A DNA stretch of 64,000 nucleotides, taken from contig JAPLJF010000033.1 of NCBI GenBank assembly GCA_026388715.1, positions 62,001 through 126,000 of the forward strand, in the 5' to 3' direction. The translations under genes and the position numbers were made by a program. Shown piece after piece: positions 1-64,000 of this stretch (within the stretch, counting starts at the first letter, position 1; each line of letters opens with the position of its first letter). The DNA is from Deltaproteobacteria bacterium. GTDB lineage: Bacteria; Desulfobacterota; Desulfobulbia; Desulfobulbales; Desulfocapsaceae. The notes beneath the pieces are model-generated. The model did not search any database. It saw only the letters and a program-made list of their open reading frames with translations, and was not told the origin of the DNA.

Positions 1-699
1 TAAATCACCGCAGAGGCCATAAAATCCGAAGGCTGCAGCCGTTGCCTTGGCCATGTTTTTCTCTTCAACTGCACAAAACGCAGCGGTAACGGCTGTCAGG
101 CCGCAACCGGTCCCTGTCACCCTGGTCATTATCGGCTGGCCATTCCGCACTCGGAATACCTGATCGCCATCCGTTACGAAATCTTCTTCTCCGGAAATGG
201 CAATGACACATTCATTGTCAATGGCCATCTGTTTGGCCACTTCCATCATCTCATCGGATAATGACAGGGTTGAATCCACCCCTTTGGTCTTGATATCAGA
301 AGCAGCGAGGGAAAGAATCTCTGAGCAGTTCCCGCGCAGGACGGTGACAGAGCAATTCTCCATGATTTTCCTGACTGCTTCGGTACGGAGTCTGGTTGCT
401 CCTGCCCCGACAGGATCAAGGATTACAGGAATGCCAAGAGTATTGGCAGTTTTGCCGGCCAAAATCATGGATTCAAGCCAATCCTCTTCAATTGTCCCTA
501 TGTTGAGGACCAAGGCACTGGCTAAAGAAGTCATCTCTTCCATTTCCGCCAGGCAATGGGCCATGACAGGAGAAGCGCCGATGGCCAGCAATATATTGGC
601 GGAACTGTTCATCACCACAAAATTGGTGATGTTATGAATAAGGGGAGCTCTCTGCCTGATCCGGGCAATAGCTTCAATGGTATAGGGTATCATTTCCAT
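1..699 (-). CDS. thiM: Hydroxyethylthiazole kinase ThiM (3' end cut by window)
   Basis: This enzyme phosphorylates the hydroxyethyl group of 4-methyl-5-hydroxyethylthiazole in the thiamine salvage pathway and acts in the cytosol. I translated the reverse strand directly because the frame has no stop in the window and is absent from the ORF track. Seen: an N-terminal APLIHNITNFVVMN segment, the ribokinase-like DPVGAGATR motif near residue 95 and the anion-hole/catalytic segment RVTGTGCGLTA near residue 200. All three are hallmarks of ThiM. About 233 codons are visible; the family is usually about 260, so roughly 30 residues lie outside the window. The start at 699 is chosen because AAAGGA lies about 8 bases upstream; a second ATG follows at 693. 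The frame of a RhuM remnant runs into its start. Confidence 0.93.
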   Translation of the reverse strand, partial: MEMIPYTIEAIARIRQRAPLIHNITNFVVMNSSANILLAIGASPVMAHCLAEMEEMTSLASALVLNIGTIEEDWLESMILAGKTANTLGIPVILDPVGAGATRLRTEAVRKIMENCSVTVLRGNCSEILSLAASDIKTKGVDSTLSLSDEMMEVAKQMAIDNECVIAISGEEDFVTDGDQVFRVRNGQPIMTRVTGTGCGLTAVTAAFCAVEEKNMAKATAAAFGFYGLCGDL

Positions 700-967
700 C
701 CTGAATCCTTTTTAACATGCATGAATATGCATGGGTTTTGCCGTCGATGGCAGTTGTCCGGGATTTCCGGACAACTGCATTTTCGACAAGCTCACCTTCC
801 TTAAAGACATTACGGATATGCTCGGAAATTGTCCTTTTATCCCGCTCAAACAGCGCCGTCATCTGCGCCTGGGTGAGCCAGACCGTGTCTTCAATTAGAT
901 GCACATCAAACCGGGCCTGACCGTCATTTGACTGGTAGATGATTATTTTGTCTTGTTCGTTCTTCAT
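674..967 (-). pseudogene. RhuM-family protein, N-terminal remnant
   Basis: About the first 80 residues resemble the N-terminus of RhuM-family proteins (virulence-associated RhuM/DUF-type proteins often found in islands and phage-related regions): IIIYQSNDGQARFDVHL, then TVWLTQAQMTALFERDKRTISEHI, then TTAIDGKTHAY. Full-length members are around 300 residues. Here the frame stops soon after this segment and its last 9 codons overlap the start of thiM, so the rest of the gene is gone. The chosen start is the ATG of MKNEQDK. A shorter fragment with a similar N-terminus lies at 3084-3146. I read both as relics of a removed island gene; no function is expected. Confidence 0.7.
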
Positions 968-1090
968 GCTACGCCCCGGTATCAAAAATTCGGAAAGAAA
1001 AAATAGTGATCACAGCAGGTCATTGGCTGCCATGCATCAATTCCGGCGACACAATGCTCAATTGCTGGCAACCAGATCAAATGATCCGAC

Positions 1091-1249
1091 TCAGTCAGCT
1101 TCAAAAAAATCTTCTTTGGCGGCACCACATTTAGGACAAACCCAGTCTTCCGGGACGTCTTCCCACGGGGTACCAGCATCTACTCCATGCTCATAATCTC
1201 CTTCTTCAGGATCGTAAATATAGCCGCAAGGGCATTCCCACTTTTGCAT
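1091..1249 (-). CDS. Rubredoxin
   Basis: This is a 52-residue one-iron electron carrier, too short for the ORF track. Translation gives two CxxC pairs, [14 protein letters not shown] near the N-terminus and [14 protein letters not shown] near the C-terminus, which together bind one iron through four cysteines. The segment [15 protein letters not shown] between them is typical of rubredoxins. An SD-like GAGGAGG lies upstream of the ATG at 1249. In anaerobes rubredoxin passes electrons to rubrerythrin or to oxygen and superoxide reductases; a rubrerythrin is encoded at 49010-49510 in this window. It stands as a single gene, about 390 bases upstream of thiM and on the same strand. The identity is clear; the partner is inferred. 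Confidence 0.96.
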
Positions 1250-1356
1250 GACACGCCTCCTCTTGAGAAAAGATGAATAAATTCAAAGTTGTTTTATAAT
1301 TGAGGCTCTGGCAAAAAGCTAAAAAATTCCTTTCCCGCTTGTTTGCTCACGATCGT

Positions 1357-1444
1357 GCCCCCACCCCGGCCCTCCCCCGCAAGCGGGGGAGGGAAAAATG
1401 GCCCCCACCCTTGCGCACAGCGCGGGGGAGGGTTGGGGTGGGGG
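1357..1444. repeat. C/G-rich intergenic palindromic repeat
   Basis: This stretch has CCCCCACCCC blocks at one end and GGGGTGGGGG at the other, with a perfect inner hairpin CCCTCCCCCGC-AA-GCGGGGGAGGG. A related but not identical element is at 10532-10637. It lies between rubredoxin and the methyltransferase gene and matches no coding frame of note. It looks like a short non-coding mobile or REP-like repeat. Confidence 0.7.
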
Positions 1445-1523
1445 CAAGAAGCTAAATTATAAGGTTTTTTTTCGTACTGTTAAGAAGATGGCAGATCAAC
1501 AAAGAGCCACGTCAATCTCTGCA

Positions 1524-2609
1524 CTATTTCTCCAATGGCACCTTGCACAGGTAATGGAGATTGAAAAGATCATATTCCATCTCGGCAACCTCAATCTGTT
1601 CAAAGCCGGCTTCTCTGAGCAGGGCTTCCGCCTTTTCCCGCCCCCACATCATTCCCAACCCGCTACCCTGGTCGTTCAGTCCCACCGGCAGACAGTGCAT
1701 CAGGCTCACAGTATAGAGAAAGGGTCCCATGGGGTGATCCATATTGCCAGCCTGGTTTGAACCGGCTTTAATCTCAATCATTGAAAACAGCCCGCCAGGA
1801 GCCAGCATGCGCCTGATTCCCTGCAAAACTTCCAACGGATGGCTTTGATCGTGGATGGCATCAAAGGCACAGATATAATCAAAGACGCTGAAAAATTCTT
1901 TTTTGCCGTGGATTGCCGCAGCATCCAGAACCTTGTAAACCGCGTTGCCGATGCCTGTCTCCTGCGCCGCTTCCGCAGCTTTCCTGACCGCATCCCCGTG
2001 GTTGTCAATGCCGACAAAGGTACTTTTAGGGAAGGCACGGGCCATGAGATTCATAGCAACGCCAAGGCCACAACCCAGATCACAGACACGGATGCCGGCG
2101 GTGAGACGGGCAAGCAGTTGTCCATTGTCAACGGTTGGCAAAAACTTGTCGATAAGCACCTTTTGGTGTTTTGCATCGGAAAGTTCCGCCATGAATGCCT
2201 GAAAATCAGGATAGCTTGAGAAGGGAACCCCTGCCCCGGTTTTAAAGGCAGTGCTGACCGGGGCCATGGCACAGGATGTCAGGAGAGGAATTTCCTGGGT
2301 ATAAACCCCCATATTCATGCTTCCTGCCTTGCGGGTCAGAAGGCACGCATGTTCGGGTGGCAGGAAATAGGTATCTTCTGCATTTTGATCACTGAACAAT
2401 TCAATGATCTTCCCTGTCACCATTATCCCTAGCCATTCTTGGAGATACCGGGGATGGAGTCCTGAAGCAGAGGCAAGTTCCGGTACTGTTACCGGCTTGT
2501 TCAGATCTGCAAGGATATCGAAGATCTGATTTTTGTATCCTATGGCCATGGCAAGATTTAAAGCACCATGGTTGAGGATCTCAGTCATCCTTTGGGCAAA
2601 ATCACTCAT
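1524..2609 (-). CDS. Class I SAM-dependent methyltransferase with N-terminal winged helix
   Basis: This is a 361-residue protein. Residues 1-90 look like a winged-helix dimerisation domain (TVPELASASGLHPRYLQEWL), as in plant O-methyltransferases and Rv2258c-like proteins. Residues about 172-330 form a Rossmann-type methyltransferase domain with SAM motif I VCDLGCGLG at about 175-183 and an acidic loop FVGIDNHG at the end of strand 2. The substrate cannot be told from the sequence. The stop lies 3 bases upstream of the next gene's frame region: the AhpD-like gene at 2613-2951 is immediately upstream on the same strand, so the two probably form a two-gene operon. Methyltransferase identity is firm; the acceptor, small molecule or otherwise, is unknown. 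Confidence 0.85.
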   Translation of the reverse strand: MSDFAQRMTEILNHGALNLAMAIGYKNQIFDILADLNKPVTVPELASASGLHPRYLQEWLGIMVTGKIIELFSDQNAEDTYFLPPEHACLLTRKAGSMNMGVYTQEIPLLTSCAMAPVSTAFKTGAGVPFSSYPDFQAFMAELSDAKHQKVLIDKFLPTVDNGQLLARLTAGIRVCDLGCGLGVAMNLMARAFPKSTFVGIDNHGDAVRKAAEAAQETGIGNAVYKVLDAAAIHGKKEFFSVFDYICAFDAIHDQSHPLEVLQGIRRMLAPGGLFSMIEIKAGSNQAGNMDHPMGPFLYTVSLMHCLPVGLNDQGSGLGMMWGREKAEALLREAGFEQIEVAEMEYDLFNLHYLCKVPLEK

Positions 2610-2612
2610 TTC

Positions 2613-2951
2613 CTATTTTTTTGATTTCTTTTCCTTCTTTTCCATTACTTCCTGGGACCAGGACAGGGCGGCCATGGCCTGGGGAAAGCCTATCGTTGTA
2701 ATCAGAAGCAGCAGGGTCTGAGAGATCTCTTCGGGACTGGCTCCCACCTCCAGTGCCCTGCGGGTATGGGAACATACCGATCCTTCCGAATGCATCGCGG
2801 CGGCGGCCGCTAACTGGATCAGATGAGAAGTCTTCTCGTCGAGGGGGCCGGCCGTGCGCAGAGTTGTGCCGAGACCTGCAGCGGCACTCATAACTTCCGG
2901 AAACTGTTTGCTCACTTTCTTGTAAAACGACGGTTTGTTTTTCTCAGACAT
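2613..2951 (-). CDS. Carboxymuconolactone decarboxylase/AhpD-like family protein
   Basis: This 112-residue all-helical protein has the core of the CMD/AhpD fold, SHLIQLAAAAAMHSEGSVCSHTRRALEVGASPEE and a C-terminal helix. AhpD-type members carry a CxxC pair followed by His that acts as a peroxidase or disulfide relay. Here only one cysteine of that pair remains (GSVCSH), so a classical two-cysteine relay is unlikely. It may act as a one-cysteine variant or a small decarboxylase/isomerase-like protein. The tail is lysine rich. It lies 3 bases upstream of the methyltransferase on the same strand, which suggests joint expression. The family call is good; the reaction is not known. Confidence 0.8.
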   Translation of the reverse strand: MSEKNKPSFYKKVSKQFPEVMSAAAGLGTTLRTAGPLDEKTSHLIQLAAAAAMHSEGSVCSHTRRALEVGASPEEISQTLLLLITTIGFPQAMAALSWSQEVMEKKEKKSKK

Positions 2952-3083
2952 TGGATGTCTCCTTGTACAAGGTGTTGTAAGGTGGATAGCCTGAAGAGAT
3001 TTTCAGTCCCCCACCATACTTGAAGTGGCATTTCCTGGATTCTCATGACTTTGTTTGCTTGATATCTTCTGCAAATCTCTCAT

Positions 3084-3146
3084 TTAAGAAACCTTTCTCC
3101 CGCCCTCGATCTGACAAATAACTATTTTCCCATGTTCGTTCTTCAT
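3084..3146 (-). pseudogene. Second RhuM-like N-terminal remnant
   Basis: Twenty codons starting MKNEHGKIVICQIEGG match the start of the RhuM remnant at 967 (MKNEQDKIIIYQSNDG) and then stop. It is too short to be a gene. The two copies suggest that one island gene left two fragments or that the segment was duplicated. Confidence 0.5.
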
Positions 3147-3209
3147 GTTCAGCCGCCGCCGTCTCGCTCAATTGAGCGATAGGGCATATCTCAATCAAAA
3201 GGAGTATTC

Positions 3210-3434
3210 TTGTCTCGCTTGTGGTATATTAAACGCATGAAAAATAAAAGCCTGAAAGAAACCAATCCCTACCTGGAAGACCCTGTAATGCGAGAAAAAG
3301 GGCTCTGGTCTACCGTGTCCTCATCTTCAGCGATTGAAGGTGTCCGGGTCGCGAAAGAAAAAGTAACCATGAGCTCCAGGGTAACGGTTACCTCCTCTCG
3401 TAAGCCTGCAGAGTCCGGGAAATCACCGCATTAA
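3210..3434 (+). CDS. Small protein of unknown function next to a fic gene
   Basis: The ORF encodes 74 residues from a TTG at 3210, which has a strong AAGGAG five bases upstream, or 65 residues from the ATG at 3237. The segment SLKETNPYLEDPVMREK followed by SSSAIEGVRVA is a recurrent pattern in short conserved hypothetical proteins that, from memory, often sit beside toxin-type genes. Its last 47 bases overlap the 3' end of the convergent fic gene, and the tail after VRVAKEK is low-complexity, so the natural C-terminus may have been replaced. A role as an antitoxin-like partner is possible but is only inferred from context. Confidence 0.45.
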   Translation: MSRLWYIKRMKNKSLKETNPYLEDPVMREKGLWSTVSSSSAIEGVRVAKEKVTMSSRVTVTSSRKPAESGKSPH

Positions 3435-4041
3435 AGAATTTCTCCATGGGCTGGTAGTCTCTGTCCAACCCTTTTCGTACTGCCGCAAAATACTCCTCTT
3501 TTCTTTCCCCCTCAAATTCGCTGAAATCCAAGGGTGGCAATCCTGCCTGCAGAGCCATGAGCATTGCCAGGAGCCGCGACAATCTGCCGTTTCCTTCCCG
3601 AAATGGATGAATAAGCAACAGTTCAGTATGCACAATCGCCAGGGCCTGTATCTGCTCTTCTCGATCTGCAAAATTACAGGGTGTATATCGGCTCAGCTCT
3701 GATTTCTCAAAGTCAGCCATCAGTTGAGGGATAAATTGGGGTATGGCAAAGGTGAACCCTCCCTTGCTGATGGTTACCTAACGGTATTTCCCTGCCCATC
3801 CATAAACAGTCCCGAGCCAATTTTCATGCATATTGCAGATATCTGCCGCAGTGAATCGATGGTCCTGATCATAGATCTCCGTCAACTTGTCGGTGGCACG
3901 ATAAAGTTCAGAGGTTTCAACCTCGTCGATTTCAAGCTTATCTTGTATGTGAAGGAGATTTTGAAGCACCAATCCGTTAGATCCAGCTTCATATTGATCC
4001 TCGACAAGCCCATCAGTTTTATATCGACCGGATTTTTTCAT
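3388..4041 (-). pseudogene. Fic-domain protein interrupted by an in-frame TAG
   Basis: Fic proteins transfer AMP or other groups from nucleotides to target proteins. Two track ORFs (3778-4089 and 3388-3720) lie in the same frame, separated only by TAG at 3778-3780 and 19 sense codons. Read through, the product is about 217 residues: an N-terminal RSGRYKTD-like start, AGKYR, the amber codon, VTISKGGF, then the catalytic motif HPFREGNGRLSRLL with its conserved His and Asn-Gly-Arg. The sequence on both sides of the amber fits the family, so one base change (for example CAG to TAG) explains the break. The start at 4041 fits the family better than the one at 4089. The N-terminal piece lacks the active site, so without suppression the protein should be inactive. 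Confidence 0.8.
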
Positions 4042-4120
4042 GAAATCTTTCCTGTATGTCATCGGTCTCAATACCGAGGTCGGCGGCAATAAGGTTGATT
4101 GCCGACTTCTTCTTTGTCAT
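4019..4120 (-). CDS. Short ORF overlapping the fic start (33 aa)
   Basis: An ATG at 4120 opens a 33-codon frame (MTKKKSAINLIAADLGIE...) that overlaps the start of fic by about 23 bases in another frame. Compact operons of an antitoxin followed by an overlapping toxin look like this, but I do not recognise the peptide and there is no clear SD. It may be a truncated antitoxin, or chance. Confidence 0.25.
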   Translation of the reverse strand: MTKKKSAINLIAADLGIETDDIQERFHEKIRSI

Positions 4121-4320
4121 ATCAAAAATACACACAAACAATCATATCACATATTTTACCATGAAAAACATAATATGGACTGACTTGCACTGTTTTCGAT
4201 CTGGAAAATATCCAATACACCTTTGAAAAATAAAAATTCGATTGCGCTGATAACCGGTAATTTCCTTTTCTTTCTCCTGATAATTTAATTTTGTAATCCA
4301 CTGATAAACTGTGATAACCT

Positions 4321-4477
4321 GAGCAGGAAGTTGGATGTTACAGAGGTGGTTCCTCCTGAAGGTCCCATGACGGTATGAAAGTCATGACGGTGGTGAATAA
4401 AGGAGGCGAGTCAGGCCGCAAAACCGGAAAGAATTCTGGAAAGTCCCATTATTATTCCGATCCATGAGGAGAAAACC
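4321..4477 (+). promoter_or_regulatory. Structured leader upstream of fdnG
   Basis: The 357 bases between the short ORF at 4120 and fdnG hold no gene. Three potential hairpins are visible in the last 150 bases: CATGAC(4366)/GTCATG(4381), enclosed by CCTCCT(4352)/AGGAGG(4401), and CCGGAA(4424)/TTCTGG(4434). The SD AGGAGAAA lies just before ATG 4478. The outer stem contains an SD-like AGGAGG. I could not match this to the molybdenum-cofactor riboswitch or any other class I know, so the role is open. Confidence 0.35.
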
Positions 4478-7400
4478 ATGCAAGTGACGAGACGGCAGTT
4501 CTGTAAAATTTGCGCCGCCGGGCTGGGCGGTTCCAGCCTGGTTATGATGGGCTATTCGCCCGGCGAGGTCCTGGCCCAGACGAACAGCTTCAAACTGACA
4601 CGGGCCACCGAAACGCGCAGCACCTGTCCGTATTGCGCGGTGAGCTGCGGTCTTTTGATCTACAGTATGGGTGACAAGGCCAAAAACGCCAGATCAGAGA
4701 TCATCCATATCGAGGGCGACCCGGACAATCCGGTCAACCGCGGCACGCTCTGCCCGAAAGGAGCCGGCCTGCTCGATATGATCCAGAGCCCGGACCGGCT
4801 CAACTATCCGGAAGTGCGCGAACCCGGCTCCAATGCATGGAAACGTATTTCCTGGGACGAGGCATTCACCCGCATCGCCGGACACATGAAGGCCGACCGC
4901 GACACAAATTTCGTCACTGAAAACAGCGCCGGTCTGAAGGTCAACCGCTGGCCCACCTTCGGCTTCCTGGCCAGCTCCTCCTCGCTCAACGAGGTCGGCT
5001 ATATCTCGCACAAGGTGCTGCGCGGCTTAGGCGTTGTCACCATCGATACCCAGGCCCGCATCTGACACTCTCCCACGGTGGCCAGTTTGGCCCCCTCTTT
5101 TGGACGAGGCGCGATGACGAACCATTGGGTCGATATCAAGAACGCCGATCTGATTCTCATTATGGGCGGCAACGCCGCCGAAGCCCATCCCTGCGGCTTC
5201 AAGTGGGTCACCGAAGCAAAGGCGCACCGCAAGGCCAAACTGGTCGTGGTGGATCCCCGTTTCACCCGCTCGGCTGCTGTGGCCGATTATTATGCACCCC
5301 TCCGCTCAGGCACCGATATCGCCTTTCTGGGCGGGGTGATCAACTATCTCGTGACCCATGACAAGATCCTGCACGAATATGTAAAACCCTATACCAACGC
5401 GACCTATCTCGTTAATCCGAAGTTCTCGTTCGCGGACGGGATGTTTTCCGGCTATGACGCGGAGCACCGCCGATACGATACCGAAACCTGGTCGTATCAA
5501 CTGGACGCCGACGGCTATGCCAAAATTGATGAAACCATGCAGGATCCCAACTGCGTCTTTCAACTCATGAAGAAGCATTTCTCGCGCTACACCCCGGAGA
5601 TGGTGAGCCGGATCACCGGTACTCCCGAGAAACAGTTTCTGACGATCTGCGAAATGATCGCCACCACGGCGGTGCCCGACCGGACGATGACAAGTTTGTA
5701 TGCCCTGGGCTGGACCCAGCACTCGGTGGGTTCGGAGAACATCCGAAGTATGGCCATGATCCAGCTCCTGCTCGGCAATATCGGCGTGGCCGGCGGCGGC
5801 ATCAATGCCTTGCGCGGTCACTCCAATGTCCAGGGGATCACTGATATGTGCCTGTTCGGCGAAAAGCTGCCGGGCTACATGACCCTGCCCACCGAAAAGG
5901 ATCCAACCTACGGGGATTACGTTAAGAAGTGGACTCCGAAACCCCTGCGCCCCAACCAGGTGAATTACTGGAGCAATTATCCCAAGTTTTTTGTCAGCCT
6001 GATGAAGGCCTGGTATGGCAAGGCCGCGACCAAGGAAAACGATTTCGGGTTTGACTGGCTGCCCAAAATCGAAGGACCGTCCGATGCCCTGGCGATTTTT
6101 GAGCGCATGTACCAGGGGCAAATCACCGGTTTCTTCTGCCAGGGCTATAACCCCCTCGCCGCCGTGGCCAACAAGAAAAAGGTCGGTATAGCGCTTGCCA
6201 GGTTGAAATATCTGGTGGTAATCGACCCGCTCGCCACAGAAACCTCCGAGTTCTGGAAAAATCACGGCGTGCTGAACGATGTCGACCCCGCCGCGATTCA
6301 GACCGAGGTCTTTCGTCTGCCCTCGACCTTGTTTGCCGAGGAAGAAGGATCATATACCACCTCAAGCCGGGTCATCCAGTGGCATTGGAAGGCGGCTGAC
6401 GGACCTGGCGAGTCCAAGGGAGACGTAGAGATTGTCGCCGGCATCTTCATCAAGTTGCGGAAGATGTATGCCAAGGACGGCGGCGCCTACTCCGAGCCGG
6501 TCTTGCAGCTTTCCTGGCCGTACCACATTGCGGATCAGCCCTCGTCGGAAGAACTGGCGCGCGAGATCTCCGGGCGATCGCTGGTCGGCGACGGTGAGCA
6601 GTTGGCCGGGTTCGCTCAGTTGCGCGATGACGGCTCGACTACGTGCGGCAACTGGCTCTATAGCGGCATGTGGTCTCCGGCCGGAAACCTCGCCGCCCGG
6701 CGGGACAACAGCGACCCATCCGGTCTCGGCCAGACCCTCAACTGGGGTTTTGCCTGGCCTGCCAATCGCCGCATCCTCTACAACCGCGCCTCATGCGATC
6801 TTGCGGGCCGGCCCTGGGATTCTTCACGTCTGGTCATCGAATGGAACGGCAGCAAATGGGTCGGCAACGACATTCCCGACATGCGCCCCGATGCCAAACC
6901 CGAGGAGATGATCATGCCCTTTATCATGCAGCCGGAAGGCGTAGGCCGCCTGTTTGCACTAGGCCAAATGGCGGACGGCCCATTTCCGGAACACTATGAG
7001 CCGTTCGAATCGCCGCTTACCAAAAATCCGATGCACCCCGATAATCCGGAAACCAAAAGCAATCCGGCGGTGCGGATCTTTATGGGCGACCTCGACGCCT
7101 TCGGCAAGCCGGATAAATTCCCCTATGTGGGGACCACGTACCGGCTCACCGAACATTATCACTATTGGACCAAGCACTCCAAAATCAACGCCATTCTGCA
7201 ACCGGAGCAGTTCGTCGAGATCGGTGAAGAACTGGCCAGGGAGAAAGGCATCAAGTCCGGCAGCCAGGTGACGGTGAGCAGCAACCGGGGATTCATCAAG
7301 GCCGTGGCCGTGGTGACCAAGCGGATCAAGGCCCTTGATGTGGACGGCCGCAAGGTCCACACGATCGGCATCCCGATCCATTGGGGCTTCATGGGCCTGG

Positions 7401-7504
7401 CCAAGAACGGTTACCTGACCAACACCCTGACACCCTCTGTCGGTGATGCCACCACGCAGACCCCGGAGTTCAAGGCGTTTCTTGTCAACATAGAAAAGGC
7501 ATAA
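4478..7504 (+). CDS. fdnG: Formate dehydrogenase-N alpha subunit, selenocysteine protein
   Basis: This subunit oxidises formate to CO2 at a bis-MGD molybdenum or tungsten centre outside the cytoplasmic membrane. The ORF track splits it at TGA 5063-5065. Read as selenocysteine (residue 196), the frame continues [21 protein letters not shown], the classic Sec site of this family, giving 1008 residues against about 1015 in E. coli FdnG. The N-terminus [10 protein letters not shown] followed by a hydrophobic stretch is a twin-arginine signal. CPYCAVSCG plus a later CPKGAG ligate the [4Fe-4S] cluster. AGGAGAAA precedes the ATG. It is the first gene of fdnGHI-fdhE, 11 bases before fdnH. Sec insertion needs selABC elsewhere; Tat export needs TatC, whose gene here is frameshifted. 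Confidence 0.97.
5063..5104 (+). promoter_or_regulatory. UGA selenocysteine codon with bacterial SECIS-like hairpin
   Basis: TGA is followed by CACTCTCCC, as in other formate dehydrogenase Sec sites, and 17 bases later by a short hairpin GGCC-AGTTT-GGCC. The apical loop carries the G-U expected for SelB recognition, comparable with the AGTCT loop of E. coli fdnG as I recall it. The position relative to the UGA fits a bacterial SECIS. Confidence 0.85.
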
Positions 7505-7515
7505 GGAGGCGGACC

Positions 7516-8385
7516 ATGGTACAGCAATCACTGAACATCGAACGCCGCTCCGCCACCACCACTCCATCCCCCGGCGTGCGGCATAGTGTGGAGGTGGCCA
7601 AGCTCATTGACATCTCCAAATGCATAGGTTGTAAGGCGTGTCAGGCGGCATGCATGGAATGGAATGATATCCGGGACGAAATCGGCACCTGCAAAGGTGT
7701 TTACGATAACCCCGCTGACCTGTCGGCCGGGTCCTGGACCGTCATGCGCTTCTCGGAGGTGGAGACGGACAACGGCAAGCTTGAGTGGCTCATCCGCAAG
7801 GACGGCTGCATGCATTGCGCTGATCCCGGCTGTCTGAAGGCGTGCCCCGCTCCCGGGGCCATTGTCCAGCATGAAAACGGCATTGTCGACTTCCAGCAGG
7901 AAAACTGCACCGGCTGCGGCTACTGCATCACCGGCTGTCCTTTCAACATCCCGCGGCTGTCACCGAAGGACCACAAGGTCTATAAGTGCACCCTCTGCTC
8001 CGACCGCATTGCAACCGGCCTGGAGCCTGCCTGCGCCAAGACCTGCCCCACCGGGGCCATCATGTTCGGCAGCAAAAAAGAGATGATCACCCAGGCCGAA
8101 GGCCGCATCGCCGACCTCAAGGAGCGTGGCTACCAGAACGCCGGATTATATGACCCGAAGGGCGTCGGCGGCACGCATGTGATGTATGTGCTACAGCATG
8201 CCGATAAGCCGGAGCTTTACAGCGGACTGGCCAAAGACCCGCAGCTCAGCCCGCTGGTCATTTTCTGGAAGGGCATTGCCAAGCCGCTGATGAGCTACGG
8301 TCTTGGGGTGGCGGTTCTGACCGGTATCATGCACTATGTAACCGTCGGGCCAAACGAAGCGGAAGAGGATGAAACCGAAAAGTAG
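7516..8385 (+). CDS. fdnH: Formate dehydrogenase-N iron-sulfur beta subunit
   Basis: This 289-residue subunit carries electrons from FdnG to the membrane cytochrome. Four [4Fe-4S] binding groups are visible: [11 protein letters not shown] near residue 37, [13 protein letters not shown] near 97, [14 protein letters not shown] near 132, and CTLCSDR with CAKTCPT near 157-182. A single C-terminal membrane helix (about 255-278, [19 protein letters not shown] region) anchors it on the periplasmic side, as in E. coli FdnH. It has no signal of its own and is expected to cross with FdnG through Tat. An AAGGAGG precedes ATG 7516. It is the second gene of the operon, followed after 63 bases by fdnI. Confidence 0.95.
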
Positions 8386-8448
8386 GGAGCGGCGGGGAAC
8401 GGCCTGGCCCGTTCGCGCCATACCTGCTCGACTTATCAAGGAGTCACC

Positions 8449-9081
8449 ATGAATAATAAATCTGGTTTTATACTACGCCATCCCCCCCAGGTCCGGGCAA
8501 ACCACTGGTTTGTGGCAATTGTGTTCATCCTGGCAACCCTCAGCGGGCTGGCTTTTTTCCACCCGGCGTTCTTTTTTCTGAGCAACCTCTTCGGCGGCGG
8601 CCCCTGGACGAAGATCCTGCATCCTTTTGTCGGCGTCGTCATGCTGGTGGCCTTTTCGATGCTGGCATCACGGGAATGGAAATACAACCGCGTCACCGAC
8701 GCCGACCGGCAATGGCAGAAAAAGGCGATGGATATCATGCTGAACCATCCCGTCAAGATGCCTGACATCGGCCGCTATAACATCGGCCAGAAATACCTGT
8801 TTCGGACGTTGCTGGGAATGATTGGCATATTATTCCTTACCGGGATCGTCATCTGGCAGCCTTACTTTGCGCCGATGTTTTCCATCAATCTGGTGAGGCT
8901 CGCGGTGGTGGCCCACGGAATCGCCGGGTTCATCACGATTGTCGCAATTATTGTCCACATCTACGCGGCCTACTGGACACGAGGCGCCATTCGCGGCATG
9001 ACGCGCGGGACAGTGACCGCGGCCTGGGCCAAACACCATTATCCCGGCTGGTATAAAGAAATGTCCAAGGGGAGCAAGTAA
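8449..9081 (+). CDS. fdnI: Formate dehydrogenase cytochrome b556 gamma subunit
   Basis: This 210-residue membrane protein has four predicted helices and reduces quinone with electrons from FdnH. Candidate haem b ligands are histidines in RANHWF (helix 1), ILHPFVG (helix 2) and VAHGIAGF and VHIYAAYWTRG (helix 4), matching the FdnI/FdoI pattern. The E. coli protein is 217 residues, so the length is normal. AAGGAG lies before ATG 8449. The stop codon overlaps the start of fdhE (TAATG), which indicates translational coupling of enzyme and maturation factor. Confidence 0.93.
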   Translation: MNNKSGFILRHPPQVRANHWFVAIVFILATLSGLAFFHPAFFFLSNLFGGGPWTKILHPFVGVVMLVAFSMLASREWKYNRVTDADRQWQKKAMDIMLNHPVKMPDIGRYNIGQKYLFRTLLGMIGILFLTGIVIWQPYFAPMFSINLVRLAVVAHGIAGFITIVAIIVHIYAAYWTRGAIRGMTRGTVTAAWAKHHYPGWYKEMSKGSK

Positions 9082-10007
9082 TGGCAACCACCATTATTCA
9101 GCCCGGCAAGATCGAGCCGCTGGCCAGGAAAGCCCCCTGGCTGCGGCTCCCTGAACGGGAGACCTTATTCGCCAGGCGGGAGAAGCGCTGCAACGCCTTA
9201 GCCAATGGGCATCCTCTGGAGAAGTATCTCCTGTTCATGGCCAGGGTGGCCCGGGCCCAACAGGACGCCCTGAACGCCTATGGAAAGGTTGCACTGCCGG
9301 AAGCAGACCAACTACGCCTGAGCCGCCGGCAAGGCATGCCGCCGCTTGCCATGCAGAGTTGGCGGCGTGATGCCAGTTGGCATGAGGCGTTGCGGATGAT
9401 TATCGAGATGGTGCGCGATGCCGCAGAACCGGCTGCGGCTGACAGCTTGGCCCGTCTGCTGGCAGGAGGCGGGCTGGCATTTGAGTCCATGGCGGACGGC
9501 CTGCTCGCCGGTGACTATGCGGGCATGGATCTGGCGGCGGCGCCCCTCGTTGGAGCCGCGTTGCAGGTGTACTGGGTGCACATGGCCACATCCCTTGACC
9601 GTGAAGCCTTCGCAGTCAGCGCCGCACCAACCCTCTGTCCGGTCTGCGCCTCCCCGCCGCTTGCAAGCATCGTCCACAACGGTGGGATTGAAAACGGACA
9701 GCGTTATCTGCACTGTTCGCTGTGCGCCTCCGAATGGCATATGGTTCGGGTAAAATGCAGCAACTGCCAGTCGACCAAAGACATCGCCTACCACGGGATC
9801 GAAGGGGACTCGGGCGCGGTCAAGGCGGAGACCTGCGACGAATGCCAAATCTATCTCAAGATCATGTCCATGGATCGTGACCCGAATATCGAACCCACAG
9901 TCGACGATCTGGCCACCCTCCCCCTCGACATCCTGATGGATCAAGCCGGCTTCATCCGCAGCTCTTTTAGTTTCTTTTTAATCCCGGCGGAAGAAGTGCC
10001 CGCCTGA
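9081..10007 (+). CDS. fdhE: Formate dehydrogenase accessory protein FdhE
   Basis: FdhE is a cytosolic iron-binding protein needed to assemble respiratory formate dehydrogenases before Tat export. The 308-residue product has a divergent N-terminal half and a C-terminal half with the family's four CxxC knuckles: CPVC near 189, CSLC near 214, CSNC near 227 and CDEC near 252. The ATG overlaps the stop of fdnI by one base. It is the last gene of the operon and is followed at 10046 by a hairpin that separates it from a convergent gene. Its presence here supports a Tat-exported, membrane-bound complex rather than a cytosolic one. Confidence 0.93.
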   Translation: MATTIIQPGKIEPLARKAPWLRLPERETLFARREKRCNALANGHPLEKYLLFMARVARAQQDALNAYGKVALPEADQLRLSRRQGMPPLAMQSWRRDASWHEALRMIIEMVRDAAEPAAADSLARLLAGGGLAFESMADGLLAGDYAGMDLAAAPLVGAALQVYWVHMATSLDREAFAVSAAPTLCPVCASPPLASIVHNGGIENGQRYLHCSLCASEWHMVRVKCSNCQSTKDIAYHGIEGDSGAVKAETCDECQIYLKIMSMDRDPNIEPTVDDLATLPLDILMDQAGFIRSSFSFFLIPAEEVPA

Positions 10008-10045
10008 TCTGCACATTTTGCGCCACTCGTTTTACGGCAACAAAA

Positions 10046-10080
10046 AAGCCCCTGTACTTGATGATTAGGCACAGGGGCTT
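10046..10080. terminator. Rho-independent terminator between convergent genes
   Basis: AAGCCCCTGT and ACAGGGGCTT form a perfect 10-bp stem with a 15-base loop. On the minus strand the stem is followed by a run of T, so it best ends the minus-strand gene at 10118; on the plus strand it may also stop fdnGHI-fdhE. Confidence 0.85.
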
Positions 10081-10117
10081 CATTATTTGACTGCAAGCAG
10101 CTACGAATCCTAAAATA

Positions 10118-10483
10118 TCACCAGAGAACGATGACCTTTTTACCGTCCTGCATGGCCGCGCGTATTTTTTCCATATGACGCAGGGCGGCGATTTCTCTTT
10201 CGATATCTCCCTGACGTACAGACAGTTTTTCGGCAAGTTCGGCCAGGCTCAATCCTCCTGATTTTTGAATCAGCTCAAGGATCTTCTGCTGGAGGCCGCC
10301 ATCATGTTCTGTTGTATCTCCACGCTCTTTGGCCAGACCAGCGCTACGTACAGCCCAGGGATCACATGTCCTTGCCGGGGACAATGCATCCATGTAGCAG
10401 TCATCACACAATAACTGCCCATGAAATTCTCTTCCCTCACCCTCTTCAATCTCTGCCTGGCAATTTTCTTTTTGACACAACAT
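10118..10483 (-). CDS. Small zinc-finger plus winged-helix protein, unknown function
   Basis: The protein has 121 residues from the ATG at 10483, preferred over 10495 because GGAG sits six bases upstream of it. Residues 1-30 contain four cysteines (MLCQKENC ... LLCDDCYMDAL), a LIM-like or treble-clef zinc site. Residues 65-121 look like a winged-helix DNA-binding domain (LQQKILELIQKSGGLSLAELAEKLSVRQGDIEREIAAL, then an IRAAMQDGKKVIVLW wing). It is convergent with the formate dehydrogenase operon. It could be a small regulator, but the target is not visible. I do not recognise a named family. Confidence 0.65.
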   Translation of the reverse strand: MLCQKENCQAEIEEGEGREFHGQLLCDDCYMDALSPARTCDPWAVRSAGLAKERGDTTEHDGGLQQKILELIQKSGGLSLAELAEKLSVRQGDIEREIAALRHMEKIRAAMQDGKKVIVLW

Positions 10484-10531
10484 GGGCAACTCCATTTACT
10501 CCGTAATTTCCGGTTAGGTTTTTGCATTTAA

Positions 10532-10637
10532 CTCCCCCTCCCTTGACAGGAGGGGGTTGGTGGGGGGGGGAAGTGCCGAGATGGTCTCATGTGGTAACTT
10601 CCCCCCACCCTAACCCTCCCCCTCCAGGGGGGAGGGA
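10532..10637. repeat. C/G-rich inverted-repeat element
   Basis: Two arms of about 40 bases form an imperfect inverted repeat: CTCCCCCTCCCTTGACAGGA at the left, continuing through G-rich sequence, against CCCTAACCCTCCCCCTCCAG at the right. The centre is GTGCCGAGATGGTCTCATG. It is related in composition and structure to 1357-1444. It looks like a small non-autonomous intergenic element between rsgA and the zinc-finger gene. Confidence 0.7.
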
Positions 10638-10662
10638 ACTTTTAGAAATCCTGGGTATAATC

Positions 10663-11811
10663 TTATTTTTGTTTATTCGTCTGTTTCATTGCAGCTTGAG
10701 CACCTCTGCCACCAGTTTTGGCTTTTTTCCGCTTCTCAGTATAGGCCGTCTCATTCAGCTCCGACTCCTTCTTGAGCTTCACATAATTGCCATAGTGTTC
10801 CGGCTGCAGTTGACCGCCTGCTATTGCCTGCAAAACTGCGCATCCAGGTTCATTGGTATGGCTGCAGTTGGCGAAGCGGCAACTGAGTGCTAATTCCTGG
10901 ATATCATCAAAACATTCACCGATTCCTTCACTCGCACCAAAAAGACCGAACTCTCGCATGCCCGGAGTATCGATAAACATGGCGCCCTGGTCAAGGACAA
11001 CAAGTTGACGGCGTACCGTCGTGTGTCGCCCTTCCCCGGAATCACTTACTGTTGCTGTTTTCAATGTATCCTGGCCAGTGAGTCGGTTAATGAGCGTTGA
11101 TTTACCCACACCTGAGGATCCAAGAAGACAGTATGTTTTCCCAGGGCCCATAAGCTCTTTAATCTGATCAAGTCCTGCTCCGGTTACATTACTGAGTCCA
11201 ATAATTCTGGTGCTGATCCCTCCACGACGAATCTGCAAAATTAATTGCTCCAATTCATCACCACTGACCAGATCGGTCTTGGTCAGAACGAGCACTGGTT
11301 CAACATGACCTTCATTGGCCATCACCAGATAGCGTTCCAGTCTGGCCACATTAAAATCGTAGTGGCACGATTGAACGATGAAGGCTACATCAATATTGGC
11401 CGCGATCATCTGCATCTCAATATTCTTGCCGGCAGATTTCCGATGCAGAAACGATTTTCTGGGCAGAACAGTATGGATGCTCGCGGAATCTGCAGAGTCG
11501 TAATGCACACAGACCCAATCACCGACGCAGGGCATATCCATAGTTGATTCGGTAGAGTTCAGAAATCTGCCTGTTGCCCTGGCAGGTACTTCCCCATCCT
11601 CATTCCTGACGACATACCAGCCCCGATCAACCGCCGTTACCCGGGCAATTCGCTGCTCAGCTTGACAGAGTTCACCGGCCTGGTCCTGAAACCAACGGTC
11701 CAATCCAAGTTTGCTCAATTCCATGGGACTAATTTCCATTTTTCGGCCTGAATTCGCTTCTTCTCTCTCAAAATGGGTGCCAAGGTGTATGTGCCATAAG
11801 GGCAGAGACAT
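10663..11811 (-). CDS. rsgA: Ribosome small subunit-dependent GTPase A
   Basis: RsgA is a GTPase that helps late maturation of the 30S ribosomal subunit. The protein has the circularly permuted GTPase order typical of the family: an N-terminal OB-type domain, G4 (TKTDLV) before G1 (GSSGVGKST, near residue 230), then G3 (DTPGMREFGL). A C-terminal zinc knuckle reads CRFANCSHTNEPGC. It ends in a lysine-rich tail. The 382-residue ORF is longer at the N-terminus than usual; ATG codons at 11739 or 11724 are possible starts, and the SD evidence does not decide between them. It stands alone between the repeat at 10532-10637 and the acyltransferase gene. Confidence 0.95.
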   Translation of the reverse strand: MSLPLWHIHLGTHFEREEANSGRKMEISPMELSKLGLDRWFQDQAGELCQAEQRIARVTAVDRGWYVVRNEDGEVPARATGRFLNSTESTMDMPCVGDWVCVHYDSADSASIHTVLPRKSFLHRKSAGKNIEMQMIAANIDVAFIVQSCHYDFNVARLERYLVMANEGHVEPVLVLTKTDLVSGDELEQLILQIRRGGISTRIIGLSNVTGAGLDQIKELMGPGKTYCLLGSSGVGKSTLINRLTGQDTLKTATVSDSGEGRHTTVRRQLVVLDQGAMFIDTPGMREFGLFGASEGIGECFDDIQELALSCRFANCSHTNEPGCAVLQAIAGGQLQPEHYGNYVKLKKESELNETAYTEKRKKAKTGGRGAQAAMKQTNKQK

Positions 11812-11844
11812 TCACTCTCTGTTTTCTCCGAAGACTATTTTCTT

Positions 11845-12999
11845 TCAACTTTTAATACCTTGCTTGAAAGCCAAGCGGCCCCATAAATTCCTGATGCCGG
11901 TATAGGCCAGGGCGTACAATACGCAAAAGAAAAGAACTACAAGAAAGACAAGCGGCGACCATGGATGATATGGTTTCAGACTGGTGAACACAATGAGAAT
12001 AATACTGCCGTGAATAAGCCAGATTGCGGCCGAATAATTACCGAGAAAGGAGAGGATGGGACTCTTGTGCCGATACGAGAGCAAAACAAGAGCAAAAATA
12101 AACACGGGAGCAAGAATGAAATCTGCACGGGTATTGATCATTATATATTGAAAAATGTTAATGCCCTTTTTGGAGAGTACTCCGAAAAACTCCCCAATAT
12201 CGACAAAAAAATAACGAAACGACAAAACTGCGGCAATCAGGACTAACGCCGTAGCATAGCGCCAGAAAGAAGGATGCAGCCTGTTGAGCGATCGCCGCAG
12301 GATCATTTCAAAGATTCCCGAGACAGCGAGACAAAACCCGGTAAAAAAATAAAGCTGGTTGGGCCAGAACAGATTGACCGGGAAGGTTTTGTACAGGGTG
12401 GAAGTCAAGCCCATGCTCTCAATTACTCGGGCAAAATAGGGGAAACCGCTTACCGGTGCTGACAATAGATAAAGGATAAAAGACAGGCACAGCAAAAGGC
12501 CCCAGGAAAATCGACGAACAAACAACACCGCCATTGGTGTTAAGAGCAGCAGCTCAACATAGATGATAAAAAACCACCAGGAACCGTTTATGGTCACATT
12601 GAATCCCAGGAAGGTCTCAACCGCATGCCGCCAAGACTTCAGGGGAAAAACTCCGGTCCAGAGAAAGAGCAGCAACACGGTCACCAGCACTGTGACTATG
12701 TAAATAGTATAAATATTCTGCAACCGGCGGAGCATACTCTGCCACAAATGACAATCATCACGGGATGACTGCCAGAGCCCATAACCGCTAACAAAAAAGA
12801 AAAGTGGAATACAAAGCTTACCGACGGATGAGAGAAAGAATTCAAAACCACCCCCGCTGCCACCGAAAATACCGGTAAGAAAATGATTTTGTGAAGGAAG
12901 CAGAAACAGATGATGCAAAATCAGCATAACGATAGCCACACCTTTGATCGAGGTGGACTGCTGTCTGCTAAAAATCAATGTTTCTCTTTGTTCCTGCAC
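11845..12999 (-). CDS. Acyltransferase family 3 membrane protein
   Basis: This 384-residue protein has about ten hydrophobic helices. The N-terminal helix carries KGVAIVMLILHHLFLL, resembling the conserved segment with a catalytic histidine in acyltransferase-3 (OafA/NolL type) proteins. The motif FVSGYGLW in the second to third helix region and a C-terminal run of helices also fit. Such enzymes O-acetylate or acylate cell-surface polysaccharides or lipids from the cytoplasmic side. The substrate cannot be read from the sequence. It is on the same strand as rsgA and 33 bases upstream of its ORF; the two may share a transcript, but no functional link is evident. Confidence 0.82.
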   Translation of the reverse strand: MQEQRETLIFSRQQSTSIKGVAIVMLILHHLFLLPSQNHFLTGIFGGSGGGFEFFLSSVGKLCIPLFFFVSGYGLWQSSRDDCHLWQSMLRRLQNIYTIYIVTVLVTVLLLFLWTGVFPLKSWRHAVETFLGFNVTINGSWWFFIIYVELLLLTPMAVLFVRRFSWGLLLCLSFILYLLSAPVSGFPYFARVIESMGLTSTLYKTFPVNLFWPNQLYFFTGFCLAVSGIFEMILRRSLNRLHPSFWRYATALVLIAAVLSFRYFFVDIGEFFGVLSKKGINIFQYIMINTRADFILAPVFIFALVLLSYRHKSPILSFLGNYSAAIWLIHGSIILIVFTSLKPYHPWSPLVFLVVLFFCVLYALAYTGIRNLWGRLAFKQGIKS

Positions 13000-13278
13000 A
13001 AGAAAAGGGGATAGAATTATTTTTTTCTTAGACCTGCCAGCCCACGTAATTCAATATGAAGGTCTAACTTTTAGTCTCTTTCATCAGTCCTTGACAGAGA
13101 TAGAAAGAAGTGCGAAGTTACCATACTCCGGTCTCTTCAATAATAAGATCGGACTGATCGAGAAACAATACGTCATTACTGTCCAATCAGATCAAAATGC
13201 TGCTGAACTTATGATTGAAATCAATCTACCCGAGAAAGGCCTTTTAGCAAACAATTCGTTAGACACAAGAAATTTGAT
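13000..13278. other. Intergenic stretch with a doubtful ORF
   Basis: Between the acyltransferase start and the end of the decayed transposase there is no gene I can support. A plus-strand frame (12944-13309) covers it, and its middle (GLFNNKIGLIEKQYVITVQ) looks somewhat protein-like. However, its ends are antisense to the two neighbours and no family is recognised. It may be the relic of a gene hit by the element. The promoter of the acyltransferase gene should also lie here. Confidence 0.4.
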
Positions 13279-14494
13279 TCATCTGACTAAAGCGTACTTC
13301 GTTTCATGAAGGGCGTAGATTTTCAGTTTGAAGAACTTCATATCTCGAAATCCATACGCCTGTTTCTGCAATGTTTTGATTTTGTTATTAGTTCCCTCCA
13401 AGGGGCCTGTTGATATAGGGTGATCGTAATAAGCTAAGATACCGGCACGATGGATTCATGGTATCTGCAAAACTATTGAGTATTTTAATGCCGGAACTTC
13501 CGGCTCGCAGGATCCAATCATCCAGAAAAGCAACAGCGGTGTTTTTATCCTTCTGTAACCAAAGCTGGCGCATGTCTTCCTTTCAATAATAGGCCGTGGA
13601 AGTGGTTTATTGAGTTGCAAAGCGGCTTCGAGACGCTGAGGTTCATTATTTTTTTCTTTGAGGTTTTGAAGGTTTTTCAGCAGCAGCCACAGGGTGTCCT
13701 TCAGGATTTATTGGTCAACCGTTTTAACCTTTCTCTGGAGATCTCGACGAAGATCACAAAGTTTGTCGTTAAACATTTTGACGATATGAAAGTGATCAAA
13801 GATAATGGCGGCCTTTGGAAGATGTGTTGAAACTGCTGAGATATACGATGGAGACATATCCATGGCAACCGCTTCTATCTTCGCTTTTACAATTTTGAGT
13901 CTTTTCCAAAAAGGAAGCAAGGCATCAACTCCTTTACCGTTGCCAACAAAAACAACGGCACCGGAAAGAAGATCGAGCACGACGGTAAGATAACGATGTC
14001 CGTGGCCGATTAATATTCCATCAATAGCAATGAGTTTAAGGTGTTTCAATCTCGGATGGGAATAGTGAGCCGAGAGATAAAATGTCTCCGCATATCTTTA
14101 ATAACATCCCAGCTGACACCAAGATGGATGGCAACAACGTCTTGAATGGTCATATGGCTTGCAAGCTCCAGAGCATAACGCTCGAACGATTTGGTGTATG
14201 TACGGCGGACATCGATTAATTCGATCTTAATTTTCCGGACAATCCCACAATACCTGCATTGAACACGAGGGATATGCAAAGCAATATATACCTGTTTGCT
14301 ACAGATCGGCAGAGTGTGAAACCAGCGCGCAGCACTTCACCACACCTACTGACATCCCAGGTATTGCAGCAGGGACAGCGCAGAGAAAACGGGTCTTTCT
14401 CAATTGAAAAAACAATTGCTCCTTGCTGAAAACGAGAACGTTTATACCGATAGCCTTGGATGCCAAAGCCATGATACAATATGTTTGAGGACAT
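13279..14494 (-). pseudogene. ISL3-family transposase, frameshifted
   Basis: Successive frames on the minus strand give the ordered parts of an ISL3 transposase. These are the N-terminus with LYHGFGIQGYRYKR and a CPCC zinc pair, a helix-turn-helix region (MTIQDVVAIHLGVSWDVIKDM), the DDE core (LKLIAIDGILIGHGHRYLTV, then VAMDMSPSYISAV and IIFDHFHIVKMFNDKL), and the C-terminus LEGTNNKIKTLQKQAYGF running to KYALVR and a stop. At least three frame changes are needed to join them. The usual glutamate after AID is replaced by glycine. The protein is therefore inactive. Track ORFs at 14216, 14046, 13708 and 13388 are its pieces. Confidence 0.9.
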
Positions 14495-14587
14495 ACTTCC
14501 ACCTCCTTTCTAAAGTGATTGGTCTCACAATAAAAAGGATAGTATGTCCATATTTCAATTTTAAAGTATGCTTAAACCGGAAGAGCC
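13279..14587 (-). mobile_element. Decayed ISL3-family insertion sequence
   Basis: The element contains a frameshifted ISL3-type transposase. At the upstream end GGCTCTTCCGGTTTAAG (minus strand, 14587 to 14571) resembles an ISL3-family terminal repeat. I could not find the matching repeat beyond 13279, so that end seems truncated. It lies directly upstream of the histidine kinase gene at 14789. Confidence 0.75.
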
Positions 14588-14788
14588 ATATTTTTTGGGT
14601 GACACACGGGCTCTGCGTTTGTTATTCTTTGCGTTCATAAAAAGGTGATCTCCTTTTTACTTAATTCCGTCGTTAACCTTTTGATGATATGACCTTTTTA
14701 ATATCATTTTGTCGCTTGTTTGTAATATTCAGGTATCACTTCTCACCCTATCAAAAACTTGAAAACTTCACACAGACTGTCTTGCAAT

Positions 14789-16855
14789 ATGAAGCATACC
14801 CCTGAAGAACCGATTCGCCGCAGGATACTGATACCTTTGTCCCTGACCTTTGCGGTTCTTTTCTGCACCTTTATCTACAGCGCTTATCAAATCCGCGCCG
14901 ACCAGAACCTGATCGATATGCGCCACAACTATGAGGTCACCCAGGCCTACATCGATGTGTCCAAGGACCAGCGGGAGACGTTGCTGCTCAATCTTATGAT
15001 CGAGATCTCGCACGACCCTCAACTGCGCAAGGCGATGATGGCCAACGACCGTGACGCCCTTTACCAGCAATCCCTGCCGCTGTTCAATCAGTTCTTCCAT
15101 GACCACGGAATCTCTCACTTTTACTACCATACGACGGCTGCTACGACCTTGCTCCGGGTCCACAACCCCGATGAATTCGGCGACAAAGTGGCCCGCAGCA
15201 CCTTTTTACAGGCGGCCCACAGCCAGAAATTTGCCTTTGGCCTGGAACTCGGCAAATTCGGCATGCTGACCTATCGGGGCGTTTTGCCGTGGCAGGTGGG
15301 AGATAAGTTGATCGGCTATATCGAGCTGGGGATCGAAGTCGATTACGTCCTCAAACAACTGCAGTCGATTGTCAAGAAAGACTTCCTTGTCACCCTTGAT
15401 AAACAGCAGCTTGATCGTGAACAGTGGGAACTTGCCCGGGAGCACACCGGCCGCTCGCACAACTGGGATTTATTCAGCGACCAGGTGATTGCCTACCAAA
15501 CCCTGCCTGATTCCAGCAAACTGAACAAAATCAAGCTTCTATCCGTGAAGAGCCTTGCTGCCGAAGAAGCATACAGCGACATTGTCATCGACAAGCAGAT
15601 CTATCGCATCAAGGGCTTTCCTCTGTTCGACTTTTCAGACCAGTTGATTGGCGGCTTCTATGTGTTGCACAACATCACGCAGCAGACAACCTCCTTCAAG
15701 GCGTTCATCGTACCGATTATTCTGGCGAGTGCCAGCCTCTGTCTGGTGCTGTTTTTCTTCGCCTATACTGTGCTGGGCAGAATGGACCGGCAATTGGCGG
15801 AGACCCGGAAACGCCTCAACGATGAAGTCGCTAACGTCACGCTGGCCAACCGGCAACTGGAAGAGGAGATCGGCCACCGGCGCCTGGCTGAATCGGAACT
15901 GCAGCTTCTCAACCAGACACTGGAAGAGCGGGTGGCGCAGCGCACGGTGGCGCTGGAAGAGATGAATCGGGAACTGCAGGAAACACATGCCACTATTTTG
16001 CATCAGGACAAGATGGCCTGTATCGGTCAGCTTGCCGCCGGCATCGCCCATGATATCAACAATCCGATCGGCTTTGTCAGTCATAATCTGGACACCTTTG
16101 AGCGTTACCTGGAGCGTCTGAGCCAATTCTTCACCCTGCAGATAGGAGTGATCGAACGCCGCGGCGATAACGAGCTGGCTGCCGCCTGCATGAAAGGGCG
16201 ACGGGATTTCGGCATCGATGAGATACTGCGCGAGATGCCGGTCATGCTGGCGGAATGCCGCGACGGCACCACCCGCATCAGCCAGACCGTACAGGGTCTG
16301 CGCAACTTTTCGTGCAAGGAGATCCCGCGGCGCGAATTCACCGATCTGCATCAATGTATCGACAGTACCCTTGCGCTCATTCGTCACGAGCTGCACGCCA
16401 AGATCGAAGTCGTGCGCGATTACGGGAACATTCCCCGGTGTTACTGCTGCGCCGCGCAGATGAACCAGGTGTTCCTCAATCTGTTCATCAACGCCACCCA
16501 GGCCATTGCCGGGCAGGGGAAAATCCATATTCAGAGCTGGGCCGAAGACAAAAAGATTTGGATTACCATCAGCGATAACGGCTGCGGCATCCCTCCTGAC
16601 CAGCTCGAACACATCTTCGAACCCTTTTTCACCACCAAAGAGGTCGGTGTCGGCACCGGTCTCGGCCTGAGTATTGTCTACGACATTGTCACCCGGCATA
16701 AGGGCATCATCGAGGCTGTCAGCAAGCCCGGCACGGGAACCACCTTCACCCTGTGCCTGCCCATTGATCTGAGAACAAAACCACGCGACCCGAATGCAGC
16801 GGCCCCGTTCTCAGCAAACCTGATCCGGACCGAGAAAGGAGATCACCGTGGCTGA
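14789..16855 (+). CDS. Membrane sensor histidine kinase with dCache-type sensor domain
   Basis: The product has 688 residues from ATG 14789; the track uses a TTG 30 bases earlier. Order: cytoplasmic N-tail, membrane helix about 15-37, and a periplasmic sensor of about 260 residues with [22 protein letters not shown], the pattern of the two-lobed dCache_3 sensor. A second helix follows near 305-330, then a coiled coil. The phospho-acceptor region is [18 protein letters not shown] (His near 420) and the ATPase has N-box [20 protein letters not shown] and [13 protein letters not shown]. Its ligand is unknown. It overlaps the regulator gene by eight bases, so the pair is co-translated. The decayed insertion sequence ends 200 bases upstream, so its promoter lies within that gap. 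Confidence 0.92.
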
Positions 16856-18206
16856 GAAACAAACCCGCCTTCTCTATGTGGATGACGAAGTGGCCTACCG
16901 CAATATTTTTTGTCGGGAAATGGGGGAGGATCAACGGTTTTCGATTGAAACCGCTGCGGATGGCCCGACCGCCCTGCGCATGCTTGAAACCAAGCGCGCC
17001 GACATCGTCCTCACCGATCTGAGCATGCCCGGCATGGATGGCATCGACCTGCTGCAGGAAATCCACCGGCGCTATCCCGAGATTTTCGTCTTGATTCTCA
17101 CCGGTGTCAATTCGGCCCATGAAGCGGTCCGGGCGATGAAGGCGGGCGCCTACGACTATATCCTCAAGCCGTTTGATATCACCACGCTGCAGATGCAGCT
17201 GGAAAAAATCCTCCAGCATCGCCATCTGCTCGACAATAACAAAGAAGGGCAAAGCGAGGCCCATTTTGAACAGCTGATCGGCCAGGACCCCGCCATGTAC
17301 GAACTGTTCGAGGGGATCAGGCGCATCGGCCCGACCAACATCACCGTCCTGATTCGCGGTGAAAGCGGCACCGGCAAGGAACTGATCGCCGCCGCCATTC
17401 ACGTCCGCAGTGCCCGCCGCAACCAGAAATTTGTCCCGGTCAACTGCGCCGCCCTCACCGAGGGCCTCATTAACAGCGCCCTGTTCGGCCATGAAAAAGG
17501 CGCCTTCACCGGCGCGGGAGCCCGCAAAATCGGCTTTTTCGAGCTCGCCCAGGGCGGCACCATCTTTCTCGACGAAATCGGCGAGATCCCCCTACAGACC
17601 CAGGTCGCCCTGCTGCGGGTGCTCGAGTTGGGTACCTTTCACCGGGTCGGCGGCACTGAAACCATCCAGGTCGATACCCGCATCATCTGTGCCACCAACA
17701 AAGACCTGGCGGCCGCCATGCGTGAAAAAACCTTCCGCGAGGATCTCTTCTATCGGCTCAATGTCGTCACCCTCAACGCGCCGCCCCTACGCGAGCGACA
17801 ATCCGACATCCCCCTGCTCGTCAACTTTTTTCTGCGCAAGTTCAACCGCGAAAGCGGCAAGCTGATCAGCTCCGTCGACCAGGCCACCATGAACCGGCTC
17901 TGTGCCTACCGCTGGCCGGGCAACGTGCGCGAGCTGTCCAATGCCATCGAACGGGCCGTGGCCTTCTGCCCCGGCAGCGAACTGCGTCTCGAACATTTCC
18001 CCGACGAACTGCAGCACGCTGTTGTTGCGGAGAAAGACTTCTCCCTTAAACTGAGCTCCAGCTCCCTGCCTGAAATCGAAGCCGAAGTGATCCGTAAAGT
18101 CCTTGAAGAAAAACACTGGAATCTGTCGCAGGCCGCCGACGCACTCGGCATTGCCCGGGGCACCCTGTACAGTAAGATCAAACATTACGGCATTGAAAAA
18201 AGCTGA
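16848..18206 (+). CDS. NtrC-family sigma-54-dependent response regulator
   Basis: The protein has 452 residues from a GTG. A receiver domain (1-120) carries the phospho-acceptor Asp in VLTDLSMPGMDG near 56 and the Lys of LKPFD. An AAA+ domain has Walker A GESGTGKE near 172, the sigma-54 contact loop GAFTGA near 218 and Walker B IFLDEIGEI. A C-terminal Fis-type helix-turn-helix (LSQAADALGIARGTLYSKIKHYGI) follows. It should bind palindromic sites and drive sigma-54 promoters once phosphorylated by the overlapping kinase gene. The next gene downstream has such a promoter with three palindromes, which makes the cytochrome genes the obvious targets. The last codons of this gene are duplicated at about 20025-20057. 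Confidence 0.94.
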   Translation: MAEKQTRLLYVDDEVAYRNIFCREMGEDQRFSIETAADGPTALRMLETKRADIVLTDLSMPGMDGIDLLQEIHRRYPEIFVLILTGVNSAHEAVRAMKAGAYDYILKPFDITTLQMQLEKILQHRHLLDNNKEGQSEAHFEQLIGQDPAMYELFEGIRRIGPTNITVLIRGESGTGKELIAAAIHVRSARRNQKFVPVNCAALTEGLINSALFGHEKGAFTGAGARKIGFFELAQGGTIFLDEIGEIPLQTQVALLRVLELGTFHRVGGTETIQVDTRIICATNKDLAAAMREKTFREDLFYRLNVVTLNAPPLRERQSDIPLLVNFFLRKFNRESGKLISSVDQATMNRLCAYRWPGNVRELSNAIERAVAFCPGSELRLEHFPDELQHAVVAEKDFSLKLSSSSLPEIEAEVIRKVLEEKHWNLSQAADALGIARGTLYSKIKHYGIEKS

Positions 18207-18254
18207 TTCGTAACTGTGGGCAGCAGCGCTTTTTATTGACTTGCTGAACCGCTA

Positions 18255-18366
18255 TGTTGAAAATTGAAACAGCTGTCGAAATTTGAACAACTTCTTTTTT
18301 CACAAATAATACCTAAAAACAACATGTTGGGCTGGTTTCGATGTCCTTGCTGTTGATAATTGAACA
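18255..18366 (+). promoter_or_regulatory. Three palindromic activator sites, cytochrome copy 1
   Basis: TGTTGAAAATTGAAACA (18255), TGTCGAAATTTGAACA (18274) and TGTTGATAATTGAACA (18351) share the palindromic pattern TGTyGAwAwTTgAACA. The first two are about one and a half to two helical turns apart; the third is about 77 bases further on and about 85 bases before the sigma-54 promoter. This spacing is what one expects of enhancer-like sites for an NtrC-type activator. Confidence 0.75.
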
Positions 18367-18450
18367 GTAGCGGTGCGGACTGAAGCCGGCATGGTTCCAG
18401 CCGTAACTCCATAACATCATGATACTGAACGATAAATAGTTTTTTGCAGA

Positions 18451-18467
18451 TTGGCATCAAAATTGCT
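18451..18467 (+). promoter_or_regulatory. Sigma-54 (-24/-12) promoter, cytochrome copy 1
   Basis: TTGGCATCAAAATTGCT matches the sigma-54 consensus YTGGCACRnnnnTTGCW with one clear mismatch. The invariant GG and GC are separated by exactly ten bases. The promoter is about 105 bases upstream of the cytochrome ATG. The same 17 bases occur at 20371. Confidence 0.88.
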
Positions 18468-18572
18468 TTTAAGGACCCAGAAATGAGAAACGCGCCCCTT
18501 AGGAGGTGTATGTCTCGAAAACGGTTGTTGGACCGCTCTTGACGGAACAGCAAAGGATTTTTAAGGACGGCG

Positions 18573-19931
18573 ATGGCGGCGACAACCTACAAGGTTATCG
18601 CCTATAACGACCTTGGCATGCATTGCGCTTGTCCCACCTCTTCAAGTTTTTTGCTTCTGCCGCCGTTCAATACCATTCGCGCCCAGGTGCTCCAGCTCGG
18701 CACCAATGATCCGATCCTGCCGACCACCGGCCTTACCGTTTCTTACCAGATGGTCGAAAATACCGATGCTGGTTTGATTGCGGATGCGTACTTCTCTACC
18801 TGGATTTCCTATGCACCGAAGATTTTTCCCGGTTACCAGCCGCTGGTCGGTGGCAAGGTCATGGGTCTGACCGGTAATGGCCTGTCCGGTACCATGAAGT
18901 ATGATGCCCTTTCGAAGTCCTGGATTGCCACCGGTATTCCGGCCTTCCCGCCGGTGACCGGCACTTCCACCGACGTGATGACCGATCCGCTGGGTGGGCC
19001 AAACCGGACGCCGTATCTGACCGCCAATGTCACGGTCAAGAATACTGCGGGCACTACCCTTGCCACCACTTCCACCGTGGTTCCCGTCGCCTTTGGCGGC
19101 TGCTGCAGTTGCCATCTGGACGTGGCGGTGGCCAATGGTTTCCCGAGAACCCCGGATGGCTCTTTCCAGGCCATGGGTAAACTGCATGGGCAGAATTCTT
19201 CCAAGATCAATCTTGCCCTTCTTGATCCGGATGGAGACGGCGTAGGCGGTCCGATCCGTTGTTCGGAGTGCCATCTTGATCCGGCCATGGGTGAAACGGT
19301 TGCTCCGGGATTTGCAGCGACCCATCCGAACTATACGATTCTGCCGGGCGCCACCTTTACCAAGGCTGACGTGAAGACTTCCACCTTGACCTTTTCCCAG
19401 GTTCTCCATAACTTCCACAGTGGCAATGCCAAGGTGCTTGCCATGAAACCCGATATCGATACCAACTGCTATGCCTGTCATCCAGGCAACGGCATTGAGT
19501 GCTATCGCGGTTCCATGAAGACCGATGGTTTCACCTGTGTCAGCTGCCACGGCACCCTGTCAGTGAGGGCTTCTTCCGGACAGACGGCACAGCCATGGAA
19601 CGCCGCCACCCTGCCGAGTTGTAATAAACCGGCCATGGGCGTCACGGGTAGCTGCCATTCTTCCGTCTCGTATCCTGACGGTGGTGGTTGGGCCTCGAGC
19701 TTTGAGGGTAAGTACATCAATAACCGGGGCCACAAGGGCAGCATCCTGTGCACCACCTGTCACGGGGCGCCGCATGCCGATGCCCCGGCCACGACTGCCA
19801 AGGATAACGTGCAGAACCTGGCCCTGCAGGGCTCAGCCAGAGCGCTGGGCAAGTGTTCGGTTTGTCATCCCCATAAGTCTACCTCTTGGGGTACGCCGAA
19901 TCACACCAGTGGCAATACCGTTATTAAGTAA
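18573..19931 (+). CDS. Hexahaem c-type cytochrome, tandem copy 1
   Basis: The protein has 452 residues with six CxxCH haem motifs: CCSCH, CSECH, CYACH, CVSCH, CTTCH and CSVCH, all in the C-terminal two thirds. A further cysteine ten residues before a CH (SCNKPAMGVTGSCH) might be an unusual seventh site. The N-terminal domain begins YKVIAYNDLGMHCACP, an NDLGMHC segment I associate with multihaem cytochromes of Desulfobacterota and Geobacter-like bacteria. Likely role: extracytoplasmic electron transfer. Odd: no signal peptide is encoded. The frame is closed by TGA 11 codons before the ATG in copy 1, and AAGGA precedes the ATG, so this start looks real. Transcription is probably from the sigma-54 promoter at 18451, under the adjacent regulator. 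Confidence 0.9.
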   Translation: MAATTYKVIAYNDLGMHCACPTSSSFLLLPPFNTIRAQVLQLGTNDPILPTTGLTVSYQMVENTDAGLIADAYFSTWISYAPKIFPGYQPLVGGKVMGLTGNGLSGTMKYDALSKSWIATGIPAFPPVTGTSTDVMTDPLGGPNRTPYLTANVTVKNTAGTTLATTSTVVPVAFGGCCSCHLDVAVANGFPRTPDGSFQAMGKLHGQNSSKINLALLDPDGDGVGGPIRCSECHLDPAMGETVAPGFAATHPNYTILPGATFTKADVKTSTLTFSQVLHNFHSGNAKVLAMKPDIDTNCYACHPGNGIECYRGSMKTDGFTCVSCHGTLSVRASSGQTAQPWNAATLPSCNKPAMGVTGSCHSSVSYPDGGGWASSFEGKYINNRGHKGSILCTTCHGAPHADAPATTAKDNVQNLALQGSARALGKCSVCHPHKSTSWGTPNHTSGNTVIK

Positions 19932-19970
19932 CAAGGCACTTCACAACGCCCTTGTTGTGGCGTGAAATAA

Positions 19971-20008
19971 AAAGGGCACCTTATCCGCTGGATAAGGTGC
20001 CCTTTTTT
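19971..20008 (+). terminator. Strong terminator after cytochrome copy 1
   Basis: AAAGGGCACCTTATCC and GGATAAGGTGCCCTTT form a perfect 16-bp stem with a GCTG loop followed by six T. A second, weaker inverted repeat (ACAAGG/CCTTGT) lies between the stop codon and this stem. Confidence 0.95.
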
Positions 20009-20105
20009 GTTGCTCGGCGTCAGGCAGATCAAACATTACGGTATTAAGAAAAGCTGAGTCGTAACCGTGGGCAGCTCCACCTTTTCTTGACTTGCCGAAC
20101 TGCCC

Positions 20106-20286
20106 TGTTGAAAATTGAACAGTCGCCGGACGCGGCCCAATTCTGCCATATCCCCCTCTTCTCACGATCAGCCGCTGTTGTTCAGGAACTGTCGAAATTT
20201 GAACAATTTCTTTTTTTCTAATAAATAACGTCGAAAAAACAATATGTTGAGCTGGTTTCGAGGTCCTTGCTGTTGATAATTGAACA
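20106..20286 (+). promoter_or_regulatory. Three palindromic activator sites, cytochrome copy 2
   Basis: TGTTGAAAATTGAACA (20106), TGTCGAAATTTGAACA (20190) and TGTTGATAATTGAACA (20271) repeat the sites of copy 1. The first is a more perfect palindrome than its counterpart at 18255, and about 60 bases of unrelated sequence separate it from the second. Conservation of all three against a changed background supports them as binding sites. Confidence 0.75.
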
Positions 20287-20370
20287 GTGGCGGTGCGGAC
20301 TGGAACCGGTATGATTCCAGTCGTAACTCCATAACATCATGAAACTGAACGATAAATAGTTTTTTGCAGA

Positions 20371-20387
20371 TTGGCATCAAAATTGCT
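20371..20387 (+). promoter_or_regulatory. Sigma-54 (-24/-12) promoter, cytochrome copy 2
   Basis: TTGGCATCAAAATTGCT is identical to the element at 18451, with the same flanks (TTTTTGCAGA before and TTTAAGGACC after). It lies 98 bases upstream of the ATG at 20486. Confidence 0.88.
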
Positions 20388-20485
20388 TTTAAGGACCCAG
20401 AAATGAGAAACGCGCCCCTTAGGAGGTGTATGTCTCGAAAACGGTTGTTGGACCGCTCTTGACGGAACAGCAAAGGATTTTTAAG

Positions 20486-21844
20486 ATGGCGGCGACAACC
20501 TACAAGGTTATCGCCTATAACGATCTGGGCATGCATTGCGCTTGTCCCACCTCTTCAAATTTTTTACTTCTGCCGCCATTCAATACCATTCGCGCTCAGG
20601 TGCTCCAGCTCGGCACCAATGATCCGATCCTGCCGACCAGCGGCATTACCGTTTCCTACCAGATGGTCGAAGATACCGATGCTGGTTTGATTGCGGATGC
20701 GTACTTCTCTACCTGGATTTCCTATGCACCGAAGATTTTTCCCGGTTACCAGCCGCTGGTCGGTGGCAAGGTCATGGGTCTGACCGGCAATGGCCTGTCC
20801 GGTACCATGACGTATGATGCCACTTCGAAGTCCTGGATTGCCACCGGTATTCCCGCCTTCCCGCCGGTGACCGGCACCGCCACCGACGTGATGACCGATC
20901 CGCTGGGTGGCCCCAACCGGACGCCGTATCTGACCGCCAATGTCACGGTTAAGAACACCGCGGGCACTACCCTTGCCACCACTTCCACCGTGGTTCCCGT
21001 CGCCTTTGGCGGCTGCTGCAGTTGCCATCTGGACGTGGCGGTGGCCAATGGTTTCCCGAGGACCCCGGATGGCTCTTTCAAGGCCATGGGCAAACTGCAT
21101 GGGCAAAATTCTTCTAAGATCGACATTTCTCTGCTTGATCCGGATGGAGACGGTGTTGGCGGCCCGATCCGTTGTTCGGAGTGCCATCTTGATCCGGCCA
21201 TGGGTGAAACGGTGGCTCCGGGATTTGCCAATGTGCATCCGAACTTCAAGATTCTGCCGGGCGCCACCTTTACCAAGGCTGACGTGAAGGTTTCCACCTT
21301 GACCTTTTCCCAGGTTCTCCATAACTTCCACAGTGGCAATGCCAAGGTCCTTGCCATGGACCCCAATATCGACACCAATTGTTATGCCTGTCATCCAGGC
21401 AACGGCATTGAGTGCTATCGTGGTTCCATGAAGACCGATGGTTTCAACTGTGTCAGCTGCCACGGCACCCTGTCAGTGAGAGCTTCTTCCGGACAGACGG
21501 CACAACCATGGAACGCTGCCACCCTGCCGAGCTGTAATAATCCGGCCATGGGCGTTACGGGTAGCTGCCATTCTTCCACCTCGTATCCTGACGGTGGTGG
21601 TTGGGCCTCGAGCTTTGAGGGTAAGTACATCAATAACCGGGGCCACAAGGGCAGCATTCTGTGCACCACCTGTCACGGTTCGCCACATGCCGATGCCCCG
21701 GCCACGACTGCCAAGGATAACTCGCAGAACCTGGCCATGCAGGGCTCAGCCAAAGCCTTGGGCAAGTGCTCGGTTTGTCATCCTACCAAGTCTACAAGCT
21801 GGGGTGTGCCAAATCACACCGCTGGTAATAGCGTTCTTCCTTAA
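20486..21844 (+). CDS. Hexahaem c-type cytochrome, tandem copy 2
   Basis: The protein has 452 residues from ATG 20486, exactly the length of copy 1 and differing from it at scattered positions only. All six CxxCH motifs are kept, as are the NDLGMHCAC segment and the SCNNPAMGVTGSCH element. The track starts it 20 codons earlier at a GTG, but that extension (VYVSKTVVGPLLTEQQ) is the untranslated leader of copy 1 read in frame because seven bases are absent here. It is neither hydrophobic nor signal-like. AAAGGA sits at a suitable distance from 20486. As in copy 1, no export signal is seen. The gene has its own sigma-54 promoter and terminator, so the two copies are separately transcribed. Confidence 0.9.
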   Translation: MAATTYKVIAYNDLGMHCACPTSSNFLLLPPFNTIRAQVLQLGTNDPILPTSGITVSYQMVEDTDAGLIADAYFSTWISYAPKIFPGYQPLVGGKVMGLTGNGLSGTMTYDATSKSWIATGIPAFPPVTGTATDVMTDPLGGPNRTPYLTANVTVKNTAGTTLATTSTVVPVAFGGCCSCHLDVAVANGFPRTPDGSFKAMGKLHGQNSSKIDISLLDPDGDGVGGPIRCSECHLDPAMGETVAPGFANVHPNFKILPGATFTKADVKVSTLTFSQVLHNFHSGNAKVLAMDPNIDTNCYACHPGNGIECYRGSMKTDGFNCVSCHGTLSVRASSGQTAQPWNAATLPSCNNPAMGVTGSCHSSTSYPDGGGWASSFEGKYINNRGHKGSILCTTCHGSPHADAPATTAKDNSQNLAMQGSAKALGKCSVCHPTKSTSWGVPNHTAGNSVLP

Positions 21845-21883
21845 CAAGGCACTGCACAACGCCCTTGTTGTGGCGTGAAAAAT

Positions 21884-21922
21884 AAAAAAAGGCCACCCTG
21901 TAAAAGGGGTGGCCTTTTTTTA
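21884..21922 (+). terminator. Terminator after cytochrome copy 2
   Basis: AAAAAAAGGCCACCC and GGGTGGCCTTTTTTT form a strong stem with an eight-base loop and a T run on either strand. The sequence differs from the terminator of copy 1 although the position is equivalent. Confidence 0.93.
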
Positions 21923-22343
21923 TTCCCTGCACTTAAAGGTAATGAGGTTCACAATCAATCTGATCATCAAATCCTTCTCCCGTGGATCGCTCTCAGCAAT
22001 CAATAACGCCAGGGCCACCAGTCCGGCTTGAAATATCCAACTCGCTTGGAGAAAAAACAGAGAGAAAAAAATAGGGTCACCCATTAAAAGGCCCCTTGTC
22101 AATGAAGAATCAATATCCCTCCTGTCGATCAGCCCCATTCAGAAAGTCAAGATCTCTCTGCCGGGAATTGACCAGAGCTGAGTCACCATATCTCCTGTCC
22201 TGACTGAACCCGCATTGCCGCAGAAAAGGATATTCCTTGGCAGCCCCCGGTTTGGCAGGACACCTGATGGCCGGAGATGCTTCCTGACTCTATGATCGAA
22301 GCAAGGTGTCAGCTTAAGTCTGAACAACTACCCTTAACAATAT
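21923..22343. other. Non-coding gap between convergent units
   Basis: This 420-base stretch separates cytochrome copy 2 from the terminator of the FecR gene. The only ORFs (21920-22138 and 22139-22327, both minus) have no SD, no family likeness and unusual composition. The first has a hydrophobic middle (IFFSLFFLQASWIF), but I would not call it a gene. Confidence 0.5.
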
Positions 22344-22391
22344 AAAAAAAGGGTGCGACCCACTTTCCCCAGGGAAATTTGGATCGCACCC
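22344..22391 (-). terminator. Terminator of the first FecR-domain gene
   Basis: On the minus strand GGGTGCGATCCA and TGGGTCGCACCC form the stem, followed by seven T. A sister hairpin at 24960-25000 ends the second gene. Confidence 0.9.
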
Positions 22392-22420
22392 TTCTTCATC
22401 CTGTCACCATCGTCCTGTTG

Positions 22421-24625
22421 TCAATCTTTCTTGTCTGCCTCCTGCTGTTTTTTGAGACGTTTCAATGTCTCTGGATCAAGATGGGGCGGTTGCCCCGGGC
22501 CACGCGCAGGTGGCGGCGCGATCTGGGGTCGTGGTGGCGCTGGTGGTGGCACATTCTGTGGCCTTACAGGCGCAGGTGGCGGCGCCGGCCTGACAGCCTC
22601 CCTGTCCATGGCTGGCCGTCCCCTGAACTGACCGGGCATAACATTTTGTTCAGGAGCCTGGGGCCGCCCGCGAAAACCGGGGGCATTCCTCTCTTCATTC
22701 TGGGCCGGTGGTCGCGGAGCAGGAGGAGGTGGCGGCGCGATCTGTGGCCTTGATGGTGGAGGTGGCGACGCTGACCTGACAGCCTCCCTGTCAATCGTTG
22801 GCCTGCCCCTGAATTGTTCGGGCATAACGTTATGCTCGGGAGCCTGGGACCGCCCGCGAAAACCGGGAGCATTCCTCTCTTCATTCTGAGCAGGTGGTTG
22901 CGGAGCAGGCGCAGGTGGCGGCGCGATCTGTGGTCTTCCAGTTTCAGGTGGCCTTGCCGCCTTGATGGCATCGGTATCTATTGTCGGCCTGCCCCTGAAT
23001 TGGCCGGGCATAACATTATACTCGGGATTCTGGGACCGCCCGCGAAAACCGGGGGCATTCCTTTCATCACTCTGGGCCGGTGGACGCGGGACAGTAACAG
23101 GTGGCGTCGCGTTCTGTGGCCTTCCGGTGGCAGGCGGCATTGCCGACTTCATAGCATCGGCATCAATAGGTTGCCGGCCCCTGTACTGGCTGGGCATAAC
23201 GCTATGCTCCAATATCTGTTTCCGCTCATCAGGCCCTGGCGTCATCCTGACAGCAGGCGCTAATGGTCGCGGTGTCGCCGTTGGCGCGAAAACCGAACGA
23301 TCACGCTCTCTGACCATAGGCCTTGCTCCCTCTGCTGCCCTTCCCGGCAATGACCGAATATTGGCAGGCGGCAGATTTATCCTGGGGATATTCTTGATGA
23401 TCGGCATCTTGGTAATCCGGCCCGGCTCAATTCTGGGTCGGCCAATACTTATCCGTTCCCGCAAAAAAGGATTTTCCCGATGTCCGACATCATGATGCCG
23501 TCCTGTCAGGAAGGTATCCCGATTGACAACGGTAACGGCGTTATGCACATGGGCATTCCGGTAATTGCTGCCAGGTATCTCTGCATAGATATTGGCATTA
23601 ACAATATTGACACTATGGGGTCCATAATTGCCGTAACCGTAATAAACTTCGGCAGGCGCCAGGGGCACCCAGGCGACATCGTTTTCGGTTGCAACCCAAC
23701 TGACATAGCCGGGCCCCCAATAGACCTCATTGCGCGGCGGTGGAACCCAGCACCAGCCATAAGAAGAGATGTACGACCAGCGCCCGTAATGATAAGGGGC
23801 CCATCCCCACGGTTCACTCGCGATCCAGACATAATCGTCACCAATCCACACCCATCGGCCCTCACGATAAGGGGCCCAGTCAGCATCGATATGCGTGGTC
23901 GGGGTCCAGACATTTCCATATTCAGTGGTCTCAATCCATCGGCCATTCCTGTTCAGATCCCGTCCATATTCTGACAGTTCCTGCGGAAGATATTGATCGC
24001 TACCCACATCTTCGGTCAGGGATTCGTCCCAATCCCTGTTCCATTTTTCCCAATCGCTGGGCGGCTCCAAGGCCATCAGTGAGGGCATGCCCTCATCTAA
24101 GGAGAGCATCTTGCCCGCGCCGACCCTGACCTCACCGTTTCTGTTTTCCGCGTACACGGCACCCCGGTACACGGAAATATCGGTATTGCCATTTTGGACA
24201 AGGGCAACATTGAAGGTCGAGCTGTCATACACCCTGAGTGAAGAAATCGGGGTATCCATCTGGAGCATGGCATCATCCATCTTCCTGAAGTTCAAATATG
24301 CCTGCCCCTGACTGAGGTACATCTGCAGAGAATCCTTCTCTACCGCCAGAATCTCAAGAGAGCTGTCCGCATCAATCCTGATGACACTTCCTTCCCGTGT
24401 CTCTATCTGGGCCCACGCATTGTTTGGCACCCAAAACCGGTCTCCCGCCTGAATAGGAAGATTGATGGCCGCCGGGAACCATTCGGTCGCCCCCTTGGAT
24501 TGAATCTGGACATCACCCTCCAACTGACTCAGACGCAAGTACCCAAGGTCCTCAGCGTGAGCCCAGAGTGGGAAAAGAATCACAATCCAGAGCATCATTA
24601 TTTTCAACAGATAATTTCTTTTCAT
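22421..24625 (-). CDS. Secreted FecR-domain/DUF6600 proline-rich repeat protein, copy A
   Basis: The protein has 734 residues. It starts with a signal peptide (MKRNYLLKIMMLWIVILFPL..AHA), then a FecR-like domain (about 28-165: LEGDVQIQSKGATEWFPA to VRVGAGKML). A tryptophan-rich DUF6600 region follows (about 230-330) with repeats such as YREGRWVWIGDDYVWIASE and YGRWSYISSYGWCWVPPP. From about 450 there is a disordered proline-rich tail made of four to five units of about 50 residues, each containing RNAPGFRGR, NVMPxQFRGRPxID and PPP runs. FecR domains usually sense or scaffold at the periplasmic face; here it is a soluble or envelope protein of unknown role. AAGGGTGA precedes the ATG. It is a tandem paralogue of the gene at 25024-26928. 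Confidence 0.85.
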   Translation of the reverse strand: MKRNYLLKIMMLWIVILFPLWAHAEDLGYLRLSQLEGDVQIQSKGATEWFPAAINLPIQAGDRFWVPNNAWAQIETREGSVIRIDADSSLEILAVEKDSLQMYLSQGQAYLNFRKMDDAMLQMDTPISSLRVYDSSTFNVALVQNGNTDISVYRGAVYAENRNGEVRVGAGKMLSLDEGMPSLMALEPPSDWEKWNRDWDESLTEDVGSDQYLPQELSEYGRDLNRNGRWIETTEYGNVWTPTTHIDADWAPYREGRWVWIGDDYVWIASEPWGWAPYHYGRWSYISSYGWCWVPPPRNEVYWGPGYVSWVATENDVAWVPLAPAEVYYGYGNYGPHSVNIVNANIYAEIPGSNYRNAHVHNAVTVVNRDTFLTGRHHDVGHRENPFLRERISIGRPRIEPGRITKMPIIKNIPRINLPPANIRSLPGRAAEGARPMVRERDRSVFAPTATPRPLAPAVRMTPGPDERKQILEHSVMPSQYRGRQPIDADAMKSAMPPATGRPQNATPPVTVPRPPAQSDERNAPGFRGRSQNPEYNVMPGQFRGRPTIDTDAIKAARPPETGRPQIAPPPAPAPQPPAQNEERNAPGFRGRSQAPEHNVMPEQFRGRPTIDREAVRSASPPPPSRPQIAPPPPPAPRPPAQNEERNAPGFRGRPQAPEQNVMPGQFRGRPAMDREAVRPAPPPAPVRPQNVPPPAPPRPQIAPPPARGPGQPPHLDPETLKRLKKQQEADKKD

Positions 24626-24959
24626 CGAATCACCCTTTATACTTTTCTGAACTACAGGAACTATTATTTCTTTAGACTAAGGAGCTTCAAGGCAAGCCCG
24701 GCCGCCTGCTGCGAGGCGCCGGGTTGTCCAAGACAAGCAAGGTATCAGATTAGCCCTGATCTTTTTCCGAAATCATGTCAAATTATTAAGAGCTTGTCCG
24801 TAAATAAATCTTTGGTGCTCGCATCCGGCTTTTGGCCGTCTTTGACCGCTCCTCAATCGCAAAATCCTCGCCGTAGCGCTGCTACGGCTGCGGTTTTACT
24901 CAATCGTCTCGGCCAAATTCGTCTTAAGTCTGATCAACTACACCTAACAATCTTAAAAT
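24626..24959. other. Spacer between FecR copies with an lpxB 3' remnant
   Basis: There is no gene in this spacer. At 24685-24740 (minus strand) a stretch reads [18 protein letters not shown], nearly the same as the end of lpxB (27115-27170, [18 protein letters not shown]). It is a remnant carried by the tandem duplication. The rest contains an inverted repeat around CCGTAGC-GCT-GCTACGG (about 24871). Confidence 0.75.
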
Positions 24960-25000
24960 GGGTGCAACCCACTATCTTCAGGGAAATTTGGGTCGCACCC
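24960..25000 (-). terminator. Terminator of the second FecR-domain gene
   Basis: GGGTGCAACCCA and TGGGTCGCACCC pair across 17 bases. It is the counterpart of 22344-22391 but with a weaker T run (TTTTAAG) on the minus strand. Confidence 0.75.
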
Positions 25001-25023
25001 TCCCGCATTCTGTCACCATCGTC

Positions 25024-26928
25024 CTATTGTTTTTCTTTCTTGTCACCACCCTGCTGCTTTTTTTTGAGACGTTTCAATGCCTCTGGGTCAGGTTTGGCCG
25101 GTTGTCCCGGAGCTGGCGCAACACGGGGTCTTGCTGGCGCGGGAGCTGGTGCGACACGGTGTCGTGCTGGTGCATGAGCTGGTGCGACACGGGGCCTTGC
25201 TGGCGCAGGAGCTGGCGCTGACTTGACAGCCTCCCTGTCAATAGCTTGCCTACCCCTGAATTGTCTGGGCGTAACGTTCTGTCCCGGCAACTGCGGCCGC
25301 TCGCGAACAACTGGGCCATTTGTTTCATCTTTCCGAACCGGACGTCCATGAGCAGCAGGAGCAGGTGGCGGCGCACCATGTGGTTTTATAGAGGCTGGAG
25401 GCGGTGCAAACTTGACAGCTTCTCTGTCAATGGCTTGCCTACCCCTGAATTGTCTGGGCGTAACGTTCTGTCCCGGCAACTGTTTCCGCCCACCAATCCC
25501 TGGCACATTCTGTTCCTTACCCTGTTTTACAGCGGCGTCAGGATTCATCCTGATTGTGGGTGTCAAAGTTCGTGGTGCAACAGTTGGCGTAAAAGAAGAA
25601 CGATTACGCTCTCTGACCATAGGCCTTTCCGCTGTCCGTCCCGGCAATGACCGAATATTAGCAGGCGGCAGATTTACCTTGGGGATTTCCCTGATAGTCG
25701 GCATTTTGGTAATCCGCCCAGGCTCAATCCTGGGTCGGCCTACATTGATCTTTTCCCGCAAAAAAGGATTTTCTCGGTGTCCCACAACCGCATGGCGCTT
25801 GCCTGTCAAGAAGGTGTCCCGAGGAATAACTGTTACTGCGTCACGCACATGAGCATTTCTGTAATTGCTTCCAGGCACCACTACTGTAGCGATATTAACA
25901 TTAACAATATTGACACTATGGGGTCCATAATTGCCATAACCGTAATAAACTTCGGCAGGCGCCAGAGGCACCCAGGCGACATCGTTTTCGGTTGCAACCC
26001 AACTGACATAGCCAGGCCCCCAATAGACCTCATTGCGCGGCGGTGGAACCCAGCACCAGCCATGAGAAGAGATGTGCGCCCAGCGTCCGTAATGATAAGG
26101 GGCCCAGCCCCACGGTTCACTCGCGATCCAGACATAATCGTCACCAATCCAAACCCATCGGCCCTCACGATAAGGAGCCCATTCATCAGAAATATGCGTA
26201 GTCGGGGTCCAGACATTTCCGTACTCACTCGTCTCAATCCACTTGCCATTCTTGTTCAGATCCCTTTCATACCCTGTCAATTCCTGTGGAAGATATTTCT
26301 CGGAATCCCCATCTACAGCCAGAGATTCATCCCAATCCCTGTTCCACTTTTCCCATTCACTTGGGGGCCCCAAGTCCATAATTGAAGGTAAACCTTCATC
26401 CATAGAGAGCATCTTTCCGGCATCGACGCTGACCTCACCACTCTTGTTTTCCGCATTCACGGTGCCCCGAAACACGGAGAGGTCGGTATTGCCATTTTCA
26501 GCAAGGGCCACATTGAAGGTCGAACTGTCATATATTCTGATCGAAGAAATCGGGGTATCCATCTGGAGCATGGCATCATCCACTTTCTTGAAGTTCAGAT
26601 ATGCCTGCCCCTGACTGAGGTACATCTGCAGAGAGTCCTTCTCCATTGTCTGGATCTCAAGTGAACTTTCCTCGTCAATCCTGATGACACTACCTTCGCG
26701 CGTCTCCACCTGGGCCCACGCATTTTTTGGCACCCACAACCGGTCTCCCGTCTGAATAGGAAGATTGATGGTGGCCGGGAACCATTCGGTCGCCCCCTTA
26801 GATTGAATCTGGACATCACCTTCCAGCTGGCTCAGACGCAAGTACCCAAGGTCCTCAGCGTGTGCCCAAAGTGGTAAAAGAGTCACAATCCAGAGCACTA
26901 TTGTTTTCAACAGATAGTTTCTTTTCAT
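25024..26928 (-). CDS. Secreted FecR-domain/DUF6600 proline-rich repeat protein, copy B
   Basis: The protein has 634 residues from the ATG at 26928 (track start 26985 ignored; AAGGGTGA precedes this ATG exactly as in copy A). It has the same order as copy A: signal peptide, FecR domain, DUF6600 tryptophan repeats (YREGRWVWIGDDYVWIASE), then a proline/alanine-rich tail. The first two thirds are closely similar to copy A. The tail differs: only two QNVTPRQFRGRQAIDREAV units, then short PAPARPRVAPA-type repeats and a lysine-rich end. It lies downstream of lpxB on the same strand and about 150 bases from it. It is probably the original copy, since lpxB is intact here and only a fragment precedes copy A. 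Confidence 0.85.
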   Translation of the reverse strand: MKRNYLLKTIVLWIVTLLPLWAHAEDLGYLRLSQLEGDVQIQSKGATEWFPATINLPIQTGDRLWVPKNAWAQVETREGSVIRIDEESSLEIQTMEKDSLQMYLSQGQAYLNFKKVDDAMLQMDTPISSIRIYDSSTFNVALAENGNTDLSVFRGTVNAENKSGEVSVDAGKMLSMDEGLPSIMDLGPPSEWEKWNRDWDESLAVDGDSEKYLPQELTGYERDLNKNGKWIETSEYGNVWTPTTHISDEWAPYREGRWVWIGDDYVWIASEPWGWAPYHYGRWAHISSHGWCWVPPPRNEVYWGPGYVSWVATENDVAWVPLAPAEVYYGYGNYGPHSVNIVNVNIATVVVPGSNYRNAHVRDAVTVIPRDTFLTGKRHAVVGHRENPFLREKINVGRPRIEPGRITKMPTIREIPKVNLPPANIRSLPGRTAERPMVRERNRSSFTPTVAPRTLTPTIRMNPDAAVKQGKEQNVPGIGGRKQLPGQNVTPRQFRGRQAIDREAVKFAPPPASIKPHGAPPPAPAAHGRPVRKDETNGPVVRERPQLPGQNVTPRQFRGRQAIDREAVKSAPAPAPARPRVAPAHAPARHRVAPAPAPARPRVAPAPGQPAKPDPEALKRLKKKQQGGDKKEKQ

Positions 26929-27078
26929 CGAATCACCCTTTATACTTTTCTGAACTACAGAAATCATTATTTCTTCTGATTCCAAGTTTCCTTCAAGCCA
27001 ATACCTTCGTCGGCTACACTGCGCGGCTCCTCACCGTACTACCCGTACTGCTTCGTCACCGCTCGCTTGCCTTCGGTC

Positions 27079-28272
27079 TTAACTTGAATGCAACGTGGAA
27101 TGACGAATGAGCTTCAAGGCAAGCCCAGCCGCCTGGTGCGAGGCGCCGGGTTGTCCAAGTTTACTGCGAACTTCGGCCAGGGCCATCTGCATTTCGTGTC
27201 TGGCCTTGTCATCAAAGAGGAGGCGGGCAAGTTCTGCCTCAATCTTTTCAGGATTGACCTCTTCCTGCAAAAGCTCGGTCACAACCAACCGCTCAGCAAT
27301 CAGATTGACCAGAGAAAAAAACTGCATATGCCTGACGAGTAATCTGCCTATATAATAAGTATGGGAAGATACCTTGTAAACGACCAGCATGGGGATGCCA
27401 AGGATCGCAAGCTCAAGGGTAACGGTACCCGAGGCCGCGACAACGGCATCACAGGCCGCCATCATATCATAGCGATCCTCGCGGATCAGGTGGATATCGA
27501 TGAGCTTTGAATAGTCATCCAGGCCATTGTTCCGCAGATCCTCTTCCGAGACAGTGGAGGCGACAGGCAGGAGAAAGACGAATTCCTGATCGTATTTTTC
27601 CGACAGACGCCGGGCGGCGGCCAGAAAGTCAGGGAGCAGCGCCGAGATCTCTTTCCGGCGGCTGCCGGGCAGAAGGCCGATCAGCTTATGCTCCGGGTTG
27701 ATGCCATGCCTCCGGCAAAAAGAGTCCCGGTCGGTTGTCACCTTGACCGAATCGAGCAGAGGGTGGCCGACATACTGGGCCGCAACCCCGCGGGTGCGGT
27801 AAAAGGACTCCTCGAAGGGCAGAATCACCCCGATGGTATCGACCAACCGGCCGATGGTCTTCACCCGCCCTGCCCGCCAGGCCCAGACCTGCGGGCTGAT
27901 ATAATAGAAGACCGGGATGCCGAGTTTTTTTGCCCTCTTGGCCAGCATCAGATTAAAATCGGGGAAATCGATCAGGATCAGCAGATCGGGACGGTCATCC
28001 GCCATCCTCTTTTTGAGGATTCTCTGGGCCGTAACAATATCAGGGAGATGGGTCAGCACCTCGATCAGGCCCACGACCGCAATCCTGCTGGCATCAAAGA
28101 GCAGCTCCACGCCTGCGGCTGCAAGCTCCCTGGAACCCATGCCGCAAAAGACCAGCTCCGGCTCCTGCCGGCGCATGGCCTGCACCAGACGGGCGCCATG
28201 AAGATCACCGGAGGCCTCGCCGGCAATGATCATTATTTTTTTAGGCACAGCCGGAACAGTTTCAGAGTTCAT
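27079..28272 (-). CDS. lpxB: Lipid-A-disaccharide synthase LpxB
   Basis: LpxB joins UDP-diacylglucosamine and lipid X to make the lipid A disaccharide at the inner face of the membrane. The protein has 397 residues. Seen: [18 protein letters not shown] at the N-terminus, [50 protein letters not shown] and [10 protein letters not shown], all LpxB signatures of this GT-B glycosyltransferase. Its start lies 5 bases beyond the stop of the upstream oxidoreductase gene, so the two form an operon. Other lipid A genes (lpxK, lpxC) are 8-10 kb away on the opposite strand. A short 3' fragment of this gene is found at about 24685. Confidence 0.97.
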
Positions 28273-28277
28273 GGCCG

Positions 28278-29276
28278 TTATCTCTTTTGCAGGGCCGCGG
28301 CAACAAGCCGGTACACTTCAAGCTCCTGATTCTGGCGGATCTGGGCCATCACCTGGAGGGCCACATCCAGGGCATGACGCCCGACCCGTCCGGAGACCAG
28401 AGGTTCGCTCCGGGTGCGGACGCATTCCACAAAATGGGCGATTTCATCCTTTAAGGCATCGCTGGCCGGAAAGGAGGTGACCTCGACATTCTGCCCCGGC
28501 GCGCCATTGGCCTGGATCTCGTCAGTCAGGTGGATGGTCATCACCTTTCTGTTGCTGAAATCGACATTGATATAAGAACCGGGTTGAAAGATCTGCATCT
28601 TCCGGATATTGGTGCGGGCAATCCTGCTTGCCGTCACATTGGCGGTGGCCCCATTCTCAAAGACGAGACGGGCGTTGGCAATATCCGTGGTAGCGGTCAC
28701 CACCGGGGCACCCACGGTCTGGATGGACTTCAGGGGTGATTTAACAATACTGAGAATAATATCAATATCATGGATCATGAGATCCAGCACCACATCCACA
28801 TCCACGCCCCGGTTTTTAAACGTTGATATCCGGCTGCTCTCAATAAAGACCGGAACGGTCAGAAATTTCTCCATGGCCTGAACCGCCGGATTAAAGTGTT
28901 CCAGATGCCCCACCTGCAGGATCAGTTTTTTGGCATCGGTCCGCCGGATCAGATCATCGGCCTCCTCCAGGGTGGTGGTGATCGGCTTTTCGAGCAGGAT
29001 ATCAACATCTGCCTCAATACAGTCGAGTGCCACCTGATGATGATAGCTGGTGGGCACGACAATGGAGACGGCATCAACCAGGGCCAGCAGTTCCCGGTAA
29101 TCGGTAAAGGCTGCGCAGCCACATTCAGCGGCAATCTTGCCGGCCATGACCGGATCGACATCGACCACGCCGATCAGCTCCACCCCTTCCATCCCTGCGT
29201 ATTTCTGGGCATGAAATTTTCCCAGATAGCCGACACCAATCACTCCAACCTTAATTTTCTTCACTGTATTCATCAC
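28278..29276 (-). CDS. Gfo/Idh/MocA-family NAD(P)-dependent oxidoreductase
   Basis: The protein has 332 residues. The N-terminal Rossmann fold begins [22 protein letters not shown], with EKPIT near residue 95 as the family's catalytic-lysine motif. It is followed by the mixed alpha/beta substrate domain ([17 protein letters not shown]). Such enzymes oxidise or reduce sugars and nucleotide sugars. Being immediately upstream of lpxB, it probably works on a lipid A or LPS sugar. GnnA, which oxidises UDP-GlcNAc for 3-amino lipid A, is one possibility, but its usual transaminase partner GnnB is not beside it here. The start is either 29276 or 29273 (two adjacent ATG codons). Confidence 0.85.
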
Positions 29277-29302
29277 TCAACCCTAAGATATTTCAATAAA
29301 AT

Positions 29303-29404
29303 TAAGCCGCTGTTAAAAAATAACTGTAACTTTAAAACATCGTAAGCGGCATAAGGGGCCGTAACGAAATGGATAAAAACATAATTGTTATTTCGTAACG
29401 GCCC
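29303..29404. repeat. Intergenic hairpin repeat, locus A
   Basis: The first half (GCCGCTGTTAAAAAATAACT with GTAACTTTAAAACATC) closely matches 50633-50668. The second half is a palindrome GGGCCGTAACGAAAT/ATTTCGTAACGGCCC with one mismatch. Related palindromes are at 50678-50730 and 59268-59312. It is non-coding and lies between livF and the oxidoreductase. Confidence 0.7.
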
Positions 29405-29490
29405 ATTGTATGATCTCCGGCAGATGTAATTTGCTAGACGCCACACCAAGAAACAGCAGTAAAGATTGCTGTTTCTTGGATGCGGCATAA

Positions 29491-29542
29491 GAGGCCGTTA
29501 TAAAAAGAGCAAGAAAAGCTTTGCTCTTTTTATAACGGCCTC
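29491..29542 (-). terminator. Long hairpin overlapping the livF stop
   Basis: GAGGCCGTTATAAAAAGAG and CTCTTTTTATAACGGCCTC pair perfectly, with TTGC/GCAA extending the stem to 22 bp or more. Its ends (GGCCGTTA) resemble the hairpin repeat family. It reaches the livF stop codon and probably ends the liv transcript. Confidence 0.7.
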
Positions 29543-30249
29543 TAAATCCCCAGATACGCCTTTTGCACCTCGGGATTGTCCAGCAGTCTCTCGGCGCTAT
29601 CGGTCAGAATAATCCGGCCATTTTCAATAACATATCCCCGGTCAGCAAGATGCAGGGCCTGATGCGCATTCTGCTCCACGAGGAATATGGTGGTATTGTG
29701 CTCCTTGTTGATCGTCTTGATGATTGCAAAGATCTGTTTAATCATAAGAGGAGCAAGGCCCATCGACGGTTCATCAAGGAGCAGGAGCTGCGGCCGGGCC
29801 ATCAAGGCCCGGGATATGGCCAGCATCTGCTGTTCGCCGCCGCTGAGCGTCCCTCCTGACTGATGCCGGCGCTCGGCAAGAAAGGGGAACAGCGAGTACA
29901 CATAGTCCAGATCCCGCCTGATCCCCGCCTTGTCGGTGCGCAGAAAAGAACCCAGGTCCAGGTTTTCCTGGACGGTTAGCTCGGCAAAGATATGCCTTCC
30001 TTCCGGGACCTGGCTGACCCCCATAGCCACGATCCTGTCAGGGGCAAGGCCCTGTATCTCCCGGCCCTGCAACAGGATCTGCCCGCCCCGGCACGCAACA
30101 ATCCCGGAGATGGCCATGAGCGTGGTGCTTTTGCCGGCGCCATTGGCCCCGATCAGGGTAATGATCTCGCCGGCATGGATTGTCAGACTGACATCCCGCA
30201 AGGCCTGGACATTACCATAACTTGCCTGAATATTCCTCAATTCAAGCAT
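29542..30249 (-). CDS. livF: Branched-chain amino acid ABC transporter ATPase LivF
   Basis: The protein has 235 residues from ATG 30249, preferred to 30264 because GGGGTGA precedes it and it matches the family start MLELRNIQASYGN. It has Walker A GANGAGKST near 36, the ABC signature LSGGEQQMLAIARALM-like segment (SGGEQQMLAISRALMAR) near 136 and Walker B LLLLDEPSMGLAP. It is one of two ATPases powering uptake of leucine, isoleucine, valine or related amino acids through LivHM. The start overlaps the end of livG by a few bases from the track start, so livG and livF are translationally coupled. It is the last gene of the operon. Confidence 0.95.
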   Translation of the reverse strand: MLELRNIQASYGNVQALRDVSLTIHAGEIITLIGANGAGKSTTLMAISGIVACRGGQILLQGREIQGLAPDRIVAMGVSQVPEGRHIFAELTVQENLDLGSFLRTDKAGIRRDLDYVYSLFPFLAERRHQSGGTLSGGEQQMLAISRALMARPQLLLLDEPSMGLAPLMIKQIFAIIKTINKEHNTTIFLVEQNAHQALHLADRGYVIENGRIILTDSAERLLDNPEVQKAYLGI

Positions 30250-30253
30250 GGCA

Positions 30254-31042
30254 TCACCCCACATCCTCGCCGAGATAGGCCTTGATCACTTCCCGGTTGG
30301 TGCGGATTTGAGCCGGCGTCCCCTGGGCGATCTTTTCCCCATAATCCATGACCACGATGCGATCAGAGAGGGTCATCACCAGTTTCATATCATGCTCAAT
30401 CAGGAGAATGGCATGACCCTCATCACGGATCTGGCGGATAAGGGCGACAAGGACAGCTGTTTCCTGGGGATTCATCCCGGCTGCTGGTTCGTCCAAAAGC
30501 AGCAGGAAGGGTTCGGTGGCCAGGGCCCGGCCGATCTCCAGACGCCGCTGCGCCCCATAAGAAAGATTGCCGGCAAATTCATTGACCTGCCCGGCGAGCC
30601 CAATTTTCTCAAGGATCTCGTAACTCTTATTGACGGTCTCCTGCTCTTCCTCTCTGGTCCTGCGATCACGGAGGATGGCGCCCAGGATCAACGAGCGGGT
30701 CCGGCAGTGTCTACCGATCATCACATTTTCCAGCACGGTCATCCGGGAGAACAAGCGGATGTTCTGAAAGGTCCTGGCCATCCCCTTTTCCGTGATCTTG
30801 TTGGGCTTCAGGTCATTCAACCGGGTCTGTTCTCCCGTTTCCGGGCACACAAGCTGGATATCCCCGCTGCTGGGCCGATAAATCCCGGTCAGACAGTTAA
30901 AAAGTGTGGTCTTGCCCGCGCCATTGGGGCCGATCAGGGCCACAATCTCCTTGTCCTGCACATCAAAATCAAGATGATCGAGGGCACGAATCCCGCCAAA
31001 ATCCATGGTCAGACCGCTGACGTCGAGAATCGGCTTATTCAT
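30254..31042 (-). CDS. livG: Branched-chain amino acid ABC transporter ATPase LivG
   Basis: The protein has 262 residues from ATG 31042 (MNKPILDVSGLTMDFGG, the usual family start); ATG 31054 or 31057 is also possible. Seen: Walker A GPNGAGKTT near 37, the long insert with NIRLFSRMTVLENVMIGRH typical of LivG, signature LSYGAQRRLEIGRALA, and Walker B LLLLDEPAAGMNP. The C-terminal GTPAQIRTNREVIKAYLG is the LivG-type tail. It lies between livM, whose stop is at 31047, and livF. It forms the heterodimeric ATPase with LivF. Confidence 0.95.
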   Translation of the reverse strand: MNKPILDVSGLTMDFGGIRALDHLDFDVQDKEIVALIGPNGAGKTTLFNCLTGIYRPSSGDIQLVCPETGEQTRLNDLKPNKITEKGMARTFQNIRLFSRMTVLENVMIGRHCRTRSLILGAILRDRRTREEEQETVNKSYEILEKIGLAGQVNEFAGNLSYGAQRRLEIGRALATEPFLLLLDEPAAGMNPQETAVLVALIRQIRDEGHAILLIEHDMKLVMTLSDRIVVMDYGEKIAQGTPAQIRTNREVIKAYLGEDVG

Positions 31043-31046
31043 CCGC

Positions 31047-32363
31047 TTATTCATCATCCTGTAAGGCGGCAGCGTTTTTTCGTCCCTGGAAACAATACGT
31101 TCTGCGGACACCCGCAATCAAGCCCTCTGGTTTGAAAATCATCATGGCCACCAGAATCGCGCCAAAGGCCAGCATCCGGTACTCTGACAGGGCCCGCAGA
31201 TACTCAGGAAGCAGGATCAGGATCAGGGCGCCAAGAATCACGCCGACAATGGAACCCATCCCCCCAAGCACGACAATGGCGAGGATGATGGCCGACTCCA
31301 TGAAGGTAAAACTTGCCGGATTGACAAAGGTGGTCTTGGCGGCAAAGATCACCCCGATCAGGCCGGCCCAGAAGGCGCCGAGGGCAAAGGCAGTCAATTT
31401 TATTCTGGTCTTGTCAATCCCCATGGCCTGGCAGGCGATCTCATCCTCACGCAGGGCCAGCCAGGCCCTTCCCAGCCGTGAATGCTGGAGCCTGTTCACC
31501 ACAAAGATGGTCAGGATCACCAGTCCAATCATCAGATAATACATATAAATCATGGCCTGATCAAGCGACATCTCCACCCCGAAAAATCCGGGACGGGGAA
31601 TATTGCTGATGCCGCTTGGCCCCTTGGAAAAGGCGTTCCAGTTTTCGAGAATCAGGCGGATGATCTCGCCAAATCCGAGGGTGACGATGGCCAGATAATC
31701 CCCGCGCAGACGGAGTACCGGGAACCCCAGCAGCACTCCGAAGAGTGCGGCCAGAAGCCCGCCGATGGGCAGCGCCGCCCAGAAGCCCAGATGAAAATGC
31801 AGGTTGAGCAGCGCGTAGCTGTAGGCCCCGATTGCATAAAAAGCGACATAGCCAAGATCAAGGAGGCCGGCCACCCCAACCACGATATTCAACCCCAGCC
31901 CGAGGACGATATACATCAGGGCGGTGGTCATGATATTGGCCTGATAGGTGGAGAAAAGATGGGGAAACACCAGGGCCACCCCTGAAAACAAGATGATCAG
32001 GGGATAGCGATAGCCCGGTCTTTGCAGGAGATCGTGAATGATCGAGTCCCGCGCCGGGCAGGCCGCCGCCTGTTGCCGGGCCGCCAGCCTCTCCTTCCTG
32101 ACCAGCCAGGCCTTGGCCAGCAGAGAGATGACAAAGCTGCCAATGGCCACATAAAAAATATTACCCCAGCGCCAGGAGACCGTTCGCTCAACGGGATTCA
32201 CCTTGATCACCATGATCGGAAAGGTGAGAAAAACAAACCAGAGCGAGACCAGCAGCGATCTTTTTAGTGCCTTACAGATTATTTTCTTGTTTTTTTTACA
32301 AGAAAATAATCTGCGAAAGGCACTTATCCCGTCTATCGGGGTTACTCCCTTTACGGTAATCAT
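31047..32363 (-). CDS. livM: Branched-chain amino acid ABC transporter permease LivM
   Basis: The protein has 438 residues from ATG 32363, ten bases after the livH stop; the track start at 32402 lies inside livH. It has an N-terminal extension with two membrane helices, as in E. coli LivM (425 residues). The core has YIVLGLGLNIVVGVAGLLDLGYVAFYAIGAY, LGFPVLRLRGDYLAIVTLGFGEIIRL and REDEIACQAMGIDKTRIKLTAF, the hallmark LivM segments. A long inverted repeat (32267-32325) lies in the coding sequence for residues about 13-32, which are lysine-rich (SCKKNKKIICKALKR), just before the first helix. It is a partner of LivH in the translocation channel. Confidence 0.95.
   Translation of the reverse strand: MITVKGVTPIDGISAFRRLFSCKKNKKIICKALKRSLLVSLWFVFLTFPIMVIKVNPVERTVSWRWGNIFYVAIGSFVISLLAKAWLVRKERLAARQQAAACPARDSIIHDLLQRPGYRYPLIILFSGVALVFPHLFSTYQANIMTTALMYIVLGLGLNIVVGVAGLLDLGYVAFYAIGAYSYALLNLHFHLGFWAALPIGGLLAALFGVLLGFPVLRLRGDYLAIVTLGFGEIIRLILENWNAFSKGPSGISNIPRPGFFGVEMSLDQAMIYMYYLMIGLVILTIFVVNRLQHSRLGRAWLALREDEIACQAMGIDKTRIKLTAFALGAFWAGLIGVIFAAKTTFVNPASFTFMESAIILAIVVLGGMGSIVGVILGALILILLPEYLRALSEYRMLAFGAILVAMMIFKPEGLIAGVRRTYCFQGRKNAAALQDDE
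32267..32325 (-). repeat. Long inverted repeat inside the livM 5' coding region
   Basis: CAGATTATTTTCTTGT and its exact complement ACAAGAAAATAATCTG face each other across a run of T, and AGTGCCTT/AAGGCACT extends the stem beyond a small internal loop. The stem-loop lies about 40-95 bases after the livM start codon and has the look of a terminator or attenuator (A/T-rich loop side), or of a small inserted palindrome. Confidence 0.75.
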
Positions 32364-32373
32364 AATGGCCCGC

Positions 32374-33276
32374 TCACACCTTCTTGGCCTCAGCCTTGCC
32401 AAGAAGGCCGGACGGTTTGAAAATCAGGATCAGGACCAGCAGGGAAAAGGCAAAGACATCTTCATAATCACTGGAGACATAACCGGTGGCAAAACTCTCG
32501 GTCAGGCCCAAGACCAGACTGCCGAGCACGGCGCCAGGAATCGAGCCGATCCCGCCCAGTACCGCCGCGGTAAAGGCCTTGATCCCGGCGATAAAGCCAA
32601 TGGCAAAATTAATCTGACCGATATGCGAGGCAATCAGCAGGCCACCGATGGCGGCCAGGGCTGAGCCGAGGATAAAGGTCGCGGAGATAACCCGATCCAC
32701 ATTGATGCCGACCAGCAGGGCCATGGTCCGATCCTGGGCCGTTGCCCGCATGGCCTTGCCTATTCGGGTAAATTTAATGAGAAGGGTCAGCGCCAGCATC
32801 ACCACAGTGGTGGTCAGCAGAATGACCAGATCAGAAGAACCAATGATATGGGCCACCGGTTCCATGAAGGCGAATTCAGGGATCAATGCGGGAAACGGCA
32901 GAAAGTCCGAGGTCTGGGCCAGGAGGACATAGTTCTGCAGCAGAATGGACATACCGATGGCGCTGATCAGCGGGGCCAGCCTTGGCGCGTGACGCAGAGG
33001 TTTATAGGCAATTTTTTCAACCGTGTAGCCATAGGCCGATGACCAGATCGCCGCCGCGACTCCAGCCACCACCACAATGGCGGCCAGGGGAAAGCCATAA
33101 ATCGACAGCACCGTAGCGACGATAAACGAGGTAAAGGCCCCGATCATGTAAATCTCGCCATGGGCAAAATTGATCAGCCCAATAATCCCGTAGACCATGG
33201 TATAGCCCAGGGCAATCAGGGCGTAGATGGAGCCCCTGGTCAAACCGCTTAAAAAGAGTTCAATGAAATAATCCAT
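32374..33276 (-). CDS. livH: Branched-chain amino acid ABC transporter permease LivH
   Basis: The protein has 300 residues from ATG 33276 (MDYFIELFLSGLTRGSIYAL), the usual family start; the track's extra 33 codons upstream have no family match. About eight membrane helices. Motifs: ALIALGYTMVYGIIGLINFAHGEIYMIGA and GIKAFTAAVLGGIGSIPGAVLG, typical of LivH. It forms the permease with LivM. It is first of the livHMGF run, but the binding-protein gene livK is separated from it by the unrelated beta-helix gene at 33463-34605. The SD before 33276 is weak. Confidence 0.95.
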   Translation of the reverse strand: MDYFIELFLSGLTRGSIYALIALGYTMVYGIIGLINFAHGEIYMIGAFTSFIVATVLSIYGFPLAAIVVVAGVAAAIWSSAYGYTVEKIAYKPLRHAPRLAPLISAIGMSILLQNYVLLAQTSDFLPFPALIPEFAFMEPVAHIIGSSDLVILLTTTVVMLALTLLIKFTRIGKAMRATAQDRTMALLVGINVDRVISATFILGSALAAIGGLLIASHIGQINFAIGFIAGIKAFTAAVLGGIGSIPGAVLGSLVLGLTESFATGYVSSDYEDVFAFSLLVLILIFKPSGLLGKAEAKKV

Positions 33277-33462
33277 ACGATTTTCAAGCCGGGAGTTCAC
33301 GTCTCGAATGTCAGCAACCAACTTGAAGCGACACAACCATATTTCTGATTGGGTTGGGATGCTGCAAGTTACCAAACCATACCGACTTTCAAACCGGACA
33401 AGTCAATCTGTTGCTGATATCCAGCAATAATGTCTTCATTCTTCTTCCCAGAGGGCTAACCA

Positions 33463-34605
33463 TTATTTCAAGTCCGGCACTGTGCAATCCGTATTTAATA
33501 GGTGCCCCGCATTGTCATCACAGGCCACACAAGTATATTCACCACCGGAGACGCCATTGATGATGGTTGACTGGCTTATTACGGTGACTGAGCTTCCAGC
33601 ATTACTGGCAAGCCCAGCAGTATCACCGGAAAGGGTACTGCGTCGTATCTTCACAGAGTTGGAACCGGCATCAATTGAGCTGTTATATACACCTTGACTT
33701 TTTACCCCCGACGCAACGATATTAACCCCGGTCATTACCGGCGAAGATGAATAGTTTTCTACACCAGAATTAGCAAAAAATCCCCCCGACACTACAATCT
33801 TAACCCCGGTCATTACCGGTGAGGAGGAATGGTTACTTACGCCAGCACTAATTCCCGCCACCGAGACGACAGAAAGGTTGCCCCCAATCATCACCGGCGA
33901 GGAAGATTCATTGGCAACGCCAAAACAGTTGGAGCCTCCAGGCGCAGGCAAAAGTACATTCACATCGGTCATTATCGGCGAGGAAGAATTCTTATTCCAA
34001 ACGCCATAATTTCCAACAGACTCCCCTGACACAGTAATATTCATCTCGGTCATTATCGGTGAGGAAGAGGAGTTCAACACGCCAATATTATTAGCGGCCC
34101 CACTCGATATTACATTCACATGTTGCAGTCGGGCCGTATTGTCAAGCCCGGTGGTATAAATGCCTAATGAACAATTAAAACCGCCAGTATGTGTAATAGT
34201 GAGATTGGACATGGTCGCATGATTGGCACCCTTGACAATCGCCGATGTTTCATCGGAGGGACCGTTAATCGCACCGGTCAACAGGGTAACGTTTTCACCA
34301 CCGCCGGCGACATCGACGTACTCCTTCATTATAAGGGGAGTCGTTATCGTATATTGCCCCGGGGCGATAAAGATGAGATAGGGATTAGTCGCGCTGGCAT
34401 CGGTGATCGAGTTCATCGCCGCCACCGGATCGGTAAATTTACCGTTATTCTTGGCCACGGTAACAACATTCTGCAAGGGTTTACCGCCACTTCCCATGGG
34501 AATCACCACTACCTGGTCTGCGGCTTGTGCGTATGAAAACAGCCAGATATATAAAAAACCGGCCAGCAGCAACATCATCCTGAAGCTGATCTTTCTGGTG
34601 TTCAT
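33463..34605 (-). CDS. Secreted parallel beta-helix repeat protein
   Basis: The protein has 380 residues from ATG 34605, preceded by AGGATGGAG. It starts with a signal peptide (MNTRKISFRMMLLLAGFLYIWLFSYAQA), then a pectin-lyase-like region. There are about six imperfect units of some 27-33 residues of the type NSSSSPIMTEMNITVSG, NYSSSPVMTGVNIVASG, SSSPVMIGGNLSVV, forming coils of a right-handed beta-helix. A C-terminal pair CVACDDN may make a disulfide or bind metal. The IFIAPGQYTITTPLIMK segment is the usual opening of such helices. Likely extracellular or periplasmic; substrate unknown. Its position between livK and livH is unrelated to transport and suggests insertion. Confidence 0.8.
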   Translation of the reverse strand: MNTRKISFRMMLLLAGFLYIWLFSYAQAADQVVVIPMGSGGKPLQNVVTVAKNNGKFTDPVAAMNSITDASATNPYLIFIAPGQYTITTPLIMKEYVDVAGGGENVTLLTGAINGPSDETSAIVKGANHATMSNLTITHTGGFNCSLGIYTTGLDNTARLQHVNVISSGAANNIGVLNSSSSPIMTEMNITVSGESVGNYGVWNKNSSSPIMTDVNVLLPAPGGSNCFGVANESSSPVMIGGNLSVVSVAGISAGVSNHSSSPVMTGVKIVVSGGFFANSGVENYSSSPVMTGVNIVASGVKSQGVYNSSIDAGSNSVKIRRSTLSGDTAGLASNAGSSVTVISQSTIINGVSGGEYTCVACDDNAGHLLNTDCTVPDLK

Positions 34606-34770
34606 ACTCCATCCTCTCTCGATAAAGTTATAAATTCCCTGAAGATGACGCATTCAGAAAGGGGTTTTCCATGCGACACAAAGTAGCATCTTTAGAGTTC
34701 AGCATATGGGAATCAGACAACAAGATCAACGCATAAGTCAAAAAAAAAACCAACTACTATGACTAAAAGA

Positions 34771-34802
34771 GCCTGAGACAAAGAAAGTTCTCAATCTCAG
34801 GC
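34771..34802 (-). terminator. Possible terminator after livK
   Basis: GCCTGAGA and TCTCAGGC form an 8-bp stem with a 16-base loop, just downstream of livK on the minus strand. A long T run on that strand follows about 20 bases later. It would separate livK from the beta-helix gene, or partly attenuate. Confidence 0.5.
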
Positions 34803-34835
34803 ATTGCTTCAAACATTATTGCAACAAAAAAGCAT

Positions 34836-35954
34836 TTATTTTACTTCAACAAACCGGCCATTCTTGACCTGATACATGGCAAAGCCAACACCCACGGCAT
34901 CTCCCTGCGCATCAAAATTGATAGTCCCCACTGGCGTATCAACTCTTTCTGCCTGCAGGGCCTTGGTCACCGCCGCTATCTCGGTGGAACCAGCCTTGTC
35001 AATGGCATTAAGAATGGCCAGGGAAGCGGAATAGGCACTTTCATAAAAGGCGCCGGGGTCACTGTTATAGGCCTTTTTATGAGCGGCAACGGCAGCCTGG
35101 GACAAGGGGTTTTTCGAGTTATCCTTTGGACCCGTGGCATAGACCCCTTCCGCATCCTTGCCGGCCACCTTGATAAAGGTATCATCCTTCACCCCGTCAT
35201 CGGAGAGAAAGGCTATGCTCATCCTTTTTTTACGCATCATGGAGACGATCTTTGAGGCCTCGGGATGATACCCGCCAAAAATAACGGCATCTGCCTGAGA
35301 CTGTTTGATCTTCTGGACAATGGCTGAATAATCGACAGCCCCGGGAGTGACCCCTTCAAACAGGACAACCTCACCCTTGCCGGATTTTTCAATAAACCCT
35401 TTGGCCAGCTCGGCCACACCTTTACCGTAGTCACCCTTGTCATGAATCACCGCAATTTTCTTAACCCCCAGCACGTTCAAGGCAAACTCTACTTCAGGTT
35501 TGGCCTGCATGTTGTCAGGGGCAATGGTCCTGAAAAAATTCGGATACCCACCACTCTGGGTCAACTCCGGACTGGTGGCCGATGGTGAGATCAAGATAAC
35601 ACCCGCCGCCTTATAGATAGGGAGGGCGGATTTAGTGGCACCGGAACAGGTATGGCCAAGAACGATATCAACCCCCTGAGAGACCAGCTTGGTGGCAATG
35701 TTGGCTGCAACCTCCGGTTTACACACATCATCCTCAATCAGCAGTTCCACTTTTTTGCCATTGACGCCACCCTTGGCGTTCACTTCATCCACCACCAGTT
35801 TTGCGGCATTCACGGTCGGCAGGCCGTAGGATGCCAGATCCCCGCTATGCGCCCCGGCAACACCCAGCTTTATGGTATCACCAGCCATGCCGGCTCCTGG
35901 AAGCATCATGGCCAGGACAACGGCCGCCGCTGCCACCAGAGTATTTATTTTCAT
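34836..35954 (-). CDS. livK: Periplasmic branched-chain amino acid binding protein (LivK/LivJ type)
   Basis: The protein has 372 residues: signal peptide MKINTLVAAAAVVLAMMLPGAGMAG, then a periplasmic-binding-protein type I fold beginning TIKLGVAGAHSGDLASYGLPTVNAAKLVVDEVNAKGGVNGKKVELL. It has VLGHTCSGATKSALPIYKAAGVILISPSATSPELT, where the backbone and serine/threonine side chains bind the amino acid in this family, and the paired cysteines (VCKPE...HTCSG) of LivK/J. It delivers substrate to LivHMGF. The gene is upstream of the permease genes, but the beta-helix gene intervenes. The stop is followed by a hairpin at 34771. An 11-bp palindrome lies upstream at 36011-36043. Confidence 0.94.
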   Translation of the reverse strand: MKINTLVAAAAVVLAMMLPGAGMAGDTIKLGVAGAHSGDLASYGLPTVNAAKLVVDEVNAKGGVNGKKVELLIEDDVCKPEVAANIATKLVSQGVDIVLGHTCSGATKSALPIYKAAGVILISPSATSPELTQSGGYPNFFRTIAPDNMQAKPEVEFALNVLGVKKIAVIHDKGDYGKGVAELAKGFIEKSGKGEVVLFEGVTPGAVDYSAIVQKIKQSQADAVIFGGYHPEASKIVSMMRKKRMSIAFLSDDGVKDDTFIKVAGKDAEGVYATGPKDNSKNPLSQAAVAAHKKAYNSDPGAFYESAYSASLAILNAIDKAGSTEIAAVTKALQAERVDTPVGTINFDAQGDAVGVGFAMYQVKNGRFVEVK

Positions 35955-36010
35955 TCTTGATTCCCCTTTTTTCCCTTCAATTGATGGATACTGAGCTGTA
36001 ATCTGTTAAA

Positions 36011-36043
36011 TAATATCAAACTATTTCATAGGGTTTGATATTA
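36011..36043. promoter_or_regulatory. Palindrome in the livK-lpxK divergent region
   Basis: TAATATCAAAC and GTTTGATATTA form a perfect 11-bp inverted repeat 11 bases apart. It lies 57 bases upstream of livK and 188 upstream of lpxK. It could be an operator or a hairpin in the leader. No other feature was seen in the 276-base gap. Confidence 0.45.
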
Positions 36044-36230
36044 TGACCAATTCAGTTCACATATTACAGGCTGAAACTCTTTACAAAAGAGAGTATCATT
36101 TGTCATACTCCTCAACCCAAAAAACAGTTTTGATAATACCATCTGACAGAAAAAAAACACCTTTTTTCAGTATTTCTGGCACGCGGCACACCCTGCAAAA
36201 GAGTCAATTCACCTCTAAATATAATTATCC

Positions 36231-37295
36231 ATGTCTGATTCCTTCAAAAACCTGTACCTTCTGGGCCGTCCTTTCAGCCCACTCTACAGCACGGCCATGA
36301 AGCTCCGCTCCTCCCTGTATGATCGAGGATTCTTTCGCCGATACAAGATGGACGTTCCCGTTATCTCGATCGGCAATCTGACCATGGGCGGAACCGGCAA
36401 GACCCCCATCGTCAGTTACCTGGCCTCTTTTTTACAGAGCCATGGTTACAAACCGGCCATCATCAGTCGTGGCTATGGTGGTGGTGCCGACAACAAGGTC
36501 AACGTGGTCTCGGATGGAGAAGAACTCTACCTTGATGCCAAACAGGCAGGAGACGAACCACGGCTGCTGGCCGAGACCCTGCCGGGAATCCCTGTCCTCA
36601 CCGGTATTGTGCGCGCCCTGCCCTGTAAACACGCCATTCACACCCTTGGCTGTGACATCCTTCTCCTTGACGATGGATTCCAGCATCTGGCCGTGGAGCG
36701 GGATATCAATCTGGTGCTGTTCAGCGCCGATTCACTGGCGGGCAACAGCCGGGTCTTTCCCGGCGGTGATCTGCGGGAACCGGTTTCCGCACTCCAGCGT
36801 GCTGATGCCTTTCTGCTGACGGGTACGACCTCAGCAAACAAGGAAAGGGCGGAGCGTTTTGCCGCTCTTCTCCAGGATCGCTTTCCCCATAGACCTGTTT
36901 TTTTCAGCAGGTACAGCCCTTACGACGCCAGAAACGAGAAAGAAAACACAACGCTTCCCCTTGCGTCCCTGCCAACACCGCTCTTTGCTTTTTGCGGGAT
37001 TGCCAGGCCGGAGGCCTTCCAGCAGACCCTGGCCGCACAGGGTCTTATTTTAAGCGGTTTTACCGCTCTCAAGGATCATCAACACTATACCCCCCGCATC
37101 TTGCAGCAACTCCGAAAAGAGGCCGGAGACACTGGAGCCCAAGGGATCATTACTACTGCCAAGGATATGGTCAAGCTCAAGAACTGCAATTTTCCCCTCC
37201 CCTTTTATAGCCTGCAAATGCAGACCCATGTTGACGATGGACTGCAATCCTTTATCATGGAGAAGCTGGCACTGCTTACGCGAACTACCAGATGA
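36231..37295 (+). CDS. lpxK: Tetraacyldisaccharide 4'-kinase LpxK
   Basis: LpxK adds the 4'-phosphate to the lipid A disaccharide at the inner membrane. The protein has 354 residues. Seen: VPVISIGNLTMGGTGKTPIVSYLA with the P-loop GGTGKTP near 53, ISRGYGG, ADEPRLLAE-like QAGDEPRLLAETLPGIPVLT, and ILLLDDGFQHLAVERDINLVLF with the catalytic DDGFQH. C-terminal FCGIARPEAFQQTL and TTAKDMVKL also match. The first residues SDSFKNLYLLGRPFSPLYSTAMKLRSSLY form the usual membrane-contact helices. It is on the plus strand, 207 bases before lpxC. Confidence 0.96.
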   Translation: MSDSFKNLYLLGRPFSPLYSTAMKLRSSLYDRGFFRRYKMDVPVISIGNLTMGGTGKTPIVSYLASFLQSHGYKPAIISRGYGGGADNKVNVVSDGEELYLDAKQAGDEPRLLAETLPGIPVLTGIVRALPCKHAIHTLGCDILLLDDGFQHLAVERDINLVLFSADSLAGNSRVFPGGDLREPVSALQRADAFLLTGTTSANKERAERFAALLQDRFPHRPVFFSRYSPYDARNEKENTTLPLASLPTPLFAFCGIARPEAFQQTLAAQGLILSGFTALKDHQHYTPRILQQLRKEAGDTGAQGIITTAKDMVKLKNCNFPLPFYSLQMQTHVDDGLQSFIMEKLALLTRTTR

Positions 37296-37502
37296 TGTGT
37301 TTTTCCCCACCTCCTGCCGCTATCGTGTTTTTTATCCCACAGAAAATCTACCCACAAGCAAACCATAAAAAACGACACAACATGCTGAATACAAACAATA
37401 ATTTTATTTAATATTGCAAAATGCACATTATGGTTTATTTTTTGCATAGTTCAAGTTAATAGAACGCTGTACTTATTCCTGAACAAACAAGGTTTTTTTT
37501 AT

Positions 37503-38504
37503 ATGTCACGTCAAATAGAACTCCATCAACATACTATCCGCAAGACCATTCGTTGTGAAGGCGTTGGTCTGCACTCAGGTGAGCCTGTCAATATGGCAAT
37601 CAAGCCAGCCCCTGAAAACAACGGCATTCGTTTTTTCCGTTGCGACCTGACCTCTCATCAGCATATTCAGGCCCATATGGATAAGATCGTTGACACCCGT
37701 CGTTCCACAACCATCAGTGACAACGGTATAACCGTCGCCACCACGGAACACCTCATGGCCGCCCTCCTCGGATTCGGCATTGATAACGCCGACATTGAAC
37801 TTGACGGGGTTGAAGTTCCGATCATGGATGGCAGCGCCGGTCCTTTTATTCATCTCCTTGCCCAGGCAGGAAAAAGAAAGCAGACGGCCTTGCGTAAAGT
37901 GCTGCGTATCACCAAGGAAATCATTTATCAGGACGGCGTCAGCTTTCTCCGGATTCTCCCCTATAATGGCTTCAAGATCAGCGGCAAGATTGACTTTAAC
38001 GATCAGGTCATCCAGACCCAGCACTATTCAATCAACCTGACAGAAGATCGCTTTGCCAAAGAAATCGCCATGGCCAGGACCTTCGGATATGCTGAACAGG
38101 TTGAGGAATTATGGAAGCAAGGACTGGCGCTCGGCGTCAACCTGAGCAATGTAATCGCCATTCATTGGGATCGAAAAAGCGTATTAAATGAAGAAGGTCT
38201 GCGATTTGACAATGAATTTATCCGTCATAAGGTCCTGGATCTGGTAGGCGATCTGGCGCTGCTTGGCTGTCCTGTCCTTGGCCATGTTACTGCCCATTGT
38301 GCTGGTCATACTCAACACCTTGCCTTTATGCAGGCCATTGCCAATGCCACCGACTGCTGGGAGCTTATTGAACTGAGCCAAAACGGCAACTACTCCGTGC
38401 TGGATCAAGTCATCTCCAGCACGAAAGCGGCTGGAGACATGCTCGTGCCCCTTTTCAGACCACAACCCGCACAGCCAGATATCGCCCCGGCGGCATCCTA
38501 CTGA
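37503..38504 (+). CDS. lpxC: UDP-3-O-acyl-N-acetylglucosamine deacetylase LpxC
   Basis: LpxC performs the committed step of lipid A synthesis, a zinc-dependent deacetylation in the cytosol. The protein has 333 residues against about 305 in E. coli. Seen: QHTIRKTIRCEGVGLHSGEPVNM, TTISDNGITVATTEHLMAALLGFGIDNADIELDGVEVPIMDGSAGPF with a zinc-binding His in TTEHL, and RHKVLDLVGDLALLGCPVLGHVTAHCAGHTQH with the second His/Asp pair and the catalytic His near 268. The KSGH of E. coli is CAGH here. A C-terminal tail of about 25 residues is extra. It is followed by a strong terminator. Confidence 0.96.
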   Translation: MSRQIELHQHTIRKTIRCEGVGLHSGEPVNMAIKPAPENNGIRFFRCDLTSHQHIQAHMDKIVDTRRSTTISDNGITVATTEHLMAALLGFGIDNADIELDGVEVPIMDGSAGPFIHLLAQAGKRKQTALRKVLRITKEIIYQDGVSFLRILPYNGFKISGKIDFNDQVIQTQHYSINLTEDRFAKEIAMARTFGYAEQVEELWKQGLALGVNLSNVIAIHWDRKSVLNEEGLRFDNEFIRHKVLDLVGDLALLGCPVLGHVTAHCAGHTQHLAFMQAIANATDCWELIELSQNGNYSVLDQVISSTKAAGDMLVPLFRPQPAQPDIAPAASY

Positions 38505-38529
38505 CTTTTTGACTTTCATCTTCCGGAAT

Positions 38530-38575
38530 AAAAAAAGGGGCTGCGTAAGTTAATCTTACCGCAGCCCCTTTTTTT
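38530..38575. terminator. Bidirectional terminator between lpxC and the epimerase gene
   Basis: GGGGCTGCGTAAG pairs with CTTACCGCAGCCCC (one bulged base). A7 lies on the left and T7 on the right, so it works for both converging transcripts. Confidence 0.95.
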
Positions 38576-38606
38576 ATTCCTTGCCACAGAGATTAACCAA
38601 GCGACG

Positions 38607-39614
38607 TTACTGATAATACTCTTTATACCACGCCACGAATTTACGCACCCCTTCGACCAACGACGTTGCCGGTTTGTAACCAAAATCCCGTTTCAGATCA
38701 TCCACATTGGCATAGGTGATCGGGACATCACCTGGCTGCATAGGCAGGAAATTCTTATCCGCCTTGCGCCCTAAAGCTTCCTCAAGAACATGGATGAAGT
38801 GCAGCAGCTTTTCCTTGTCATTATTTCCTATATTATAAATACGATACGGGCAGTAGGAGGTCGCCGGATCAGGCAGGTCGCCATTCCACAACGGATCCGG
38901 CTCCGGCACCTTGGCAATGACCCGGACCACGCCTTCGACGATATCGTCAATATAGGTAAAGTCACGCTCCATATTGCCGTTATTAAAGACATTGATCGGC
39001 TCACCGGCCAGGATGGCCCTGGCGAAAAGGGCGGGGGCCATGTCCGGCCTGCCCCACGGGCCATAGACCGTAAAAAAGCGCAATCCGGTTGTGGGCAGCC
39101 CAAAAAGATGACTGTAGGTGTGTGCCATCAACTCGTTGGCCTTCTTTGAGGCCGCATACAGAGAGACCGGATGATCCACATTATCATGCACCGAATAGGG
39201 CTGCCTGGTATTGGCCCCATACACCGAACTTGATGAGGCATAGACAAGGTGTTTGACTCCGGAATGGCGACAACCTTCCAGGATATTGACAAAGCCCACG
39301 ATATTGGTATCCACATAGGAATACGGGTTGATGAGGGAATAGCGAACCCCGGGCTGGGCGGCCAGATTGACCACCGCGTCAAAGCTGTTGTCCTGAAACA
39401 GCTTTTCCATGGCCGGTCGATCGGCAATATCAATATTCACATGGCGGAAACGCTCTCCTGCTGCCAGATGGGCCAGCCGATCTTTTTTCAACTGGGGGTC
39501 ATAATAGTCAGTCAGGTTGTCAACGCCAACCACCTCCGCACCATTATCCGTCAACCTTCTGACCAGATGGGCCCCAATAAAACCGGCTGCTCCGGTCACA
39601 AGTATTTTTTTCAT
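38607..39614 (-). CDS. NAD-dependent nucleotide-sugar epimerase, UDP-glucuronate 4-epimerase type
   Basis: The protein has 335 residues from ATG 39614 (MKKILVTGAAGFIGAHL); the track start is 6 codons earlier. It is an extended short-chain dehydrogenase: NAD motif GAAGFIG, Asp of VVGVDNLTDYYDPQLKKDR (a spacing typical of UDP-glucuronate 4-epimerases), the catalytic S-S-S/YAASKKANE (YxxxK), and LRFFTVYGPWGRPDMA. Such enzymes supply UDP-galacturonate for LPS core or capsule. Its start is 15 bases from the end of the aldolase gene frame, and the two are on the same strand. Family firm; exact substrate inferred. Confidence 0.88.
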   Translation of the reverse strand: MKKILVTGAAGFIGAHLVRRLTDNGAEVVGVDNLTDYYDPQLKKDRLAHLAAGERFRHVNIDIADRPAMEKLFQDNSFDAVVNLAAQPGVRYSLINPYSYVDTNIVGFVNILEGCRHSGVKHLVYASSSSVYGANTRQPYSVHDNVDHPVSLYAASKKANELMAHTYSHLFGLPTTGLRFFTVYGPWGRPDMAPALFARAILAGEPINVFNNGNMERDFTYIDDIVEGVVRVIAKVPEPDPLWNGDLPDPATSYCPYRIYNIGNNDKEKLLHFIHVLEEALGRKADKNFLPMQPGDVPITYANVDDLKRDFGYKPATSLVEGVRKFVAWYKEYYQ

Positions 39615-39628
39615 GATTTCCATCAATA

Positions 39629-40912
39629 TCAATCGTCAAAATGGCCTTCTGGCCCCTTATTTACATCAAGCGTTCTCGCGCGTTCAATAATCATTTCCCG
39701 GGTCCATTGCCCCGGGTCTTCAATCCGCCCCACCTTGGGTCCAAGATCATACGACCCGGCCTCAAGAATCACCTCGCGGGCCAGGGTGGCACTGCCTCCG
39801 GCATAGAACACATCCATCAGCATGGTATAGACAAAATCCTCCACCCGTTTGGACATCCGCTCACGGATTGCTCGGGGCTGGCCAAGGAGCCTGGGCTCAA
39901 AGGGCAGATTCAGTTTTTTGTAGTCGCCACTCTTCCATTCCTTGGCCTCGGCATAGGCCGTCATCTGCTCCCACATCTCCTCACTGACACCCTCACCTTC
40001 AACCTTCTGCAAATTGCCGCTGCCATCGAGGATAGCATTGCCATAATCATTGACCTCCACCCCCCAGGAAACCATCTGCAGGGCTGTGGCCACATTGGCC
40101 TTGGTGGTGCTGGTCTGCCTGGCAATGGCCCGCAGACGCTCCGAGCTGTTGCCGGAGGTCCCGTGCTGGGCGCCGGATGTCCCATACGGGGTGAGATGTT
40201 TATGGATATCCATGGTCAGCTCCACCTGAATCCCCTGACTGCTGGCCTCAAGGCCATGGGTGGTGCCATTGTTCAAGGCGATCCAGTCGGGGCAGATCCC
40301 ATGGGCGTTCAGTCCCTTGATCAGGAAAGAGGCGTCATCAACGGTGGAGAGCCCCTGCGAACCTTTGATCTCACCCACCTCGGTCTCAAGCCCTGCCCAG
40401 GCGGGGATCATGGGGTTCAGTTCGATGTTGGCCAGCAGGTTCAGGTCATCAGGCATGTGCGAGGCGTCAATGGCAATCGAGGTGATACCCGCCTCAAAGA
40501 TCGTCGGAATCTCCACCCTGGCCATGGGCAGATCCCCTTCCTTCTTGATCCCGTAATGATCGGCATGGATGGCAACCGGCACGGTGATTCCCAGCTCATT
40601 GCACATGGCATCCACCTGCCGGGCGATATTCCAGTAATTCACCGCACAGTAGGCAGAGGCCCCGCCCTCGGACCGGGCAATCTCGATGATCAGCGCCGCA
40701 TCAGCCCGCTCTGCTGCCTGCAAGGCGCCGCGGATAATAAACAGATTCCGGCCATTGGCGGCCATGGTCATGGCCCCGCCTTTGGCCCGCAGGGCGCGGT
40801 CAATTACCTTGCCGCTGACCAGCAGGGCCTGGGAGTGGGGAAACAACTGTCTGATATTGGGGGGACGTCCAATATCCAATGCCTTTGCAAAATCTCCGAT
40901 AACACTCATCAC
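39629..40912 (-). CDS. Class II (zinc) fructose-bisphosphate aldolase-like protein
   Basis: The protein has 427 residues. The TIM-barrel zinc aldolase pattern is visible: an N-terminal NLFIIRGALQAAERADAALIIEIARSEGG, VPVAIHADHYG with the catalytic Asp and first zinc His, ITSIAIDASHMP, AGLETEVGEIKG with a zinc-binding Glu, and WIALNNGTTHG with a zinc-binding His. The protein is longer than the E. coli class II enzyme (359) and resembles the long variants in Desulfobacterota. It probably serves glycolysis or gluconeogenesis, though a related ketose-bisphosphate is possible. A 429-residue plus-strand ORF (39641-40930) is only its antisense shadow. Confidence 0.85.
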   Translation of the reverse strand: MMSVIGDFAKALDIGRPPNIRQLFPHSQALLVSGKVIDRALRAKGGAMTMAANGRNLFIIRGALQAAERADAALIIEIARSEGGASAYCAVNYWNIARQVDAMCNELGITVPVAIHADHYGIKKEGDLPMARVEIPTIFEAGITSIAIDASHMPDDLNLLANIELNPMIPAWAGLETEVGEIKGSQGLSTVDDASFLIKGLNAHGICPDWIALNNGTTHGLEASSQGIQVELTMDIHKHLTPYGTSGAQHGTSGNSSERLRAIARQTSTTKANVATALQMVSWGVEVNDYGNAILDGSGNLQKVEGEGVSEEMWEQMTAYAEAKEWKSGDYKKLNLPFEPRLLGQPRAIRERMSKRVEDFVYTMLMDVFYAGGSATLAREVILEAGSYDLGPKVGRIEDPGQWTREMIIERARTLDVNKGPEGHFDD

Positions 40913-41022
40913 AACCTCCAGTTCATATAATCAGGGGAAAAATCACAACCTCTTCCTATAACGTACCCCAATAAAAGAGTCCAGCAGATGAGGTAACAGA
41001 CAATCTTTTCCGGACAAAACCA

Positions 41023-41864
41023 TCATTCTTCGGTATCAGCCTTTTCCGGTACGACAGGTTCCGGCTGAAAATCGGCAAAGCCTTTCCGGCCAAAAACCCA
41101 CACGGCAACGACACTGATTTCATACAATATCATCAATGGCACCGCCATCATGAACTGATTCACGACATCAGGAGTTGGCGTTAGAATCGCCGCAATAATA
41201 AAATTGGCAAGAATGGCATACTTGCGATGACGATTCAAAAAAGCAAGATTAATAACGCCAATCTTGGCCAGAAAAACCATCAGCACCGGCATTTCAAAGA
41301 TTACCCCAAAGGCAATAAGCAGATGGAGGGCCAGGGAAAAATATTCGGTGACAGCCGGCATTGATATCAGAAAATCATTGCTGTACCCAACAAGAAAACG
41401 GAAGGCGGGTGGAAAGACGACAAAATAGCCAAAGGTCGCGCCACTCAAAAAACAAATGGTGGAGAGAAAGGAAAAGGGCAGCAGCACGCGTTTCTCATGT
41501 TTGTACAGACCAGGGGCCAGAAAACGCCAGATCTGATAAAAAATGACCGGACTGGCCAGAAGCAGACCACAGACTACGGCGAGCTTTAGATAAAAAAAAA
41601 CCCTTCCTGGTACGAGGTAAAAATCAGTGATGAGCCTTTGGGCAGGACATCAGTGAGTGGCTTGAAAAACCAGACCCCAATGGATTCGATATAGTTGTAC
41701 GCCGCGGTAAAACCAACAACGACGGCAGCCAGGGAGATAATAAGGCAGGAGCGCAGATCACGCAGATGACCAGTCAAGGACTGGGCATTGAATTGCTCAT
41801 CTTCTGTTCCGGGGACTTGTTCAGGGATTTCCACCTGTTTTGAAGCATTATTCTGTTCCATCAT
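41023..41864 (-). CDS. tatC: Twin-arginine translocase subunit TatC, split by a T9 tract
   Basis: TatC is the Tat substrate receptor in the inner membrane. The N-terminal ORF (41586-41864) has an acidic start, then SLTGHLRDLRSCLIISLAAV (the usual HLxELR region), and ends at TSYQEGFFFI. The C-terminal ORF (41023-41487) carries FLSGATFGYFVVFPPAFRFL and AILTPTPDVVNQFMMAVPLMILYEISV. Between them a third frame reads YLKLAVVCGLLLASPVIFYQ and PGLYKHEKR, clearly TatC. One more T in the run of nine (41592-41600) would restore a 280-residue protein. Causes could be slippage during transcription, a sequencing error, or a mutation. FdnG and the DUF882 protein here carry Tat signals, so a working TatC is expected. 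Confidence 0.88.
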
Positions 41865-41986
41865 TGTTATTCTTGGTATTTTCTTCTCTTAAATGATATT
41901 GTAGCCGGGTTATTTTCTGCTGAATCTTCTCAGGGGACACCCACTGAAAAGATCATTATTCACAGCCTGTCTTCCCGAAGAACACC

Positions 41987-43792
41987 ATGAACTACATACC
42001 ATCCAGAATCACTCTTTGCAACTCATTCAATAAAGGATCAATATTGCAAAAAACACTCTTATCCATCGTAATTCTGCTTTGTGCCCTTCTTCACTGCCCC
42101 GGAACTGCTCTTGCTGTCACCGCGGAAAGGTTGAATCTAGCCCTCCGTGATCGTCTCGAACAGACCAGCATTAACTTTTCCGATATTCAGACTGATAAAG
42201 AAGCCAATAAGATGCAGCGCTGGCTGGCTGTCATCTATACCAAGACAGGCTTACAACCCCTCTGGGTCACCACGGACGGCCCTGGGAAAAAAGCGGAAAT
42301 TCTGTTCTCGGTTTTAATAAATTCCGAAGCGGATGGCCTGATCCCGGAACAATACCATGTGAACCGGATTACCTCCCTCTGGAATAGCACGACACCAGAA
42401 GAGTTGATTGATCTCGACACCCTGTTGACCCTTGCCTTCATCACCTACGCCCATGACGCCCAGGAAGGAAGGACGCATTCCAGAAAAAGCAACCCCGATC
42501 TTCTGGTGAAGGATGAAGACACTTCTGCTTTTTATAAACTGGCGTTCATAAAAACAGCCCTCTCTGCTCCAGATTTCAACCAATTTATGGATAGTCTGTT
42601 GCCGTCACATAAATTTTATAGAAATCTGCGTGCTGCCTTGCCACGATATCAAGTTCTGGCCACCGCCGGTGGCTGGTCTCCTGTCGCAGCCGGCAAATCC
42701 ATCCATCCAGGCGAACAGGATTCAAGAATCCCGGCAATAGGGAAAAGATTACAGATTGAAGGCTTTCTCCAATCGGCGACAACCGACTCCCCTGTTTATG
42801 ATAAGGCGCTTGAACAGGCCGTCATCCAGTTTCAGCTTCGCCACGGCCTGACCAGCGATGGCGTGATTGGTAAATCCACCATCACTGCCATGAACATACC
42901 CGCCGAGCAGAAAGTCAGACAAATTATCATCAATCTTGAGCGTTGGCGCGAGGAAGCCCATGATCTTGGTAAAAAATATGTGCTGGTGGATATTGCCGGT
43001 TTTACCCTGAAAGGCATTGAAAACGATATGGTCATGCTGGAAATGCCCGTTATTGTCGGCACCCAACTCCACGAAACACCAGTATTCAGTGATCTGATCC
43101 AATATATAGACCTCAACCCTTACTGGAATATTCCACCCAGCATTGCCCGTAATGAACTGCTGGCCGATCTGAGAAAAAATCCTCAATATCTTAACAAAGA
43201 GCATATCCGTCTCTTCAGTGACAGGACATCTGAGGCCAGAGAGATAAATCCCCTGTCCATTGACTGGAACCAGGTGAGCCCAAATCAAATGGGCCAGTTC
43301 GTATTACGGCAAGACCCTGGCAAATGGAACGCCCTTGGTGCAATCAAATTTGTCTTTCCCAATCATTTTAATGTCTATATGCATGACACCCCTGCGCAGG
43401 CCTACTTTAAACGTTCCAACCGGGCCTTCAGTCATGGCTGTATTCGTCTCGGCAATCCTCTCAAACTGGCGGAATTCCTCCTGGGTGGCAGTGAAAAAGG
43501 CTGGTCTTCAGAACAAGTCAATAAGCTCATAAGCACGGGTAAACGCACCATTATCCGTCTGCCAACACCTCTACCGGTTCATATCACCTACCAGACCGTC
43601 ACAAGCGACCAGAATGGCATAATCTCTTTTTATACGGACATCTATGATCGTGATCAGCAGCTTGAAGACATACTTTTCAAGTTACAACATATAGATACAA
43701 CAACAGATAAAGGCATGGTTCAAGTCAGGAAGAGCAACTTTTCAATCGTCACTCCGGCAAAGACAAAAATTGATAACTCGTTGAGGCAATGA
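41987..43792 (+). CDS. ldtD: L,D-transpeptidase, YcbB/LdtD type
   Basis: The protein has 601 residues. It makes 3-3 (mDAP-mDAP) cross-links in peptidoglycan in the periplasm. Order: a signal or anchor helix near 20-45, a scaffold domain, a peptidoglycan-binding domain (about 250-310, LEQAVIQFQLRHGLTSDGVIGKSTI), then the YkuD catalytic domain (about 330-530). The active site is AFSHGCIRLGNP, with Cys near 485 and His two before it. VNIPPSIAR-like NPYWNIPPSIARNELL and NHFNVYMHDTP also match the YcbB type. The length fits E. coli LdtD (615). It is followed by a DUF882 gene, the same neighbour order as ycbB-ycbK in E. coli. Confidence 0.93.
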   Translation: MNYIPSRITLCNSFNKGSILQKTLLSIVILLCALLHCPGTALAVTAERLNLALRDRLEQTSINFSDIQTDKEANKMQRWLAVIYTKTGLQPLWVTTDGPGKKAEILFSVLINSEADGLIPEQYHVNRITSLWNSTTPEELIDLDTLLTLAFITYAHDAQEGRTHSRKSNPDLLVKDEDTSAFYKLAFIKTALSAPDFNQFMDSLLPSHKFYRNLRAALPRYQVLATAGGWSPVAAGKSIHPGEQDSRIPAIGKRLQIEGFLQSATTDSPVYDKALEQAVIQFQLRHGLTSDGVIGKSTITAMNIPAEQKVRQIIINLERWREEAHDLGKKYVLVDIAGFTLKGIENDMVMLEMPVIVGTQLHETPVFSDLIQYIDLNPYWNIPPSIARNELLADLRKNPQYLNKEHIRLFSDRTSEAREINPLSIDWNQVSPNQMGQFVLRQDPGKWNALGAIKFVFPNHFNVYMHDTPAQAYFKRSNRAFSHGCIRLGNPLKLAEFLLGGSEKGWSSEQVNKLISTGKRTIIRLPTPLPVHITYQTVTSDQNGIISFYTDIYDRDQQLEDILFKLQHIDTTTDKGMVQVRKSNFSIVTPAKTKIDNSLRQ

Positions 43793-43965
43793 ATTTTTCC
43801 CCTTCACCAGGATGACCATGTTGACAAGAGGGATGTTTTTAGGGTACAAATTGTCATCTTATCCTCCACACCCGAAATGGTGACAACGGAAAGGACAGAA
43901 AAACGCTATCTTGATTATAAAATCGAATAAAAGATAAGATCAACTTAAGGATACAGGCAAAGCCA

Positions 43966-44496
43966 ATGAATCGACGAAATTTTCTTGGGCGGGCAATGGC
44001 CATGGTCCCCCTTTTTTTACTCTCTTCTCCCAGCTCCTTACTGGCCAGCTTTGAAGAAAAAACCCTCTCCTTTTATCACACCCACACCTTAAAAGAACTG
44101 TCCATCGTCTATTTCAGAAATGGTCGCCATATTCCCAGCGCCCTGGCCACAATTAACAATTTCCTGAAAGATTTCAGGACGGGAGATATCCATCCCATTG
44201 ATCCAGCCCTGCTCGACCTTCTCCATGACCTGCAACTAGCCACAGGCACCAAAAAATTCTTTGAAGTGATTTCTGGATACAGATCGCCTCAGACCAACGC
44301 CATGCTCCATAGTAATAGCGGCGGGGTTGCCAGCCATAGCCTGCACATGCTTGGCAAGGCTATAGATATCCGTCTCCCCTCTTTCAGTACTGGCCATCTG
44401 CACAAGATTGCCCTCGCCTTCCAGCGGGGTGGAGTTGGCTATTATCCTCAATCCGATTTTATCCACATAGACACAGGCCATGTCCGCACCTGGTAG
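43966..44496 (+). CDS. mepK: DUF882/MepK-like murein endopeptidase with Tat signal
   Basis: The protein has 176 residues. The N-terminus MNRRNFLGRAMAMVPLFLLSS is a twin-arginine signal. The rest is an M15-type peptidase domain: ISGYRSPQTNAML, ASHSLHMLGKAIDIRLP with zinc-binding His and Asp, and DFIHIDTGHVR with the last His. E. coli YcbK/MepK has the same length, also uses Tat and cleaves 3-3 cross-links. Downstream of an LdtD homologue it would complete a make-and-cut pair for 3-3 links. The gap of 173 bases to ldtD holds no other gene. Confidence 0.92.
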   Translation: MNRRNFLGRAMAMVPLFLLSSPSSLLASFEEKTLSFYHTHTLKELSIVYFRNGRHIPSALATINNFLKDFRTGDIHPIDPALLDLLHDLQLATGTKKFFEVISGYRSPQTNAMLHSNSGGVASHSLHMLGKAIDIRLPSFSTGHLHKIALAFQRGGVGYYPQSDFIHIDTGHVRTW

Positions 44497-44531
44497 CGGA
44501 CTCATTTTCCCATTTGCATGAAGAGACAGAT

Positions 44532-44843
44532 ATGGATTTCTGGTATGTCTATATCGTCCGCTGCAGTGATAACACCCTCTATACCGGCATCACCACAGAC
44601 TTAAGTAGACGCCTCCTGGAACACAACTCCGGGCCAAAAGGAGCGCGATATACCAGGTCACGCCGGCCAGTCGCGCTTGTCTATTGCGAACAGGTCGCAT
44701 CCAGATCTGCCGCAACCAGCCGTGAGTCTCATATCAAAAAGCTCAAGATATCCCAGAAAGGCCAACTGGTGGCGCAACAAGAGAAAATATCCTTGATGAC
44801 TTCTTACAAGACTATCTACCATGACCTCAATCCTGATTGTTGA
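44532..44843 (+). CDS. GIY-YIG domain protein, UPF0213/YhbQ type
   Basis: The protein has 103 residues from ATG 44532; the track start at 44514 gives six extra residues. It has WYVYIVRCSDNTLYTGITTDLSRRLLEHN, with the GIY-YIG core as YVYI and YTGI, then KGARYTRSRRPVALVY and RESHIKKLK, the standard small single-domain family. These are putative nucleases of uncertain role. The gene overlaps the first 23 bases of the downstream regulator gene, and its C-terminus (about 20 residues) is unlike the family. Confidence 0.88.
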   Translation: MDFWYVYIVRCSDNTLYTGITTDLSRRLLEHNSGPKGARYTRSRRPVALVYCEQVASRSAATSRESHIKKLKISQKGQLVAQQEKISLMTSYKTIYHDLNPDC

Positions 44844-46200
44844 CGACGAACAAAGCATGCGGGATTTTCTCACGATCCTGCTGCAGAAAGAAGGGTACGA
44901 GGTCGAGACAAGAGCCGATGGCGCCAGTGCCCTTCGCTGCCTGGAGGACAAGACCTTCGATCTGGTCATCAGCGACATCCGTATGCCCGGCATTGGCGGC
45001 CTTGATCTGCTGCACAGCATCAAGGGAAAATATCCGACCCTGCCCGTAATCCTGATCACCGCCTTTGTCTCCCCGGATGACGCTGTTGCCGCCATGAAAG
45101 ACGGGGCCTTTGACTATATCAGCAAACCGTTTAATGTGGCCGAGATCAAGAGCATCATCCGCTCTGCCACTGCCCGCAAGGGTTCCGAACCCCCAGGCCC
45201 GTCAGCCGCCGACGCCTTTCCGGGCATCATTGGCAAGAGTCAGGAGATGATCAAGATCTTTGATCTGATCCAGCGCGTTGCCCCGACACCTGCCAATGTC
45301 ATCATCTATGGTGAGTCAGGCACCGGCAAGGAACTCGTTGCCCAAGCCATCCATCAGCACAGCAAGGTAGCCGACCAACCTTTTGTGCCGATAACCTGTA
45401 GCGCCATCCCTGAAGACCTTATGGAGAGTGAGCTCTTTGGCCATGTCAAGGGGGCCTTCACCGGGGCCATCCATGACAAGGCCGGGCTTTTTCAACTGGC
45501 CAATAACGGCACGGCCTTTCTTGATGAAATCGGCGAACTGACCCCCATCATTCAGACCAAGCTGCTCAGGGTCCTCCAGGAACGGGAGGTCAAACCCGTG
45601 GGTTCAACTCGAATTGAAAGGGTGAATGTCCGCATTATCGCCGCCACCAATCGCGTACTTGAACAGGAGATCATTGCCGGTCGCTTCCGCGAAGATCTTT
45701 TCTATCGTCTGGCAGTTGTGCCTATTCGCATCCCCCCTTTACGTGAACGCAAGGGTGACGTGCCGCTGCTGGTGAACCATTTCCTGCAGAAGCATTCAAT
45801 ATTACTAGGGAAAAAAGTCCAGGAAATTTCCTCGTACGGAATGCAGGTCCTTATGGACTATGATTTTCCCGGAAATGTTCGGGAACTGGAGAACATCATT
45901 GAGCGGGGAGTTGCCCTTGAGAGCTCCAACATTATCCTGCCGGAAAGCTTAACTCTGTCGGCGCACCGATCAGAGCAGAGAAACAAGACTGGTGGCGATC
46001 CCCTGTTTCAGGCCGTGGCCAGCAAGGAAGAGCTCTTTGAGCGTGGCCTGGAAGAGGTCATCAATGACCTGGAAAAAAGAATTATCTGTTTTGCCCTGGA
46101 GAAAAGCAACCACTCCCGGATGCGGGCAGCAGAACTTCTAGGGATCAGCTTTCGCTCTCTGCGCTATAAGATCCAGAAATATGGCATTGAAGACGCGTAG
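44821..46200 (+). CDS. NtrC-family response regulator, PilR-like
   Basis: The protein has 459 residues. Its receiver domain has ILIVDDEQSMRDFL and Asp in LVISDIRMPGIGG near 52. The sigma-54 AAA+ domain has GESGTGKELVAQAIHQHS near 160, GAFTGA near 215 and FLDEIGEL. A C-terminal Fis-type helix-turn-helix ends in ISFRSLRYKIQKYGI. The combination with the downstream six-helix kinase is the PilS-PilR pattern (control of type IV pilin), although the gene order is reversed and no pilin gene is in the window. The start overlaps the GIY-YIG gene. Role by analogy; domain call firm. Confidence 0.92.
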   Translation: MTSILIVDDEQSMRDFLTILLQKEGYEVETRADGASALRCLEDKTFDLVISDIRMPGIGGLDLLHSIKGKYPTLPVILITAFVSPDDAVAAMKDGAFDYISKPFNVAEIKSIIRSATARKGSEPPGPSAADAFPGIIGKSQEMIKIFDLIQRVAPTPANVIIYGESGTGKELVAQAIHQHSKVADQPFVPITCSAIPEDLMESELFGHVKGAFTGAIHDKAGLFQLANNGTAFLDEIGELTPIIQTKLLRVLQEREVKPVGSTRIERVNVRIIAATNRVLEQEIIAGRFREDLFYRLAVVPIRIPPLRERKGDVPLLVNHFLQKHSILLGKKVQEISSYGMQVLMDYDFPGNVRELENIIERGVALESSNIILPESLTLSAHRSEQRNKTGGDPLFQAVASKEELFERGLEEVINDLEKRIICFALEKSNHSRMRAAELLGISFRSLRYKIQKYGIEDA

Positions 46201-46241
46201 CTAAACCCTGGTGATTACCCGAATCTCAATTTGAAGATATA

Positions 46242-47957
46242 ATGGATTTCAAGACCGTCATCACCCGGCCCCACCTAACCGGGAGCTCCCCTGACAACCT
46301 GCTGAAAGGTCAGCTTCTGTGGATGCTCCTGCTCCGGGTTATTCTCTATACCCTGCTCCTCGGAATCAGTGTCTTTCTTCAGAGCGGTCAGCTTGAGATC
46401 ATTTTGCCCCCCTATTACTGGCTCGTTTTTTTTATCTGCTGTGTATATCTCTCGGCCATCGGTTCGGCCTTTTTTCTACTGACCAACAAGAGAGAGGTTC
46501 TTCATTTTGGTTTCTTTCAGAATCAACTTGATATCTTTTTAGTCACCCTCCTTATTTATTACACTGGTTCCTCACACTCTGTGTTTTCTCCTCTCTACTT
46601 TTTTCCTATTATCGCCGGCGGTCTGATTTTTCCTCGTAAAGGCGGTCTGATAGCGGCAGCCGCGGCAAGCCTGCAATACGCATTGGCCCTTGGCCTTGAG
46701 CAAATGCACATTTATCCTGCTTTTCTCAACCGCTACGAATTTTTTAAAGACCAGAACCTATTCACCAGTATCAACCATTTTGCCGTGCTGGGACTGACCT
46801 TGTTCCTGGCCGCCATCCTCAGCGCCATTTTTTCGCGCCGCTTGCTTAAAACAGAGGCCGCACTTTCTAATACGGTCAGAAGCCTGGACAGTCTGTCGCT
46901 GCTCTACAAACAGATTTTTGATGATATCGCCACCGGCATTATCACCATTGATGATAGCAACCGAATCACATCGGCCAACAATGCCATTGGCCGCATCACC
47001 GGCTACCTGCCAATTGATCTTTCCGGACAGCTCTTCTCTCAGTTCTTTCCAACCCTGGATCTGCACAACAAAGGTTCACGACTCACTGCCGATCTTATGC
47101 GCCAGGATGGAGTCGGGATCAGGGTGGGATACTCCTGCGCCAAACTGCAATTCCCGGCAGAGCCGCCAAGTCATGAGCATGAAATGCACCAGTGCCGGAA
47201 CTGCAAAATCCTGACCATTCAGGATATCAGTGAGGTAGAACGCCTGGAACAGCAGATGCATCAGACTGAAAAATTGGCCGCCATAGGACGGATCAGCGCC
47301 GGGATTGCCCATGATTTCAGAAATCCGCTTGCCGCCATCTCAGGTTCTGCTCAGGTCCTTGCCAGTGAGTTCTCCCTGAATGATTTTCCCGAACAAAAAA
47401 CCAACCGGGCGCTCATCAATATCATCCTCCGTGAATCAAACCGCCTGACCCACACCATCTCTGATTTTCTTAAATTTGCCAGACCGGAGTCAGTGGAGCG
47501 CGAATGGTTTGCCCTGAGGAAATGTCTGGATGAAGTCCTCCAGGTCAGCAAAGCAGATCCTCTCTGGCCAGCCGGTTGCACCCTCCAGATCGAGGTTGAT
47601 CCCAGCTATTCACTGTGGGCAGACCAGAACCAGATCTTCACGGTTCTCAATCATCTGCTCCACAACGCTCTGCCTTTCTGCCCGCAAGGCGCGGAGGTTA
47701 TCAGGATAGAAGCGGAAGAGCTGAATCTTTCCGAGAATCAGGGAGAAATCATCGTGCGCATTGGTGATAACGGAACAGGCATTGAGGAAGAAAACCGGGA
47801 GAAGATCTTTGAGCCTTTTTTTACCAAACGGGTCGATGGGACCGGGCTTGGCCTGGCCATTGTCAAGCAGATCGTCATGGCCCATCATGGCACCATTGAG
47901 GTGAGCCGCTCCGAACTGGGCGGTGCCTTGTTCACCGTGCATCTGCCCCTGCCATGA
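46242..47957 (+). CDS. Sensor histidine kinase, PilS-like
   Basis: The protein has 571 residues. The N-terminal 195 residues contain about six membrane helices with short loops, as in PilS. A PAS domain follows (about 225-330: IFDDIATGIITIDDSNRITSANNAIGRITGY). It has a Cys-rich insert HQCRNCKIL near 322. The phospho-acceptor region is AIGRISAGIAHDFRNPLAAISG (His near 356), and the ATPase domain has NHLLHNALPFC, DNGTGIEEENREKIFEPFF and GTGLGLAIVKQIV. It starts 41 bases after the regulator gene and is cotranscribed with it. The signal sensed is unknown. Confidence 0.9.
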   Translation: MDFKTVITRPHLTGSSPDNLLKGQLLWMLLLRVILYTLLLGISVFLQSGQLEIILPPYYWLVFFICCVYLSAIGSAFFLLTNKREVLHFGFFQNQLDIFLVTLLIYYTGSSHSVFSPLYFFPIIAGGLIFPRKGGLIAAAAASLQYALALGLEQMHIYPAFLNRYEFFKDQNLFTSINHFAVLGLTLFLAAILSAIFSRRLLKTEAALSNTVRSLDSLSLLYKQIFDDIATGIITIDDSNRITSANNAIGRITGYLPIDLSGQLFSQFFPTLDLHNKGSRLTADLMRQDGVGIRVGYSCAKLQFPAEPPSHEHEMHQCRNCKILTIQDISEVERLEQQMHQTEKLAAIGRISAGIAHDFRNPLAAISGSAQVLASEFSLNDFPEQKTNRALINIILRESNRLTHTISDFLKFARPESVEREWFALRKCLDEVLQVSKADPLWPAGCTLQIEVDPSYSLWADQNQIFTVLNHLLHNALPFCPQGAEVIRIEAEELNLSENQGEIIVRIGDNGTGIEEENREKIFEPFFTKRVDGTGLGLAIVKQIVMAHHGTIEVSRSELGGALFTVHLPLP

Positions 47958-48027
47958 CCATATCTCTCCAATATCTTTCGTAACTCTCAAAAGCACTTTC
48001 AATCAAACACCAAAGGTTTGGAAGCAT

Positions 48028-48822
48028 ATGCCGCTTATCTTCATTACCAATGACGATGGAATCCATAGCCCAGGTCTCCAAATTCTTGCATCTGCCCTGC
48101 GCCCCCTGGCCCATTGTGTGATTGTCGCCCCCGACCGGGATAATTCGGCGGTATCGCACTCACTGACCATGAATCGTCCCTTAAAGGTCACCAAGGTTGA
48201 GGAGAATTTCTACTCCATAGACGGCACACCCACCGACTGCGTGGCCATCGGTTTGAAGAAGATCCTTGAACAGCAACCGGATTTGCTGATCTCAGGGATC
48301 AATCCCGGCCCCAATCTGGGTGACGATATCGCCTATTCAGGCACGGTATCGGCGGCAGTGGAAGGAACCATGTACGGGATTCCATCCCTGGCGGTCTCCC
48401 TGGCCGGAAACCACCCCTATGATTTTGGTGTTGCCGGGCAAGTGGCAGCCTGGCTGGCCAGGATTATCCTGGAAAAGGGGCTGCCCGAAAGCACCCTTCT
48501 CAACGCCAATGTCCCGGCAATTGAGACGATACGCGGGGTGAAAGTCACCCGCCAGGGACGAAGACTGTGGCAAAATGCCATTCAGGAGACCCTGGATCCC
48601 TGGGGGCGTAAACATTACTGGATAGGAGGCGGTACGCCCCATCTGGATCCGGATGAGGATACGGACGCGAATGCCATCAGCGCCGGATATATCTCAGTCA
48701 CTCCCATTCATCTCGATCTGACCAATCATGCCGGACTGGACTATTTGAAAGAGGAATGTGCCCTGGAACGGAAAAATGACCAGGGGCGTTGGGAGTGGCA
48801 AACAGACTTGAAAAATGGATAG
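48028..48822 (+). CDS. surE: 5'/3'-nucleotidase SurE
   Basis: The protein has 264 residues from ATG 48028 (MPLIFITNDDGIHSPGLQIL); the track start is 35 codons upstream inside the kinase gene. It removes phosphate from nucleoside monophosphates and is linked to stationary-phase survival. Metal-binding DD in TNDDG, Ser of APDRDNSAVSHSLT, and the Asn of SGINPGPNLGDDIAYSGTVSAAVEG are all present. It also has ISVTPIHLDLTN near the C-terminus. It lies 70 bases after the PilS-like gene and may be read from the same transcript. Confidence 0.96.
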   Translation: MPLIFITNDDGIHSPGLQILASALRPLAHCVIVAPDRDNSAVSHSLTMNRPLKVTKVEENFYSIDGTPTDCVAIGLKKILEQQPDLLISGINPGPNLGDDIAYSGTVSAAVEGTMYGIPSLAVSLAGNHPYDFGVAGQVAAWLARIILEKGLPESTLLNANVPAIETIRGVKVTRQGRRLWQNAIQETLDPWGRKHYWIGGGTPHLDPDEDTDANAISAGYISVTPIHLDLTNHAGLDYLKEECALERKNDQGRWEWQTDLKNG

Positions 48823-48938
48823 TAACGGGGAATGATTTCATCCCCGGTTCGTCATTTTCAGGAAAATGGCAGAAAGATTCCCCGTTATTGTCCAGCCGGA
48901 AATAACAGGATTACTTTTCGATTTAACCGGTCAATTCC

Positions 48939-48978
48939 TTCATATCTCCAAGGCGCATCCGGGCCTTGGAGATATGAA
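48939..48978. terminator. Perfect palindrome between surE and rubrerythrin
   Basis: TTCATATCTCCAAGGC and GCCTTGGAGATATGAA form a 16-bp perfect stem with an eight-base loop. There is no clear T run, so it is either a weak convergent terminator or another intergenic palindrome. Confidence 0.6.
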
Positions 48979-49009
48979 ATAACAAAACCGTACTGGGAAG
49001 AGATAGACA

Positions 49010-49510
49010 CTAACTGACTTGTTCAAAGATGTGGCTTTTAGCACCACAGATAGGACATTTTTCAGGAGGAGCCCCGAGTTCAATGTGACCACAGACCGGG
49101 CAAAGGTAAAAGCCTGTCACGTCCAGATCAACGCCGTTTTTCACGGCCTCCAGGGCCTTGGTGTACAAAGCAGCATGCACCGCCTCGGCCTTGACCGCAA
49201 ATTTAAACATGACCTTGGCTTTATGGCCCTCGGCCTCGGCCTGGGCAACCATGGGCGGGTACATATCCTGAAATTCATGGGTCTCGCCATGAATGGCTTC
49301 CTGCAGGTTGTCAACCGTGGAGCCGACCTTATCCAGGGCCTTCAGATGACCCTCAGCATGGATCCGCTCAGCCTCGGCCGTGGTGCGGAACAATCTGGCA
49401 ATATTGACAAAACCTTCCTTTTCCGCTTTTTTGGCAAAGGCCCGGTATTTCTGATTGGCCTGACTTTCACCGGCAAAGGCATCCATGAGATTTTCTGTAG
49501 TTGATGGCAT
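49010..49510 (-). CDS. rbr: Rubrerythrin
   Basis: Rubrerythrin reduces hydrogen peroxide in anaerobes, using a di-iron centre and a rubredoxin-like domain. The protein has 166 residues. The four-helix part has the ligand motifs ESQANQKYRAFAKKAE, TAEAERIHAEGHL, HGETHEFQDMYP and AVKAEAVHAALY. The C-terminal FYLCPVCGHIELGAPPEKCPICGAKSH binds a single iron by two CxxC pairs. AGGAGG precedes the ATG. It is followed, 66 bases upstream on the same strand, by a thioredoxin-reductase-like flavoprotein gene, a sensible electron donor. It converges with surE. Confidence 0.97.
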   Translation of the reverse strand: MPSTTENLMDAFAGESQANQKYRAFAKKAEKEGFVNIARLFRTTAEAERIHAEGHLKALDKVGSTVDNLQEAIHGETHEFQDMYPPMVAQAEAEGHKAKVMFKFAVKAEAVHAALYTKALEAVKNGVDLDVTGFYLCPVCGHIELGAPPEKCPICGAKSHIFEQVS

Positions 49511-49575
49511 GATTTCCTCCTCAAAAGTTTGTTTATGACTGGAACGGTGACCAAGTACAAGAAAACAACAAAAAA

Positions 49576-50493
49576 TTATGGAGCCTCACCCTTCTGTTTC
49601 CGGGCAAAATTCGCCGCCTCCATGCCGGCGACACAACCCTCGCCAACCGCCTTGGCCATCTGATAAGGATAGCCGGTGATATCTCCGGCACCATAGACAC
49701 CAGGGACATTGGTCTCGGCCAGTTTATTGGTTTCGATATGGGTCATGGTATCCTGATCAAGCTGGACCCCTATTTCCAGTGCCAGTTCCATGGCCCCCTT
49801 GGCCCCAAGTTCGATGAAAATGCCATCGACCATCACTTCGTTTCCGTTGTCAAGAAGGATGGATTGCACTGCTTTCTCACCCTGGATCGCCTTGACCCAG
49901 GTGCCGGACAAGAGTTCAACAGTCGAGCTTTTCAACTTTGCCAGGATATCGGTAGAGGCCACCAGTCCCTGACTTATCAGATAGACTTTGGAGGCATAGC
50001 CGGTAAGGGTCAAGGCCCCGTCAATGGCAGCGCTGGCATTACCGACGACCGCAACCGTGGCGTTCCGGTAAAAATTGGCGTCACAATCCACGCAATAGGA
50101 AACCCCGCGGCCAGCAAATTCCTGTTCACCCGGCACCTTCAGTTTTTTTCTGGCCGTGCCGGTGGCAAAGATAACCGTGCGGCTGGTGATCGTTGCCCCG
50201 CCTTCCAGTTTAAGCACAAACAAGGCCTCTTGCTGATGGATCTTCAAGACATCGTCATCCAGCAGTTCGGCGCCAAATCCCCTGACCTGAGCAATCCCCA
50301 CCTCCAGCAGTTCCTGGCCACTCTTCACCCCTTCCACACAGGCATAGTTCTCCACATGGGCAGAATAGAGCGAACTCCGCTCAATCCGTCCCAGCAACAA
50401 GACCCTGCTTTTCTTGCGAACCGCATGGATTGCGGCCTGGATCCCGGCCGGACCGGCCCCAACAATCACCACATCATAGACTAAAGGTTCCAT
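49576..50493 (-). CDS. Thioredoxin-reductase-like FAD/NAD(P)H flavoprotein
   Basis: The protein has 305 residues. The FAD-binding motif GAGPAGIQAAIHAVRKK is at the N-terminus, the redox-active pair is YCVDCD (near 137-140, in the place of the CATC of TrxB), the NAD(P)H motif is VVGNASAAIDGAL, and the C-terminal FAD contact is GVYGAGDITGYPYQMAKAVGEGCVAG. The second nucleotide motif lacks the usual HRR-type NADPH residues, so NADH use is possible. It lies upstream of rubrerythrin on the same strand, so it may serve thiol redox balance or peroxide defence. Family certain; the substrate (thioredoxin or another) is not. Confidence 0.85.
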   Translation of the reverse strand: MEPLVYDVVIVGAGPAGIQAAIHAVRKKSRVLLLGRIERSSLYSAHVENYACVEGVKSGQELLEVGIAQVRGFGAELLDDDVLKIHQQEALFVLKLEGGATITSRTVIFATGTARKKLKVPGEQEFAGRGVSYCVDCDANFYRNATVAVVGNASAAIDGALTLTGYASKVYLISQGLVASTDILAKLKSSTVELLSGTWVKAIQGEKAVQSILLDNGNEVMVDGIFIELGAKGAMELALEIGVQLDQDTMTHIETNKLAETNVPGVYGAGDITGYPYQMAKAVGEGCVAGMEAANFARKQKGEAP

Positions 50494-50632
50494 TTTCCCC
50501 TCCCAAAAACCAGAATTCCATCTCCAATAAAAAGCACTTTTTCCATACCACCCTGCATTCCTCTTGAATTATCAGGTAATATATCCTATATATAAAGGGT
50601 TTCAGCTTTATTTTTCAAGATACCCTGAGCCG

Positions 50633-50732
50633 TTGTCAAAAAACAACTGTAACATTAGAACATCTCTGATCAGTATAAGGAGCCGCGGCAAAATGGTCAA
50701 AGATGTAATGGTTATGTTATAACGGCTCCTAA
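50633..50732. repeat. Intergenic hairpin repeat, locus B
   Basis: CCGTTGTCAAAAAACAACTG followed by TAACATTAGAACATC matches the first part of 29303-29342. It is followed by AGGAGCCG ... CGGCTCCT, an imperfect stem. It is non-coding and lies just upstream of the ketosynthase gene. Confidence 0.65.
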
Positions 50733-50784
50733 AATAACTTAACCCATTTATAATAAGCCTACCTCCATTCGTCAATCAACCATC

Positions 50785-52026
50785 ATGAATAGCAATCAGC
50801 AAAGAATCGTCATAACAGGGATCGGCCTGGCCGCGCCGGGCGCTGACAATCTCAAGGATTTTCGCGAGCAACTCCTGACCGGAACCAGCGCCATCAAAGA
50901 GATCGATCTCCGCTATTTTGGTCCGGCGGCCGCCGGGATCTGCACCTTTGACGAAACCAGATACCGTAAAAAAAAGGAAAATAAACGGGGAACACGGGCG
51001 GGCTGCCTTGGTGTCTATTGCGCCCACGAGGCCATGGCCGACGCGGCACTCGATATTGGTTACTATGACCGCTCCCGCATCGGCGTCTATGTCGGACTCA
51101 CCGAACATGGCACCGTGGAGACAGAAAACGAAATTTTCAATATCAGCCAGTATAATTATGACGTAAATTACTGGACCCACCACCACAACCCCCGAACCGT
51201 TCTCAACAACCCCCCAGGCGAGATCACCATGAGCCTGGGAATCACCGGCCCCCATTACGCCATTGGCGCTGCCTGTGCCGCCGGCAATGCCTCTCTGATT
51301 CAAGGCGTCCAGATGCTCCGCCTGGGCGAAGTGGATATGGCCCTGGCCGGTGGTATCTCTGAATCAACCGGCTCCTTTGGGATCTTCGCGAGCTTCAAGG
51401 CCCAGGGCGCACTCGGTGAGGCCGAAGACCCGCGCATGGCCTGCCGGCCTTTTGATATGGCGAGAAACGGGATTGTGGTTTCAGAAGGGGGTGCCATCTA
51501 CGTCATGGAAAGGCTGGAAAAAGCCCTTGAGCGCGGAGCCAGGATCTATGGAGAGATTGCCGGCTACTGCATCAACTCCGATGCTCGTGATTTTGTGCTT
51601 CCCTATGGCAAGAGACAGGCAGAATGCATGCAGCAGGCCCTGCATCGCGCCGGATTGCAACCTGCCGATATTGATATCATCAATACCCATGCCACCGGCA
51701 CCAGGCAGGGAGATATTGAAGAGTGCAAGGCCATCCGTCAGGTTTTCGGTGAGGCGCCGTCCACCTATATCAACAACACCAAATCCATCATTGGTCATGC
51801 CATGGGGGCCGCCGGTGTCCTTGAACTTGCCGGCAATCTGCCCTCCTTTGAGGATAACAAAGTCCATCCCACCATCAATATCAGCAACCTTGATCCGGAA
51901 TGCGCCCTGCCCAACATGGTCATCAACAAACCGGTACAAATCCCGTCCGTATCCACCATTCTCAACAACTCTTTTGGTATGGTTGGCGTCAATTCCGTTA
52001 TCATTGTCAAAAAATACAAGAAATAA
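50785..52026 (+). CDS. Beta-ketoacyl-ACP synthase, FabF-like, in acyl-ACP cluster
   Basis: The protein has 413 residues. It is a condensing enzyme with the complete Cys-His-His triad: Cys164 in GAACAAGNAS, His302 in NTHATGT and His338 in KSIIGHAMGAAG. It has LNNSFGMVGVNS at the C-terminus. It differs from housekeeping FabF in the active-site entrance (NYWTHHHNPRTVLNNPPGEI, which echoes polyketide and specialised lipid synthases). It heads a plus-strand run with an ACP, two CrtI-like flavoenzymes, a ketoreductase and a dehydratase. It therefore probably extends a special acyl chain on that ACP. The upstream region carries an intergenic repeat. Product unknown. Confidence 0.88.
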   Translation: MNSNQQRIVITGIGLAAPGADNLKDFREQLLTGTSAIKEIDLRYFGPAAAGICTFDETRYRKKKENKRGTRAGCLGVYCAHEAMADAALDIGYYDRSRIGVYVGLTEHGTVETENEIFNISQYNYDVNYWTHHHNPRTVLNNPPGEITMSLGITGPHYAIGAACAAGNASLIQGVQMLRLGEVDMALAGGISESTGSFGIFASFKAQGALGEAEDPRMACRPFDMARNGIVVSEGGAIYVMERLEKALERGARIYGEIAGYCINSDARDFVLPYGKRQAECMQQALHRAGLQPADIDIINTHATGTRQGDIEECKAIRQVFGEAPSTYINNTKSIIGHAMGAAGVLELAGNLPSFEDNKVHPTINISNLDPECALPNMVINKPVQIPSVSTILNNSFGMVGVNSVIIVKKYKK

Positions 52027-52177
52027 ATGTGTTTTTCAAAAAATATATAAAAAAGAGTGGCAAGGTATGGTATAAAGAATGTTTTCCTTGGATAAACGCT
52101 CTCGTTTATACCGACCTATGCACAATAACATATACAAAAATCACTCTTTTTAGTGAGAGATCGAATCTGGAGCCAAC

Positions 52178-52429
52178 ATGACCCGTAACAATATTAAGGA
52201 TCTCATACTCGAGATCATCAAAGATATAGATGAAGATGCCGATTTTGCCACGCTGCAATCCGAGCTGCCGCTGCGTGACCAGCTTGACCTTGATTCTATG
52301 GATTTTCTCGATATCGTGATGGAGCTCCGCAAACGGCATAAATTGCAGATCCCTGAAGAAGATTATCCGCAACTGGCCTCCCTCGACAGCTGCGTCAACT
52401 ACCTCGAACCCATGCTTAAAAACGTCTAA
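52178..52429 (+). CDS. Acyl carrier protein
   Basis: The protein has 83 acidic residues and is all helical. The phosphopantetheine site is LRDQLDLDSMDFLDIVMEL with Ser40 as attachment point. It is separated from the ketosynthase by 150 bases, and from the next gene by two. The dedicated ACP in this cluster implies that the chain stays ACP-bound during the flavoenzyme steps. Helix 2 and the region after it (KRHKLQIPEEDYPQLASL) differ from the housekeeping AcpP pattern, as expected for a pathway-specific carrier. Confidence 0.9.
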   Translation: MTRNNIKDLILEIIKDIDEDADFATLQSELPLRDQLDLDSMDFLDIVMELRKRHKLQIPEEDYPQLASLDSCVNYLEPMLKNV

Positions 52430-52431
52430 AG

Positions 52432-53817
52432 GTGCACGTCCCCCTGCTGATTATCGGCGGCGGTCTCTCGGGACTGGCCGCCGCAATTCGTTTCGCCCGT
52501 TTCAATCCAGAAGTCCTGATCCTGGAAAAACACACCCGCGTCGGTGGCCTCAACTCCTATTATTACCGCAACAACTCCCTGCTGGAGACCGGCCTCCATG
52601 CCATCACCAATTTTGCCCCGCCCCACGATAAAAATGCGCCCCTCAACCGGCTGCTCCGCCAACTGAAACTGCGGCGCAAGGACTTCACGTTTCATGAACA
52701 GATCGCCAGCGAGATCTCCTTTGTCAATCAGGAATCACTGACCTTCTCTAATAATTTTGAAATATTACACCATGAGGTAATGACCAAATTCCCCCGCAGC
52801 GCGCCGGGATTCACCCGGCTGCTGCAGGCCATCAAGGAATTTGATCCGTTCAAGGCCGCGCCCTTCCGCTCGGCCCGGACCTTTCTGGCCGCGACCCTCG
52901 ACGACCCGCTGTTAGTAGATATGCTGCTCTGCCCGCTGATGTATTACGGATCAAGTGTCGAAAACGACATGGATCTTGGCCAGTTTGTCATCATGTTTCG
53001 GGCGATCTTTCTGGAAGGGATGTTCCGGCCTGAGGGCAGCATCAAGGATTTTCTCGATATCCTGCTCAAGCAGTATCAGGGATTCGGCGGCAAAATCCGC
53101 ATGCAGGCCCCTGTGGCCCGAATCATCCTTCAGGGCAGAAAGGTGACGGGAGTGGAACTGGCAGACGGCGAGGTGATCGAGTGCGACGCCCTGCTCTCGA
53201 CCATCGGCTATGAAGAGACCCTGGCAGCTCTTGCTGTGCCGCCTGTGCCCAGGCCCAAACCCCGTCTTGGTTTTGTCGAATCCATCTTCCGGCTACCCGC
53301 CGATTGTGAGAAGGTTCTGCCCAAGGATAAAACCATTATTTTTTACAACACCAGCGATAAATTCCGATACCAGCGGCCAGAAGGGCGCGTTGATTACAGC
53401 AGTGGCGTTATCTGCTTTCCCGGGAACTTCCAGGGGCTTGACGCGAAGACATATCTTGAGGTTCGCGCTACCCATCTTGCCGATTATGCCGGTTGGAAGT
53501 CTCTTGCCGCTGACAGGCCCGCCTACCTTGCGGCCAAGAACGACACGGCCAGCCAGTCGAAAAAGACGCTCGAGAAAATCATTGGTAATTTCAGCCAACA
53601 TATTGTATATGAGGATACCTTTACCCCCCTTACCATAGAACGTTTTACCGCCAAAAAAGAAGGCGCTATTTACGGCTGTCCTGATAAGATCAAGGATGGC
53701 GACATCGGCTATGACAATCTCTTTCTTGCCGGCACCGACCAGGGCTTTTTAGGTATTGTCGGCTCCATGCTGAGTGGTGTCTCCATGGTTAACCAACATA
53801 TTCTGTCCCGACTGTGA
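52432..53817 (+). CDS. CrtI/phytoene-desaturase-like FAD oxidoreductase 1
   Basis: The protein has 461 residues from a GTG two bases after the ACP stop, so the two are coupled. An N-terminal dinucleotide motif PLLIIGGGLSGLAAAIRFARFNPEVLILEKHTRVGGLNS and a C-terminal FAD contact NLFLAGTDQGFLGIVGSMLSGVSMVN place it in the phytoene desaturase/isomerase superfamily. In carotenoid pathways such enzymes desaturate or isomerise long hydrocarbon chains. There is no phytoene synthase here, and the neighbours are fatty-acid-type, so an acyl-ACP or acyl-derived polyene is a more likely substrate. That is inference. Confidence 0.82.
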   Translation: MHVPLLIIGGGLSGLAAAIRFARFNPEVLILEKHTRVGGLNSYYYRNNSLLETGLHAITNFAPPHDKNAPLNRLLRQLKLRRKDFTFHEQIASEISFVNQESLTFSNNFEILHHEVMTKFPRSAPGFTRLLQAIKEFDPFKAAPFRSARTFLAATLDDPLLVDMLLCPLMYYGSSVENDMDLGQFVIMFRAIFLEGMFRPEGSIKDFLDILLKQYQGFGGKIRMQAPVARIILQGRKVTGVELADGEVIECDALLSTIGYEETLAALAVPPVPRPKPRLGFVESIFRLPADCEKVLPKDKTIIFYNTSDKFRYQRPEGRVDYSSGVICFPGNFQGLDAKTYLEVRATHLADYAGWKSLAADRPAYLAAKNDTASQSKKTLEKIIGNFSQHIVYEDTFTPLTIERFTAKKEGAIYGCPDKIKDGDIGYDNLFLAGTDQGFLGIVGSMLSGVSMVNQHILSRL

Positions 53818-53844
53818 TGGCGTCGCGAAAAGGCCCGAAAACTG

Positions 53845-53920
53845 CGTTGCGTTGCATCCTTCGTCACTGCGGCGTACCTGAAAGTACGCCGCAATCCTCA
53901 GGATTTGCGCGCCTTGTCTT
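53845..53920. repeat. Intergenic palindrome with GCGGCGTAC hairpin
   Basis: GCGGCGTAC-CTGAAA-GTACGCCGC is a perfect stem in the 158-base gap between the two flavoenzyme genes, flanked by TGCGTTGCGTTGCATCC and CGCGCCTTG. Similar T/G-rich palindromic units recur in many bacterial genomes as intergenic repeats. Confidence 0.6.
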
Positions 53921-53975
53921 TTAGGTCTTTTTGTTTAACCATCCCCTTGATGACTTTTAACAATAGATTACTTCG

Positions 53976-55382
53976 ATGCCCTTTTCTTTAGACAAAGCAG
54001 CTGACAGCTACGACGTGATTGTTATCGGGTCAGGCCTGGGTGGCCTGACCACGGCCAAACGGCTTTCTTATTGCGGCCACAAGGTGCTGCTCCTTGAATT
54101 TCACCACCAGCTTGGGGGTCTTGCCACCTGGTTCAAGCGCAAAGGCCATATCTTCGACATCTCCCTGCATGGTTTTCCCTACGGCATGGTTAAGACCTGC
54201 AAAAAATACTGGACCAAAGAAATCACCGGGTCCATTGTCCAGCTCAAGAATATCGTTTTTGACAATCCGCAGTTTTCTCTGAAAACCACCTTTGACCGGG
54301 TTGATTTCACCGCCCTGTTGATCAAGAAGTTCAAGATTCCCCAGACGATTATCGATCGGTTCTTCGCCACGGTGGCAGGGATGAACTTTTACGATGACCA
54401 GACCATGACCACCCGGGAGCTGTTTGAAGAATTTTTCCCCGGCAGAACGGATGTCCATCGCCTGCTCATGGAACCCATCACTTACGCCAACGGTTCCACC
54501 CTTAACGATCCGGCCATCACCTACGGCATTGTTTTCTCCAACTTCATGAACAAGGGGGTCTTCACCTTTGAAGGCGGTACGGACAAACTCATCCAGATGA
54601 TGACCGAGGATTTGGAGCGAAACGGGGTGATGATCTGCACCAACGCAAAGGTTGACAGAATCCTTGTGGAAAAAGGGAAGGTGCGGGGTGTTGAGGTGAA
54701 CGGCAGGGTGATTACCGCCCCGGCCGTGGTCTCCAACAGCGGAATTACCAATACCATCTATAATCTGGCGGGACGGGACGCCTTCACACCGGATTTCCTG
54801 GAAAAAGCCGATGCGATCCGGGTTAACAACTCCAGTTGCCAGGTCTATATCGGGTTGAAAAAGGAAGCCGCCATTGAGGACAAGGGCGACCTCCTCTTCA
54901 CCTCCACCGCGCCTGTTTTCGACTCTTCCGAACTGCTCGACATGCACACCCGTTCCAAGACCTTCTCGGTCTATTACCCGAAGACACGTCCTGGCCACGA
55001 TCGCCATACCATTGTCGCCTCCATGAACAGCCGTTATGATGACTGGAACAGCCTCACCCCAGCCGCCTATGAAACCGAGAAACAGGCCCTCATCGAGCGG
55101 ACCCTGGTGGACCTGAATCGTTACTTTCCCGGGGTCAAGGAAAAAATTGACTGGCTGGAGGCGGCAACACCCAAAACCTTTAACCGCTACACCCTGCATA
55201 CCCGCGGCACCTCCTTCGGCACCAAATTTGAGGGGCTGGCCGTCTCCCGTTCCTTCTTCAAAGAGGTTCCCGGGCTCTTTCATGTCGGATCAGTGGGGAT
55301 CATCATGTCCGGCTGGCTCGGGGCAATCAATTACGGGGTCATCGTCGCCAATGATGTTGACGGCTATATCCACAGTGTGTAA
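53976..55382 (+). CDS. CrtI/phytoene-desaturase-like FAD oxidoreductase 2
   Basis: The protein has 468 residues. FAD motif [45 protein letters not shown] at the N-terminus; [23 protein letters not shown] at the C-terminus. It belongs to the same superfamily as the gene before it but is clearly not a recent duplicate: the middle regions differ strongly. The distinct second enzyme suggests two different steps, for example desaturation plus isomerisation, as in CrtI/CrtISO pairs. It stops nine bases before the ketoreductase start. Substrate unknown. Confidence 0.82.
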
Positions 55383-55391
55383 TCAGACAAA

Positions 55392-56132
55392 ATGACCACC
55401 TTTATTGAGCAGAAAGTTGTTGTCACTGGGGCCAGCCGGGGCTTGGGCCGGGCCATCACCCTGGCCTTCCTCCGGCAGGGCGCGACGGTCATCGGCATCT
55501 ATGGCAGCAACAGTGAAGCGGCCAGGGCCTTCGCCCATGAATGCGGCCAGTTTGGCGACAGGTTGCAACTGCACCAGTGCAATGTCGCCGACAGCAAACA
55601 GGTAGAGGCGTTCTTTAGGCAGGTGGAAGAGGAGTTTGATGCCATTGATGTCCTGATCAATAATGCCGGCATCCGCCGCGATGGGCTCCTGGCCCTTATG
55701 GACAGCAAGGACTGGCAACAGGTCATTGACGTCAACCTCACCGGCACCTTTAATATGTCCAAACAGGCGGTACTTCTGATGATGAAGCAGAAATATGGCC
55801 GGATCATCAATATCACCTCACCGGTCGCCCATCTCGGCTTTGCCGGTCAAGCCAACTACGCGGCCTCCAAAGCGGGACAGATCGGCATGACCCGAAGCCT
55901 GGCCAGAGAAACCGCCCGCAAGAAGATCACCGTCAACTGTGTTTCTCCCGGTTTTATCGCCACCGATCTCCTTGACGATCTGAGCGCCGAGCAACTGGAA
56001 GCCCACAAAAAGCTGGTGCCCATGCGCCGTTTTGGCACTGCCGAAGAAGTGGCCAATGCGGTGCTGTTTCTTGCCGGCCGGCAGGCCTCCTACATTACCG
56101 GTGCGGTGCTGGATGTCAACGGAGGATTATAA
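55392..56132 (+). CDS. 3-oxoacyl-ACP reductase, FabG-like
   Basis: The protein has 246 residues and is a short-chain dehydrogenase. NADP motif TGASRGLGRAI near 13, INNAG near 89, active-site Ser in ITSPVAH with YAASK (Tyr-Lys) near 156, and a C-terminal SYITGAVLDVNGG. It reduces the ketone left by the ketosynthase. It lies between the second flavoenzyme and the dehydratase with gaps of 9 and 6 bases, so it is surely in the same transcript. Likely dedicated to the cluster's own ACP. Confidence 0.92.
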   Translation: MTTFIEQKVVVTGASRGLGRAITLAFLRQGATVIGIYGSNSEAARAFAHECGQFGDRLQLHQCNVADSKQVEAFFRQVEEEFDAIDVLINNAGIRRDGLLALMDSKDWQQVIDVNLTGTFNMSKQAVLLMMKQKYGRIINITSPVAHLGFAGQANYAASKAGQIGMTRSLARETARKKITVNCVSPGFIATDLLDDLSAEQLEAHKKLVPMRRFGTAEEVANAVLFLAGRQASYITGAVLDVNGGL

Positions 56133-56138
56133 TTCACT

Positions 56139-56585
56139 ATGACCCTTGACCCATTCATTACCGCCCTGATCCCGCACCGGCCGCCCTTCCTCTGGATTGA
56201 CAGGATTGTCAGTTATGAGGAGGGAACCATGGTTACGGAAAAAACCATCCCGGAAGACCTTGATATTTTCAAAGGGCATTATCCTGAACACCCGATCCTG
56301 CCGGGGGTGATCCTCTGCGAGGCCCTGTTTCAGACCGGTGCCCTGCTGATTGCCAGGATGGTACAGGATGAGCAAAAAACACAACACGGCTTTCCTGTCC
56401 TCACCCGGATTGGCGGAGCCCGCTTCAAACGTCCAGTTGGGCCGGGCAGCATCATCCAAATGCAGGTAAATCTGAGGGAAAAAGTTGCCGGTGCCTGGTT
56501 CCTGAAAGGAATCCTGCGCGTCAAAGAAAAAATCGCCGTTCAGGTTGATTTTTCCTGCACCTTGGTCTCTGACCTGAAGCCATGA
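56139..56585 (+). CDS. 3-hydroxyacyl-ACP dehydratase, FabZ-like hotdog protein
   Basis: The protein has 148 residues. It has HRPPFLWIDRIVSYEEG, the catalytic histidine in FKGHYPEHPILPGVI and the glutamate in LCEALFQTGALL. ARFKRPVGPGSII is the usual hotdog strand. It removes water from 3-hydroxyacyl-ACP to give the trans-enoyl product. No enoyl reductase is encoded in this run, so the double bonds formed could be retained in the product. The stop overlaps the start of the small zinc-ribbon ORF (ATGA). Confidence 0.92.
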   Translation: MTLDPFITALIPHRPPFLWIDRIVSYEEGTMVTEKTIPEDLDIFKGHYPEHPILPGVILCEALFQTGALLIARMVQDEQKTQHGFPVLTRIGGARFKRPVGPGSIIQMQVNLREKVAGAWFLKGILRVKEKIAVQVDFSCTLVSDLKP

Positions 56586-56794
56586 ACGATTCCGCCACAC
56601 CATCAACAGACTTTAACGACAAGGAACCGACCTTTCTCTGCCTCTACTGTGATCAAAAAAAAGTGCGCCTGCAGGGACGCTGACACCAAGCCAAGGCCGT
56701 CTGCACGGGGTGTGGAATGATCACTGCAATCGATGAATATAAAGACCAGTTAGAAGCGCGGCAGGAAAAATTATGTATTGAAGCCAGCAGTTGA
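56582..56794 (+). CDS. Small zinc-ribbon ORF with an in-frame UGA (70 aa if read through)
   Basis: This ORF is too short for the track. The ATG overlaps the dehydratase stop as ATGA, an arrangement of coupled genes. The frame reads FLCLYCDQKKVRLQGR, TGA at 56681-56683, then HQAKAVCTGCGMITAIDEYKD to a TGA at 56792. The two CxxC pairs, one on each side of the UGA, make a zinc ribbon, so the frame downstream is real coding sequence or was recently. UGA may be selenocysteine (the organism uses it in fdnG, also followed by CAC/His) or a mutated TGG. Downstream, CCGT-CTGC-ACGG is a small hairpin but lacks the G-U loop of known SECIS elements. Function unknown. Confidence 0.5.
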
Positions 56795-56980
56795 TATTTT
56801 ATCCAGATGGAGTATTTTATCAGATATTCATCTGACAGGATTACCAGAAAGGACCTCCTCAAGTTTATATATTTACGGGTTATTTGTGACAGTATAATGA
56901 ATAGTAATTTTTGAATGACACAAAACCCACAATCAATACGTTTCGCTCGCTGCGAAATCAATACCTGAAGGAATACCAAC

Positions 56981-57682
<702 letters not shown>

Positions 57683-57716
57683 AGACACATCATACTTTTT
57701 ACTGGACACGAATAAC

Positions 57717-58160
57717 ATGGGAATGGGATCAAGCAGGGGCAATGGCCCGAGAGGGTTGGTTGCTGATATTAACGTAACGCCCCTGGTGGATGTTATGCTG
57801 GTGCTGCTCATCATCTTCATGGTGACGGCCCCGATGATGACCCAGGGACTTGATGTGGACTTACCGGCAACCACAGCAAATTCACTGAGCCAGAAAGAAA
57901 CTCCCTTTGTGGTGAGCATCAGGAAAGAGGGCGAGGTTTTTTTGGACAAGACTTCTCTTGGTAAGGGCGAAACCAGCCAGGCGATGTTACTGGAGCGACT
58001 GAAAAAAATAATAGATGAAAAAGGCAAGGAGGAACTCATCTTTCTCTCGGCTGACAAAGATGTCGCCTATGGAGTGGTTGCAGTAACCATGGCTAACATT
58101 AAAGCAGCAGGATTTGCCAAGGTGGGAATGATGACCAAACCAATTGAAGAAAAGCGGTAA
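57717..58160 (+). CDS. tolR: TolR/ExbD-family protein
   Basis: The protein has 147 residues. Single membrane helix near 17-39 with the proton-carrying Asp in VTPLVDVMLVLLIIFMVTAP, then a periplasmic domain ending in FAKVGMMTKP. The PLVDVMLVLL motif is the ExbD/TolR signature. It lies 34 bases after tolQ; the tolA frame overlaps its end. Length matches TolR (142 in E. coli). Confidence 0.94.
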   Translation: MGMGSSRGNGPRGLVADINVTPLVDVMLVLLIIFMVTAPMMTQGLDVDLPATTANSLSQKETPFVVSIRKEGEVFLDKTSLGKGETSQAMLLERLKKIIDEKGKEELIFLSADKDVAYGVVAVTMANIKAAGFAKVGMMTKPIEEKR

Positions 58161-59235
58161 CGTGTCGCAGAAACATAAATCCCCACATATCCTGCCCGGC
58201 GAATGGAAGCTCCCTCTCAATCTGGCAATCGGCCTCCATCTTCTCGTCCTGCTGTCCGCCATATTTCTGCCAAAATTTCTGCAGCAACGTCCCATCCTGC
58301 CAGAAATCACCACCATTGATCTGATGAGTACCGCTGAACCTGCGGGAAAAAAAGAACCTGCGGCCCATCCTGCTGCCATAAAAGCGGCAAAACAACCGGT
58401 AAAAAAAGAGGTAAAAGAAGAGGTAAAAGAAGAGGTCGTACCGCCGAAACCTGCTGAAATAATTAAATCAGAAGTTGCAAAAAAGATTCCTCCTCCCGTA
58501 GAAAAACCCATTCCCGTTCCGGAGCCAACAGTCGCGCCTGAACCCGTAGCGAAGCCGGCACCAGCCGAGGCGATCTCCATCAAGCCATCAAAACAAAAAC
58601 AGAAAAAAGAGATCAAGGAGATCCCTGACACCCGTGCTGAAGATGCCAAAATCCGCAAAGAAGAGTTGAAAAACATTACCCAGAAGCTCCAGGAAGATGC
58701 GAAAAAAGAAAGCACCGCTCAGGAGACCATAAAACGGCAGCGGCAACAGGCTGCGGCCCGTGAGGAGTCCCGACGCGCGGAACAGGAAGCCAAACGCGCG
58801 GAACAGGAGGCCAAACGCGCGGAGCTGGAGGCCAGAATGGCGGCGGCCGACGCCAAGGACGCCCTGCGTGATCAGATTCGGACCCCAAGCGGCGGCGGCA
58901 GCAGTGCCGGCGCATCTCCGGCTGCATCCTCGCAAAGCATGGGAATACTGAATCAACAGTATTATGCCACCATCATGGCCCATATTCAACAGCACTGGCA
59001 ACCACCCGACGTCAAGACCTGGGCGCCCAATCTTCTCGCCATAGTCAGCATTACTATTGCCAGTGACGGGCAGATCGTCAGTCAAGACTTTGAACAGGAA
59101 TCAGGGGATAGACTTTTTGATCAGTTTGTCCTCAAGACCCTGGATGCCTCAAATCCACTGCCCCCGCCGCCAGCAGCCTTGCAAAAACAGCGTCTGGAAG
59201 TGGGCCTCCGTTTCAAGCCAAGCGGAATTCAGTGA
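58144..59235 (+). CDS. tolA: TolA-like protein with TonB-type C-terminus
   Basis: The protein has 363 residues from TTG 58144; a GTG at 58162, just after the tolR stop, is an equally likely start. It has one N-terminal membrane helix (LPLNLAIGLHLLVLLSAIFL), then a proline/lysine-rich and an alanine/glutamate/lysine-rich long helix (about 60-260) with repeats of the type QEAKRAEQEAKRAELEA. The C-terminal domain (about 275-363: YYATIMAHIQQHWQPPD ... LEVGLRFKPSG) is of the TonB/TolA C fold. It spans the periplasm and links TolQR to the outer membrane. Low sequence conservation is normal for TolA. Confidence 0.88.
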   Translation: MKKSGNVSQKHKSPHILPGEWKLPLNLAIGLHLLVLLSAIFLPKFLQQRPILPEITTIDLMSTAEPAGKKEPAAHPAAIKAAKQPVKKEVKEEVKEEVVPPKPAEIIKSEVAKKIPPPVEKPIPVPEPTVAPEPVAKPAPAEAISIKPSKQKQKKEIKEIPDTRAEDAKIRKEELKNITQKLQEDAKKESTAQETIKRQRQQAAAREESRRAEQEAKRAEQEAKRAELEARMAAADAKDALRDQIRTPSGGGSSAGASPAASSQSMGILNQQYYATIMAHIQQHWQPPDVKTWAPNLLAIVSITIASDGQIVSQDFEQESGDRLFDQFVLKTLDASNPLPPPPAALQKQRLEVGLRFKPSGIQ

Positions 59236-59267
59236 TTTTTAAATCCATCAGTGGTACACTCTTTGGG

Positions 59268-59312
59268 AATCGTAACGAAATAACTTTTTTCTGATCATTT
59301 CATTACGGTTCC
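59268..59312. repeat. Intergenic hairpin repeat, locus C
   Basis: GGAATCGTAACGAAAT and ATTTCATTACGGTTCC form a 16-bp stem (two G-T pairs) around an A/T-rich loop. It is of the same type as 29356-29404 (GGGCCGTAACGAAAT). It lies in the 175-base gap between tolA and tolB, where it may also reduce read-through. Confidence 0.7.
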
Positions 59313-59410
59313 TTATACCGTTTTTGCCATTCAGATGATTACGTTATTTGCTTAGAACGACATGGATATTAGAACCCTTACCTAGTTTCCTTTTACCCCC
59401 TTCAACGCAT

Positions 59411-60709
59411 ATGAAAACGATACGCTCTACAGTTACGCTCCTCTTTGGTATCCTCCTGCTCCTGGGCAGTACCACCCTTTCCGCGCATGCAGAGGGGAAG
59501 GTCTATCTCGACATCACCGCTTCGGGAACACGCAAGATCAACATAGCCGTTCCCTCGTTTACCAACACGGCGCAGCCTGGTGATGCACAGGGCCCTGGCC
59601 GCGAGATGGCCACCATCCTTGAAAAAGCACTGGAATTCCATGGGATCATTTCCATCATCCCCCCTCAGAACTACTCTGGTTCCACATCGCCTGACTGGAA
59701 GCAACTTGGCGCTGACTATGCTATCCTTGGCAGTTACTCCATGTCACCTGCAGGAATCAATTATGAAATGCGCCTTTTAGATACAGAAAAAGGTGATATG
59801 ATCCTCGGTAAAAAATATACAGGAACTATAGAGCAGAAGCAGGAAATACTCTTTAAATTCTGTGACAATGTCATCAAGGAACTCACTGGCGAACCAGGTA
59901 TTGCCTCCAGCCAGATCGCCTTTATTTCTGACAGCACTGGCGCCAAAGAGGCCTACCTGACAAACATCCTGGGCGACAAGACAAGACAAATCACCCGCCA
60001 TCGCAACCTGGTGATCTCTCCCCGTTTTACCCCTGATGGACAGAATCTCAGCTATACCTCCTATCATAAGGGCAATCAGAACCTCTATATCACCAACCTC
60101 AACCAGAGCACCTCGACCCAGGCCCTCTCAAGAAGAAAAGGGATGAATCTGGCTCCCGCCTGGTCGCCGGATGGGCAAAAAATGGTCTTGACCTTGAGCA
60201 AGGACGGAAATCCTGATCTCTATCTTCTTGACCGCCAAGGGAATGTTCTGGAACAACTGACCGCACGTACAGGAATCAATGTCTCGGCAGCCTGGTCACC
60301 TGACGGAAGACGAATCGCCTTTGTCTCTGACCGTAGTGGAAAGCCACAAATCTATCTCATGGACCTCAACAGTAAAAACGTTCAGAGACTTACCTTTCAG
60401 GGGACAGAAAATGCCGAACCCTCCTGGTCTCCCAAAGGGGATCTGCTGGCATATTCCAGCCTGACGAATGGTTCATACCAGATTTGCACCATCAATCCGG
60501 AAGTAGGGGCTAAGCCCGTTCAGGTTACAAAAGACTCTGGTCATCACGAGTCACCGGACTGGTCTCCTGACGGCAAACAACTGATCTTCGCAAAACGGGA
60601 AGGAGGCAGTCAGAAAATTTACGCCATTCTGAAAAACGGCACCTATCAGCGGCAACTTTTCTCGTTAAAAGGCAACCAAACATATCCCCGTTGGTCCTCT
60701 AAAAAATAA
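59411..60709 (+). CDS. tolB: Tol-Pal system beta-propeller protein TolB
   Basis: The protein has 432 residues from ATG 59411 (the track start is 21 codons early). Signal peptide MKTIRSTVTLLFGILLLLGSTTLSAHA; N-terminal alpha/beta domain (about 30-160); then a six-bladed propeller with repeats of the type NLAPAWSPDGQKMVLTLSKDGNPDLYLLD and VSAAWSPDGRRIAFVSDRSGKPQIYLMD. It is periplasmic, contacting TolA and Pal. In most operons pal follows, but here the next gene is cpoB. Confidence 0.96.
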   Translation: MKTIRSTVTLLFGILLLLGSTTLSAHAEGKVYLDITASGTRKINIAVPSFTNTAQPGDAQGPGREMATILEKALEFHGIISIIPPQNYSGSTSPDWKQLGADYAILGSYSMSPAGINYEMRLLDTEKGDMILGKKYTGTIEQKQEILFKFCDNVIKELTGEPGIASSQIAFISDSTGAKEAYLTNILGDKTRQITRHRNLVISPRFTPDGQNLSYTSYHKGNQNLYITNLNQSTSTQALSRRKGMNLAPAWSPDGQKMVLTLSKDGNPDLYLLDRQGNVLEQLTARTGINVSAAWSPDGRRIAFVSDRSGKPQIYLMDLNSKNVQRLTFQGTENAEPSWSPKGDLLAYSSLTNGSYQICTINPEVGAKPVQVTKDSGHHESPDWSPDGKQLIFAKREGGSQKIYAILKNGTYQRQLFSLKGNQTYPRWSSKK

Positions 60710-60746
60710 TATTTTATAAAAAGATATCATTGAACAGGTATATGCC

Positions 60747-61811
60747 ATGAATAAATCTCTTATTACCCTCCTGGTCCTTCTCTCCTTAACCCCTTTTCTT
60801 GTCCAATGCGCAAGTCAGGACGAGGTTCAAACCCTCTCCTATCAGTTACGGTCAGTAAATAAAAAGCTTGAAGATATGCAGGCCAATACTGTTGGCGAGA
60901 TGCAGAAGAAACAGGCCAGCTCATCCGGGCAGTTAAATGAGATGCAACAGGAAATTCTGGCACTCAAGGGTGAACTTGAAACAACAGCCATGACCAATCG
61001 TCAGCTCCAGGAAAAAAACAAAGGGCTGGAAAGCTCACTTCATGAGATAGTAAATAAGCAATCTTCGGAAACTGATGTCAAGATAACCCAGCTCAATGAT
61101 CAACTCAAACAACAACAGGACAGCATGGCGACCCTCCAGTCGGCACGGGTACAAGAGGCAGAACGGAAGGCCCACACCGCCGCCGAAGCTGCTGAGGCGG
61201 CAAGATTAAAGGTGAAGACAGCAGGAAGCAACCAGGGCATTGCCCATGTTCAGGCTGAACGAAAAAAACAGGTCAAGGGGCAGGCACCCGCAGCAGTGAA
61301 ACAAGAGGCAAGCACCTCACTCTCAACCGTGCATACGCCCCCAACAGCAACGGAACCAGTTTCCGCCGATGTGGCCTCAGCAACTCCAGCCGCACCAGAA
61401 CCAGCCCCGAAAAAAGGACAAGAACAGCCGGCTGCTGCGGCACCCACTGATGAGCTTTTTAATCAAGCGCAAAAGAAATATGAGGCCGGAAATTATCAAA
61501 GTGCCTACGAGACATTTGAGTCCTCTATCAACAAAAACGCCAACGGTCCCAATGCCATCCAGGCCCGTTACATGATGGGCGAAAGTCTCTACCAGCAAAA
61601 AGAATACGATCAGGCTATTCTTCAGTACCAAAAGATCATCTCCAGCCAGCCTAAACATCCAAAAACTCCAGCAGCCCTTCTCAAACAAGCCATGGCCTTT
61701 GAGCAACTCTCGGATAAGGATACGGCCAAGATCCTTTACCAAAAAATCATAACATCCTATGGCACCAGCCCCGAAGCACAACAGGCCAAGACCAAACTCT
61801 CTTCCTTGTAA
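60747..61811 (+). CDS. cpoB: CpoB/YbgF-like TPR protein, lipoprotein version
   Basis: The protein has 354 residues. N-terminal signal with a lipobox-like LTPFLVQCASQ: Cys21 is probably lipidated. A coiled coil follows (about 30-170, rich in Gln, Glu, Lys), then an Ala/Pro linker, then three TPR units (LFNQAQKKYEAGNYQSAYETFE, ARYMMGESLYQQKEYDQAILQYQKII, ALLKQAMAFEQLSDKDTAKILYQKII) as in YbgF/CpoB. CpoB co-ordinates Tol with peptidoglycan synthesis. The usual E. coli protein is 263 residues and not a lipoprotein, so this is a longer, membrane-anchored form. It is the last gene of the Tol run. Confidence 0.9.
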   Translation: MNKSLITLLVLLSLTPFLVQCASQDEVQTLSYQLRSVNKKLEDMQANTVGEMQKKQASSSGQLNEMQQEILALKGELETTAMTNRQLQEKNKGLESSLHEIVNKQSSETDVKITQLNDQLKQQQDSMATLQSARVQEAERKAHTAAEAAEAARLKVKTAGSNQGIAHVQAERKKQVKGQAPAAVKQEASTSLSTVHTPPTATEPVSADVASATPAAPEPAPKKGQEQPAAAAPTDELFNQAQKKYEAGNYQSAYETFESSINKNANGPNAIQARYMMGESLYQQKEYDQAILQYQKIISSQPKHPKTPAALLKQAMAFEQLSDKDTAKILYQKIITSYGTSPEAQQAKTKLSSL

Positions 61812-61829
61812 GAGAGTTCCGCAGACCCA

Positions 61830-62564
61830 GTGAAACAACGTCTTGACGAAATCCTTGTCATCTCTGGACTGGCCGAGAACCTGACTAAGGCCAGGGCGCT
61901 GATAGGTGCCGGGCAGGTTTTGGTCAATGAACAGTTGGCAGATAAAGCGGGTTCTCCTTTTGGCCCTGATGTCAGGATTCAAATCAAGCCAGGTTGTCTC
62001 TATGTTTCCCGGGGGGGTATAAAGTTAAAGGGCGCTCTCGATGCCTTTGCTTACGATTCCACTGGACAGTGTTGCGTGGATATTGGCGCCTCAAGCGGTG
62101 GTTTTACCGACTGTCTGCTCCAACATGGTGCCCGTAAGGTGTATGCGGTGGATGTCGGCTATGGCCAACTTGACTGGAAGCTGCGTCAGGACCCTCGGGT
62201 CGTGGTGATTGAACGCTTTAATGCCCGAACAATCAGCAAGAATCAAATCCCTGAATCTATTGAACTGGCCGTTATTGACTCCTCTTTTATCTCGCTGACT
62301 AAACTGATTCCACCCCTACTCCCCCTTTTTGGTGGAGAAATCCACCTGATTGCCCTGATCAAACCACAGTTTGAACTACCCCGTGAGAATATTCCCAAGG
62401 GCGGGGTTGTTGTCGATCCTCTGCTTCATGAAGAGGCTATCACCAAGATCCTGCGTTTCGGCGAAAAAATTGGACTGACCAGCCAGGGAGTTACCCGCTC
62501 CCCTATTGTCGGTCCCAAGGGGAACAGCGAGTTTCTGATCCATCTGACCAGAATATCAAGATGA
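61830..62564 (+). CDS. tlyA: TlyA-family rRNA 2'-O-methyltransferase
   Basis: The protein has 244 residues from GTG 61830. N-terminal S4 RNA-binding domain (1-60: KQRLDEILVISGLAENLTKARALIGAGQVLVNE), linker VSRGGIKLKGALDAF, then an FtsJ-like SAM domain with CVDIGASSGGFTDCLLQHGARKVYAVDVGYGQLDWKLR. LIALIKPQFELP and KGGVVVDP complete the family. Homologues methylate 16S and 23S rRNA cytidines; they were first called haemolysins. It lies 18 bases after cpoB, perhaps in the same transcript. Confidence 0.92.
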   Translation: MKQRLDEILVISGLAENLTKARALIGAGQVLVNEQLADKAGSPFGPDVRIQIKPGCLYVSRGGIKLKGALDAFAYDSTGQCCVDIGASSGGFTDCLLQHGARKVYAVDVGYGQLDWKLRQDPRVVVIERFNARTISKNQIPESIELAVIDSSFISLTKLIPPLLPLFGGEIHLIALIKPQFELPRENIPKGGVVVDPLLHEEAITKILRFGEKIGLTSQGVTRSPIVGPKGNSEFLIHLTRISR

Positions 62565-62584
62565 CAAATATAATAAAGTGGGTC

Positions 62585-62605
62585 CACTATCACCTCATGA
62601 TAGTG
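62585..62605 (+). terminator. Small hairpin after tlyA
   Basis: CACTATCA-CCTCA-TGATAGTG is a perfect 8-bp stem. It is followed by purines, not a T run, so it is only a weak candidate terminator in the 155-base gap before the aromatic amino acid gene. Confidence 0.35.
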
Positions 62606-62719
62606 AGAAAAAAAGAAGGATCACTTGTCTTACCCTCTAAGAATGTTTATCCTGCCTGAATAATTTAGGTACTTTGAGGAGCTTGAACACTTTTATACCT
62701 CTAACCAGCAGAATCAACC

Positions 62720-64000
62720 ATGATCAGTATTGCCACCCTCGGGCCCGACGGCTCAGACGGCTGCCAGGCCGCACGCAAATACGCGCCTGACGCCACTCTT
62801 CGCTTCTACAATCGTATTCAGGACATTATCAATGCCTTTATCAACGAAGAGACCGATCTGGCCCTCATCCCCATTTATAATACCCGGGAAGGCGAGATTA
62901 AAGAATACTTCCGTCTCATGGAGCAACTTGAAGAGGGGTACTGGATTGACAATATCGTCCTTCCCATTCACCTCTCCCTTGGCGCCCTGCGGCAAAAAGA
63001 CGGGAAAAGATCGGTAAAGATCATCGTTGGACGCAGCTCTGTCTTCCGGCAGTGCGAAGAGTATATCGCCGAAAACTATCCCGGGGCTACCCTGATGATG
63101 GTCCAAAATATCGACATTGCCCTTGCCGATATTCAGACCCGCAATCTCGTCGATCATGCCGTCATTGAATCAGAAGAACTGCTGCGCAATTATGGCCTGG
63201 ACATCCTGGCCAGGGAGGTTGTCCCCCATAACCGCACCCGCTTTGCCATCCTTGGTTCAAATCTGGCCAGCCAGACAGGGTATGATGCCACGGCCATCAT
63301 TACCCGACCGCTCAAAGACCGGGTTGGTGTGCTTGTTGATATCCTCGGTGAGTTCACCCGTCGCGGCATCAATATTCTGGATCTTCGTTCGGAAAATGAC
63401 ATCAAAACCCAGAAACTACAGATTTACATTGAGGCGGAAGGACATATCGGCGACGAACTGCTGAGCCGTGCCCTGGAAAGTATCGAAAAAAATATCATCC
63501 AGGAAGAAGGCTCCCTGAAGCTGCTTGGCTCCTTTCCTCGTGTTGACATGCGGGTCAAGAAGATCAAGACCTTCGGCTTCATCGGCACCGGCGAGATGAG
63601 CAGCTGGTTTGCTGATCGCCTTGAGAATGAAGGCTATCGCACCCTGATGACCGGCAGATCAACTACCCTGCGGCCTGAAGAGATGATTCCCCAGGTTGAT
63701 GTGGTCATCATCTGTGTCCCCATCTCGGTCACGACTGACACCATCCGCCAGTATGGGGGCCTGCTGCGCGACGGCCAGGCCCTTATCCTGTTGGCCGGTG
63801 AATCTGAAAATACCTTGAAGACGGCCATGGATGTAACTCGTCAGGGCGTCGAGATCATGCTGGTCCACAATCTCTGGGGCCCCCAGGCAGTAACCATGAA
63901 AGACAAAAACGCCTCTGTGGTCCGAACACCCCGTAGCGGCAGTTTCTGCGGCGAATTTGAGGCCTTTCTCTACAAACACGGTGCCGACATTTTCCAGGAC
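62720..64000 (+). CDS. Prephenate dehydratase-ACT-prephenate dehydrogenase fusion (3' end cut)
   Basis: This open frame runs off the window, so the track omits it. I translated 427 codons from ATG 62720. Residues 1-180 look like prephenate dehydratase: ATLGPDGSDGCQAARKY, DLALIPIYNTREGEI and the NRTRFAIL segment (the family's TRF motif). Residues about 190-270 form an ACT domain (DRVGVLVDILGEFTRRGINILDLRS), probably for feedback binding of phenylalanine. From about 280 a Rossmann fold of prephenate dehydrogenase begins (TFGFIGTGEMSSWFADRLENEGY), including VVIICVPISVTTDTI. One protein would thus serve phenylalanine and tyrosine branches. Whether all residues for both activities are kept was not tested. 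Confidence 0.85.
   Translation, partial: MISIATLGPDGSDGCQAARKYAPDATLRFYNRIQDIINAFINEETDLALIPIYNTREGEIKEYFRLMEQLEEGYWIDNIVLPIHLSLGALRQKDGKRSVKIIVGRSSVFRQCEEYIAENYPGATLMMVQNIDIALADIQTRNLVDHAVIESEELLRNYGLDILAREVVPHNRTRFAILGSNLASQTGYDATAIITRPLKDRVGVLVDILGEFTRRGINILDLRSENDIKTQKLQIYIEAEGHIGDELLSRALESIEKNIIQEEGSLKLLGSFPRVDMRVKKIKTFGFIGTGEMSSWFADRLENEGYRTLMTGRSTTLRPEEMIPQVDVVIICVPISVTTDTIRQYGGLLRDGQALILLAGESENTLKTAMDVTRQGVEIMLVHNLWGPQAVTMKDKNASVVRTPRSGSFCGEFEAFLYKHGADIFQD

Follow-up and report, generated by a model that had tools for sequence, protein, structure and literature searches.

The window analysed here, a stretch of 64,000 nt, forms part of a 152.7-kb contig (C17) of a host assembly comprising 2.97 Mb in 36 contigs. 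Downstream of a sensor kinase and an NtrC-type response regulator, it carries two tandem genes for multihaem cytochromes, which we call copies 1 and 2. A search of public genome contigs matched only records of two relatives, the draft MAGs G004 (uncultured Desulfobulbaceae Kiruna2_bin-2539, CAITDH010000282.1) and G008, the nearest named genomes being MAGs of uncultured Desulfobulbaceae. The features of the locus are given below in window coordinates, each followed by its basis.

14759-16855, plus strand: sensor histidine kinase (dCache_3 and HATPase_c), upstream partner of the regulator; Pfam, intact ORF
16848-18206, plus strand: NtrC-type response regulator (receiver, Sigma54_activat and Fis HTH); Pfam, synteny
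18255-18366, plus strand: three enhancer-like palindromes of copy 1 (18255-18270, 18274-18289, 18351-18366), consensus TGTTGANAATTGAACA; motif search
18424-18610, plus strand: tract free of substitutions relative to copy 2 (promoter, UTR, junction and first codons; one 7-bp indel); alignment
18451-18467, plus strand: sigma-54 (-24/-12) promoter of copy 1, TTGGCATCAAAATTGCT; motif search, conservation across G004 and G008
18562-18567, plus strand: TAAGGA, Shine-Dalgarno-like, arising across the junction, 5 nt ahead of the copy 1 ATG; sequence, function predicted
18564-18565, plus strand: junction of the leader deletion in copy 1, which lacks 85 bp compared with G008 (84 compared with G004); alignment
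18573-19931, plus strand: copy 1, leaderless multihaem cytochrome, 452 aa; ORF, Pfam, motif counts
19972-20011 (approximate), plus strand: hairpin with T-run, probable terminator of copy 1; sequence
20106-20286, plus strand: three enhancer-like palindromes of copy 2 (20106-20121, 20190-20205, 20271-20286); motif search
20371-20387, plus strand: sigma-54 promoter of copy 2, TTGGCATCAAAATTGCT; motif search
20473-20477, plus strand: AAGGA, Shine-Dalgarno-like, 8 nt ahead of the copy 2 ATG; sequence, function predicted
20484-20485, plus strand: junction of the leader deletion in copy 2, which lacks 92 bp compared with G008 (copy 1 lacks 7 fewer); alignment
20486-21844, plus strand: copy 2, leaderless multihaem cytochrome, 452 aa; 93% identity to copy 1

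Elsewhere in the window, an in-frame TGA divides a formate dehydrogenase-like gene (4478-7504), which is what a selenocysteine codon would produce, and an ISL3-family transposase fragment (13708-14049, minus strand; Pfam) lies upstream of the sensor kinase. On the minus strand, 22421-26985 holds a tandem pair of paralogues that combine FecR and DUF6600 domains (Pfam) with long repeat tails rich in Pro and Arg.

In their bodies, copies 1 and 2 conform to the NDLGMHC family, in which an NDLGMHC domain at the N-terminus precedes several CXXCH motifs; the signal peptide found in the Sec-exported members of this family is deleted in both. Each protein contains six CXXCH motifs and one CX10CH motif (C350-H362), and these columns are invariant or nearly so in an alignment of 36 members. 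The CX10CH site (CNKPAMGVTGSCH) is located at 19620-19658, corresponding to residues 350-362 of copy 1, with the same site in copy 2; it represents an expanded haem-binding motif at a position where the family consensus is CXXCH, and it is kept in all five close copies. Cytochrome c7 (PF14522) exceeds its Pfam cut-off in the window proteins, and a hit of about 1e-4 links the NDLGMHC family profile to MtrC. The MtrC/OmcA-type decahaem family PF22113 reached 25 bits against a cut-off of 30 bits in the Pfam search. An AlphaFold2 model of fair quality (pLDDT 80, pTM 0.84) was compared with the PDB by Foldseek, which returned only p53-like beta-sandwich matches and no meaningful fold match; this resemblance, at query TM-scores near 0.15, was disregarded. 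Given the sub-threshold PF22113 score and the lack of a meaningful Foldseek match, the proteins were not assigned to the MtrC/OmcA-type outer-membrane decahaem cytochromes. In the literature that could be searched, neither the NDLGMHC family nor multihaem cytochromes without a leader were the subject of any paper.

The preliminary description had presented both genes as encoding multihaem cytochromes without an export signal, and their coordinates, their common N-terminus MAATTYKVIAYNDLGMHC and the absence of a leader from the upstream frames were all confirmed. By hydropathy and inspection by eye, no hydrophobic export leader was detected upstream of either copy in any frame. Two details of that description also hold: the frame of copy 1 is closed by an in-frame TGA at 18540-18542, 11 codons 5' of the ATG, and copy 2 is distinguished from copy 1 by a 7-base indel immediately 5' of the ATG. 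The copy 2 frame opens into 20 further codons giving VYVSKTVVGPLLTEQQRIFK, where the best 12-residue hydropathy of 1.31 indicates no signal peptide. In G004, the DNA orthologous to the window upstream region is an untranslated leader that ends with a stop codon immediately ahead of the true start, which is why the window frames 5' of the two genes are considered non-coding.

The preliminary description had also proposed a comparison of N-termini across the family. By a simple hydropathy test on relatives up to phylum level, a hydrophobic leader (best 12-residue value 1.8 or higher) was present in 41 of 44 NDLGMHC-family N-termini, the three exceptions being copy 1, copy 2 and a fragment of the G008 gene on contig C53, which appears to be split by a mobile element. 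The host genome of copies 1 and 2 also harbours a third copy (G000:C19:42568-43914), whose body is about 92% identical to those of the window copies and whose leader is kept (MKKKLIFIGGAVLQLSLVGLIAGTAMA). Unusual export, one of the options raised earlier, thus finds no support, as close relatives including this copy 3 use an ordinary Sec-type leader.

Base-level alignment of four loci, namely copies 1 and 2, G004 and G008, reveals where the leader went. The G004 orthologue, from the same genus and locus, reads MKKKLALIGGAVSLAGLITGTAMA|ATTYKVIAYNDLGMHC, with a mature part starting ATTYKV, and the regulator contig of G008 (C109) bears the same leader. The window DNA follows these relatives through the promoter to the end of the UTR (GATTTTTAA) and then jumps, in copy 1 to GGACGGCGATGGCGGCGACAAC and in copy 2 to GATGGCGGCGACAAC. 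The missing DNA comprises the Shine-Dalgarno sequence (GGAGG), the start ATG and all of the signal peptide except its last codons. The ATG now present is the methionine of the former TAMA cleavage motif, which means that the ORFs encode almost exactly the mature protein, and translation of both copies would start there. Among the options considered before, loss of the signal is thereby placed to the base, while a start located elsewhere is rejected, since the leader DNA is absent rather than misread; a frameshifted or misannotated start was rejected for the same reason, the upstream frames being untranslated leader in G004.

Upstream of the deletion, the regulatory sequences are preserved. The NtrC-type regulator is syntenic in G004, G008 and a further genome, G009, with 91-93% DNA identity, and is the probable activator of the cytochrome promoters. 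The enhancer-like palindromes are also present in G004, and a genome-wide search allowing at most one mismatch gave three hits, all at this locus. Two matches to the sigma-54 promoter motif were found in the window against 0.09 expected by chance, and copy 3 has a sigma-54-type site as well. To judge by these motifs, the regulatory circuit looks intact, its visible targets in the host genome being the two leaderless genes. In G009, the same kinase/regulator locus (L041, L046; G009:C77) precedes a distinct multihaem cytochrome that has a leader, indicating that the gene at the regulator locus has been exchanged.

The 5' UTRs have features of their own. At 18500-18542 and 20420-20462, they contain a strong Shine-Dalgarno sequence (TTAGGAGGTGT) and a 10-codon ORF (MSRKRLLDRS); in copy 1, the cytochrome lies in the same frame beyond the TGA of this ORF. 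An Rfam scan of the 5' UTR gave no family at its gathering score, and no source of the new 31-nt UTR block that surrounds the short ORF (GAAACGCGCCCCTTAGG...) was found elsewhere in the host genome, G004, G008 or G009. The G004 5' UTR (L008:2910-3110, minus strand) includes a module that occurs twice in tandem, is very approximately 75 nt long (GAAAAYGGTWGTTGGAYCGC...AGCAAARGATT...) and has a Shine-Dalgarno-like site behind each copy.

Copies 1 and 2 diverge by about 7% elsewhere, yet 188 positions spanning promoter, UTR, junction and first codons show no substitution; when an equal number of substitutions was placed at random, such a run occurred in 2 of 20,000 trials. Constraint explains this tract poorly, because conservation of the UTR between species is not strong, and the pattern suggests that the junction was probably copied recently between the tandem repeats by gene conversion. 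The leader deletion may therefore postdate the duplication. The earlier suggestion that a signal was lost before the duplication stands as regards the loss but not the timing, which is not established, as the tract fits later copying at least equally well.

Downstream of the junction, the bodies are free of stops and retain every haem motif, with a dN/dS of 0.27 between copies 1 and 2; on these substitutions, they are under purifying selection overall. Copy-specific changes (synonymous/non-synonymous) amount to 10/7 in copy 1, 21/9 in copy 2, 15/18 in copy 3, 17/19 in G004 and 27/4 in G008, so that copies 1 and 2 are no looser than the leadered copy 3 or G004. No decay of the bodies after leader loss is visible at this dN/dS, perhaps because the loss is too recent to show; nor is the value proof of function after the loss, since most of the divergence may predate it.

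In G008, the orthologue is split a few codons past the leader: read in gene direction, C109 enters TTCCATTTCTAAATC..., and C53 begins in sequence ending ...GATTTAGAAATGGAA, beyond which the gene sequence picks up again at a repeated TTA (L045:1-160 on C109 and L007:1-141 on C53). The ends TTCCATTTCTAAATC / GATTTAGAAATGGAA are inverted and also occur at other G008 contig ends. C109 and C53 are separate in the assembly, and a multicopy mobile element with a TTA target repeat would account for this interruption.

Taken together, we think it likely that copies 1 and 2 are genes recently inactivated through deletion of their leaders, with products that would be cytoplasmic and haem-free. This interpretation builds on the deletion seen against the relatives, the leaders in these relatives and in copy 3, the 188-bp tract, and the intact promoter sequences and regulator ORF; from them we infer the translation start, the cytoplasmic location, the lack of haem, the loss of function, and gene conversion in preference to a duplication after the deletion. 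In Gram-negative bacteria, c-type cytochromes are exported by Sec and mature outside the cytoplasm (PMC3601427), so a leaderless product should stay in the cytoplasm without haem; System II maturation genes (ResB/CcsA) are present in the host genome. The ancestor would have been a Sec-exported multihaem c-type cytochrome, induced through a sigma-54 promoter by its dedicated histidine kinase/NtrC-type regulator pair. A deletion of about 85 bp may then have taken the Shine-Dalgarno sequence, the start codon and nearly the whole signal peptide, and the same junction would have reached both tandem copies, probably by gene conversion after the duplication, with copy 2 later losing 7 bp more (or copy 1 regaining none). 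Translation could restart at the old TAMA-motif ATG and yield a near-mature polypeptide in the cytoplasm, which should miss CcsBA (System II) at the outer face of the inner membrane and remain haem-free and non-functional. Copy 3 on contig C19, with its own sigma-54-type promoter and leader, is the likely working version. As for a gene silenced by leader loss, intact relatives hold the missing part, namely G004, G008 and copy 3, and loss of function is favoured by the independent hit to the same gene in G008, where a mobile element, by its apparent insertion, follows directly after the leader. Against it stand the undecayed bodies, the intact sigma-54 promoters and enhancer-like sites, and the Shine-Dalgarno-like sequences that precede both new ATGs; recent loss accounts for all this, but retained function would do so too.

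The latter possibility, that selection keeps the leaderless genes for a cytoplasmic mature-form polypeptide, for example one binding haem, iron or zinc, with the new front end spread to both copies, appears unlikely. It would fit the preserved promoters and regulator with enhancer-like sites at this locus only, the Shine-Dalgarno-like sites at both new starts of ORFs that begin near-exactly at the mature N-terminus, the lack of relaxed constraint and the presence of the junction in both copies. But the junction looks young, so that intact bodies are expected even without function; no uninterrupted leaderless version was seen in the other genomes examined, and G008 displays an ordinary inactivation of the same gene. 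Slightly more doubtful still is the more specific proposal that the two-component sigma-54 circuit drives trimmed cytochromes with a new, selected cytoplasmic function, either haem- or metal-bound.

Of similarly low probability, ranking between these two, is an assembly artefact in which the leader is real in the organism and was dropped while the repeated locus was assembled. The 36-contig draft, the tandem repeat with its 188-bp near-identical tract and the position of the corresponding G008 gene at contig ends would all be in keeping with such an error. However, the two separate junctions differ by 7 bp and so do not represent one collapsed path duplicated, the flanks are distinct with C17 spanning both copies, and the window 5' UTR departs from the relatives in further ways. 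Finally, leaderless export by a non-classical route, or reversal at the population level by recombination with the leadered copy 3, is very improbable: copy 3, with its similar body, could donate a leader, but its 5' flanks differ, no second junction form occurs in the assembly, the relatives have ordinary leaders, and we know of no non-classical export route for c-type cytochromes.

Recent inactivation by leader deletion thus remains our preferred reading, and with it an annotation puzzle, a multihaem cytochrome without an export signal, has been resolved to a base-level deletion by comparison of orthologous loci. It also calls for caution, as CXXCH motifs alone are insufficient to count such genes as working electron-transfer proteins. 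If the leaderless proteins were functional, they would be unusual among multihaem c-type cytochromes in having been retained as cytoplasmic proteins.

A precedent for cytoplasmic haem c in special cases is provided by thermophilic c-type cytochromes, in which haem c forms uncatalysed in the E. coli cytoplasm (PMC3601427); this concerns expression in E. coli and does not cover multihaem proteins like copies 1 and 2. The MtrC/OmcA-type decahaem and cytochrome c7 domains (PF22113, PF14522) are alike in the sequence of the haem domain, but the window proteins have just six to seven haem sites, a different N-terminal domain and no fold match at a meaningful TM-score. Much closer is copy 3, which shares the 92% identical body, all haem motifs and a sigma-54-type promoter with the window copies, but differs in its signal peptide and short linker, in its 5' flank and in having no palindromes of the window type at its locus (at most three mismatches). 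The G004 locus matches the window in its order of NtrC-type regulator, sigma-54 promoter, untranslated leader and cytochrome, with 90% protein identity, and differs in carrying one gene copy with its signal peptide present.
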